Assembly (NCBI GenBank): GCA_022616475.1
Contig: JAKEEP010000255.1
Span: forward strand, 1 to 40,460
Direction of reading: 5' to 3'
Source: Phycisphaerales bacterium
GTDB taxonomy: Bacteria; Planctomycetota; Phycisphaerae; Phycisphaerales; SM1A02
Length of the DNA stretch: 40,460 nt
In this document: positions 1 through 40,460 of the stretch, in pieces
Position numbering within the stretch: position 1 is the stretch's first letter
Layout: each line of letters opens with the position of its first letter
Notes under the pieces: model-generated
Told to the model about the DNA's origin: nothing
Database searches by the model: none
The model's input: only the letters and a program-made list of their open reading frames with translations
Translations under genes and position numbers: made by a program

Positions 1-41
1 CCCCGGACGGGAATTTGATAGACCTTCAGGAGAGATCAGCC

Positions 42-878
42 GTGTTTAGAGCCAGACCCTTCATCGTTGTTATTGCGATCACCCCTTTTGGTGTGAACGA
101 AATCGCGACAGCACAGACGCCGATCAACGCCCCCGGAGCAATGCAGCCTTCGACTGGCACGGGCGTGTATCACATTATGCCAATGTATCGAGAGATCGGT
201 TCCGATCCGACATCGAACGTTCTCGGGGGCCGGGAGTACATCGTGCTCTCGCAGATCGCCTATGGGGTTTCGCAGAATTTCTCGCTTCAGATCGATGTGC
301 CGGTTGGGTATCGCGATTTGCAGATCAGCGGCCCGGGCAGCGCCGATGATCATGAAGCCGGCATCGGGGACACGACGTTGCTGGCCAAGCTTCGGGTGTA
401 CCGCGATGATCCAGCTCCGACCGACACGACGCGCTTGAGCCTGGCGGGCGGCTTGCAGATTCCCGGGAACGTCGATTTCGAGATGGATTCATCCAACGAC
501 GCGTGGGATCCGATCATTGGCGCGATATTCTCGACGGTGCGCGGACGGCACGGCTTCAACGTCAGCGCCTTCTGGGAGTTCTACACCGGCAATGACGATG
601 ATCAATCCGATTCGTTGCGAGCGGATGCTTCGTATTTGTTTCGACTGTTGCCTGAAGCGTACACCGCCGACAGCGGGGGTGCGTTGTACGCGGTGGCGGA
701 GTTGAACGGGTTCTACGGGACCAACGGAGATACGGAGGTGTACCTTTCGCCCGGGGTGATGTTCGAGGCGAGGACGTTCACGCTCGATGCGACGGTGATG
801 TTGCCGGTGTGGCAGGAGGTCGAGCATCGCGCCGAATCGGAATACTTGATTGGGGTTGGGTTGCGATTGTCGTTTTGA
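42..878 (+). CDS. Outer-membrane beta-barrel protein, MetA-pathway/transporter-like
   Basis: A 278-residue exported protein. The GTG at 42 is chosen because AGGAGA lies about 8 bases upstream and translation from it gives an Arg-rich N-terminus, a hydrophobic stretch and a likely cleavage site after TAQ (near residue 25). A TTG at 15 is in frame but poorly placed. The rest alternates short amphipathic strands (YIVLSQIAYGVSQNFSLQIDVPVGY and later similar stretches) and ends in LRLSF; a terminal Phe is typical of barrels handled by BamA. The strand pattern resembles the 'phenol degradation MetA-like' putative outer-membrane transporters, a family without a firm biochemical role. It stands alone and converges on uppS. 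The substrate cannot be told from sequence. Confidence 0.65.
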   Translation: MFRARPFIVVIAITPFGVNEIATAQTPINAPGAMQPSTGTGVYHIMPMYREIGSDPTSNVLGGREYIVLSQIAYGVSQNFSLQIDVPVGYRDLQISGPGSADDHEAGIGDTTLLAKLRVYRDDPAPTDTTRLSLAGGLQIPGNVDFEMDSSNDAWDPIIGAIFSTVRGRHGFNVSAFWEFYTGNDDDQSDSLRADASYLFRLLPEAYTADSGGALYAVAELNGFYGTNGDTEVYLSPGVMFEARTFTLDATVMLPVWQEVEHRAESEYLIGVGLRLSF

Positions 879-917
879 GGGAATCCGAGATGGATACGCG
901 GGGCTGTTGACGTCCTC

Positions 918-1004
918 GTGCCACGGTCAAGCGAATCTGTGGCATGTGGCACGTGTGCCTGCGCGCCCGCACGGCCGACTCCCTTCGGTCGCTGGCCGTG
1001 GCAC
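918..1004. repeat. Nested inverted repeats between convergent genes
   Basis: GTGCCACGG at 918-926 is the exact reverse complement of 996-1004. GTGCCAC at 918-924 can also pair with 946-952. An inner stem-loop pairs 970-976 with 994-1000 around a CCCTTCGG-type loop. This fills the 144-bp gap between the convergent outer-membrane gene and uppS, so it may act as a bidirectional terminator. There is no clear T-tract, so it could equally be a mobile palindromic repeat. Confidence 0.5.
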
Positions 1005-1022
1005 CCTCGAGAGGGTAGATTG

Positions 1023-1814
1023 TTACGAATTCGTTTCGTCGATCGCGCCGAAGCGGCGGTTGCGCTGCGCGTAGTCGCGAATGGCCGCGTGCAAATCGGC
1101 TACACCGAATTCCGGCCAATATCGCTCGGAGACATGAATCTCGGCGTAGCTGATCTGCCAGAGCAGATAGTTGGAGACGCGCAGCTCACCGGCGGTGCGG
1201 ATCAAGAGGTCGGGATCAGGCAGGCCGGCGGTGTAGAGGTGATCGCTGATCGTTTCTTCGCCGATGGCCTCGACCTCGAGCTTGCCGGCTTTCACCTTTT
1301 CGGCGATCGCCCGCATCGCATCGGTGATCTCTGTTCGCGAGCCGTAGTTCAGCGCCAACGCCAGTGTGAGACCGGTGCAGTGCCGGGTCGCGCCGATGGT
1401 CTGATCCATTTCTGCCAGCACCTTTTCGGGCAGCCCGTCGCGCCGCCCAAGCTGCATGAAACGAACATTGTTGTCGACCAGCTCCTGGCGTTCCTTGGCC
1501 AGGTACTCCAGGTAGAGGCTCATCAAGGCGTTGACTTCGGTGGCTGGCCGCTTCCAGTTCTCGACCGAGAAGGAATAGAGCGTCAGGGCCTTGATGCCGA
1601 GCTTGCCGCATTCGATGACGATATCGCGGACGCTTCTAGCGCCCGCGCGATGACCGGCAACGCGCGGCAGCTTCCGCTCAACGGCCCAGCGACCATTACC
1701 ATCCATGATGATGGCGATGTGCCGGGGCCGGCGCTGCGGCGGCACATCAAATTCATCGCGCGCGTCAATAGGCTGGGCGGAAATCTGCGTCATGCCAAAA
1801 GGTATCGTACTCAT
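1023..1814 (-). CDS. uppS: Isoprenyl transferase (undecaprenyl diphosphate synthase)
   Basis: Cis-prenyltransferase that condenses isopentenyl diphosphate units onto farnesyl diphosphate to make the C55 lipid carrier for peptidoglycan and polysaccharide precursors. Visible hallmarks are HIAIIMDGNGRWA near residues 32-44, with the Mg-binding Asp38 of DGNGRWA; the SVENWKRP stretch; and the C-terminal DLLIRTAGELRVSNYLLWQISYAE block, which holds the diphosphate-binding Arg and Ser. It is 263 aa from the ATG at 1814, normal for the family. A TTG at 1826 and an ATG at 1793 are alternatives. It lies 67 nt downstream of purA on the same strand and is probably co-transcribed with it. The family often has SGE where this has AGE, a mild substitution. 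Confidence 0.93.
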   Translation of the reverse strand: MSTIPFGMTQISAQPIDARDEFDVPPQRRPRHIAIIMDGNGRWAVERKLPRVAGHRAGARSVRDIVIECGKLGIKALTLYSFSVENWKRPATEVNALMSLYLEYLAKERQELVDNNVRFMQLGRRDGLPEKVLAEMDQTIGATRHCTGLTLALALNYGSRTEITDAMRAIAEKVKAGKLEVEAIGEETISDHLYTAGLPDPDLLIRTAGELRVSNYLLWQISYAEIHVSERYWPEFGVADLHAAIRDYAQRNRRFGAIDETNS

Positions 1815-1881
1815 TGCGTGCGACAACAGTTCGCCGCATGGCTAAGGATTGCAACTGGACTCTTGATCCGGAATCAGCGTT

Positions 1882-3249
1882 TCAAACTTCCAGCAGCGTC
1901 TGCGTTCGCTCCGGGCCGACGCTGACGATTTCCACCGGAATCCCGACGATTTGCTCAATTCGTTCAAGATACCGGCGCGCGTTGGCCGGCAAAGCCGTTC
2001 GATCGGTCGCTTCATCGATTTCCTCGGACCAACCCGGCAATGTGGTGTAAATGGGTTGGACCTCGCCTAGGCGGACGGCGTCCGGGATAAACCGGTCGGT
2101 CACCGAGCCGTCGGGCAACCGATATTGCGTGCAGATTTTGAGTTCATCAATGCCGCTCAAGACATCGAGCAACATGCAGGCCAAACCGGTCGCGCCGCAG
2201 ACCATGGCCGAATAGCGCACAGCGACAAGGTCAAGCCAGCCGCACCGGCGCGGTCGGCCGGTCGTCGTGCCGTATTCGTGCCCGCGCTCCCGGATTCGAT
2301 CGCCAATGGCATTGACCTGCTCGGTCGGAAACGGCCCAGCGCCCACGCGTGTGGAGTACGCCTTCATGATTCCCAAAACGCGATGGATGTGCGTTCCGGG
2401 GACTCCCGTGCCTGCGGGAATCCCCAGGGTCGAGCAGTTCGAACTGGTCACGTAGGGGTAGGTCCCGTGATCGATATCCAGCAAGCAAGCGTTCGCGCCT
2501 TCGAAGAGGATGCGCCGATCCTGCTCGAGATAGTCGTGCAGTAGGTAGACAGTGTCGGTGATGTGGCCGGCGAGCCGGCGACCAATCGCGGCATGCTGCG
2601 AAGCGAGGGCGTCGGCATTCAGCGGCGCTGCCTGGACACCCAGGGCTTCCAGTTCCCGTTGGCGGATGGCGCAAATGACGCGCAGTTTCGCGCGCAGACG
2701 CTCGCCATCCAGCAACTCGCCCATTCGAATAGCCGTCGAACGCTGGACCTTGTCGGCATAGGCCGGGCCGATGCCTCGGCGGGTGGTGCCGATCGATAGG
2801 TCCACGGACTTTTCCGAGCCAGAGACCGCCTTGGAGAGCACGTTTTCCAGAGCGGCATCGTGCTCCTTGTGATAGGGCATGACGACGTGGGCGCGATCGG
2901 AGACGCGCAGGTTGTCGCCCACCTCGACGCCGCGGCCACGGAGCGCTTCGATTTCCTCGATGAGCTTCTGGGGGTCAACCACAACACCGTTGCCGATCAC
3001 GCAGACCTTATCCGGATAGAGGATGCCCGCCGGAATCAGGTGCACCGCGTACCGCTGGTCGCCCACGACCATGGTGTGACCGGCATTGGCCCCACCGTTG
3101 TAGCGCACGATCACATCGTGATCGGCCGTCAACAGATCGACGATCTTGCCCTTGCCCTCATCGCCCCATTGAAGGCCGACCACGGCAGTGTGCAGCGCTT
3201 CGTCCCGGTTGTTGGTCGCACGGCGGTTCTTGATTTGAGCCCTTCGCAT
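1882..3249 (-). CDS. purA: Adenylosuccinate synthetase
   Basis: Catalyses the GTP-dependent joining of IMP and aspartate to adenylosuccinate, the first committed step from IMP to AMP, in the cytoplasm. The GLQWGDEGKGK loop sits at residues 25-35 with the catalytic Asp30. NGGANAGHT follows at 51-59 with the catalytic His58. Further blocks include IGTTRRGIGPAYADK and the C-terminal TTTGRPRRCGW segment. Length is 455 aa from ATG 3249, about 20 more than usual because of a basic N-terminal tail before ALHTAVVG. A GTG at 3261 is in frame but less likely. First gene of a probable purA-uppS operon. Confidence 0.95.
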   Translation of the reverse strand: MRRAQIKNRRATNNRDEALHTAVVGLQWGDEGKGKIVDLLTADHDVIVRYNGGANAGHTMVVGDQRYAVHLIPAGILYPDKVCVIGNGVVVDPQKLIEEIEALRGRGVEVGDNLRVSDRAHVVMPYHKEHDAALENVLSKAVSGSEKSVDLSIGTTRRGIGPAYADKVQRSTAIRMGELLDGERLRAKLRVICAIRQRELEALGVQAAPLNADALASQHAAIGRRLAGHITDTVYLLHDYLEQDRRILFEGANACLLDIDHGTYPYVTSSNCSTLGIPAGTGVPGTHIHRVLGIMKAYSTRVGAGPFPTEQVNAIGDRIRERGHEYGTTTGRPRRCGWLDLVAVRYSAMVCGATGLACMLLDVLSGIDELKICTQYRLPDGSVTDRFIPDAVRLGEVQPIYTTLPGWSEEIDEATDRTALPANARRYLERIEQIVGIPVEIVSVGPERTQTLLEV

Positions 3250-3321
3250 TGTCAGCACCACTTCTGCCTAAGCCCTTTGAGTCGCCGCTCGCGCGCTGCG
3301 CTCGACGCCAAGCGATGACTA

Positions 3322-3350
3322 TATATCCACGATGCGAGAACAACCATCAA
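3322..3350 (-). promoter_or_regulatory. Candidate promoter for purA-uppS
   Basis: On the minus strand, TTGATG (3345-3350) and GATATA (3322-3327) are separated by 17 nt, about 75 nt before the purA start. It is a fair but not strong match to the sigma70 consensus. Confidence 0.35.
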
Positions 3351-3435
3351 GTCAGGATCGCGCTGTGTCGAAAATGGTCGGAACAACGTTCGTTGACTGC
3401 AACCGCATGCGACCTCATTGCGAAGGGCAAATCCG

Positions 3436-3624
3436 ATGACTTCTACGAGCGAATTTCGAGTCCTGTGCCCGAATGGCAGATGCCGGCAAGTGTTGTCGGT
3501 CCCAGCACACGCTGCCGGCAGGATGGTGCGATGCCGTTGTTGTGGCGCCAACCTGCGGGTGCCGCCGCGAAAGGCTGATGTCGCATGCCAATCGCGTGTC
3601 GCATCGCAGCTGCGGCTAAGCTGA
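3436..3624 (+). CDS. Small zinc-ribbon protein
   Basis: A 62-residue protein with CPNGRC (Cys11, Cys16) and CRCCG (Cys33, Cys35, Cys36) around a LSVPAHAAGRMVRC hairpin, followed by NLRVPP. This layout is that of the short zinc ribbons often found in planctomycete proteins, where two Cys pairs flank an L-VP---G--V-C strand-turn-strand; the first pair here has a four-residue gap instead of two. ATG 3436 is preceded by GAAGGG. It is transcribed away from purA and converges on the FHA gene, with 3 nt between the stop codons. Function unknown; metal binding is inferred from the cysteines. Confidence 0.55.
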   Translation: MTSTSEFRVLCPNGRCRQVLSVPAHAAGRMVRCRCCGANLRVPPRKADVACQSRVASQLRLS

Positions 3625-3627
3625 ATA

Positions 3628-4017
3628 TCACCACTGCGATTCGACCGAGCCCTTGGGTTGATTGGCTTCTTGGGGCTGCCGCTCGAGCACTATGGGCATC
3701 GCCTCCCCATTGGTCGAATGCCCATCTTCCCTGACTTGGATCACAAACGTCACCGGCCCGATTGTCAGCCTGTCCTGATGGGTCAGGACTGCTTCCTGCA
3801 CACGGGTTCCGTTGTGATATGTCCCGCGGTCCGATGCCAAATCGACCAGCCTCAGCTCTGTTCCATCGTGTGTGATCTGACAATGCCTTCGCGAAACCGA
3901 TGGCACAGGCACACGGACATCGCACGTGGTTTCCCGGCCGATGATGGTCGTGGGTTTGCTGACCGCAAATGATCGCTCTCGGCCGTCGCCTCCTTGCATG
4001 ACTAGATAGATGTTCAT
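3628..4017 (-). CDS. FHA-domain protein
   Basis: A 129-residue single-domain protein. The forkhead-associated signature is clear: IIGRE (26-30, phosphate-contacting GR), SVSRRHCQI (41-49, with Ser42, Arg44 and His45), and a GTYHNGTRV block (Asn69-Gly70). FHA domains bind phosphothreonine peptides, so it probably reads the output of a Ser/Thr kinase encoded elsewhere; no kinase is seen in this window. ATG 4017 is chosen over 4044 because AGGGA lies just upstream. The C-terminal 25 residues are Gln/Pro-rich and probably flexible. It is divergent from hemW. Confidence 0.85.
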   Translation of the reverse strand: MNIYLVMQGGDGRERSFAVSKPTTIIGRETTCDVRVPVPSVSRRHCQITHDGTELRLVDLASDRGTYHNGTRVQEAVLTHQDRLTIGPVTFVIQVREDGHSTNGEAMPIVLERQPQEANQPKGSVESQW

Positions 4018-4147
4018 CCGTGTCCCTTCGTGGCCCTTGCCCAATGTGGGCTATCATCGATATCGCGGTACGAGCCAACGTTGGCGCGGGACCGCCGCCG
4101 CGATCTTTCTCCAGATTGCGTTCGTGCCCCCTTCCGTCCTATCGCAG

Positions 4148-5428
4148 ATGCCGCCTCTTCACACGTCCACTACCGCCCAGATTACCATCGAAGCGCCGGC
4201 GATCCAAGGGAAAAATCGCGCTGTAACCATAGAGGGCATCCTGCTGGCTGATCGCCCCGGTGGTCCTCGCCAATGGGACATCCCGGGTGTCTACATCCAT
4301 GTACCCTTTTGCTTTCACAAATGCCACTATTGCGACTTCTACAGCATTGTCGACAGCCACGACCGGCAGCAAGCCTTTACCCAGCGGCTGATTCAGGAGC
4401 TTAATGCTGCTTCGCCGGTCCTTTGCCGGTCCGGGCCGGTTGAGACGATCTTTGTCGGCGGGGGAACCCCCACATTGCTGGCGGCCCAGCAGTGGGAACA
4501 CCTGCTTGGGGTGATCAACCGGGTGATGCCCCACTTGGACCGCCGCGAATTCACCGTCGAGGCCAACCCGGAAACCGTCACTGCCGAGCTCGCCGACGTC
4601 TTACTCAGCGGGGGGGTCAATCGGGTCAGCATCGGATGCCAGTCATTCAACCACCATCACCTCAAGACTCTGGAGCGATGGCACGATCCGGAGAACGTCT
4701 TTCGAAGCGTCGAGATTCTGCGCCAAGCCGGGCTGGCGAACTTTAACCTTGACCTGATCTTCGCGATCCCGGGGCAAACCCTCGACGATTGGCTCGATGA
4801 CCTGGATCGGACGCTGGCTCTCCAACCAACCCACATCAGCTGTTATGGTCTGATGTACGAGCCAAATACGCCGCTCACTGTGAAGATGAAGGCTGGACGG
4901 ATCCAACCCGTCGAACAGGACCTGGAAGCCCAGATGTACGAAGCGACCATCGATCGTCTGGCGGCCGCAGGTTTCGAGCACTATGAAATCAGCAACTGGG
5001 CCCGCCAGCCGCTGAACCCCATGGCAACAGCGAATCGGTGCCGCCACAACATGATTTATTGGACCAACCGGAACTGGTGGCCGCTTGGGCCGAGCGCTTC
5101 GGGCCATGTTGAGGGCTTGCGCTGGAAAAACGTTCCACGCCTGGGTGAGTATCTCGATGGTGGGCCGTTTCCCCCCATCATTGATGTCGAGCAGTTGGAT
5201 CAGGATGGACGCATCGGCGAGCAATTCATGCTCGGATTGCGGCTGATTGAAGGCATGAAACTTGAAGAAGTTGAAGCGCTGCTCTCGCACGGCCGGCGCG
5301 GCCAACAGCGACGCCTGGCCATCGAGCGTAGCCTGAGCGAGGGATACCTCGTTGGGCTCAACGGATCTCTGCGGCTTTCGCGGAGGGGGCTGCTGTTGGC
5401 GGATTCGGTGATTGCGCCACTGATCTGA
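4148..5428 (+). CDS. hemW: Radical SAM protein HemW (coproporphyrinogen oxidase-like)
   Basis: HemW-type radical SAM enzyme. HVPFCFHKCHYCDF places the three [4Fe-4S] ligands at Cys55, Cys59 and Cys62 of the 426-aa form. The cluster is followed by Phe, without the extra Cys of true HemN, so the haem chaperone HemW is the better name. FVGGGTP, EANPETV, GVNRVSIGCQSF and the CRHNMIYW segment follow in family order, with a winged-helix-like C-terminal domain. HemW proteins bind haem and are thought to insert it into respiratory proteins. ATG 4148 leaves about 45 extra residues before the first conserved strand; the frame is open back to 4010, so the true start is uncertain. Confidence 0.88.
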   Translation: MPPLHTSTTAQITIEAPAIQGKNRAVTIEGILLADRPGGPRQWDIPGVYIHVPFCFHKCHYCDFYSIVDSHDRQQAFTQRLIQELNAASPVLCRSGPVETIFVGGGTPTLLAAQQWEHLLGVINRVMPHLDRREFTVEANPETVTAELADVLLSGGVNRVSIGCQSFNHHHLKTLERWHDPENVFRSVEILRQAGLANFNLDLIFAIPGQTLDDWLDDLDRTLALQPTHISCYGLMYEPNTPLTVKMKAGRIQPVEQDLEAQMYEATIDRLAAAGFEHYEISNWARQPLNPMATANRCRHNMIYWTNRNWWPLGPSASGHVEGLRWKNVPRLGEYLDGGPFPPIIDVEQLDQDGRIGEQFMLGLRLIEGMKLEEVEALLSHGRRGQQRRLAIERSLSEGYLVGLNGSLRLSRRGLLLADSVIAPLI

Positions 5429-5603
5429 AGGGGCGGATCCAGGGGTTCCCAAGAGCGCGTTTCGAACCGGCGTCGGCGCTTGCGCATAGTTGAGGTACCT
5501 CGATGCTTGCCCTTTCGCCGGTTGATCTGGACGGCTCTTGACTAGACCATTGTGTGGGTGCAGGTCGAACAGCCTCCAGCTCCCATGAATGCACGCCGCT
5601 TGT

Positions 5604-6353
5604 ATGTCGAAATCCACGATTGTCATTCCATGCTACAACGAGGCCAGCCGGCTGAATGTGCAGGCCTATAGCGATTTTGTACGCGATCACGCCAATGTGC
5701 GTTTCCTGTTTGTGGATGATGGCAGCACCGATCGCACGATCGAGCTGCTGCAGCAGTTGGCGACGCAGAACGCAGATCAATTCCGGGTTCAGGCGTTGCC
5801 GCGCAACGCGGGCAAGGCTGAGGCGGTTCGCCATGGATTGCTGGAAGCCTCGCGAAACGGATCGACGTATGTTGGTTTCTGGGATGCCGACCTGGCGACG
5901 CCGCTGGACGAAATCCCACCCATGCTCGCGATTCTCGAAAGCCGGCCTGCGATCGAAATGGCGTTCGGGTCGCGCGTGAATCTCCTGGGGCGTTCCGTGC
6001 GGCGAAACCTCCTGAGGCACTACATTGGCCGCATTTTCGCCACCGCCGCTGCTGGGGTCCTCGGCGTTGGAATTTACGACACTCAATGCGGGGCCAAGCT
6101 CTTTCGCGTTTCCGATGGATTCATCCAGCGATTGCAGGAGCCGTTCATCGGTGGATGGATTTTCGATGTGGAAATGATTGCGCGCGAGATCCAGGCTCGG
6201 CGCAGGACGAGCCTTCCGCCGGTGCGCGAGATCATCGTCGAGCATCCGCTGATGACCTGGCGCGATGTCGCCGGCTCCAAGATACGGCTTCGCGACTGGT
6301 TTGCAGTGGGGGCCAACCTGATTCGAATCTACTGGAAGTACTTGAGGCGCTGA
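5604..6353 (+). CDS. Family 2 glycosyltransferase (dolichyl/polyprenyl-phosphate sugar synthase-like)
   Basis: A 249-aa GT-A fold transferase. STIVIPCYNEASRL opens the domain, VDDGSTD (37-43) binds the nucleotide, DAD at 94-96 is the metal-binding DxD, and GSRVNLLG plus DTQCGAKLFR match the polyprenyl-phosphate glucosyl/mannosyl-transferase branch. No C-terminal membrane anchor is seen, so it probably acts at the inner face of the membrane on a lipid phosphate. The ATG at 5604 starts directly at the fold; an in-frame ATG at 5589 would add five residues. It follows hemW by 175 nt and precedes the FkbM gene by 30 nt, so the latter two are likely one unit. The sugar donor is unknown. Confidence 0.85.
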   Translation: MSKSTIVIPCYNEASRLNVQAYSDFVRDHANVRFLFVDDGSTDRTIELLQQLATQNADQFRVQALPRNAGKAEAVRHGLLEASRNGSTYVGFWDADLATPLDEIPPMLAILESRPAIEMAFGSRVNLLGRSVRRNLLRHYIGRIFATAAAGVLGVGIYDTQCGAKLFRVSDGFIQRLQEPFIGGWIFDVEMIAREIQARRRTSLPPVREIIVEHPLMTWRDVAGSKIRLRDWFAVGANLIRIYWKYLRR

Positions 6354-6383
6354 GCGCGCTGGAGCAGCGCGCGAAGCGAGCCC

Positions 6384-7355
6384 ATGACCCGTTTAACGCC
6401 CACCCTCCTGAACCCATTGCGGAAGTGCATCGGCGCGCTACGCACGCAACGCCTGGCGGTGCCGCTTGTTGCCAAACTGGCCCTGGCCGGCCTGATGTTG
6501 CCGCTGTTTTGCATTCTTTTGCTCACCCTGCGAATCGTCGCCCTTGCTCGCGGGCCGATCGAGATCGAGGCTCAGACCGATTGGGGAGGCCGGTTGCTGT
6601 GCTGGCCGCCGGATTTGATCGGCCTCTATTCATGGCTCTTTGGTGTTTGGGAGCCCGATTTGACAAGGTTCATTGAGCGGCGGCTGTCCGATGGCGATGG
6701 GTTCATCGATGTCGGCGCCAACATCGGGTACTACTCGATTCTGGCAGCTCGCTGCGTGGGCCGATCGGGGCGTGTCGTTTCGATCGAGGCGTCGCCTGTC
6801 GTATTCAAGACCCTTGAGCAGAACCTCGCGCACAACGCGGTCGGCTCAAAGGTTCGGGCCATCAATAAGGCCGCCGCCGCCGGACCCGGTCTGGTCGGCG
6901 TGTACGCCGGCCCATCGCACAACGTTGGGTTGACCACAACCGTCAAGGAACGTGGCTTGCCGCTTCAGAGTCAGGTCGAGGCATTGCCCTTGGACGATTT
7001 GCTCACATCGACTGATATCAGAATGGCGCGACTCGTGAAAATCGATGTCGAAGGCGCTGAACTCGACGTTCTTGCGGGAATGAAGGGCATGCTGGAACAG
7101 AGCCGTCCGGATGTCGAGTTCCTCGTGGAGCTGTCGCCTTCATGGTGGAGCGACACCGCCAAGCGACCCGTCGACGCATTGGAGCCGCTTATCGCCGCCG
7201 GCTTTCACGCCTACGCCATTCCCAACAACTACTGGCCTTGGCGGTACTTGTGGCCACGATGCGTCAGCAAACCGGTGCGGGTTCGGGAGTCTTTGACCCG
7301 GCGCGTCAAGCGACTTGATCTGGTGCTCTCCCGGTCCGACAGTGACGTCCTGTAG
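6384..7355 (+). CDS. FkbM-family methyltransferase with N-terminal membrane segment
   Basis: A 323-aa SAM-dependent methyltransferase. FIDVGANIGYYS (107-118) is motif I, SIEASP (133-138) holds the acidic ribose-binding residue, and LVKIDVEGAELDVL is the FkbM signature in the C-terminal half. Residues 24-55 form a long hydrophobic stretch, so the enzyme is probably tethered to the inner membrane. FkbM proteins O-methylate sugars or macrolide hydroxyls. Coming straight after a glycosyltransferase, this one may modify a cell-surface glycan (inference). Confidence 0.82.
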   Translation: MTRLTPTLLNPLRKCIGALRTQRLAVPLVAKLALAGLMLPLFCILLLTLRIVALARGPIEIEAQTDWGGRLLCWPPDLIGLYSWLFGVWEPDLTRFIERRLSDGDGFIDVGANIGYYSILAARCVGRSGRVVSIEASPVVFKTLEQNLAHNAVGSKVRAINKAAAAGPGLVGVYAGPSHNVGLTTTVKERGLPLQSQVEALPLDDLLTSTDIRMARLVKIDVEGAELDVLAGMKGMLEQSRPDVEFLVELSPSWWSDTAKRPVDALEPLIAAGFHAYAIPNNYWPWRYLWPRCVSKPVRVRESLTRRVKRLDLVLSRSDSDVL

Positions 7356-7381
7356 CGTCCTGGACCGGCAGACAACCGAAA

Positions 7382-7463
7382 GAAAAGGTGCCAGGCACCA
7401 TTTTCTGAGTACGTCCTTCGTCAGCAACATGCCTTCGCAGAAAATGGTGCCTGGCACCCTTTC
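7382..7463. repeat. Palindromic repeat, copy 1 (GGTGCCAGGCACC family)
   Basis: Two 26-nt arms (7382-7407 and 7438-7463) are inverted repeats with one mismatch, separated by exactly 30 nt. Each arm has the inner palindrome GGTGCCAGGCACC, followed in one direction by ATTTTCTG. It lies between the FkbM gene and DUF1844. Two more copies occur at 9980-10061 and 36949-37032. The structure is REP-like; no associated transposase is present in this window. Confidence 0.9.
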
Positions 7464-7480
7464 CGGTTCGAGTCAGGACA

Positions 7481-7996
7481 CTAGGGCGCGCGAACGCCGC
7501 TGCCGGGGATCTGAACTTCGGGCGCTTGTGGCGCGCCCTGCTGGGCCGCCATCTGCTTGGCCACGAGGTTCGTGATTTGCACGTAGCGCGAACGCAGCTC
7601 GGCCAGAATCTGCCGCAGTTCATCGGCCTCTTCCGGAGTCAGGTTGCCCTTGGTCGTCTGCTCCAGGACATCCAGGAGGTCAATCGCGAAGCGTGACCCC
7701 TCCAGGTCGATCACGACCCGGTTGGTTTGCGGGTCGGCCATAGCACCCAGACCCATGATGGCCTGCGATGCCAACATTCCAACCAATGAGCGGAAATTTG
7801 CTTCCGGCAATTCGTGCCCGCCTCGAGTGCCCTTCTTCCCCTGCTCGCCGGTCGCGGCTGCGGGTGTGCTCTGGCCACCCTTGGCTGAGGCAGCCTTGCC
7901 TTGCTCTTTCTTAGCCAAACGTTCCCGCTCGCGCTGGGCCTCTGCCTTCCAATCGCTGTCCACTTGGATCTTTGGTGCGGGCTTTTGCTCTGCCAT
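7481..7996 (-). CDS. DUF1844 domain protein
   Basis: A 171-aa soluble protein. Residues 1-60 are charged, then Ala/Gly/Lys-rich and probably disordered. The conserved part starts near residue 63 with ANFRSLVGMLASQAIMGLGAM and continues through VIDLEGSRFAIDLLDVLEQTTKGNLTPEEADELRQILAELRSRYVQI, which matches the helical DUF1844 family. The function of that family is not known. It is divergent from the PPIase gene, with 91 nt between the starts. Confidence 0.78.
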   Translation of the reverse strand: MAEQKPAPKIQVDSDWKAEAQRERERLAKKEQGKAASAKGGQSTPAAATGEQGKKGTRGGHELPEANFRSLVGMLASQAIMGLGAMADPQTNRVVIDLEGSRFAIDLLDVLEQTTKGNLTPEEADELRQILAELRSRYVQITNLVAKQMAAQQGAPQAPEVQIPGSGVRAP

Positions 7997-8087
7997 GGTG
8001 GTTGTGCCTCACAATTAGCGCGAACCAGAGTATACGTGGCCGAAGCGGTTACAATCTCCGCAACCTGACCCCATATCCGAGGCTTTC

Positions 8088-9320
8088 ATGTCAAGAGCGA
8101 GCGATTCATGGCGTTTTCCGATCAGGTCATCTTGCTTGACCATCAAGCTCATGTTTCTCATGGCGTTTGCCTGCGGGTGCGGCTCCAGCGGCATCAACCG
8201 TCCGACCGGTCGCCCGCTCGCCCTTGGGGAATTCGCATCTGACGCCTTGGTTTCCGGGCGCCGCAATCCAGTCCCCGCGCCGTTGGCGCCCCCCGCTGAG
8301 CCGGGCCTGACGGTCGCTGAGGGTGAACCGCGCGACCAAGGCCGCGAGGGCTCGGTGGAGACCGGCAAGCCGGTCATCATCGAGAGCCTGGTCGGACAGG
8401 TGAGCGGTCGGCCGATCTTTGCAGATTCGCTTCTGGAGCCGATTGCCGATCAGCTTCGGCGCGAGAGCGAGCGGCTCACTACTCAGCAGTTCGTGCAGCA
8501 GGCAGCCCAGATCGTAAATGCTCGTCTGAACGAAGTGGTTCTCAGCGAGCTATTCCTGGCCGAAGCGCAAGCCGCGTTGACGCCCCAGCAGCAACAGGGC
8601 TTGCTGGCATTCCTCAAAGCGTTCCGCGAGCGGACACTGGCTGAGGGGTTTGGCAGCCTGAGCCAGCGGGAGCGGGAGCTGCAGCAAGAGCAGGGGATCA
8701 GCGTTGACGAATACGTCGAGTTGGAGCGAAATCGCGTGCTCATTGCCAACCTCATCAATGAGAAGATCGAGCCGCGAGTCATCGTTTCATGGAAGGACGT
8801 CCAGCGGGAATATGAGCGCCGAAAGGCCGAATTCAATCCGCCGGCAAAGGTCACGCTGCGACGAATTCGCCTCTCGAATGATCAGCCGCAGGAGATCGAG
8901 CGGGTCAAATCGCGTCTGGCGGCGGGCGACGACTTTGCCTCGGTTGCGGAATCGGCGGGGGAGAGCAACGGCGGGTTGTGGGACGCGGATTTCCCGATCG
9001 GCCCTGGGGGAATCAGCGACATTGACATTAACGAAGCCTATAAGCCGTATCTGAGTGGCTTGTCTGCGGGTCAGACAACCGAGGCGATCGAGCACGATGG
9101 CCGTACGATCTGGCTGCACATAGACAAGATCGATCAACCCGCTCCGCGCGGACTGTACGATTTGCAGCGCCAGCTTGCCGAGGAACTCTACTTCCGTCGT
9201 CGTGCCGAGCAGCGCGACCGATACATCAAATCGCTGTTCGACAAGGGCATCTACAGCGAGTTGGAGGAGATGTCGCGGCGCGTGCTTCTTGTAGCGCTCA
9301 TGCGGTACGGCCGCGGGTGA
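8088..9320 (+). CDS. Peptidylprolyl isomerase, parvulin type (SurA/PrsA-like), exported
   Basis: A 410-aa exported foldase. The N-terminus has basic residues, the hydrophobic stretch LTIKLMFLMAFACGCG, and cysteines at 29 and 31 that could be lipidated (weak lipobox). The middle is a helical chaperone region rich in Gln and Glu (about 100-240). Residues 250-360 form a PpiC/rotamase domain (RRIRLSNDQ, the KSRLAAGDDFASVAE helix, GGLWDADFPIGPGGI, the AYKPYLSGLSAGQ turn and a closing TIWLHIDKI strand). It probably assists folding of outer-membrane or periplasmic proteins. The stop codon overlaps a possible GTG start of yraN. Confidence 0.82.
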   Translation: MSRASDSWRFPIRSSCLTIKLMFLMAFACGCGSSGINRPTGRPLALGEFASDALVSGRRNPVPAPLAPPAEPGLTVAEGEPRDQGREGSVETGKPVIIESLVGQVSGRPIFADSLLEPIADQLRRESERLTTQQFVQQAAQIVNARLNEVVLSELFLAEAQAALTPQQQQGLLAFLKAFRERTLAEGFGSLSQRERELQQEQGISVDEYVELERNRVLIANLINEKIEPRVIVSWKDVQREYERRKAEFNPPAKVTLRRIRLSNDQPQEIERVKSRLAAGDDFASVAESAGESNGGLWDADFPIGPGGISDIDINEAYKPYLSGLSAGQTTEAIEHDGRTIWLHIDKIDQPAPRGLYDLQRQLAEELYFRRRAEQRDRYIKSLFDKGIYSELEEMSRRVLLVALMRYGRG

Positions 9321-9325
9321 AGCAC

Positions 9326-9718
9326 ATGAAATGGCTGCCCCGATTCCTGTGGCGTCGTGAATCGCTGGGGCGCCAAGGCGAGAAGTTTGCCGCCAAATGG
9401 CTGCGGCGGCGCCGCTATCGAATCCTCGAACGCAACGTGCCCATCGGGGACGATGAAGCGGACTTGGTTGCGCTCGACCCCGACGGGCGCACCATCGTGA
9501 TTGTCGAAGTCAAGACCAAGCGCGATGACACGATTGCTCCCGAACTCAGCATCACGCAGGCCAAGCAGTTTCACCTGATGCGATTGGCCTCGCGACTCCA
9601 GCAGACCAGGCGTTACGCGAATCGGCCGTTTCGCTTTGACGCCTTGGCCGTCATCTGGCCCCTCGACGGCAAGCCCACGGTGCGCCACCACGTTGGCGCC
9701 TTCAGAGCTCGATGGTGA
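9326..9718 (+). CDS. yraN: YraN / UPF0102 family endonuclease-like protein
   Basis: A 130-aa protein of the YraN family, whose fold is that of Holliday-junction resolvase-like nucleases. SLGRQGEKFAAKWL (13-26) is the family opening, EADLVAL (44-50) has the metal-binding Asp46, and VEVKTK (60-65) gives the E-x-K of a PD-(D/E)xK site. The ATG at 9326 is used; a GTG at 9317 overlapping the upstream TGA would add three residues. Its exact role is unsettled in the family. It sits directly behind the PPIase gene and is probably co-transcribed with it. Confidence 0.85.
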   Translation: MKWLPRFLWRRESLGRQGEKFAAKWLRRRRYRILERNVPIGDDEADLVALDPDGRTIVIVEVKTKRDDTIAPELSITQAKQFHLMRLASRLQQTRRYANRPFRFDALAVIWPLDGKPTVRHHVGAFRARW

Positions 9719-9979
9719 ACGCGACGCGCGGATTCCGGCGAATTCCCGCTGTTCAGCCGACCGGCCTGAGCAAAGCATGACCCTGGCCACAAACGTCAAC
9801 CATCCCCAAACAAAGTTGACGCGTTTTCCCCAGGGCCCGCGTCATGTCGCCCAGAAAAGTCATATCTCCAGAGCCGGACATGCACGTCGCGATGGCGTTT
9901 TACCACATGTTGGGGAATTGGGCGAAGGCTGTTGAGAACAGTGATCCCGGGCGATAACGCCAAGGAAAAGGTGGACGAG
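9719..9979. other. Intergenic stretch after yraN
   Basis: No convincing gene. CGTCAAC at 9794-9800 and GTTGACG at 9815-9821 form a 7-bp stem followed by CGTTTT, a weak terminator candidate for the PPIase-yraN unit. A 37-codon ORF (9844-9957) has no recognisable ribosome site or homology. Confidence 0.4.
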
Positions 9980-10061
9980 GAAAAGGCGCCAGGCACCATT
10001 TTCTGAAGACCTGCTCTGGCACCGAACAACGGTTCCAGAAAATGGTGCCTGGCACCTTTTC
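9980..10061. repeat. Palindromic repeat, copy 2 (GGTGCCAGGCACC family)
   Basis: Arms at 9980-10005 and 10036-10061 are inverted repeats with one mismatch (GCGCC for GTGCC in the left arm), again with a 30-nt spacer. It lies just beyond the 3' end of the SAF-domain oxidoreductase gene, ending 13 nt from its stop codon. Confidence 0.9.
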
Positions 10062-10074
10062 TGTTGTCAGAGCG

Positions 10075-11358
10075 CTAGGCGATCTGCAACTGATCGATGC
10101 AATCCTGCTGCCGGCGCAGGCGCACCAAGGTTGACTCGTCGTCCAAGCGCGCGGCGCTCAACGGAATCGGCTCACCGCTTCGAACCGGTTGAACCATCTC
10201 AACTCCGTCGGTCAAGCCGATCGGCAGCAGCCCCCGGCTGTTCTCGCAGGTGTCGATTTGGCCATACACGGTGTAGCCGCCGATGCCGTCCAATACGTCC
10301 CCGGGCTTGAGATCGCGCTTGGCGATGGCGATGACTTCGGCGATTGGCGATCCGATCGGTGCGATCGTCGGCTCATGGTCGAGAACCGCTTCGGCGATCG
10401 AGAGCGGCGTCTCCAAATGACAGAGGTGATAGGGACGATAGAACACGTAATTCGGACCATCGCCCATCTTGAGGTATTTCATGTACGGTTGGACCATGTC
10501 GGGATCGTCGGCATGCCCGATCACGAAGACTCCGCCGCCGAAGCTGCCGCCCAAGGTGTAGTCAACAATGCCCCGGCGCTCGAACACTTTCATGCAATCG
10601 GCCAGCGCCGTTGGCAGATCGGTCTTCACGCCGTGCATGCCTCGTCGCTCGGGGATCAATCCCGTGGCGTTGCAGAGCACCGCGTTCTCGATGTTCATCT
10701 TGGTCCCATCGGTGAACGCCGTGGTCATGGCCAGACTGGTGTTCTGCTTCAGGGCCCAGGGGCGTATGGAATCGGGCGTAGCATTCACATCCATGAAGCC
10801 CTTGCAATTCACGGCGGCGACGATTTCAAAGCCGATTCCCTGCACGAAATCCACTAGCCGCTTGAGCACGCCGGGCTGGTCGCCATCGGAATTCGTATAG
10901 ACCACGCCGGCGTCATCGGCCAGGTGCTTGAGCACGCACCCCACGGTGACATCGGTCTCGGCGTTCATCATCACCACGTGCTTGCCGCCGGCGATCGCCA
11001 GGAGCGCCATTTGAGCCCCGTACTCCACGGCGCCGGTGACCTCAACGGCAACATCCAGCCCGCGAAGATCGCGAATCGGCTCCAGGCGGGTCGTCACCGC
11101 GGGCCTGCGCGCGTGAATCGCTGATTGCAACTCTCGCAAGTTGTCGCTGACCACGATTTCGCTTGCCGAATGGCCCGAAGCAACATATGCATCGACGGCC
11201 CGGCTCACCGTGCGGTTGATGATCAGCCCGGTGCGCATGCCTGGGGTCAGGTCGATCTGGCGCACGGTGCCTTTGCCGATGAGCCCGCAACCGGCGACCG
11301 CGACCGAAATCGTCTCACCCGCTGCCTGGCGCTTTCGCAATCGGTTGAACAGCGTCAT
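10075..11358 (-). CDS. NAD(P)-dependent oxidoreductase with SAF domain
   Basis: A 427-aa two-domain protein. An N-terminal Rossmann domain opens with VAVAGCGLIGKG (19-30) and is of the homoserine-dehydrogenase/Gfo-Idh type (EVTGAVEYGAQMALLAIAGGKHVVMMNAETD). The middle catalytic part includes CKGFMDVNATPDS and FTDGTKMNIENAVLCNATGL. Around residue 345 a SAF-like domain begins (IAKRDLKPGDVLDGIGGYTVYGQ), as in sugar-acid enzymes and antifreeze-like proteins. Related genes sit in polysaccharide and nucleotide-sugar clusters, but the reaction is unknown. Its ATG overlaps the TGA of rmlD (ATGA), so the two are translationally coupled. Confidence 0.78.
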   Translation of the reverse strand: MTLFNRLRKRQAAGETISVAVAGCGLIGKGTVRQIDLTPGMRTGLIINRTVSRAVDAYVASGHSASEIVVSDNLRELQSAIHARRPAVTTRLEPIRDLRGLDVAVEVTGAVEYGAQMALLAIAGGKHVVMMNAETDVTVGCVLKHLADDAGVVYTNSDGDQPGVLKRLVDFVQGIGFEIVAAVNCKGFMDVNATPDSIRPWALKQNTSLAMTTAFTDGTKMNIENAVLCNATGLIPERRGMHGVKTDLPTALADCMKVFERRGIVDYTLGGSFGGGVFVIGHADDPDMVQPYMKYLKMGDGPNYVFYRPYHLCHLETPLSIAEAVLDHEPTIAPIGSPIAEVIAIAKRDLKPGDVLDGIGGYTVYGQIDTCENSRGLLPIGLTDGVEMVQPVRSGEPIPLSAARLDDESTLVRLRRQQDCIDQLQIA

Positions 11359-12281
11359 GGCGAATCCCCCGATGCCGCGTATTCCCGTTGCGGCAACATG
11401 GCTCGCTCAGTGTCGAAGAACTCCTGCAAGCTTGCCTCCCAAGGCGGCAGCGACACGTTGAACGTCTCAGCCGTCTTCGAGCAATCCAATACTGAATATG
11501 GAGGTCGCCGCGCTTGGGCGGCGAACTCATCAGTGCAGATTGGCACCAGTTCCGGTGCAGGCCGCAACTGAGCCATTTCCAGAATCCGGCGCGCGAACTC
11601 GAACCATGTGGTTGCGCCGGCGCCGGCCAGGTGATACGTCCCCTGATAGGCGCCGAACGAAGTTCCTTGTCTGCCGTTCTTCAGCGACGCGTCAATGATT
11701 CGCGCGACGGCGTCGGCCAGCGGTCGGCACCAAGTTGGGCAACCCTCCTGGTCGTCGACAATCCGCAGTTGTGGTTTGATCGAGGCTTGGTGAAGGATGG
11801 TGCGCAGGAAGTTGTGCCGCCGCGCTCCGTAGACCCACGAGGTGCGGATGATCAAATGCGACGCACCTGAGGCGGCAAGGGCTTGTTCACCCGCAAGCTT
11901 GCTGCGCCCGTACAAGCTCAAGGGGTTCGGCTTGTCATCCGGCCGATACGGCTCGGTCTTCGTGCCGTCGAAGACATAGTCGGTCGAGAAATGAGCCACC
12001 CCAGCGCCAATTCGCGCCGCTTCGGCGCCGAGCACGCTGACCGCAGCGCCATTCACCGCGAAGGCCAGGTCAGGCTCAGACTCCGCTTGGTCGACATTTG
12101 TGAACCCGGCGGCGTTGACGATCACTTCCGGCTTGACCGATCGAACCGTCTGGCGAATCGCGGCGGCATCGGTCAGGTCCATTTCAATCGGCCGAACCGC
12201 GACGACTTCATGCGATGCGGCGAGAGCTCGCGCAAGCTCCCAGCCGATCTGACCATCAGGGCCTGTGAGGAGGACTTTCAT
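11355..12281 (-). CDS. rmlD: dTDP-4-dehydrorhamnose reductase family protein
   Basis: A 308-aa short-chain reductase with an extended fold. The GPDGQIGWEL nucleotide-binding loop is at 7-16, STDYVFDG at 99-106 and the catalytic YGRSK pair (Tyr124, Lys128) follows, all RmlD hallmarks. RmlD makes dTDP-L-rhamnose by reducing the 4-keto intermediate. However, the usual partners rmlA, rmlB and rmlC are not nearby, so a related NDP-4-keto sugar reductase is possible. First gene of a two-gene minus-strand unit with the SAF-domain oxidoreductase. Confidence 0.85.
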   Translation of the reverse strand: MKVLLTGPDGQIGWELARALAASHEVVAVRPIEMDLTDAAAIRQTVRSVKPEVIVNAAGFTNVDQAESEPDLAFAVNGAAVSVLGAEAARIGAGVAHFSTDYVFDGTKTEPYRPDDKPNPLSLYGRSKLAGEQALAASGASHLIIRTSWVYGARRHNFLRTILHQASIKPQLRIVDDQEGCPTWCRPLADAVARIIDASLKNGRQGTSFGAYQGTYHLAGAGATTWFEFARRILEMAQLRPAPELVPICTDEFAAQARRPPYSVLDCSKTAETFNVSLPPWEASLQEFFDTERAMLPQREYAASGDSP

Positions 12282-12597
12282 GCGCTCCGCTAGTAAAGCA
12301 CACCCGAACTCGATTTGAAGAAGGCGAATCCAGGTGAAGGCTGAGATACAGGAGAATTTATTAGTTTTCTCGCCTTATGGCGCCATTGGCCCCATATGGC
12401 CGAATTACAGGCATCAGAGGTTACTAAACCCAAACTAACCGTGGTTTTTGAGTCCGGGAACGCGGGTTTGCCGCCTCTTGCATGTCAGCGGGGGGGACGA
12501 CATCTTGTCGCCACGTTGCATGTCCAGCGATTGAAAATCCAACCTGGCTGCCGCGCTGGCGAAGTGATTCTCGGCGCGTGAACTGACTCGAAGGTAT
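12282..12597. other. Divergent intergenic region, 5' part
   Basis: This is part of the 490-bp gap between the divergent rmlD and YhaM-like genes and has no convincing ORF. AAACCC (near 12427) and GGGTTT (near 12465) could pair around a CCGGGAACGCGGG segment. It probably holds promoters for both neighbours, but no clear -35/-10 pair was found. Confidence 0.35.
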
Positions 12598-12692
12598 CCC
12601 GCCCGCATCTAGCCTGCTGATCGTTCGTCGGACCTCGCCCATGATTGTCGAGATCGACGAACCTGATGAGGAGGTGCGGGCGGGGCCATTTT
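12598..12692 (+). promoter_or_regulatory. Three-tier nested stem-loop followed by a T-run
   Basis: The outer stem is 10 bp and perfect (CCCGCCCGCA at 12598-12607 with 12675-12684). The middle stem is 8 bp and perfect (GTTCGTCG at 12623-12630 with 12655-12662). The inner stem is 4 bp (CTCG at 12634-12637 with 12649-12652). After GCCA come five T residues (12688-12692). It ends 80 nt before the YhaM-like start. It could be a terminator of a small RNA, an attenuator, or part of a structured leader. Confidence 0.6.
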
Positions 12693-12771
12693 TGCTCCGC
12701 CGCCTTCGTCAGGCCGTGGTCGGACCGGCACAATGCCCGCAGAATTCTCGTGTTGGCGATACACTCAAATA

Positions 12772-13824
12772 ATGAACCCTTCGGCAACATTGGAACCTGT
12801 ATCGAGCCAGCCCGTGTCCACCAACCGCCCGCACGTCAACATTCGAGCCCTTCCCCCCAACACATATGTCGATGGGGTGTACGGAATATTCAACCCCCAA
12901 ATCGGCACCACGCGGGGAGGAAAGCCCTACTTGAAGTGCCTGCTGCGCGATGCCACCGGCGAAGTGTCAGCGCGCCTCTGGACGTTTGAGGCGGCCAACT
13001 TTCCCGATCTGGAAAGCGCCGCCTTTGTGTGGATTGCCGGCAGCACCGAAATGTTCAACGGCCAGATGCAGATCAAGCTCGATCAGATCAAGGCCGTCGA
13101 AATCAGCGAAGACGAGATGATGGCGCTGTTGCCGACGACTTCCAAGGACATCAACACGATGTTCGAGGAAGTGAGCCGGATCATGCGATCGCTTTCGCAC
13201 CCGGCGATGCTGGCGCTGGGCGAGGCGTACCTGACCGACCAGGAGATGATGAGCAAGTTCCGGCGCGCGCCTGCGGCGATGAACCTCCACCATGCGTGGA
13301 TCGGTGGGTTGCTGGAGCACACCTTGCAGTTGCTGAAGCTGGCGGAATCGATGCTGCCGCTCTATCCGCAGCTCAACCGCGACATCATCTTGATGGGGTT
13401 GTTCCTGCACGATCTGGGGAAGACGGCCGAACTGAAGTGGGACCGGGGTTTTGAATACACCGCCGATGGCAACCTGATCGGGCATGTCGTTCGGGGAGCG
13501 ATCTGGCTGCAGTTCAAGGCGGCGGTGGCGGCCAAGCAGTCTGGCCAGAAGCTGCCGGTTGAAGCGCTTCGAGTGTTGCAGCACATCATCCTCAGCCATC
13601 ATGGGCTGCCGGAGTTCGGGGCGGCGAGAGTTCCGGCTACGCCCGAGGCGATCTTTGTTGCGCAGCTCGATAATCTCGATGCCAAGACCCAGCTCTCGCT
13701 GACCTGCGCTCGGCCCGATCCGCCGCCGACGGTGGAGTGCGCTGCCGAGTTCACTGACAAGGTGTGGGCGCTGGATACGCGGTTGTACAAGGCTGATCCG
13801 TTGAAGAACCCCGAAGGTCACTAG
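12772..13824 (+). CDS. YhaM-like OB-fold/HD-domain 3'-5' exoribonuclease
   Basis: A 350-aa protein. Residues about 20-110 form an OB-fold nucleic-acid-binding domain (YLKCLLRDATGEVSARLW and FNGQMQIKLDQIKAV). Residues 165-330 form an HD hydrolase domain with LHHAWIGGLLEHT (His183), FLHDLGK (His213, Asp214), HIILSHHG and a late QLDNLDAK. The order OB then HD is that of YhaM/CBF1, a 3'-5' exoribonuclease acting on single-stranded RNA or DNA ends. ATG 12772 is the start; the upstream frame back to 12733 is unlikely. It is followed 11 nt later by the Clp-N gene. Confidence 0.85.
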   Translation: MNPSATLEPVSSQPVSTNRPHVNIRALPPNTYVDGVYGIFNPQIGTTRGGKPYLKCLLRDATGEVSARLWTFEAANFPDLESAAFVWIAGSTEMFNGQMQIKLDQIKAVEISEDEMMALLPTTSKDINTMFEEVSRIMRSLSHPAMLALGEAYLTDQEMMSKFRRAPAAMNLHHAWIGGLLEHTLQLLKLAESMLPLYPQLNRDIILMGLFLHDLGKTAELKWDRGFEYTADGNLIGHVVRGAIWLQFKAAVAAKQSGQKLPVEALRVLQHIILSHHGLPEFGAARVPATPEAIFVAQLDNLDAKTQLSLTCARPDPPPTVECAAEFTDKVWALDTRLYKADPLKNPEGH

Positions 13825-13835
13825 AAGGCAGCACG

Positions 13836-14462
13836 ATGTTCGAACGGCTTACCGATCGAGCTCGCAAGGCCATGGCGCTGGCCAATCAGGAGGCGCAGCG
13901 ATTCAATCATGAATACATCGGGACCGAGCACATCTTGCTTGGCATCATCGGAGAGGGCTCCGGCGTGGCCGCCGAAGTGATCAAGAGCTTCGGGATCGAT
14001 TTGCGTCGGGCTCGCTCGGATGTTGAAAAGCTGATTAAATCCGGCCCCGAAATAATTTCGTTGGGCAAGCTGCCGCAAACACCTCGCGCCAAGAGCGTCA
14101 TCATGTACTCCATTGAGGAAGCGCGCGGACTTCACCATAACTATGTCGGCACGCAGCACCTGCTCTTGGGACTCATCCGCGAATTCGACGGCGTCGCCGG
14201 CCAAGTGCTGACGAATTTCGGCATGACGCTGGACGAAACGCGCAAGAGGGTTGAGCAGTCATCGACAAAGGTGGATGAGGGTTATCAGCGCGAACCGCCA
14301 CCGCAGTTTGAGCTTCCGCACCACGTGAACATTGTGGAACCATCAGGCCGAACAGGTTGGGCGCTATTGACCAATGAGGCGGGGCAAGTCATCTCGCCGC
14401 CAATGCAAGCTGAATTCGCTCGCGAAATCGTCAAACGATACAACGCACATAAGGAAAGATGA
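13836..14462 (+). CDS. Stand-alone ClpC-type N-domain protein (two Clp-N repeats)
   Basis: A 208-aa protein. MFERLTDRARKAMALANQEAQRFNHEYIGTEHILLGII is a textbook ClpC N-domain start, and a second repeat (SVIMYSIEEARGLHHNYVGTQHLLLGLIREFDGVA) begins near residue 88. There is no Walker A or B and no AAA domain: the protein ends about 60 residues after the second repeat in a tail of no known fold. Clp-N domains bind adaptors and substrates, and in ClpC also phospho-arginine-marked proteins. So this may be an adaptor or decoy for a ClpC encoded elsewhere (inference). Spacing suggests an operon with the YhaM-like gene. Confidence 0.85.
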   Translation: MFERLTDRARKAMALANQEAQRFNHEYIGTEHILLGIIGEGSGVAAEVIKSFGIDLRRARSDVEKLIKSGPEIISLGKLPQTPRAKSVIMYSIEEARGLHHNYVGTQHLLLGLIREFDGVAGQVLTNFGMTLDETRKRVEQSSTKVDEGYQREPPPQFELPHHVNIVEPSGRTGWALLTNEAGQVISPPMQAEFAREIVKRYNAHKER

Positions 14463-14472
14463 GCGGCGCAAA

Positions 14473-16203
14473 TCACTTGGCAAGGCGGTTCATCACCGCC
14501 TCTTGCATGGCTTTGGCGGTTTCAACTTCCTCGACCGTAATGTGATCGGCGCCCAACTCGGCGGCGACCTTCGCATGGCGCTCCACGCCCATGCGCACGG
14601 CGATGAAGATTTTGCTGTTGCGGCGGCGAGCAACGGCGCAGGCGTTGAGCACCGCTTCTTCATTGGGCATGGTGAGGATCAGCGCGTCGGCCTTCTCGAT
14701 TCCGGCCTCCTCAAGAATGTGAGGATTCGAGACGTCTCCCAGAATCGCGTTGCAGCCGGCATGCCTGGAATCGCGTGCAATGCTCGGCTCGATTTCAATC
14801 ACGATGAAACTGACATTGCCCTGGCGCAGGGCGCGGCCGATGGCGCTGCCAACCTGGCCGTAGCCGCCGAGAATGACGTGCCGCCCCGACGAGCCGCGCG
14901 GGCTTGTCTGCTCGTGCACCTCCCCGATGGCGCGCCGAATCCATGGAGCGGGCTTGACGGCTTGCCAGCGCTGGGAGAATCGCTTGCCCAAATCAACCAT
15001 CGCCGGCGTGAGAAGCAGTGAAATGACGACGATCGCGATGGCGTTGGACGTGGCGGTCTGGGCCAAGATTCCGCTCTCTTGCGCATCGTCCAAAAAAATC
15101 AGGCTGAACTCACCGGCTTGCGATAAGGCCATCCCCACCGCCACCGCCGCGGCCGCCGTCGCTCCCAGCGCCCAGCAGGTGCCGCCGATCGCTATTGCTT
15201 TGATTGTGCTCATCGCGAAACCGCCAAGCAGCACGATCCACCACGATTCGGCCAGCGCATCCAGCTCGAGTTGCATGCCCAGCGCGGTGAAGAACACGGC
15301 CATGAACAAATCGCGAAGTGGCGCGATCAGACCGCTGATATGGTGGCGAAACTGTGTAGCCGAAAGCATGAAGCCGGCCAGAAACGCGCCCAGTTCCATG
15401 CTGAAGCCCATGGCTCGCATGGCCAGGCCGGCGCCGATCGCAATTGCGATCGAGACGATCATCATGACCTCGCCCGATCTTTCACGCGCAGCCTCACTCA
15501 GCAGCCGCGGTAAGACGACCTTGCCGATGAGAACCAACAGCGTCACGCCGGCGATGCGAAGCACGGCGTCGACGATGAACTTCCCCCAGCCAGGCAGCGC
15601 TTCCACGGCCTCCTGATCAGGGAGCAGAAGAGACTCGCCGGTACCGGCCCAACGTGCAACAACGGGCAAGGCCGCGAGCAGCGCCAGGACGAGCAGGTCT
15701 TGCGTGACAAGGATTGAGAGCGCCAACTGTCCGGTGGCATGCCGCAGCTCGCCGCGATCGGTGATCAGCCGCAGGACGACGGCGGTGGACGACATGCTCA
15801 GCGCCATGCAGACTGCCAGCGCGGCCGGAGCCGAGAGCCCGAAGGCGATGGCAACCGGCCAGCCCAGGAGAATCGACAGCGCGCATGATCCGATTCCGGC
15901 CGCGATCATGCGCCCCACATTTTTTCCAAAGACCGAAAGGTGCAGATGGAGTCCGATGCCGAACATCAGCAGCACAATCGCCAGCTGCGAGATGGCATCA
16001 AGGTCCTCGGATGAGCGGACCAGCCTCAACGCCCCCGGCCCGATGAGCGCCCCGGCGATCAGGTAGGCCGGGATCACCGCCAAGCGCACTCGCTGCATCA
16101 CAATGGCGACAAACGCGGCCGTCGCCAAAATGATCAGAAGGCTCACGACGACGTAGGTTGATGGTGCATCGCCGGCCGCCAGAATCATGCTCGCGCCCGT
16201 CAT
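14473..16203 (-). CDS. Kef-type monovalent cation:proton antiporter (CPA2) with TrkA-N domain
   Basis: A 576-aa membrane protein. About 12 hydrophobic segments span residues 10-405, with the CPA2 patterns VIPAYLIAGALIGPGAL and ELGAFLAGFMLS. A cytoplasmic RCK/TrkA-N domain starts near residue 440 (HVILGGYGQVGSAIGRAL, a nucleotide-binding GxGxxG) and contains GDVSNPHILEEAGI. It probably exchanges K+ or Na+ for protons across the inner membrane, gated by nucleotide binding. No TrkA-C domain follows. It is convergent with the Clp-N gene and divergent from a glycosyltransferase. Confidence 0.9.
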   Translation of the reverse strand: MTGASMILAAGDAPSTYVVVSLLIILATAAFVAIVMQRVRLAVIPAYLIAGALIGPGALRLVRSSEDLDAISQLAIVLLMFGIGLHLHLSVFGKNVGRMIAAGIGSCALSILLGWPVAIAFGLSAPAALAVCMALSMSSTAVVLRLITDRGELRHATGQLALSILVTQDLLVLALLAALPVVARWAGTGESLLLPDQEAVEALPGWGKFIVDAVLRIAGVTLLVLIGKVVLPRLLSEAARERSGEVMMIVSIAIAIGAGLAMRAMGFSMELGAFLAGFMLSATQFRHHISGLIAPLRDLFMAVFFTALGMQLELDALAESWWIVLLGGFAMSTIKAIAIGGTCWALGATAAAAVAVGMALSQAGEFSLIFLDDAQESGILAQTATSNAIAIVVISLLLTPAMVDLGKRFSQRWQAVKPAPWIRRAIGEVHEQTSPRGSSGRHVILGGYGQVGSAIGRALRQGNVSFIVIEIEPSIARDSRHAGCNAILGDVSNPHILEEAGIEKADALILTMPNEEAVLNACAVARRRNSKIFIAVRMGVERHAKVAAELGADHITVEEVETAKAMQEAVMNRLAK

Positions 16204-16323
16204 GGGCGCATCGTATAGGAATACGGCCGAAACCTTGTTGGTTTGATTTCGGAGCCGCCACTTCTGCGTGGTCGAGGTTGGCCCGATGATGGATCAAAGG
16301 TACACTGGGTGCTGGAGGTTCCG

Positions 16324-17127
16324 ATGAAGCTTGCGAAGGCTCAACACGGTCCGAAAATCCTCCTGGGCATTCCCGTTTACAACGAGCAGAATTACGTCGC
16401 CAAGGTGCTGGACGAGGTGCGCCGGCACGCGCGCGATGTGCTGGTCGTGGATGACGGGTCGACCGACTGCACACCGATGTTGCTGGCTCAGCAACCGGTT
16501 GAGGTCATTCGCCACGCCGAAAACCGGGGCTACGGTCGGTCGATGCAAGACATGATTCGCTGGGCCGCGGTGGACGGGTTCGATTGGCTGATCACGATGG
16601 ATTGCGATGAGCAGCACGAACCGGCGGCGATCCCCACGTTCGTCGAGCGCATCAAGGCCGATGAATCCGATGTCATCTCCGGGAGCCGATACCTGGCGCA
16701 GTTTGACAACGACGATGCGCCGCCGAGCGATCGACGCGAGATCAATCAAACGATTACCGAGGAACTGAACCGCCGGTTGAAGCTGTCGCTGACCGACGCG
16801 TTCTGCGGGTTCAAAGCCTATCGCATCGCTGCCTGCGAGCGCTTGTGCCTAAATGTGGATGGATACGATTTTCCGATGCAGTTTTGGGTGCAGGCGGCAG
16901 CCAACGATCTGGCGATCGAGGAATTGCCGGTGCGGTTGATTTACAACGATCCATCGCGCAGCTTCGGCGGACCGTTGGACGATCCGAAGACCCGCCTTGA
17001 GGTCTATCGCCGCACGATGCATCGCGAAGTCCTACGTTGCCGCAACCAACTTCCTGCGAGCGCTTCGGTGGGGCTGGAGCGCTACGGCGTTGTTCCAGAA
17101 CGCCGCTGCCGCACCGGAACGCTGTGA
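16324..17127 (+). CDS. Family 2 glycosyltransferase
   Basis: A 267-aa GT-A transferase. ILLGIPVYNEQNYV opens the fold, VDDGSTD is at 42-48 and MDCDEQHEP gives a DxD-type metal site at 93-95. DAFCGFKAYR and DFPMQFWVQAAANDLAIEELPVRLIY match the dolichyl-phosphate mannose synthase-like group. ATG 16324 is chosen because GGAGG lies 6 nt upstream and the protein then starts at the fold. The TGA overlaps the GTG of the next gene, so the two are translated together. Acceptor and donor are unknown. Confidence 0.85.
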   Translation: MKLAKAQHGPKILLGIPVYNEQNYVAKVLDEVRRHARDVLVVDDGSTDCTPMLLAQQPVEVIRHAENRGYGRSMQDMIRWAAVDGFDWLITMDCDEQHEPAAIPTFVERIKADESDVISGSRYLAQFDNDDAPPSDRREINQTITEELNRRLKLSLTDAFCGFKAYRIAACERLCLNVDGYDFPMQFWVQAAANDLAIEELPVRLIYNDPSRSFGGPLDDPKTRLEVYRRTMHREVLRCRNQLPASASVGLERYGVVPERRCRTGTL

Positions 17128-18539
17128 TTCCTGATCTTGCGATAGAGCCCCCATGTACGCGCTGGCTCGATTTGATGGCGCGCCGTCCGGTCGGGACCGC
17201 GTTTGGCCAAACTCTGGACGATTGGCGCAGCCGCGCTCGCCGCGAACTTGGGTTGGACTCTGAACGACCAATCATCGCCACCGGCCACCAGACACTGCTG
17301 TGGCATCCGGGAATCCTTGCGAAGTTCCTGGTTGTCGAGGCGTTCGCCAGCCGACACGACCTTGGCCGCGCCAACTTGATTGTGGACCAGCATGCTGAAG
17401 GCTTTGGCAGATTTGACATTCCAATCCGTCGATTTGATGGCGCGCTGGGCGTGCGCCGAATCGAGTTGTGCCGACCGCGCAAGGATGTGCCGATGGCGCG
17501 GCATGAGCCGTTCACGCCGCCGCCTCTGCCCCAGCCGCTCTTGGGCGCGCTGCCGTCGGTTGAGATCGGCGCCCGAAGCATCTTCGATGCTGTTTCCGCT
17601 CATCGCAACGCGACGAATGCCGCGATGCAGATGGCGCAGGCCCTTGAAGACCTCATGAAGCCCTGGTGCCGGCCGATGCCGGGCGTTTGCTCATCGGACT
17701 TGATTCGAACCTCCATGGCGCGAGCAATGCTCAGAGAGATGGCCCGTGATCCACATCGTTGCGCCGATGCGTACAACCGAGCAGTGCTCAGCCTGCCCGA
17801 AGTGGGCATTCCGACGCTGTCGGTTCGCGGCGACTATGTTGAGCTGCCGCTCTGGCGAATTCGACCGGACGGCCGGCGAATCCGCGCCTACGACAACGAT
17901 GTGGCGCAGTCGATTGAAGGAGAGGCTGGCCAATCCAAAGCCCAGAATCCAAAATCCGAAATCGATTTGCTTCCCCGCGCGTTGTTTATGACCGCCTTAG
18001 TTCGGCTTTGCATGTGCGACTTGTTCATCCACGGCACTGGCGGAGCCAACTACGATCGCGCCATGGAGCGATGGATCAAGGATTGGCTGGGCATCGATGT
18101 CGGATCGATCGCCGTGGTGACGGCCAATCTTCGATTGCCGCTTGGCTGTGATGATTCAGAAGTCTCCAACGTCGATGCCGCAACCAATGAGGCACGGTGG
18201 ATCTGGCACGACCCAGAGTATCGAGCCGGATCATTCCGGCCCGGGCCGACCAAGCAAGCGCTGCTGGGGGCGATTGTGGCGGCGCCTCGCGATTCGGCTC
18301 AGCGAAAGGCGGCATTCCTGGAGATGCACAATCGATTGGCCGACGCTCGCCAGGCGCATAAGCCGATCATCGATCGGGCGCAACAGCGGTTGGAGCAGGC
18401 CAAGCGCTACGCGGCGGATTGTGCGATTGCCCGCCGGCGCGACTGGGCCTTTCCCCTTTACCCGCCGCAGATGATTGATGATCTGAACCAGGCTGCCGAA
18501 CGCTGTGCCGGCCTCGCGTCGACGTCTCAAGCACGATGA
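17124..18539 (+). CDS. Conserved protein, possibly BshC-like
   Basis: A 471-aa protein from the GTG at 17124, which overlaps the TGA of the glycosyltransferase gene (GTGA). ATGHQTLLWHPGILAKFLVVEAFA near residue 50 and LLPRALFMTALVRLCMCDLFIHGTGGANYDRAMERW near residue 285 vaguely recall the BshC (bacillithiol cysteine ligase) family, where a TGQQ-type motif opens a HUP-like core and a GG-x-x-Y block lies far downstream. The C-terminus is a coiled-coil-like, Arg/Ala/Gln-rich helix. I do not recognise it with certainty. It contains an in-frame heptamer array around residues 270-281. Confidence 0.55.
   Translation: MIPDLAIEPPCTRWLDLMARRPVGTAFGQTLDDWRSRARRELGLDSERPIIATGHQTLLWHPGILAKFLVVEAFASRHDLGRANLIVDQHAEGFGRFDIPIRRFDGALGVRRIELCRPRKDVPMARHEPFTPPPLPQPLLGALPSVEIGARSIFDAVSAHRNATNAAMQMAQALEDLMKPWCRPMPGVCSSDLIRTSMARAMLREMARDPHRCADAYNRAVLSLPEVGIPTLSVRGDYVELPLWRIRPDGRRIRAYDNDVAQSIEGEAGQSKAQNPKSEIDLLPRALFMTALVRLCMCDLFIHGTGGANYDRAMERWIKDWLGIDVGSIAVVTANLRLPLGCDDSEVSNVDAATNEARWIWHDPEYRAGSFRPGPTKQALLGAIVAAPRDSAQRKAAFLEMHNRLADARQAHKPIIDRAQQRLEQAKRYAADCAIARRRDWAFPLYPPQMIDDLNQAAERCAGLASTSQAR
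17932..17966. repeat. Heptamer array inside the BshC-like gene
   Basis: Five 7-bp units, variants of AATCCAA, run from 17932 to 17966 and encode the low-complexity stretch QSKAQNPKSEI. The reverse complement of this family (GATTTTG) starts the array after rpsC at 25860. Confidence 0.7.
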
Positions 18540-18556
18540 CAACACGATGCGCCGAT

Positions 18557-19297
18557 CTATCTCGGTGATTCGGCCAGCACAATCGTCCGCCGCGTTTTCG
18601 TGCCGAACGCGCCGAGTATTTTCCGCTCTTCGATCGTGCGCTCGGCGACGATCCCTCGTTGGGGAACCACGAACGTAATGCTCTGCTCGGTCGCGTCCGC
18701 CAGACCCAGGTCGGCTGTGAATTGCACCTCAACGCGCTTGGCGGTGAATTCACCCGCCGGGGTGCGAATTCGTTGATCCGCCGCATACGTCGTGGTTCGC
18801 CGCGCTTTGCCAACCTCGCGCTGTTTGGAATGATCGTTCGAATCGACCACGCGCATCGCCGATTCGCTGGTTCGCGACTCCCCGGCGCCGAGTTCCGCAT
18901 ACACAACCACCATTGGCGGCTCGAACAAGCTGACGGCGTGCTCATCATGGTCGACCGCCGCCGTCATCACAATGTTGCCTTGCTCATCCTTCTTGAGGAA
19001 TTGCGTGCGCGATGATCCCTCGGAAAGCGACATCGATGCGCCAAACTGATCCGTTTTCTCCCGCCGGAACGTCAGCGGCTCGACTGCCTGGCCCTGGTCA
19101 TCAACCTCCAGAAACACAACGTCGCCCGCCTCGAGGCGAAAATCCGCCGCGGTGAGCGCCCCGCTTGGCGGCGGCTTTTCCAGCAGCTGCAGCGGCGATC
19201 CAACCACCCCAGCTTCATCCAGCGGCTTTGTTGCTTGCGCGCATCCAACGACGCCCGCGGCAGCACAACCCCACGCTATCAACGCAGCAGGTTTCAT
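18557..19297 (-). CDS. Lipoprotein of unknown function
   Basis: A 246-aa exported protein. The first 19 residues form a lipoprotein signal with VVGC at 16-19 (Cys19 modified). The mature part is beta-rich, with DFRLEAGDVVFLEVDDQGQ, a QFLKKDEQGNIVMTAAVDH strand pair and a C-terminal block RTPAGEFTAKRVEVQF, followed by FVVPQRGIVAERT. This pattern resembles proteins with a repeated beta-sheet like the outer-membrane lipid-binding lipoproteins, but no family can be named. It lies 12 nt downstream of another exported protein on the same strand and is probably in one operon with it. Confidence 0.6.
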   Translation of the reverse strand: MKPAALIAWGCAAAGVVGCAQATKPLDEAGVVGSPLQLLEKPPPSGALTAADFRLEAGDVVFLEVDDQGQAVEPLTFRREKTDQFGASMSLSEGSSRTQFLKKDEQGNIVMTAAVDHDEHAVSLFEPPMVVVYAELGAGESRTSESAMRVVDSNDHSKQREVGKARRTTTYAADQRIRTPAGEFTAKRVEVQFTADLGLADATEQSITFVVPQRGIVAERTIEERKILGAFGTKTRRTIVLAESPR

Positions 19298-19309
19298 CTC
19301 AGTCGAAGA

Positions 19310-20809
19310 TTATCTGCCCGACCCGCCCAGCTGCAATCCGTTGCTTTTCCAGAGTTCGCGCAGCTGGGCCACCGAAGAAGGTTCGGTCACCGTGCCGTCG
19401 CCGTGAACCCGGCGGATGAGGCCGCCGTCACGATCGAAGATGGACGTGATGGGCAACCCATCGCTGGTCATCCTGGTGATCAGCTTGAAATACCCAGGCC
19501 GCTCAGTCGAGGGGCCCCAAAGGTCAACGCGCTGTGAAACTTGCGGCTCGGCGCTGCTGGCGTGATACGAGTAATACGCATACGTACGATCTTCGACCGC
19601 GTCGTTGGGCATCAATCGTCCAATGAGCCACCCCAGCGGTTGTGAGAGATACACCTCCGGCACGATGCATTTAAATGGATCGCGCGCGTTGGTGGCGCTG
19701 TCGGCTTTCAGCACCGTCAAGAGTGGCGCTATTCCGGGATTTTCCGGTGTCCGGACTCCTGTTTCAGCCTCGGTCTGTTCGTTTTCGCCTTGCCGGTAGG
19801 TGCCGCGGATTGACCAGGCTTCCTCCGACTGATCCCAAGCCATCCAATACAGCCCGATCGTGTCGTAGTACGTGTCTCGCTCGGGGTTGATCACCGCCCG
19901 ACCTTGAATTCGCACCAGGAGCCCGGTTTTCCTCTCGTCGGCTGAATAGTCCGCCTCAGACCGGCCGGGATTGAGCGCGCCCTTCTTGTCTGATCGAACT
20001 TCCACCATGGAATACCCGCGCTCAGCGCCTTTGCCACCGGCGGCGTCAGCCGGCTTGTAGATGCGATACCACTGATTCAGGCCCACCAGCGATTCAAGCC
20101 GCTGTGGCGTCATCGATTCCAGCAACGAACGACCCGCAGCCAGCCTCGATTCGCGTTCCTGCGTCAAATCTTCAGCGCTGCGGAGCTTGATGGTGTTGAA
20201 ACTGGAGTCCAGCAGCGGTCGAAGGCGGGGCAGATGCTCCGCCAGTGTGTTGATCGAACAGACCAGAAAGAGGTTCATGCCGTGCGGCAAAACCAACCAG
20301 CCGGACACGTAGAGCTGACCTTGATCGTTTGGCTGCTCAAGGTAGCAAAGCTGCCCCTGAAGGCCGTTGACATCAACTGATTGATTCAGAATGAGCCTAT
20401 ATGGCTTATGCATTGCATCGAGCTCGGCGAGCAAATCATCGATTTCGCCCGCTGGGGTCAGCTTGTCCTTGCTCGGCGCCATCTGTTGGATTCGCATGTT
20501 CCAAGTCGGCGCGGTCTCTTTTTCGCGAACCCCAATCACAAGTTTGCCCTCGATTTTCTCCGGAGAAACGAGCGCGCCGATCGGCAGATGGATTGACAGG
20601 CCGATCGACTCGGCGGTGAATGGAACCACCTCCAATGCTCCGCTTTTCGGCTTGATTTGCGGGGGTGCCGGCCGATCTTGCGCCATCGCCTCGATCTGGC
20701 TGCCGCCAACGATCAGGCCGGCAACAGCAAGAGCCAGCACGCGAATGCGACGGGGTTTGGTGCGAAGGCACGGAGGGGTTTTCTTCAGGCTCGCAAATAA
20801 CTGCTTCAT
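19310..20809 (-). CDS. Exported protein of unknown function
   Basis: A 499-aa protein with a long, very basic N-terminus and a hydrophobic core around residues 24-42 (VLALAVAGLIVGG), with likely cleavage after AMAQ. The mature part shows mixed alpha/beta content with SIGLSIHLPIGALVSPEK and GQLCYLEQPNDQGQLYVSGWLVLPHGMNLFLVCSIN near 60-190, and a C-terminal half with many Tyr and Trp (TYAYYSYHAS, ITSIFDRDGGLIRRVHGDGTVTEPSSVAQL). No known domain was recognised. It starts 252 nt from rpsJ and is divergent from the ribosomal cluster. Confidence 0.6.
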   Translation of the reverse strand: MKQLFASLKKTPPCLRTKPRRIRVLALAVAGLIVGGSQIEAMAQDRPAPPQIKPKSGALEVVPFTAESIGLSIHLPIGALVSPEKIEGKLVIGVREKETAPTWNMRIQQMAPSKDKLTPAGEIDDLLAELDAMHKPYRLILNQSVDVNGLQGQLCYLEQPNDQGQLYVSGWLVLPHGMNLFLVCSINTLAEHLPRLRPLLDSSFNTIKLRSAEDLTQERESRLAAGRSLLESMTPQRLESLVGLNQWYRIYKPADAAGGKGAERGYSMVEVRSDKKGALNPGRSEADYSADERKTGLLVRIQGRAVINPERDTYYDTIGLYWMAWDQSEEAWSIRGTYRQGENEQTEAETGVRTPENPGIAPLLTVLKADSATNARDPFKCIVPEVYLSQPLGWLIGRLMPNDAVEDRTYAYYSYHASSAEPQVSQRVDLWGPSTERPGYFKLITRMTSDGLPITSIFDRDGGLIRRVHGDGTVTEPSSVAQLRELWKSNGLQLGGSGR

Positions 20810-20890
20810 AACGAAACTCTATCCGGCTTTTCCCGGCGGACACTGCAGTTCCCAGACCAAAAAGGCATCGCGAAATACACTCCCGGTGAG

Positions 20891-20918
20891 TTGACAGGGC
20901 GACCGGAAACCGTATTAT
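20891..20918 (+). promoter_or_regulatory. Sigma70-type promoter of the ribosomal protein cluster
   Basis: TTGACA at 20891-20896 (perfect -35) and TATTAT at 20913-20918 (5/6 to the -10) are 16 nt apart. It points at rpsJ and would leave a leader of roughly 135 nt. Confidence 0.72.
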
Positions 20919-20952
20919 CACCGATTCGCACCTCAGGCAGGTGGAGGATGAT

Positions 20953-20981
20953 CCGCCACGCACGGAAGTCCGACGCGGCGG
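20953..20981 (+). promoter_or_regulatory. Stem-loop in the S10 leader
   Basis: CCGCC at 20953-20957 pairs with GGCGG at 20977-20981, and CGGA at 20963-20966 with TCCG at 20969-20972. It lies about 30 nt downstream of the expected transcription start. In other bacteria S10 leaders bind L4 for autogenous control; whether this one does is unknown. Confidence 0.4.
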
Positions 20982-21060
20982 GATGTCACCCACGTTCCTC
21001 ATGCAACCTTTGGCGTTTTCCGGCACGATTGTCTCTGTAAGTTCCTGTTGATGAACCACT

Positions 21061-21369
21061 ATGACCGGCGGCAAGATTCGAATTCGGATGGAAGCCTACG
21101 ACCACCAGGCCCTGGACGCCTCGGCCAAGGAGATCGTTGACCACGCCAAGCGCACCGGCGCCCGCGTGGCCGGTCCGGTTCCGCTCCCGACACGCCGCGA
21201 GATCTATACCGTCAATCGCAGCCCGTTTATTGACAAGAAATCGCGCGAGCAGTTTGAGATTCGAACTCACAAGCGCATCATCGACATTACCGAACCCAAC
21301 GCCCGCACCGTCGAAGCCCTCAATCGGCTTGTCGTTCCCGCGGGCGTTTTCGTCAAGATCAAGGCGTGA
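21061..21369 (+). CDS. rpsJ: Small ribosomal subunit protein S10 (uS10)
   Basis: A 102-aa protein of normal length. [39 protein letters not shown] and [28 protein letters not shown] are diagnostic. It sits in the 30S head, and as NusE it also joins NusB in antitermination. First gene of the cluster; no Shine-Dalgarno sequence precedes ATG 21061. Confidence 0.97.
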
Positions 21370-21374
21370 GAGAG

Positions 21375-21430
21375 TTCTGAGTACTGAGTGCTGAGTAGAT
21401 TTTGACTTTGGATATTTGGACGTTTGGACT
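21375..21430. repeat. Short tandem arrays in the rpsJ-rplC spacer
   Basis: Three heptamers TnCTGAG (21375-21395), reverse complement of the AGnACTC family, are followed by three octamers of type TTTGGAYN (21407-21430). They fill nearly the whole spacer. Confidence 0.8.
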
Positions 21431-21438
21431 TTAACACG

Positions 21439-22134
21439 ATGCCCGCTGGAATCATTGGACGCAAAATCGGAATGACCCGCTTCTTCACTGAAGACGGGCG
21501 CAATGTCCCGGTGACGGTGATTGAGGCCGGGCCGTGCGCGGTCACTCAGGTGAAGACCAATGAAACCGATGGCTATGCCGCGGTGCAGCTTGCCTTCAGC
21601 GATGTCAAGCCGCGGCGCAGCACGATGCAAGTGATCGGCCATGACGCCAAGGCCGGCATTGGACCTCGGCGCGTTCACCGCGAGCTGCGCCTGGATGACG
21701 ACAAGGCCGCCGGCGAGTACCAACTCGGCCAGACAATTGATGTGAAGACCTTGGAAAACGTCAAGTACGTCGATGTGGTCGGCATCAGCAAGGGCAAGGG
21801 GACGCAAGGCGTCATGGTGCGACACCACTTCAAGGGCATGTTCGCCAGTCACGGCACCGAGCGCATGCACCGCCACGGCGGCTCGATCGCTTCCCACGCC
21901 ACCAACCGCGGCTGGGGCCCAAAGCCCAAGAAGAACAAGCGCATGCCCGGCCGCATGGGCAACGAGCGCGTCAGCATCCGCAACCTGGATGTGATTTCAA
22001 TCGATCCCGAGCGAAATCTGCTGTTGGTCAAGGGCCCAGTGCCCGGAGCCAACAAGGGTTGGCTCTTTATCCGAGAATCAAAACGTCTGAACAAATCGAA
22101 AGCGAGGAAACTGGCTGAAGCGGGCAAGAAATAA
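21439..22134 (+). CDS. rplC: Large ribosomal subunit protein L3 (uL3)
   Basis: A 231-aa protein. GIIGRKIGMTRFFTEDGRNVPVTVIEAGPC opens, and the tip GMFASHGTERMHRHGGSIASHATNRGWGPKPKKNKRMPGRMGNERVS carries the Gln-methylated loop region of other bacteria, here with His. It is needed early in 50S assembly. ATG 21439 is preferred to a TTG at 21424. Confidence 0.97.
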   Translation: MPAGIIGRKIGMTRFFTEDGRNVPVTVIEAGPCAVTQVKTNETDGYAAVQLAFSDVKPRRSTMQVIGHDAKAGIGPRRVHRELRLDDDKAAGEYQLGQTIDVKTLENVKYVDVVGISKGKGTQGVMVRHHFKGMFASHGTERMHRHGGSIASHATNRGWGPKPKKNKRMPGRMGNERVSIRNLDVISIDPERNLLLVKGPVPGANKGWLFIRESKRLNKSKARKLAEAGKK

Positions 22135-22365
22135 CTGACTTGCCCCGCTGATCGTGAAGGCCCCCCGGAAGTTTTGCGAATGAGTCACGGGACATGGGGA
22201 ACCACACGATCGCGACAGCTTGATGAAGACACCGAGTCAATAGTCCCTGCCCCGTTCCACTCGCACTGAAGAAACGTGCACATCGGAACCGCGGAGGGTG
22301 AGGCCCCCAGAAGCGGTAGACCGGCTTCAAGCCGTCTGAACTGAACCAACCGCAGGTATGAACGC
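22135..22365. other. Long rplC-rplD spacer
   Basis: At 231 nt this is the longest gap inside the cluster. It has no heptamer array and no ORF. A short hairpin can form at about 22317-22336 (CGGCTT/AAGCCG core), and GGGAC near 22192 can pair with GTCCC near 22241. It may hold an RNA element upstream of L4. Confidence 0.35.
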
Positions 22366-23151
22366 ATGATTGAACTCCCCATCTACAACAAGACGGGCAA
22401 GAAGGTTGACACCCTTGCCATTGACGAAGCGCAACTCGGCGGCGAATTGCGCCCGGCGCTGCTCAAGCAGGCGTACGTGATGTTCCACGCCAACCGCCGC
22501 CAGGGCTCAGCGCGCACCAAGAATCGCAGCCGGGTGGAAGGCTCGACCCGCAAGATTTACAAGCAAAAACACACCGGCAACGCTCGCATGGGCACGGTGC
22601 GAACGAATATTCGCAAGGGCGGCGGCGTGCCGTTCGCCAAGTTGCGCACGCATGAAGACTTCCGCCGCGACATGCCCAAAAAGATGCGCCGCTTGGCCAA
22701 TCGCAACGCGCTGCTGGCCAAGCTGGTCGACAACGAAGTCAAGTGCTTCGATGACCTTGGATTTGAAGCGCCAAAGACCAAGGAGTTCAAGGGTCTGCTC
22801 GACGCGGTCGGCGTGAATCGCTCCTGTTTGGTTGCCCTCGATTCAGCCAATCGAAACGCCGCGCTCTCGGCGCGCAATCTTGAGGATGTCAACACCATTC
22901 GCATCGATCAGCTCAATGCGTTCGATCTGCTGAACCATCGATTCCTCGTGGTGGAGAAGGCTTCGCTGCAGGGATTTATAAATGGAAGTGCGTGGACGAC
23001 CAACGAGGCGAACGGCGAGACCGCAACGGCCGAGCGCGTGAAGCCGAAGGCCGCTGCTCCCAAGCGCGTCACCCGGAAGAAGACCGCCGCCAAGCCCCGG
23101 GCCAGAGCGCGGACTGCCTCACGCCCGGCAAAGGAGGCCGCTGAAGAATGA
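22366..23151 (+). CDS. rplD: Large ribosomal subunit protein L4 (uL4) with basic C-terminal extension
   Basis: A 261-aa protein; L4 is usually about 205. The core is clear: HANRRQGSARTKNRSRVEGSTRKIYKQKHTGNARMG is the exit-tunnel loop. Residues from about 210 form an Ala/Lys/Arg-rich tail (VKPKAAAPKRVTRKKTAAKPRARARTASRPAKEAAEE), probably unstructured. In E. coli L4 also represses its own operon. The last four bases overlap rplW (ATGA). Confidence 0.95.
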   Translation: MIELPIYNKTGKKVDTLAIDEAQLGGELRPALLKQAYVMFHANRRQGSARTKNRSRVEGSTRKIYKQKHTGNARMGTVRTNIRKGGGVPFAKLRTHEDFRRDMPKKMRRLANRNALLAKLVDNEVKCFDDLGFEAPKTKEFKGLLDAVGVNRSCLVALDSANRNAALSARNLEDVNTIRIDQLNAFDLLNHRFLVVEKASLQGFINGSAWTTNEANGETATAERVKPKAAAPKRVTRKKTAAKPRARARTASRPAKEAAEE

Positions 23152-23426
23152 AACCCACAACCGTCATTCACCGGCCGCTGATCACCGAGAAGAACACGTT
23201 CACTTCGAGCGAGTTCAATCGCTACGGCTTCGAAGTCGATCCGCACGCGACCAAGGAGCAAATCAAGAGCGCGATCGAAAAACTCTACGAGGTGCGCGTG
23301 CTTTCGGTGGCGACTCAGACTCGCCGCGGCCGCATCAAGCGAAACCGCTTCGGCACGTACCTCAAGGGCGCTCACAAGCGCGCTATCGTCAAGATCCATC
23401 CCGATGACAAGATCGAGCTGTTCTGA
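23148..23426 (+). CDS. rplW: Large ribosomal subunit protein L23 (uL23)
   Basis: A 92-aa protein. TTVIHRPLITEKNTF opens and KEQIKSAIEKLYEVRVLSV follows, then a basic loop. It forms part of the tunnel exit where trigger factor and SRP dock. ATG overlaps the rplD stop codon. Confidence 0.96.
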   Translation: MKPTTVIHRPLITEKNTFTSSEFNRYGFEVDPHATKEQIKSAIEKLYEVRVLSVATQTRRGRIKRNRFGTYLKGAHKRAIVKIHPDDKIELF

Positions 23427-23461
23427 CCCCCCGGAACCGGAACTCTGACCGACTGATCCAA

Positions 23462-24316
23462 ATGGCTATTCGAATCTACAAACCAGTCACCAACAGCCGG
23501 CGAAACTCCTCGGTCAACCTGCACGAGGAAGTGACCAAGCGCACGCCGGAGAAGTCGCTCCTTGCCCCGCTCAAGAGCACCGGTGGTCGGAACGTGCAAG
23601 GCAAGGTGACCACGCGCGGCATGGGCGGCGGCCACAAGCGCCGTTACCGCGTCATCGATTTCCGCCGCACGAAAGACGACATGCCCGCCAAGGTGGTCGG
23701 CATCGAATACGATCCCAACCGCACCTGCCACATTGCGCTGCTGGAGTATCAGGACGGCGAGCGTCGCTACATTTTGGCGCCGCGCAACTTGAAAGACGGG
23801 CAGGTTGTCGTGAGTTCGGCGAATGCCGTCGATCCCAATGATGGCAACTGCATGCCGTTGCGGCACATTCCCACGGGGTTGACGGTGCACAACATCGAGT
23901 TCGAGCCCGGCAAAGCTGGCGGTCTGTGCCGCTCAGCCGGCGTCGGTGCGAGGCTATCGAACAAGGAAGGCCAATGGGCCACGCTGGTACTGCCCTCAGG
24001 TGAAATTCGACAAGTTTCGATGGACTGCCGTGCTACCATTGGCCAACTCGGCAACCTTGATCATCAAAACATCAAGCTGGGGAAGGCCGGTCGCAATCGC
24101 TGGATGGGCCGCCGAGGCAAAACCCGCGGCATGGCCATGAGCCACCACACTCACCCCATGGGTGGCGGCGAGGGCCGGTCCAAGGGCGGACGCGAACCGG
24201 CCAGCAAATCAGGAACCAAGGCCAAGGGCGGGCGAACCCGCCATCCCAACAAATGGACCAACGCTCGCATTTTGCGGCGTCGCAAGAGCGTGCGGTACGG
24301 CCAGTTGAAACTTTGA
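23462..24316 (+). CDS. rplB: Large ribosomal subunit protein L2 (uL2)
   Basis: A 284-aa protein, near the usual 274-280. KVTTRGMGGGHKRRYRVIDFRR and the C-terminal GMAMSHHTHPMGGGEGRSKGGREP block with the catalytic-centre His are diagnostic. It is involved in subunit association and peptidyl transfer. Followed by a GC hairpin (24325-24342) and a heptamer array. Confidence 0.97.
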   Translation: MAIRIYKPVTNSRRNSSVNLHEEVTKRTPEKSLLAPLKSTGGRNVQGKVTTRGMGGGHKRRYRVIDFRRTKDDMPAKVVGIEYDPNRTCHIALLEYQDGERRYILAPRNLKDGQVVVSSANAVDPNDGNCMPLRHIPTGLTVHNIEFEPGKAGGLCRSAGVGARLSNKEGQWATLVLPSGEIRQVSMDCRATIGQLGNLDHQNIKLGKAGRNRWMGRRGKTRGMAMSHHTHPMGGGEGRSKGGREPASKSGTKAKGGRTRHPNKWTNARILRRRKSVRYGQLKL

Positions 24317-24324
24317 CACACCCC

Positions 24325-24342
24325 GGGGTCGCGTAGCGACCC
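24325..24342. other. GC-rich hairpin in the rplB-rpsS spacer
   Basis: GGGTCGC at 24326-24332 pairs with GCGACCC at 24336-24342 around GTA. No T-tract follows, so it is not a typical terminator. Confidence 0.5.
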
Positions 24343-24370
24343 GGCTATTGAAACTCTGAACGCTGATTTT

Positions 24371-24398
24371 CTGACAACTGACAACTGACAACTGACAA
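24371..24398. repeat. Heptamer array CTGACAA x4 before rpsS
   Basis: Four identical CTGACAA units, ending 6 nt before the rpsS ATG. The same unit recurs at 26434-26468. It replaces any Shine-Dalgarno site. Confidence 0.92.
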
Positions 24399-24404
24399 CT
24401 AACC

Positions 24405-24758
24405 ATGTCACGATCACTCAAAAAAGGCCCGTACGTCGTTGAAAGTCTCTATCGAAAGATAGAGCGGCTCAACACCGCCAATCGCCGCCAGCCCATCAAG
24501 ACTTGGGCCCGCGCCTGCACGATCGTTCCGGAATTCGTCGGCCACACGTTTCAGGTTCACAACGGCCGCGCGTTCCTGGATGTGTTCGTCACCGAGGATA
24601 TGGTCGGCCACAAGCTGGGCGAGTTCAGCCACACGCGGTTGTTCCGCGGCCACACCAACAAGAAGGAAGGCATTGCGACTGAAGAAGGCGCGATGACCGC
24701 TGGTCCTGTTGGTAAGGCGCCTCCCGCAGGTAAGGGTGGCGGAAAAGACAAAGGTTGA
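24405..24758 (+). CDS. rpsS: Small ribosomal subunit protein S19 (uS19)
   Basis: A 117-aa protein; about 92 is usual. [61 protein letters not shown] are diagnostic. The last 25 residues are Gly/Pro/Lys-rich ([13 protein letters not shown]) and are an unusual tail. S19 binds the 30S head beside S13. Confidence 0.95.
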
Positions 24759-24763
24759 CACCT

Positions 24764-25099
24764 ATGGCGTACAAAGCAATCCATCGCTTCGCACGCATCG
24801 CTCCCCGCAAGGCGCGCCTCGTTGCTGCGCTGATCCGCGGCAAGCAGGTTGACGATGCGCTCACGCAACTGGAAATGTCCAAGAAGCGCGGCGCCTGGTA
24901 CCTCAAGGCCGTTCTCAAGAGCGCCATCGCCAACGCCGAGGAAGGCGACGCTGACCGTCGTTACCTCTATGTCACTGAATCGCGCGTCGATGAGGGGCCG
25001 ACGATGAAGCGCTTCCAGCCGAAGGACCGAGGCCGTGCCCACAGCATTCTGAAACGAAGCAGTCATTTGATCATCGCGCTGGACGAAAAGGAAGCCTGA
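24764..25099 (+). CDS. rplV: Large ribosomal subunit protein L22 (uL22)
   Basis: A 111-aa protein of normal length. RFARIAPRKARLVAALIRGKQVDDALTQL is diagnostic, as is GRAHSILKRSSHLIIALDEK at the end, corresponding to the tunnel-lining beta-hairpin. ATG 24764 is 5 nt after the rpsS stop; a TTG at 24755 overlaps it and is less likely. Confidence 0.96.
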   Translation: MAYKAIHRFARIAPRKARLVAALIRGKQVDDALTQLEMSKKRGAWYLKAVLKSAIANAEEGDADRRYLYVTESRVDEGPTMKRFQPKDRGRAHSILKRSSHLIIALDEKEA

Positions 25100-25108
25100 C
25101 TTACCTAG

Positions 25109-25126
25109 CCCCGGCCTTGGCCGGGG
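25109..25126. other. Perfect GC hairpin in the rplV-rpsC spacer
   Basis: CCCCGGCCTTGGCCGGGG is an 8-bp perfect palindrome. Related GGCC-TTGGCC-type hairpins occur at 26694-26712 (rpmC-rpsQ) and 29810-29825 (rplF-rplR). Confidence 0.75.
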
Positions 25127-25151
25127 TAATCGAAGTTTCGCAAAGGTCATC

Positions 25152-25856
25152 ATGGGACAGAAAACCCACCCATTTGGATTACGAGTCGGCATCACTGAGG
25201 CCCACAAGAGCCGCTGGTACGCGCCCAAGGCGCTGTTCGCCGAACTGCTGGTCGAGGACTACAAGATCCGCAAATACGTGGACAAGCGCCTCAACCGCAC
25301 ACCGCCGTTTGCCGCCGTCAGCGATGTGCACATCGAGCGCACCCGCGAAGAGTTGACTGTGATCGTCAAGACCGCGCGGCCAGGTCTGGTCATCGGCCCC
25401 AAGGGCACCGAGATTGAGAAGCTCACCAACGACCTTCAGGCCCTCACCGGCCGCAAAGTGATCGTCAAGATCATCGAGATCAAGAATCCCGACACCGACG
25501 CCAAGCTCATTGGCGAAGCGATCGCCGAGCAGATGAAGAAGCGTGCGAACTTCCGCCGCCTGCTCAAGCAGCGAACCGAGGGCGCGATGCAGAACGGCGC
25601 CAAGGGCGTTCGGATTCAAGTTTCCGGCCGATTGGGCGGAGCTGAGATGTCGCGGACGTTCGATACGCGATTGGGCTCGATCCCACTCTCGACGCTGCAA
25701 GCGAACGTCGATTACGCCTGCGTGCACGCGTTCACGACGTATGGCACGATTGGGGTCAAAGTGTGGGTTTATAAGGGCATGTTCACCGACGCCGAGGAAG
25801 AGCAGATTGATTCGAAGGCCGCCGGCGCAAGGGCCCGCGCGCGAGGACGAAGGTGA
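25152..25856 (+). CDS. rpsC: Small ribosomal subunit protein S3 (uS3)
   Basis: A 234-aa protein. GQKTHPFGLRVGITEAHKSRWYA opens, a KH domain follows (RPGLVIGPKGTEIEKLTNDL), then GRLGGAEMSRTF and VWVYKGMF close. Together with S4 and S5 it lines the mRNA entry channel and unwinds mRNA structure. ATG 25152 is preceded by AAAGGTC. Confidence 0.97.
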   Translation: MGQKTHPFGLRVGITEAHKSRWYAPKALFAELLVEDYKIRKYVDKRLNRTPPFAAVSDVHIERTREELTVIVKTARPGLVIGPKGTEIEKLTNDLQALTGRKVIVKIIEIKNPDTDAKLIGEAIAEQMKKRANFRRLLKQRTEGAMQNGAKGVRIQVSGRLGGAEMSRTFDTRLGSIPLSTLQANVDYACVHAFTTYGTIGVKVWVYKGMFTDAEEEQIDSKAAGARARARGRR

Positions 25857-25859
25857 GTT

Positions 25860-26015
25860 GATTTTGGATTTTGGATTGAACACAACGCAGCACTCGGCAC
25901 TCAGGACCTAGGACTCAGCACTTAGCACTCAGGACTCAGCACTCAGGACTCAGCACTTAGCACTCAGGACTCAGCACTTAGCACTCAGGACTCAGCACTT
26001 AGCACTCAGGACTCT
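25860..26015. repeat. Large heptamer array in the rpsC-rplP spacer
   Basis: It begins with GATTTTG x2 (25860-25873). From 25890 to 26015 there are 18 consecutive 7-bp units of pattern GSAC(T/C)(T/C)N, mostly GCACTCA, GGACTCA and GCACTTA. A higher-order 21-bp cycle (GGACTCA, GCACTTA, GCACTCA) repeats four times, interrupted once. The array runs to within 5 nt of the rplP ATG. Units are 126 nt in total without an indel. Confidence 0.95.
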
Positions 26016-26020
26016 TTTTC

Positions 26021-26437
26021 ATGCGGATGCCAAAACGAATCAAGTTCCGCAAGCAGCAGCGGGGCGTATTGAAAGGGAACGCCACGCGCGGCAATTACGT
26101 CGCCTTCGGCGACTATGGATTGCAAGCGCTCGAGCCGCATTGGATTTCCGCTCGGCAGCTCGAAGCCGGCCGCGTCGCCGCCATGCACTTTCTTCGCCGG
26201 CAAGGCAAGGTCTACATCCGAGTCTTCCCCGACAAGCCGATCTCCAAGAAGCCCCTGGAAACTCGAATGGGAAAGGGCAAAGCCGAGACCGAGTACTGGG
26301 CCGCACGCTGCAAGCCCGGAACGATGCTCTTTGAAATCACCGGCGTCTCCGAAGACGTCGCCAAGCAAGCTCTGGCCCGCGTCGCTCACAAAATGCCGAT
26401 CCGCTGCCGCTTTGTCGGCCGCCGCATCGCCGTCTGA
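26021..26437 (+). CDS. rplP: Large ribosomal subunit protein L16 (uL16)
   Basis: A 138-aa protein of normal length. [54 protein letters not shown] and the [25 protein letters not shown] block are diagnostic. L16 binds near the A-site tRNA elbow and is essential late in 50S assembly. The TGA stop lies inside the first CTGACAA heptamer. Confidence 0.97.
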
Positions 26438-26468
26438 CAACTGACAACTGACAACTGACAACTGACTA
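26434..26468. repeat. Heptamer array CTGACAA x4 after rplP
   Basis: Four exact CTGACAA units and a fifth variant (CTGACTA) cover 26434-26468. The first one contains the rplP stop codon (26435-26437). It ends 6 nt before the rpmC ATG. Confidence 0.93.
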
Positions 26469-26474
26469 GAACAC

Positions 26475-26678
26475 ATGAAAGCCAAAGAAGTACACAAGCT
26501 CAGCGAGGAAGAACTCAAGGTTGAAACGCAGCGTCTGCGCAAGCGGCTGTTCGAGCTGCGCACGCAGTCGGTGACCGAGAAGATTCAAGACACCTCGCAG
26601 TTCGGCAAGGTTCGAAGAGACATCGCCAAGCTTCTCACTGAAGCATCATCGCGAAGGAAACGAGTCCCGGCTGCATAG
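26475..26678 (+). CDS. rpmC: Large ribosomal subunit protein L29 (uL29)
   Basis: A 67-aa helical hairpin. MKAKEVHKLSEEELKVETQRLRKRLFELRTQSVTEKIQDTSQFGKVRRDIAKLLTEA is diagnostic. It sits at the tunnel exit beside L23. There is no Shine-Dalgarno site; the heptamer array abuts the start. Confidence 0.95.
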   Translation: MKAKEVHKLSEEELKVETQRLRKRLFELRTQSVTEKIQDTSQFGKVRRDIAKLLTEASSRRKRVPAA

Positions 26679-26693
26679 AAGTGAGTCCAATGG

Positions 26694-26712
26694 CCCCCGG
26701 CCTGGCCGGTGG
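26694..26712. other. GC hairpin before rpsQ
   Basis: CCGG-CCTGG-CCGG core (26697-26709) with partial flanking pairs. It resembles the hairpin at 25109 and ends just before the rpsQ ribosome site. Confidence 0.45.
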
Positions 26713-26726
26713 GATGGAGCGTTCGA

Positions 26727-27047
26727 TTGAGTCACACCAAAGAGATCAAAGTTCCCGAGAAGGCGCCCCGAAAGGTCGGAATCGTCGAGTCCGACAAACG
26801 CAACAAGACCCGCAAGGTTGCCATCAGCTTTTCGGTCAAGCACCCGAAGTACGGCAAGTACGTCCGCAAGCGCACCGTCCTCCACGTTCACGATGAATCG
26901 AACGCCTCCAAGGCCGGTGACCGCGTTGAGATCGCCGAATGCAGGCCGATCTCCAAGACCAAGTCATGGACTCTGTTGCGCGTGCTCGAATCAGCCGTCA
27001 AGATCGACCACGTGATCGGCGCTGAACCCGTTGGAAGAAAGTCATGA
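26727..27047 (+). CDS. rpsQ: Small ribosomal subunit protein S17 (uS17)
   Basis: A 106-aa protein. [83 protein letters not shown] is diagnostic OB fold. The TTG at 26727 is proposed because GGAG at 26716-26719 sits 7 nt upstream; a GTG at 26709 is in frame but has no such site. The tail after residue 85 is longer than usual. The stop overlaps the rplN ATG (ATGA). Confidence 0.93.
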
Positions 27048-27430
27048 TTCAGAAGGAAACCAGACTCGAAGTGGCCGACAACAGCGGCGCCAAGGTCGTC
27101 TCGATGATCGGCGTGCTGGGCGGCTCCACGGCCACCGGCCGGTTCACTCGCCGCACCATGGGTGTGGGCGATCGAATTGTCTGCGCCGTCAAGAAGGCCA
27201 TCCCCAACGCCGACATCAAACCCGGCGACAAGGTCAAAGCCGTGATCGTTCGCACCAAGTACCCAACCCGACGCGCCGACGGCTCCTACGTGCGGTTCGA
27301 TTCCAACGCCTGCGTCTTGATCGGCGATGACGGCAACCCCAAGGGCACCCGCATCTTCGGCGCCGTTGCCCGCGAGCTGCGCGAGAAGAACTACATGAAG
27401 ATCGTTTCGCTTGCCACGGAGGTGGTCTGA
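27044..27430 (+). CDS. rplN: Large ribosomal subunit protein L14 (uL14)
   Basis: A 128-aa protein. [26 protein letters not shown] opens; [36 protein letters not shown] and [28 protein letters not shown] follow. It lies at the subunit interface and is the binding site of the silencing factor RsfS. A 2-nt gap separates it from rplX. Confidence 0.97.
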
Positions 27431-27432
27431 CC

Positions 27433-27765
27433 ATGCCGCGCCACATCAAGAAAGGTGACACCGTGATGGTCAGGTCGGGCAACGAGCGCGGCGCGACCGG
27501 GCAGGTGCTGCGCATCCTCACCAAAGAAGACCGCGTGGTCGTGCAAGGCGTCAACATGCGGGCCAAGCATCTCAAACCCAGCCAGGCCAACCCACAGGGT
27601 GGAATCGTCCGGCGCGAGATGCCCATCCACATGAGCAAGGTCAGCCCGGTTGTTGACGGTCAGCCCACTCGCGTGCGCTTCGAAGTCAAGCCCGATGGAA
27701 CCAAGAATCGCGTCGCCGCCAAGGGCGGCAAAGTCCTTCACACGCTTCACAAGGGAAAGAAGTAA
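27433..27765 (+). CDS. rplX: Large ribosomal subunit protein L24 (uL24)
   Basis: A 110-aa protein with a KOW motif: HIKKGDTVMVRSGNERGATGQVLRI near residues 3-27. A strong GGAGGTGG ribosome site lies upstream, within the end of rplN. It starts 50S assembly in other bacteria. Confidence 0.96.
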   Translation: MPRHIKKGDTVMVRSGNERGATGQVLRILTKEDRVVVQGVNMRAKHLKPSQANPQGGIVRREMPIHMSKVSPVVDGQPTRVRFEVKPDGTKNRVAAKGGKVLHTLHKGKK

Positions 27766-27828
27766 CGCATCAGCCGTTTAGCCGCGAGCCGAGAGGCGAG
27801 CGCTCCGCACGAGAGAAATCAACGAACC

Positions 27829-28422
27829 ATGGTCGCCACGATCGAAAAACCAACTCGAACGCTTCCAAGGCTTCAGCAAGCCTATCGGGAATCGGTGCGC
27901 AGCAAGGTGATCCAGGAATTCGGCCTGGCGAACCCGCACCAGGCCCCGCGTATTGTCAAAGTCGTCATCAACTGCGGCGTCGGCAAGTTCCTCGAGAATC
28001 AAAAGCTCAAGCCCGAAATCCGCGACACCGTGATCAGCACGCTTTCGACCATTACCGGCCAGAAGCCCGTCATGATCATGGCGCGTAAGTCGGTCGCCAA
28101 TTTCAAGGTGCGCGAAGGCGCGCCATCCGCCTTCATGGTCACGCTGCGGAGCGATCGCATGTGGCACTTCCTCGATCGGCTGATGAACCTCGCCATCCCG
28201 CGAATCAAGGACTTCCGCGGGGTCAAGGACAATGCGTTCGATCCCAACGGCAACTACTCGATGGGCTTGTCGGAGCAGGCGGTGTGGCCGGAGATCAACA
28301 TGGCCAACGTCAACTTCCAGCACGGAATGCACATCAACATCGTTTTCGAAAACTCCAATCCCAGGATGAGCAGGTTCGTTCTCGAGCAGCTCGGCATGCC
28401 CTTTGTTAGACCAGAGAAATGA
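27829..28422 (+). CDS. rplE: Large ribosomal subunit protein L5 (uL5)
   Basis: A 197-aa protein with about 18 extra residues at the N-terminus. [66 protein letters not shown] and the [20 protein letters not shown] block are diagnostic. It contacts 5S rRNA and the P-site tRNA. The spacer before it has an AGCCGCGAGCCGAGAGGCGA motif. Confidence 0.96.
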
Positions 28423-28425
28423 AAA

Positions 28426-28527
28426 GTGCTGAGTGCGGCGTTCTGAGTGCTGAGTGCACTCGGAGCGAAAACGCACTCTGCAGCTTGAAACCCACCACCC
28501 AGCACCCAGCACTCAGCACGCAGAACT
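28426..28527. repeat. Inverted heptamer arrays between rplE and rpsN
   Basis: Five units of type GTGCTGA (28426-28460) face five units of type CAGCACC/CAGCACT (28493-28527), the reverse complement family, across a 32-nt spacer. They could fold into an imperfect long hairpin ending 5 nt before the rpsN ATG. Confidence 0.85.
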
Positions 28528-28532
28528 CACCC

Positions 28533-28718
28533 ATGGCCAGTAAACGCGTCTTCGCTCGAATGAAAGAAAAGCGGAAGTTCTCCACTCGCAATCGCAACCG
28601 GTGCCAGATCACCGGCCGGTCGCGCGGCGTCTACCGCAAGTTCGGCATCAGCCGCATCATGCTCCGAGAGCTCGCGCTCCAAGGGATGATCCCCGGAATG
28701 AGAAAGGCAAGTTGGTGA
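28533..28718 (+). CDS. rpsN: Small ribosomal subunit protein S14 (uS14), short form without zinc ligands
   Basis: A 61-aa protein, the length of the zinc-binding (type Z) S14. The core [28 protein letters not shown] is unmistakable. But the CxxC-x(n)-CxxC ligands are mostly gone: only Cys24 (NRCQITG) remains and the second pair reads SRIM. So it appears to be a short, zinc-free form. It is in the usual place between rplE and rpsH. Confidence 0.95.
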
Positions 28719-28720
28719 GA

Positions 28721-28798
28721 TTGTTAGTTGTTCGTTGATCGTTGTTCGTTGCAGACCGAGCGGAACACAACGAACCACGAACCACGAACCACAGGACG
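28721..28798. repeat. Inverted heptamer arrays between rpsN and rpsH
   Basis: Units of TTGTTCG type run from 28721 to 28751; three exact CGAACCA units (28771-28791) plus a degenerate one face them, near-complements across a short spacer. It is the same family as 34397-34467. It ends 4 nt before the rpsH ATG. Confidence 0.88.
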
Positions 28799-28802
28799 AA
28801 CA

Positions 28803-29201
28803 ATGGCTCAGCAAGACCTCACAGCAGACATGCTCACCCGCATCCGCAACGCGGCGCGCAACAACGCCAAGACGGTGAAGGTGCTCAACAACAAGCTCAA
28901 TCGCGGCGTCGCCCAGGTGCTCCGCGACGAGGGTTACATCACGTCCTATGATGTTGTTGACGACGGCCGCCAAGGCCTGATCAACATCAAGTTCAAGTAT
29001 GGCGAGCGCGGCGAGCGGTTGATCAACCAGATCGACCGGGTTTCCAAGCCCGGACGTCGTGTGTACCAGAAGGTCACTGAACTCCCGCGGCCGCTTCAGG
29101 GGCTTGGCATCGCCATCGTCTCCACCAGCAGCGGCGTTCTCAGCGATCGCCAGGCTCGGCAAAAGCAAGTCGGCGGCGAAGTCGTCGCCGTCGTTACCTA
29201 A
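28803..29201 (+). CDS. rpsH: Small ribosomal subunit protein S8 (uS8)
   Basis: A 132-aa protein. DMLTRIRNAARNNAKTVKVLNNKLNRGVAQVLRDEGYITSY and the C-terminal GIAIVSTSSGVLSDRQARQKQVGGEVVAVV match S8. It binds 16S helix 21 early in 30S assembly and in other bacteria represses the spc operon. ATG 28803 is chosen; the frame is open further upstream through the repeat array. Confidence 0.96.
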   Translation: MAQQDLTADMLTRIRNAARNNAKTVKVLNNKLNRGVAQVLRDEGYITSYDVVDDGRQGLINIKFKYGERGERLINQIDRVSKPGRRVYQKVTELPRPLQGLGIAIVSTSSGVLSDRQARQKQVGGEVVAVVT

Positions 29202-29206
29202 CGATT

Positions 29207-29234
29207 CGGAACTCAGCACTCAGAACTCGGAACT
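29207..29234. repeat. Heptamer array before rplF
   Basis: Four units of the AGnACTC family (CGGAACT, CAGCACT, CAGAACT, CGGAACT) fill the spacer between rpsH and rplF, ending 7 nt before the ATG. Confidence 0.85.
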
Positions 29235-29241
29235 CTTTGTA

Positions 29242-29799
29242 ATGTCTCGCATCGGAAAACAACCCATCAGCGTGCCCAAGGGCGTCAAGGTGAATCTCGA
29301 CCCCAAGACTCGCACGATCAACATCGAAGGGCCCAAAGGGAAGCTCTCGTTCGACTATCGGCCCGAGGTGACCGTGGTGTGGAACCAGGACGAGAATGCC
29401 ATCAAGGTCTCGGTGGAGGAGGCGCGGCTCGAAGAGAAGCTCATCCGCGCGCTGTGGGGCACGACCCGCGCGCGAATCCAAACCATGATCGTTGGCGTCA
29501 CACAGGGCTATTCCAAAAAGCTGGAAGTCATCGGTGTCGGCTGGAGCGCCAAGCCCGCTGGCAAGAACCTGCAGCTCAACGTCGGTTACGCTGATCCGGT
29601 GGTCATGTCGCCTCCGCAGGGCGTGCAGTTTGCCATCGAAGGCAACGCCATCACCATCAGCGGCCCCAACAAGGAAGCAGTGGGGGAGTTTGCCGCCGAG
29701 GTTCGCGCCAAGCGCCCGCCCGAGCCCTACAACGGCAAGGGAATCAAGTACGACAATGAAGTCGTCCAGCGCAAGCAAGGCAAGGTCTTCGGCGCCTAA
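29242..29799 (+). CDS. rplF: Large ribosomal subunit protein L6 (uL6)
   Basis: A 185-aa protein. SRIGKQPISVPKGVKVNLDPKTRTINIEGPKGKLSF, then GYSKKLEVIGVGWSAKPAGKNLQLNVGYADPV and the C-terminal RPPEPYNGKGIKYDNEVVQRKQGKVFG are diagnostic of the two L6 domains. It lies near the factor-binding site. Confidence 0.97.
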   Translation: MSRIGKQPISVPKGVKVNLDPKTRTINIEGPKGKLSFDYRPEVTVVWNQDENAIKVSVEEARLEEKLIRALWGTTRARIQTMIVGVTQGYSKKLEVIGVGWSAKPAGKNLQLNVGYADPVVMSPPQGVQFAIEGNAITISGPNKEAVGEFAAEVRAKRPPEPYNGKGIKYDNEVVQRKQGKVFGA

Positions 29800-29809
29800 A
29801 TGTTTGGCG

Positions 29810-29825
29810 GCGGGCCTTGGCCCGC
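29810..29825. other. GC hairpin in the rplF-rplR spacer
   Basis: GCGGGCC at 29810-29816 pairs with GGCCCGC at 29819-29825 across TT, the same GGCC-TTGGCC form as at 25109. Confidence 0.6.
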
Positions 29826-29856
29826 GCTGGCGCACGAATCAATACAGGCAACCGTC

Positions 29857-30219
29857 ATGAACCGCATCGAACTCAAATCACATCAGCGCACCCGTCGCAA
29901 GAAAGGTCTGCGCAAGCGAATCTTCGGCGTGCCCGACCGCCCTCGACTTTCGGTCTTTCGAAGCGCCAAGCACATTTATGCCCAGGTGATCGATGATCTA
30001 TCAGGCAAGACCATTGCGTCTGCGTCGACCATCGAAAAGGGCAAGAAGGTCGACAAGGGCGGCAACAAGGCTGCTGCCGAAGCCGTCGGCGCGAACATCG
30101 CCAAGCGCGCCATCGACGCCGGCGTCGCTCAAATCGTTTTCGATCGCAACGGATTCCGTTACCACGGCCGCATCAAGATCCTGGCCGATGCCGCTCGCAA
30201 AGGTGGATTGAAGTTCTAA
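29857..30219 (+). CDS. rplR: Large ribosomal subunit protein L18 (uL18)
   Basis: A 120-aa protein. [46 protein letters not shown] and the ending [26 protein letters not shown] are diagnostic. It binds 5S rRNA with L5. ATG 29857 fits the family start. Confidence 0.96.
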
Positions 30220-30232
30220 GAGAAGACCGACC

Positions 30233-30952
30233 ATGGCAGAAATGCTCGACGAACAAACTAGTTTGGAGTCAACCACCGTTGGCGTGTATCGCACTTCCGC
30301 CACCGTCAAGGGCGGCCGCCGCTTCAGCTTTTCATCGCTGGTGGTGGTCGGCGACCGCGGCGGACGGGTCGGCGTTGGCTACGCCAAGTCCAACCAGGTC
30401 CCGCAGGCGATCGAGAAGGCCCAGAAGGTCGCCAAACGCAAGATGCGGAACTTCCCGCTGGTCGGCCGCACCATTCCCCATACTGTGCTTGGCAAGTTCG
30501 GCGCGTGCACCGTTCGGATGGTTCCGGCTTCGCCCGGCACGGGCGTTATCGCAGGCGCTGCCGTTCGCGCGCCGCTCGAGATGCTCGGTGTGCAGGACTG
30601 CCTGACCAAGGCCTACGGTTCAACCAATCCCAAGAATCTCGTCAAGGCAGTCATGAACGGCCTTGAGCAACTCCGTTCCAAGCAGCTGATCGCATCGCTT
30701 CGCGGTCTTGATCTGGGTGCGACAAGCGTCGAGGACGCGATCGAGCGCAGCAAGGCGTTCATGACCACCACCAGCACCGGCGAGAAGGCCGTCGCGCCGG
30801 TCAACGTCGTCGGCCAGGAAACCAAGGGTGGCCGGGGCCGGGGAGGCCGTGGTGGCCGGGGCGATGGTCGTGGCCGTGGTCGCCGACCCGCCGCGCCTGA
30901 AGAGACGGGCGAGGATCTGGCCGCTCCAGACGCCACGGCGCCAACAACCTGA
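30233..30952 (+). CDS. rpsE: Small ribosomal subunit protein S5 (uS5) with Gly/Arg-rich tail
   Basis: A 239-aa protein; about 165-170 is usual. RFSFSSLVVVGDRGGRVGVGYAKSNQVPQAIEKAQKVAKRKMRNFPL and GTGVIAGAAVRAPLEMLGVQDCLTKAYGSTNPKNLVKAVMNGL are diagnostic. Residues from about 180 form an added tail that includes GGRGRGGRGGRGDGRGRGRR, an RGG-like stretch probably contacting RNA, then acidic residues. It is followed by rplO directly; rpmD is absent. Confidence 0.95.
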   Translation: MAEMLDEQTSLESTTVGVYRTSATVKGGRRFSFSSLVVVGDRGGRVGVGYAKSNQVPQAIEKAQKVAKRKMRNFPLVGRTIPHTVLGKFGACTVRMVPASPGTGVIAGAAVRAPLEMLGVQDCLTKAYGSTNPKNLVKAVMNGLEQLRSKQLIASLRGLDLGATSVEDAIERSKAFMTTTSTGEKAVAPVNVVGQETKGGRGRGGRGGRGDGRGRGRRPAAPEETGEDLAAPDATAPTT

Positions 30953-31009
30953 ACTTTTTCATCTGATTGAACCAGCAGAGATGTACCCCAGATCGGAGAC
31001 AGCCGCATC

Positions 31010-31642
31010 ATGATGATCCATGAGATCACCCAGAAAGTCGCACGCTACAAGCCGCGAAAGCGCGTCGGGCGCGGTGAGTCCAGCGGCATGGGGAAGACTT
31101 CCGGGCGCGGGTCCAAGGGGGCCAAGTCTCGCTCCGGCTGGAGCTTGCCGCCGCAGTATCAAGGCGGCCAGATCAATTTCATTCAGAAAATGCCCAAGCG
31201 CGGCTTCAGCAACGCTCCGTTCAAGGTCGTTTATCACGTCGTCAACATCAAGGCTCTTGAAGCCCTCGCCGACGTCGGCGAAGAGATCACCGCCCAGAGC
31301 CTTGCCGCCGCCGGCTTGATTCGCGATTCCAAGCAGCCATTGAAGATTCTCGGCGAGGGCGAGCTCACCAAGAAGCTGACCATCAAGGCCGACAAGTTCT
31401 CTGCGTCCGCCAAGGCCAAGATCGAGGCTGCCGGCGGCACGGCCAACCAGATCAAGAAAAGCACGTGGAATCGCGATCCCGAGGCGTTTGCCGCCAGGAC
31501 TGCCCGCCGGGCCGCCGCCAAAGCTGCTCGTGCCGCGACTCCAGTTTCAGCGTCCACAGCCCCGTCCAAGGACGCACCGTCTCAAAAATCCTCCGCGAAA
31601 ACTCCAAAGAAAGACAAAGCCCCAAAGCCGCAGCAGGAGTGA
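31010..31642 (+). CDS. rplO: Large ribosomal subunit protein L15 (uL15) with C-terminal extension
   Basis: A 210-aa protein; about 145-150 is usual. KRVGRGESSGMGKTSGRGSKGAKSRSGWSLPPQYQGGQINFIQKMPKRGFSN is diagnostic. The last 60 residues are Ala/Lys/Ser/Pro-rich. GGAG lies 11 nt upstream of the first of two adjacent ATGs. In many bacteria rpmD (L30) lies between rpsE and rplO; here it is missing. Confidence 0.94.
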   Translation: MMIHEITQKVARYKPRKRVGRGESSGMGKTSGRGSKGAKSRSGWSLPPQYQGGQINFIQKMPKRGFSNAPFKVVYHVVNIKALEALADVGEEITAQSLAAAGLIRDSKQPLKILGEGELTKKLTIKADKFSASAKAKIEAAGGTANQIKKSTWNRDPEAFAARTARRAAAKAARAATPVSASTAPSKDAPSQKSSAKTPKKDKAPKPQQE

Positions 31643-31720
31643 TCTTCGAACCTCGCCTACGCTTACCGCTCATCAAGCCGCTCCTCACCAGCCCGCACTG
31701 ACTGCCTTCGGCCCTCCTCA

Positions 31721-33130
31721 ATGATTCAAGCCGTTATCAACATTTTCCGGATTCCCGAACTCCGCAACCGCGTGCTGTTTTCGATGGCGATGCTGGTGAT
31801 CTATCGCATCGGCTTCTGGATTCCCCTTCCGGCCGTCGATCAGGCTCAGATGGTTCAGGCCGCCGAGAAAGCCGCCGAGCACGCTACCGGCTTCGGGAAG
31901 TTCCTGTCCTACGCGTCGATCTTCTCAGGCGGCGATTTCAGCCAGTCCACCATCTTCGGCCTGGGCATCATGCCCTACATCACCGCCTCGATCATCTTCC
32001 AGCTTCTGCAAACCGCCATTCCGCGCTTGCAGGAGCTCAAGAAGGAAGGCGCCTCGGGCCAGCAGAAGATCACCGAATGGACCCGCTACGCGACCATCGC
32101 GATGTGCATTATTCAGTCGCTGATGTGGCTCAAGTACCTTTTGTCGCGGGGACTGGTCAAACCCGAGTTCACGGCTCCCGGCACCATCGTGGTGTTCTAT
32201 CTTGCGGGAGTGGTGAGCCTGACCGCCGGCAGCGTCTTCCTCATGTGGCTCGGCGAGCAGATCGACAAGTACGGCATTGGCAACGGCGTCTCCCTGATCC
32301 TCACCGCGGGCATCATCGCGCGCATGCCCGACGCCATCTACTGGGTCTGGGACCACTTTGATCCGAGCCAGCAGGCCGGGGCCGACAAGATCGGCCTGGT
32401 CGGCGTGATCTTCTTGCTTGCCTCATTTGTGTTTGTCGTTGCCGGCGCCATCGTCATCACCGTGGCGCAGCGCCGAATCCCCATTCAACAGGCCAAGCAC
32501 ACTCGCGGCCGCAAGGTGTACGGCGGCCAGAAGCACTATCTGCCACTTCGCGTCAATCACGCGGGCGTCATGCCCATCATCTTCGCCAGCTCGCTGCTCA
32601 TCTTCCCATCGGTGTTCCTGGGGTATCTCAGCAGCACGGCGGTGCAAGGGCCTTCGTGGTGGGCCACCACGACCGCCTTCTTGAACAACAACTTCCAAGT
32701 CGGCGAGTACCCCTACGTTCTCTTTGAGATTCTGCTGATCTACTTTTTCAGCTATTTCTGGACCACGGTGGTCTTCAGCCCAGAGGACATGTCCAAGCAG
32801 CTGCGCGACAATGGCAGCTTCATTCCGGGTCTGCGGCCGGGCCCGCGCACGGCTGAGTATCTTGAGAGCGTCGTCGAGCGCATCACCTACGTGGGCGCCG
32901 GCTTTCTCGCCATCATCGCGGTGATTCCCTCGATTGTCGCCAAGCAGATGAATATCCCATACTTTGTCGCCGCGTTCCTCGGTGGAACGGGATTGCTGAT
33001 CGTCGTCAGCGTTGGATTGGATTTGATGCAGCGCATCGAAGCCAACCTGCTGATGCGCAACTACGCGGGGTTCCTGAGCGCCGGCGAAGGCGGCCGGATG
33101 GCGCCCAGGCTCCGCAGCCGGAGAGCGTGA
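31721..33130 (+). CDS. secY: Preprotein translocase subunit SecY
   Basis: A 469-aa membrane protein with the ten membrane segments expected. [28 protein letters not shown] opens; [30 protein letters not shown], and [23 protein letters not shown] follow, then [23 protein letters not shown]. It is the channel of the Sec system. The GTG of infA overlaps its TGA (GTGA). adk and map, which often follow secY, are absent. Confidence 0.97.
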
Positions 33131-33348
33131 CCTTGCCCAAGGAGGAGAAAATCAACCTGGACGCCGAGGTGACCGAAGCGCTGCCCGACGCTCGCTTCAA
33201 GGTCAAATTGGCCAACGGGCAGGAGATCATGGCTTACGTCAGCGGAAAAATGCGAAAATTCTTCATCCGGATCCTCCCTGGTGACAAGGTGACTGTTGAA
33301 TTGAGCCCCTACGACATGACCAAAGGCCGGATTATCTTCAGACACTGA
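33127..33348 (+). CDS. infA: Translation initiation factor IF-1
   Basis: A 73-aa S1-like OB-fold protein from the GTG at 33127. [67 protein letters not shown] is clearly IF-1. It blocks the A site during initiation. The start overlaps the secY stop, implying coupled translation. Confidence 0.95.
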
Positions 33349-33351
33349 ATG

Positions 33352-33381
33352 AACGCCCAGGCATAGCCATGCCTGGGCGTT
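33352..33381 (+). terminator. Perfect 13-bp hairpin between infA and rpmJ
   Basis: Arms 33352-33364 and 33369-33381 (AACGCCCAGGCAT and its exact reverse complement) enclose AGCC. No T-tract follows, so it may be an attenuator or an RNA-processing site rather than a full terminator. It resembles the hairpin at 35604-35630. Confidence 0.6.
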
Positions 33382-33400
33382 GAACCCCGAGTAACCTATA

Positions 33401-33517
33401 ATGAAAGTTCGCAGCAGCATCAGACGGCGCACCAAGGATTGCCAGATCGTCATTCGAAAGGGCAAGCGCTTCGTCATCAACAAGAAGAACAAGCGCCTCA
33501 AGCAGCGCCAAGGTTGA
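33401..33517 (+). CDS. rpmJ: Large ribosomal subunit protein L36 (bL36), without zinc ligands
   Basis: A 38-aa protein. [10 protein letters not shown] at the start and the KQRQG end are diagnostic of L36, and the position between infA and rpsM is classical. Normal L36 has three Cys and one His holding zinc. Here only Cys14 is left; the other positions read Thr, Asn and Leu, so it should not bind zinc. It helps order 23S rRNA at the base of the 50S stalk. Confidence 0.93.
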
Positions 33518-33564
33518 TTCGTGCCTGATTTCCGCCCTCCGACCACTGACCTCTGAGACCACCA

Positions 33565-33942
33565 ATGCCTCGTATCGCCGGCGTCGACATCCCAGACAAG
33601 AAGAAGATCCTCTACGCGCTTCAGTACATCTACGGCATCGGTCCGAATTTTGCCAAAAAGATTCTGACCGAAGCCAAGATCGATCCCGACAAGCGCGCCA
33701 ACCAGCTCACCGATCAGGAAATGAGCTCGATCACAACGGTGATCGACGGCGGGTACATCGTCGAGGGCGCGCTGCGCCGGCAGGTCAGCCAGCACATTCA
33801 GCGGCTGCGCGACATTCGAAGCTACCGCGGCGAGCGTCATCGCAAGGGCCTGCCGGTGCGCGGCCAGCGCACTCGCTCCAACGCCCGCACCCGCAAGGGC
33901 CGCAAGAAGACGGTCGCCGGCAAGAAGGGCGTGAAGGGTTAA
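33565..33942 (+). CDS. rpsM: Small ribosomal subunit protein S13 (uS13)
   Basis: A 125-aa protein. [33 protein letters not shown] and [43 protein letters not shown] are diagnostic. It lies in the 30S head and contacts the P-site tRNA and 50S bridge. The TAA stop lies inside an octamer repeat. Confidence 0.97.
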
Positions 33943-33978
33943 ACGCAGAAACGCAGAAATGCAGAAATACGGAAACGG
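33941..33978. repeat. Octamer array AAACGCAG after rpsM
   Basis: Two exact AAACGCAG units, then AAATGCAG, AAATACGG and a partial. The first unit starts with two bases of the rpsM TAA stop codon. It is the only array here with a clear period of 8 besides the one at 21407. Confidence 0.85.
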
Positions 33979-33989
33979 AATCGCTTAGT

Positions 33990-34008
33990 GGGCGGCGCCT
34001 CGCCGCCC
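33990..34008. other. Perfect GC hairpin before rpsK
   Basis: GGGCGGCG at 33990-33997 pairs with CGCCGCCC at 34001-34008 across CCT. It is 15 nt from the rpsK ATG. Confidence 0.65.
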
Positions 34009-34023
34009 TTTGGAAAACACCAG

Positions 34024-34395
34024 ATGGGCAAGAAAAAAGTCCGAAAGAACATTCTCAAGGCCATCGCACACGTCAGCGCCACGTTCAACAACACGCTGAT
34101 TACGATCACCGACATGAACGGCGAGACGTTGTGTTGGGACTCGGCGGGCACGGTCGGCTTCAAGGGCGCCCGCAAGTCCACGCCGTTCGCCGCCACTCGC
34201 GCCGCAGAAAAATGCGCCATCAAGGCCAAGCGCATGGGCATTCGCGAGATTGAAGTTCGCGTCAAGGGGCCCGGCCCAGGGCGCGAGTCGGCGATCACCG
34301 CCTTGCAAAACAATGGCCTGAGCATCACCGCCGTTGAGGATCACACGCCGATTCCTCACAACGGCTGCCGCCCGCCCAAGAGGCGTAGAGTGTAA
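34024..34395 (+). CDS. rpsK: Small ribosomal subunit protein S11 (uS11)
   Basis: A 123-aa protein of normal length. [58 protein letters not shown] and [17 protein letters not shown] are diagnostic. It binds the 30S platform. ATG 34024 is used. rpsD (S4), usually next, is absent. Confidence 0.97.
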
Positions 34396-34396
34396 G

Positions 34397-34467
34397 TTGT
34401 TCGTTGTTAGTGGTTCGTTGTTCGTTGTGGCGCCCGATGAAGGCCACGAACAACGAACAACGAACTA
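34397..34467. repeat. Inverted heptamer arrays between rpsK and rpoA
   Basis: Units TTGTTCG/TTGTTAG (34397-34424) face CGAACAA units (34447-34467). CGTTGTTCG (34416-34424) is exactly complementary to 34447-34455, and pairing continues outward with a few mismatches, while TGGC/GCCA closes the loop. It would make a hairpin of about 20 bp right after the rpsK stop codon. Confidence 0.9.
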
Positions 34468-34582
34468 CTAACGTTGCCCGTGGACAGAAGGGACTCGCGG
34501 ATCGTCAGCAGGATCCGCTTGCTTCCCGTGCTCCGCCGGGTTTCCTGGTTCCAGGTCCTGCTGAATTGTTGGAGTCTCAGTC

Positions 34583-35590
34583 ATGCATGTTCGTTGGCGC
34601 GGCATTGAATTGCCGGCAAAGGTTGTTCTCGATGACAAGTCCAAGTCGCCTACGTTCGGGCGATTCACCGTCGAGCCGTTCGAACGCGGCTTCGGCACGA
34701 CGGTGGGCAATTCCCTGCGCCGCATCCTGCTTTCATCGGTCGAAGGCGCTTCGGTCACCAAGGTGCGAATCGCCGGCGTCGAGCACGAGTTCTCGACCAT
34801 GCCCGGCGTCACCGAAGACGTCACCGACATCATCCTCAACATCAAGGGGCTGGTCGTCAGCCTTCAGGGCGATGAGCCCAGGACCATGCGCCTCTCGGCA
34901 ACGGGTCCGGGCGAAGTCACGGCCGACCTCATCGAGGCCGATACCGCCGTCACCATACACAACCCACAACACCTGATCTGCACGCTCACGGACGCGGTCG
35001 ATTTCGAGGCCGAGTTGACCGTTGCCAAGGGCCGCGGCTATCAGCCTGCCTCCGAGCAGTACGCCAAGCGCGACGAGCAGGTCATCGGTGAGATTCCCAT
35101 CGACGCCGTCTTCAGCCCGGTGCAGCGCGTGCGATATCGCATCGAGAACACGCGCGTCGGCCAGAAGACCAACTACGACAAGCTCATCATGGATATCTGG
35201 ACCGATGGCACCGTCACGCCGGAAATGGTGCTGGTCGAAGCCGCCAAGATCCTGCGCAAGCACCTCAATCCGTTTGTTCAGTACTTTGAGCTGGGCCACG
35301 AGCAGGTGTCGATGGAAGCCAGCGCCGCCGCCAGCGTCGACGATGAGCTCATCCGCAAACTCAATATGCCCATCACCGACCTGGATCTCACGGTGCGGGC
35401 GAGCAACTGCCTCAACTCGGCCAAGGTGCGAACCGTCGCCGATCTGGTCACCAAGGACGAGCCCGAACTGCTGGCGGTGCGGAGCTTTGGCAAGACATCG
35501 CTCCGCGAGGTCAAGCGCAAGCTCGAGGAGATCGGGCTTTCACTTGGAATGAAGCTGCCGGAGGGCTATCAGGCGCCTGCCGGCGTGTAA
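34583..35590 (+). CDS. rpoA: DNA-directed RNA polymerase subunit alpha
   Basis: A 335-aa protein. The N-terminal domain carries EPFERGFGTTVGNSLRRILLSSVEGASVTKVRI (dimerisation and beta/beta' binding). A linker near 235-250 leads to the C-terminal domain with LDLTVRASNCLNSAKVRTVADLVTKDEPELLAVRSFGKTSLREVKRKLEEIGLSLGM, which binds UP elements and activators. GGAG lies 8 nt upstream of the ATG. Confidence 0.97.
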   Translation: MHVRWRGIELPAKVVLDDKSKSPTFGRFTVEPFERGFGTTVGNSLRRILLSSVEGASVTKVRIAGVEHEFSTMPGVTEDVTDIILNIKGLVVSLQGDEPRTMRLSATGPGEVTADLIEADTAVTIHNPQHLICTLTDAVDFEAELTVAKGRGYQPASEQYAKRDEQVIGEIPIDAVFSPVQRVRYRIENTRVGQKTNYDKLIMDIWTDGTVTPEMVLVEAAKILRKHLNPFVQYFELGHEQVSMEASAAASVDDELIRKLNMPITDLDLTVRASNCLNSAKVRTVADLVTKDEPELLAVRSFGKTSLREVKRKLEEIGLSLGMKLPEGYQAPAGV

Positions 35591-35603
35591 GCGAAGACTG
35601 TTC

Positions 35604-35630
35604 ACGCCCACGCATTGAATGCGTGGGCGT
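35604..35630 (+). terminator. Hairpin between rpoA and rplQ
   Basis: ACGCCCACGCAT at 35604-35615 and its exact complement at 35619-35630 enclose TGA. A CGAAG/CTTCG pair can extend the stem. It differs from the hairpin at 33352 by one base in the arm. No clean T-tract follows. Confidence 0.55.
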
Positions 35631-35658
35631 CTTCGATTGAAATGAAGGAAGATTCGTC

Positions 35659-36315
35659 ATGCGTCATCGAGTAGCTGGAAGACAACTTTGTCTCGACAAG
35701 GATCATCGCAAGGCGATGCTGCGCAATCTGGCGGCCGGTTTATTTGAGCACGGCCAGATCCAGACCACCATGCAGCGCGCTAAGGCGGTTCAGCCGCTGG
35801 TCGAGCGGATCATCACCATCGCCAAGCAGGGCACCTTCCGCGCTCGCCGTCAGATCGAGCAGAAGCTCAACGATCGAAACGTCCACGTATGGGTGGCCGA
35901 TCCAAACGTCAAAGATTGGAAGAAGGACAACCAGTATTTCGATCTGCCCGACGCCGGCGACATCAAGTTCAACCGGTACGGCGAGACCAAGAAGGCCCCG
36001 CACCTCGTCCAGCACGTGATGACCAAGATCGGGCCCATGTTTGCCGAACGCGATGGCGGCTACACCCGCATCGTCAAGCTCGGCAAGCACCGGCTCGGCG
36101 ACGGCGCTGATCTGGTGCTCCTTCAGCTGGTCGGCAAGGAAGAAGGCCCGGAACTGGGCGGCGGCAAGTCGCGCCGGCGCGAGCAGGCCGACCGCCGCAC
36201 CGCCTTTGCCGCCAAGCTGCGCAAGGCTTCCGAGAGCGCAAAGCCTGCCGAATCCAAGGCTGAGGCCGCGGCGGCTCCAGAGCAAACCGCTGCAGCTGAA
36301 TCCAAGCCCGAATAA
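35659..36315 (+). CDS. rplQ: Large ribosomal subunit protein L17 (bL17), enlarged
   Basis: A 218-aa protein; 115-130 is usual. MRHRVAGRQLCLDKDHRKAMLRNLAAGLFEHGQIQTTMQRAKAVQPLVERIITIAKQG is diagnostic, and RDGGYTRIVKLGKHRLGDGADLVLLQL resumes the core at about 131. Between them, residues 76-115 are an insertion with many aromatic residues and no counterpart in ordinary L17. From about 161 a charged Ala-rich tail follows. GAAGGAAG lies upstream of the ATG. Last gene of the cluster. Confidence 0.93.
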   Translation: MRHRVAGRQLCLDKDHRKAMLRNLAAGLFEHGQIQTTMQRAKAVQPLVERIITIAKQGTFRARRQIEQKLNDRNVHVWVADPNVKDWKKDNQYFDLPDAGDIKFNRYGETKKAPHLVQHVMTKIGPMFAERDGGYTRIVKLGKHRLGDGADLVLLQLVGKEEGPELGGGKSRRREQADRRTAFAAKLRKASESAKPAESKAEAAAAPEQTAAAESKPE

Positions 36316-36336
36316 TTGGGTTGATAACAGATAACC

Positions 36337-36373
36337 AACCGGCCGCTCGCTTGGAGCGGCCGGTTTTCATTTT
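36337..36373 (+). terminator. Intrinsic terminator after rplQ
   Basis: AACCGGCCGCTC at 36337-36348 pairs with 36354-36365 around GCTTG, followed by a T-rich run (TTTTCATTTT). It is the best terminator in the window and ends the ribosomal cluster. Confidence 0.85.
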
Positions 36374-36455
36374 GTATTCGGCCGCTTATGTCGATGTTGA
36401 GTCACTCGGGCGCGGCGGACACTCTCCCGGAACCAGCGGCAAAAGGACCACTCAA

Positions 36456-36704
36456 ATGGGAAAGAAACTCGGCGGCATCATCTTTGCTCTGGCGCTCATG
36501 GCCTTCGGCGGTCACATGACCTACGACCCGGCCAAATACGACATGACCGACTACGAGGCCTCCGGACGCCGCGCCATTTACAAGAAAGCCCTCGCCGCGG
36601 TCGTCAATACGCTCGGCCCGCGCACCACCGGCATCGTCTTGCTCTGCGGCGGCGGACTGATGCTCGTCGTCACCGTTCGTGGCCGCGACGATCACGAAAT
36701 CTGA
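36456..36704 (+). CDS. Small membrane protein of unknown function
   Basis: An 82-aa protein. Hydrophobic stretches lie at about 5-20 (LGGIIFALALMAFGG) and 57-74 (TTGIVLLCGGGLMLVV), giving two membrane spans with a loop rich in Tyr and Asp. ATG 36456 has AAAAGGA upstream. It converges on hom; the two coding regions overlap by 13 bp at their 3' ends. No family is recognised. Confidence 0.6.
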   Translation: MGKKLGGIIFALALMAFGGHMTYDPAKYDMTDYEASGRRAIYKKALAAVVNTLGPRTTGIVLLCGGGLMLVVTVRGRDDHEI

Positions 36705-38092
36705 TCGACCGCGTCATCGAGAATGGGCGCCACAAACGCGCGGCAACCCGTGCTGGCGCACATCGCGTCGCAGACGGCATTGATTCGATCGCCTTCGACT
36801 CGTCCCGTCAGCGCGCTCACGCCGTCAACGCCGAATTCAATCTGGCTGGTCTCGATGCCCCCGGCGCGCAGAGCTTCAAACACGCGATCCGGATTCAACT
36901 CCGAATGACTACCGCTCAGCCTGATCATGTGACGCCGACGAGGGGGCCGAAAAAGGTGCCAGGCACCATTTCTTGTTTGCTCGCTCGCGTGCCGCACGAC
37001 GTCCTCAGGAAATGGTGCCTGGCACCTTTTTCTGATGGGAGTCGCGGCGCTCAGCACCCCAAGCACATCACCCAGCACCGCCGATGCGGTCGGCGCTGGA
37101 CCTGCGCCGGCCCCGCGCAGATGAAGAATTCCAGCATGCCGGCTTTCGACGACCACCGCGTTTTCAGCGCCTCTCGGCTGGGCCAGGGGATGCGATGGGC
37201 GCAGCAGCGTCGGCCCAACGCGGCAATGGCTTGCGTCATCGCTCACATCCAGCTCGGCAAGCAGCTTGATCACATATCCAAACGATCGAGCCGCGGCGAT
37301 ATCGGCGCAGCTCAGTTGGTCGATTCCCTGCGTGTGAACTCCATCGGGCAAGACGCCACCGCAACCCGCCGCCGCTGCCAGCACGCACAGCTTCTCGGCG
37401 CTGTCGGCGCCGGAAATATCCGCCGAGGGATCGGGCTCGGCCAAGCCCAGGTCGATCGCCTCACCGAGCGCTTGATTCAGTGGGAGTCTGGCTTGCGTCA
37501 TTCGTGTGAGAATGTAGTTGCACGAGCCGTTGATGACCGCACGGATGGAGCGTACCTCATCGCCCGCCAGTTGCCGAAGCGATGCCAGCACCGGTATCGC
37601 CGCTCCGACACTTGCCTCGTAGGCTATGCCTGCGCCGCGCTGGGTCGCCAGGCGGTGCAGCGAACGACCATGCCTGGCGATCAAGCTCTTGTTGGCGGTA
37701 ACGACCGGAATCCCCCGTTCGAGCGCCGCGCGAACATAGGTCGCCGCAGGCTCGATTCCGCCCATCAATTCAACCACGACATCCGGACCGGCTTCCAGTA
37801 CGTGCTCGAAGTCCGTCGTGAACAAACTTGCATCGAGCCCACGCTCGCGCGACACATCGCGAACCAGCACGCGGGCTAACTCAAGCCGGATTCCATGCGA
37901 TCGCGCAATCCGTTTCCGCGATTCCAGCAGAATTCGCGCAAACTCCCGGCCCACCACGCCGCAACCGAGCAGGCCGATGCGAACCCCCGGAACGCCCCGA
38001 ACCCCCGGAACGCCCCGAACCCCCAGAACCTGCCGGCGCACCGGACGGACTCGATCAAACTGGCGTTGATCTTCGATCGTGAACGCGCTCAT
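36692..38092 (-). CDS. hom: Homoserine dehydrogenase with two in-frame repeat insertions
   Basis: A 466-aa enzyme that reduces aspartate semialdehyde to homoserine, for methionine and threonine. The Rossmann core starts at IGLLGCGVVG (39-48). VVTANKSLIARHG, YEASVGAAIPV, INGSCNYILTRM and EPDPSADISGADSAEKLCVLA with the catalytic Lys are all present. ATG 38092 has GGAGGTG upstream and overlaps the metB stop (ATGA). Residues 21-38 are encoded by an 18-bp tandem repeat and about 354-382 by a palindromic repeat. The last 75 residues may stand in for an ACT-type domain. Confidence 0.88.
   Translation of the reverse strand: MSAFTIEDQRQFDRVRPVRRQVLGVRGVPGVRGVPGVRIGLLGCGVVGREFARILLESRKRIARSHGIRLELARVLVRDVSRERGLDASLFTTDFEHVLEAGPDVVVELMGGIEPAATYVRAALERGIPVVTANKSLIARHGRSLHRLATQRGAGIAYEASVGAAIPVLASLRQLAGDEVRSIRAVINGSCNYILTRMTQARLPLNQALGEAIDLGLAEPDPSADISGADSAEKLCVLAAAAGCGGVLPDGVHTQGIDQLSCADIAAARSFGYVIKLLAELDVSDDASHCRVGPTLLRPSHPLAQPRGAENAVVVESRHAGILHLRGAGAGPAPTASAVLGDVLGVLSAATPIRKRCQAPFPEDVVRHASEQTRNGAWHLFRPPRRRHMIRLSGSHSELNPDRVFEALRAGGIETSQIEFGVDGVSALTGRVEGDRINAVCDAMCASTGCRAFVAPILDDAVDQIS
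36949..37032. repeat. Palindromic repeat, copy 3, inside hom
   Basis: Arms 36949-36975 and 37006-37032 are inverted repeats with one mismatch and a 30-nt spacer. The whole element is 84 nt, a multiple of three, so it keeps the hom frame open, adding 28 codons (reading RKRCQAPFPEDVV on the coding strand). It is in the opposite orientation to copies 1 and 2 as judged by spacer similarity. Confidence 0.9.
37981..38030. repeat. 18-bp tandem repeat in the 5' end of hom
   Basis: Two perfect 18-bp units (37981-37998, 37999-38016) and a partial third with one mismatch. On the coding strand they specify GVRGVPGVRGVPGVR, directly before the nucleotide-binding loop. Confidence 0.9.
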
Positions 38093-39279
38093 GAGGCCAC
38101 CTCCTGCAATCGCGAAGAGCGCGTGGCCTCGAGCGCCTGATCCAGGTCGTCGATCAAATCCTCGACGTTCTCCAGCCCAACCGAGAGGCGAACCAGCCCA
38201 TCGCCGATTCCAATGCGCCGTCGCTCGGCCGGTTCGACCGATGCGTGCGTCATCGTCGCCGGATGGCACAGCAGCGACTTGACGCCCCCCAAGCTTTCAG
38301 CCAGCGGCCACAGCTTGAGCTGCCCGATCAAGGCGCGGATTCGTTCAACGCCGCCCACGAATTCCACACTCATGATCCCGCCAAAACCGCTGGTTTGCCG
38401 CTGCGCCAACTCATGCTGCGGATGGCTCGCCAACCCGGGATAAATGACCGTTTCAACTTCCGAATGGGCCTCCAGGAATTCAGCGATTGCCAAGGCGTTC
38501 TCGGCATGTCGCCGTACGCGCAATGCCAGCGTCTTGATCCCGCGCAGCTGCAGGAAGCAATCCTGTGGCCCCGGCACTCCGCCAGTTGCGTTCTGAACAA
38601 ACTTCAGGGATTCATACGTCGCCTCATCGTCGACGATCAAGGCCCCCCCCAACACATCGCAGTGCCCGCCGATGTACTTGGTTGTCGAATGGAGAACGAT
38701 GTCGGCGCCAAGCGCCAACGGCCGCTGATGAACCGGTGTGGCAAATGTGTTGTCAACAAGCACTTTGATGCGCCGAGCCTTTGCAGCCTCTGAGCACGCG
38801 GCCAGATCAGTGATCTTCAGCAATGGATTCGATGGCGACTCCAGCCAAAGAAGCTTCGTGGCAGGTTCGATCGCTTTGGCAACGTTCTGAGGTCGCGTCG
38901 TGTCGATCAGCGAAAATCGCACCCCGAATCGCGCGAAAATCTTCGTGAAGAGCCGGTAACAGCCGCCATACAAGTCTTGCGACGCCACCACATGATCGCC
39001 CGCGCTCAAGGCCTGCAGCACCGCGTTGGCCGCCGCAAGACCGCTTGAGAACGCCAACCCGAACCGGCCGCCTTCCAGCGCGGCAAGGTTGGCTTCCAGC
39101 GCCTCGCGCGTTGGGTTGCCGCTTCGCGTGTAGCAGTATGCCGGCGGCGCAACGCCCAGTCCGGCCAACTCGTCTTGCGCAAACGTTGTTGTTTGATAAA
39201 TCGGTGTAACCACCGCGCCGGTCAACGCCTCGTTGGGCTGCCCGGCGTGAATAGCCAATGTTTCAAAGTGATAAGACAT
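38089..39279 (-). CDS. metB: Cystathionine gamma-synthase family PLP enzyme
   Basis: A 396-aa trans-sulfuration enzyme. YHFETLAIHAGQ opens; PAYCYTRSGNPTREALE binds substrate phosphate, FSSGLAAANAVLQAL and HSTTKYIGGHCDVLGGALI carry the PLP-binding Lys. It probably makes cystathionine from an activated homoserine and cysteine; a homocysteine-forming or lyase activity cannot be excluded from sequence. ATG 39279 with GAGGG 9 nt upstream is preferred to the longer frame from 39366. Its TGA overlaps the hom ATG, so the operon is metB-hom. Confidence 0.88.
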   Translation of the reverse strand: MSYHFETLAIHAGQPNEALTGAVVTPIYQTTTFAQDELAGLGVAPPAYCYTRSGNPTREALEANLAALEGGRFGLAFSSGLAAANAVLQALSAGDHVVASQDLYGGCYRLFTKIFARFGVRFSLIDTTRPQNVAKAIEPATKLLWLESPSNPLLKITDLAACSEAAKARRIKVLVDNTFATPVHQRPLALGADIVLHSTTKYIGGHCDVLGGALIVDDEATYESLKFVQNATGGVPGPQDCFLQLRGIKTLALRVRRHAENALAIAEFLEAHSEVETVIYPGLASHPQHELAQRQTSGFGGIMSVEFVGGVERIRALIGQLKLWPLAESLGGVKSLLCHPATMTHASVEPAERRRIGIGDGLVRLSVGLENVEDLIDDLDQALEATRSSRLQEVAS

Positions 39280-39281
39280 CT

Positions 39282-39389
39282 GTGATTTCCCTCGCAGGGA
39301 TCGGCCGGCCCGAAGGCGGAACCAATCAACCATGAACGTGCCGACAAAGTGCTCAACGGGTCGCAAGGGCCCGAGCGGCAGGAAATCAC
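39282..39389 (-). promoter_or_regulatory. Structured 5' leader of metB-hom, candidate regulatory RNA
   Basis: GTGATTTCC (39389-39381 on the minus strand) and GGAAATCAC (39290-39282) are perfect 9-bp complements enclosing 90 nt. The 3' arm ends 2 nt before the metB ATG. Alternatively the ribosome site GAGGG can pair with CCCT just upstream in a small hairpin (CCCT-GCG-AGGG). The two pairings compete, as in a translational switch. It does not match the SAM-I or SAM-II riboswitch core as I know them. Confidence 0.5.
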
Positions 39390-39526
39390 GTGAACTGCGA
39401 TGTGCGGGGAATCAGCTTCGCCAACCGCCCGCCCATACGCAGGACCGTGGTCCCGCGCCCGGGCTGGGCATGGTCATCGCCATCAGGCTCATCAAATTGG
39501 CGGTGCGAAGTTTCATGAAGCCGCAA

Positions 39527-39554
39527 ACAATAGCGACCGGCCTTTCCGTGTCAA
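39527..39554 (-). promoter_or_regulatory. Sigma70-type promoter of metB-hom
   Basis: On the minus strand TTGACA (39549-39554) and TATTGT (39527-39532) are 16 nt apart. Transcription would start near 39520, giving a leader of about 240 nt before metB. Confidence 0.65.
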
Positions 39555-39603
39555 GGCTCGGAGTTTGAGAATTCGGACCGATTGTGGGTAGACTTCAACC
39601 CGA

Positions 39604-40460
39604 ATGATCGAAGTCCTGGAAAAACTCGAGCGCGATGGCCTACAGCACCTTCAGGCCGCCAGCGATCCCGATTCGCTCGAAGCCTGGCGAATCAAGTACC
39701 TTGGCACCAAGGGCGCCCTCAAGGCGGTCATGCCGCGGCTCAAGGACGTTCCCAAAGATCAGAAGCCCGCCGTTGGCCAGCGGCTCAATCAAGTCAAGGA
39801 TGCCCTCGAGACTGCCTTCGAGCAACGAAAATCGGCTCTGCGGGCTCCCGGGGCCGGTCGCGGGCCGGTCATCGATGTGACCGAGCCAGGTCTTTCCTTG
39901 GGTCTTGGTCGCCGACACATTCTGACCCGCACCATCGATGAGATCACCGACGTCTTCGGCCGCATGGGTTTCTCCGTTGCGCACGGACCCGAGGTCGAAG
40001 ACGAATGGCACAATTTCAACGCGCTCAATATCCCCGCTGAACATCCGGCGCGCGAGCCGTCGGATAATTTCTACTTGGAGCGATCAGCAATCAGCGATCA
40101 GCGATCAGCTGACAGCCGAAAGCCGAAAGCCGCAAGCTCGCCCCTGATGCTGCGGTCTCAAACTTCGACGGTGCAAATCCGCACGATGGAGAAGACCAAG
40201 CCGCCGCTGAAGGTGGTTGCCGTCGGGCGGGTCTATCGCCCCGACACCCACGATGCAACCCACTTCAGCATGTTCCACCAGATCGAAGGGTTGCATGTCG
40301 ATCGCAACATCTCGATGGTTGATCTCAAGACCAGCCTCTTTCAATTCGCCAGGGCCTACTTCGGACCAGAAGCCGAAGTGCGAATGCGGCCGAGCTTCTT
40401 CCCGTTCACCGAGCCCTCGGCCGAAGTTGACATGAAGATGAAAATCAAGGGCGAATGGAA
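39604..40460 (+). CDS. pheS: Phenylalanyl-tRNA synthetase alpha subunit, 3' end outside the window
   Basis: At least 285 residues are visible; the frame is open at the window end. The N-terminal helical arm (about 1-85) is followed by the class II core: GRRHILTRTIDEITDVFGRMGFSVAHGPEVEDEWHNFNALNIPAEHPARE, then LRSQTSTVQIRTM and GRVYRPDTHDATHFSMFHQIEGLHVD. It charges tRNA-Phe together with PheT. Residues 160-178 are an insertion encoded by a heptamer array, between DNFYLE and PLMLRSQTS, where most PheS have only a few residues. Start ATG 39604. Confidence 0.95.
   Translation, partial: MIEVLEKLERDGLQHLQAASDPDSLEAWRIKYLGTKGALKAVMPRLKDVPKDQKPAVGQRLNQVKDALETAFEQRKSALRAPGAGRGPVIDVTEPGLSLGLGRRHILTRTIDEITDVFGRMGFSVAHGPEVEDEWHNFNALNIPAEHPAREPSDNFYLERSAISDQRSADSRKPKAASSPLMLRSQTSTVQIRTMEKTKPPLKVVAVGRVYRPDTHDATHFSMFHQIEGLHVDRNISMVDLKTSLFQFARAYFGPEAEVRMRPSFFPFTEPSAEVDMKMKIKGEW
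40081..40136. repeat. Heptamer array inside pheS
   Basis: Eight consecutive 7-bp units without indel, all fitting CnnnnAG: four of CGATCAG type, CTGACAG, then CCGAAAG twice and CCGCAAG. It encodes about 19 residues rich in Ser, Arg, Lys and Ala. The reading frame stays open. Confidence 0.92.

Follow-up and report, generated by a model that had tools for sequence, protein, structure and literature searches.

In this work, an array of seven-base repeats was observed in frame inside pheS, which encodes the phenylalanyl-tRNA synthetase alpha subunit of a planctomycete whose PheS relatives belong to the Phycisphaerales and Phycisphaerae. It is likely that this tract is one of the dispersed, fast-evolving heptamer repeats of the genome and that it occupies, in frame, a beta-turn of a functional PheS in which changes of length are tolerated. 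The window, i.e., the whole stretch of 40,460 nucleotides that was analysed, is all of contig 40 in a draft metagenome assembly (331 contigs, 88% complete). The pheS gene occupies 39604..40460 on the plus strand, where the open frame at 39604-40458 comprises 285 codons and is truncated by the contig end. This frame carries the domains Phe_tRNA-synt_N and tRNA-synt_2d (Pfam PF02912 and PF01409), and its product shares 64-75% identity with its counterparts in Phycisphaerales relatives. Only one PheS match was found in this draft, 88% complete genome, which indicates a single-copy gene, and pheS is an essential gene.

The array consists of nine AGC-anchored units at 40079..40141 on the plus strand, that is 63 bp or 21 codons (residues ~160-180, RSAISDQRSADSRKPKAASSP). 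The first four units (AGCGATC, AGCAATC, AGCGATC, and AGCGATC) form a block of the AGCGATC type at 40079..40106, and the second block at 40107..40141 continues with AGCTGAC, AGCCGAA, AGCCGAA, AGCCGCA, and AGCTCGC, the last of which retains the AGC anchor alone. TRF splits the tract into two neighbouring arrays (40079-40109 and 40114-40137). A GAGCG of native appearance (codons E-R), which also occurs in the relative G036, overlaps with the first unit. The first-pass annotation had described an in-frame array of eight units at 40081-40136, with 56 bp and about 19 residues. The array is real and its boundaries are slightly wider; the unit count had to be raised to nine. The concern that 56 cannot be divided by three also dissolves, since nine units give 63 bp, with a net excess of 57 bp relative to E. 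coli.

At lag 7, the array is identical to itself at 44 of 59 positions. This value was never reached in 200,000 base shuffles (maximum 32), and when the same peptide was recoded synonymously 200,000 times, it was reached only 4 times. Because so few synonymous recodings match its periodicity, the repeat resides in the DNA itself and does not simply follow from the encoded peptide. Folding gave no hairpin for the pheS array (z -0.47), which has a single orientation and is not palindromic. Since each heptamer shifts the frame by one, a run of at least three identical units passes through all phases, whatever the frame, and a unit with a stop in any phase closes all three frames across such a run. 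AGCGATC is free of stops on the pheS strand but not on the opposite strand. AGCTGAC contains TGA, and it occurs once in the array, in a harmless phase. Of the six reading frames across the array, two are open, including the one in which PheS is read.

The alignment to E. coli PheS (3pco) has one clean gap of 19 residues, at a single point between two conserved segments, so that the aligned span comprises 102 residues in E. coli and 121 in this protein. The insertion is exact relative to E. coli, and residues that are invariant in relatives flank it. The first conserved codons 3' of the array (P-L-M-L-R-S-Q-T-S, 40142..40166, plus strand) include L183, R184, and Q186-S188, which are invariant in relatives. 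The solved structure of T. thermophilus PheS has 119 residues over a span in which this protein has 123. A comparison of 56 distinct PheS loops of this genome and of relatives showed that the stretch from the conserved HP to LR[TS]QTS is mostly 15 or 19 residues long; the relatives range over 15-42 residues, most of them within 15-22. Long loops were found in G036 (27), G011 (27), this genome (34), and G056 (42). The earlier statement that this place comprises only a few residues in most PheS therefore applies to E. coli and the shorter-looped relatives, but not to the family as a whole, which is length-variable, nor to T. thermophilus, which is just four residues shorter. Judged by these alignments, the array-bearing site is an indel-tolerant turn and not a rigid core. 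The array peptide is probably exposed on the surface, as the alignments and the loop variability suggest rather than a good model. Two AlphaFold runs on the contig-cut PheS were poor (mean pLDDT 57 and 59), and in these low-confidence models short strands flank the array at 155-158 and 181-185.

Period-7 arrays are widespread in this genome. The scan covered 1.11 Mb, about 30% of the genome, and found 73 period-7 arrays of 31 unit types; this sample was partly picked for arrays, so its counts are not rates. In a less biased subset of 0.66 Mb, period 7 accounted for 25 arrays, period 8 for 14, and periods 5, 10, 11, and 13 for 0-2 each. Markov-resampled sequence contained no arrays. The form ARCNNNN was present in 56 of the 73 arrays, compared to 39 +/- 4 in shuffled units, and AACTGAC was among the commonest units. 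Unit vocabularies differ between genera. The array load by pattern matches was 259 in this genome, over 100 in G008, G028, and G036, and 0-10 in most of the family. In G028, a heptamer array (G028:C148:4320-4343) lies less than 30 bases upstream of a pheS match (3502-4293, minus strand).

Within the window, several further arrays were located on the plus strand. A CTGACAA array at 24371..24403 ends directly before the ATG of the next gene, a ribosomal-protein gene, and a CAGCACT/CAGGACT array of about 18 units at 25890..26014 lies just upstream of a ribosomal-protein ATG at 26021. A second CTGACAA array occupies 26434..26466, and an ACCCAGC/CAGCACT array occupies 28490..28529. Two inverted pairs are situated between ribosomal-protein genes, one at 28721..28792 (TTGTTCG at 28721-28751, CGAACCA at 28767-28792) and the other at 34396..34472 (GTTGTTC at 34396-34428, ACGAACA at 34446-34472). 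The 1.1 Mb contained seven close inverted pairs of arrays in all. A repeat of a different length was also seen in the window: at 37980-38030, near the start of a homoserine-dehydrogenase-like minus-strand ORF (36692-38269), about 2.8 copies of an 18-base unit encode VRGVPGVRGVPGVR.

The proposal that the arrays also enter coding DNA is strongly supported by seven further conserved enzymes of the same genome. In the 1.1 Mb sampled, in-frame arrays lie within the conserved (Pfam) domains of SdhA, aconitase, MnmA, PsuG, ThiG, phosphohexomutase, and an alpha/beta-hydrolase, and others are located beside domains, at the edges, in LipA and the helicase Lhr. The extra residues were measured for six enzymes by alignment to solved structures, and they amount to ~30 in ThiG, ~17-20 in MnmA, ~13 in SdhA, 12 in PsuG, ~9 in aconitase, and ~8 in phosphohexomutase. 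The aconitase site is itself length-variable, with 16-24 residues in relatives and 25 in this genome. The same applies to the ThiG site, where most relatives have 14-18 residues, G008 has 36 of non-repeat sequence, and this genome has 39. The peptides encoded by the arrays differ by gene (RSAISDQ in PheS; ALSTQNS, NSELGTR, and TKDQRPK elsewhere), and comparison of the genes of this genome revealed no conserved peptide among the insertions. In the array-rich relative G008, TrpE contains an in-frame array, and the linker of an ECF sigma factor contains a further array, which means that coding heptamer arrays recur across genera. In ThiG (L212:4208-4294, contig 238), the insertion is an in-frame inverted pair, (AGGTGTC)n and (CTGACAC)n, with a very stable hairpin (z -7.9). 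As a separate observation, the aconitase C-terminus occurs a second time as a fragment (G000:C30:17764-17862; 33 residues with 88% identity), ~1 kb downstream of the full-length gene.

We hypothesize that a short heptamer seed arose at, or was copied into, the natural GAGCG at the turn of PheS. Slipped-strand events or conversion between arrays may have expanded and diversified this seed, a generator that we infer rather than see as a change in copy number. Each heptamer shifts the frame by one, and the cell requires a functional PheS; only in-frame, stop-free forms would therefore survive, and the survivors in pheS would be those with a net length divisible by three and with units that are read without a stop. 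More generally, genic arrays would persist only if they contain no stop, keep the frame, and are located in a loop that tolerates changes of length. The product would be about 20 extra residues in PheS, probably unstructured and on the surface, and the peptide itself may be neutral. Unit types recur at unlinked loci, so local slippage alone is insufficient and some inter-locus copying is needed. Two candidate agents of dispersal were rejected. Replication-strand polarity is unsupported, as the arrays are mixed on both strands in the complete genome of the relative G008. Mobilisation by RAYT (Y1_Tnp) was suggested by the presence of this gene in 7 of 8 array-rich genomes vs 5 of 18 array-poor genomes (Fisher p 0.009), but this association is confounded because both counts track genome size. 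Among the ten Y1-transposase loci of this genome, only one has a heptamer array nearby (L318:2546-2625 on contig 162, AGTGCTG/AGTCCTA, ~11 units).

The order of events at the turn could also have been the opposite, with a turn that was already long in this lineage and heptamers that overwrote existing sequence; we regard this as a serious possibility but as somewhat doubtful. Non-repeat loops of similar length in relatives, which the first-pass annotation had named as the observation that would speak against a true insertion, do occur in part, since three array-bearing relatives (G036, G011, and G056) have the PheS loops of 27, 27, and 42 residues given above. Furthermore, the non-repeat segment of G008 ThiG is situated exactly at the array insertion of this genome. 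On the other hand, most relatives have only 15-22 residues in PheS, and the PheS tree gives no firm placement of this genome and does not join it to the long-loop ones. The long loops could equally be decayed arrays, although no clear residual period 7 is left: the loops of G036, G011, and G056 gave no significant lag-7 signal, and in G008 ThiG there was a hint at lag 14 (z 3.1), which is not significant given that eleven lags and several loops were tried. The heptamer array itself is present in the loop of this genome alone among the 56, which also argues against a function of the array. Such a function, be it contingency switching of PheS, a binding site in RNA or DNA, or a useful peptide, is very improbable, because cells would not survive the switching-off of an essential gene that is present in one copy. 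Moreover, the PheS array has no hairpin and the insertions share no peptide. A point in favour is that arrays of the window abut start codons in the ribosomal-protein operon, like the TAACTGA repeats of Beggiatoaceae (PMC4679880).

It is improbable, too, that the array is a mobile element in the style of the Rickettsia palindromic elements, which would have moved as a unit into genes and been kept when in frame. The in-frame insertions in many unrelated conserved genes would fit such an element, as would the close inverted pairs, one of which is the in-frame hairpin of ThiG. The PheS array, however, is of a single orientation and without a special fold, the unit sequences and the peptides are unlike between genes, and the link to Y1/RAYT is limited to the single neighbouring locus and the weak association confounded by size. 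An assembly artefact or a pseudogene is the least probable explanation and can be considered extremely unlikely. The draft state of the metagenome assembly and the contig end that cuts pheS might give rise to such a suspicion, but the frame stays open, both flanks are still PheS, and the same pattern is seen in seven other enzymes on separate contigs. Moreover, this is the sole PheS copy found, and it retains the residues that are invariant in relatives.

The preferred reading of the pheS tract as a dispersed heptamer repeat can be compared to known systems. Heptanucleotide repeats are abundant in bacteria, slippage of such repeats was proposed earlier, and coding repeats usually have units of three (MacGregor, 2015, PMC4679880). 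TAACTGA repeats occur in Beggiatoaceae, Cyanobacteria, and Bacteroidetes. In Beggiatoaceae, they abut start codons, where a translational role was proposed, and in ORFs the repeats are located in protein ends, small hypothetical proteins, or one variant RNA polymerase beta-prime-like protein; in genes of assigned function, this last protein is the only exception to a position at the protein ends (PMC4679880). The arrays of this genome resemble the long SSRs of bacteria, the STRR of cyanobacteria, and the TAACTGA repeats: 7-base units of mixed types are arranged head to tail above chance, kindred units are found at many unlinked loci, most arrays are intergenic, and they are often beside start codons. 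The TAACTGA unit, read as AACTGAT, even fits the ARC-anchored form of this genome. Unlike in Beggiatoaceae, at least eight housekeeping enzymes of this genome have arrays within their conserved domains. Rickettsia palindromic elements are palindromes of ~150 bp that code for a conserved peptide and are in frame in many genes (Ogata et al., 2000, via PMC10969869). The two systems have in common that unrelated metabolic genes of a single genome tolerate in-frame insertions, whereas the PheS array is shorter and non-palindromic and the peptides encoded by the arrays vary by gene; the palindromic ThiG insertion with its strong hairpin is closer to these elements than the PheS array is. Inverted array pairs in the window and elsewhere fold back as REP hairpins do, but, unlike REP/BIME with RAYT, the arrays and the Y1 transposase genes have no consistent neighbourhood. 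The PheS case is thus similar in effect to the Rickettsia palindromic elements, and in kind it is a heptanucleotide repeat.

Non-triplet repeats are expected to be absent from essential genes, as the gain or loss of any single unit disrupts the reading frame. One genome nevertheless has such arrays in a tRNA synthetase, succinate dehydrogenase, aconitase, a tRNA thiolase, thiazole synthase, and others. It would mean that heptamer repeats can lengthen the loops of conserved proteins from within. The array sites represent a natural collection of insertion-tolerant positions in core enzymes, and they give a direct test of whether microsatellite-like arrays seed new protein loops. A bolder version, which we consider unlikely and put forward only tentatively, is that the heptamer arrays of these planctomycetes actively disperse and repeatedly plant in-frame loops in core enzymes by an undescribed copying process, the loops of G056 PheS and G008 ThiG being decayed arrays. 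If true, the decayed-array reading would describe a route for the birth of protein loops from frame-shifting microsatellites.
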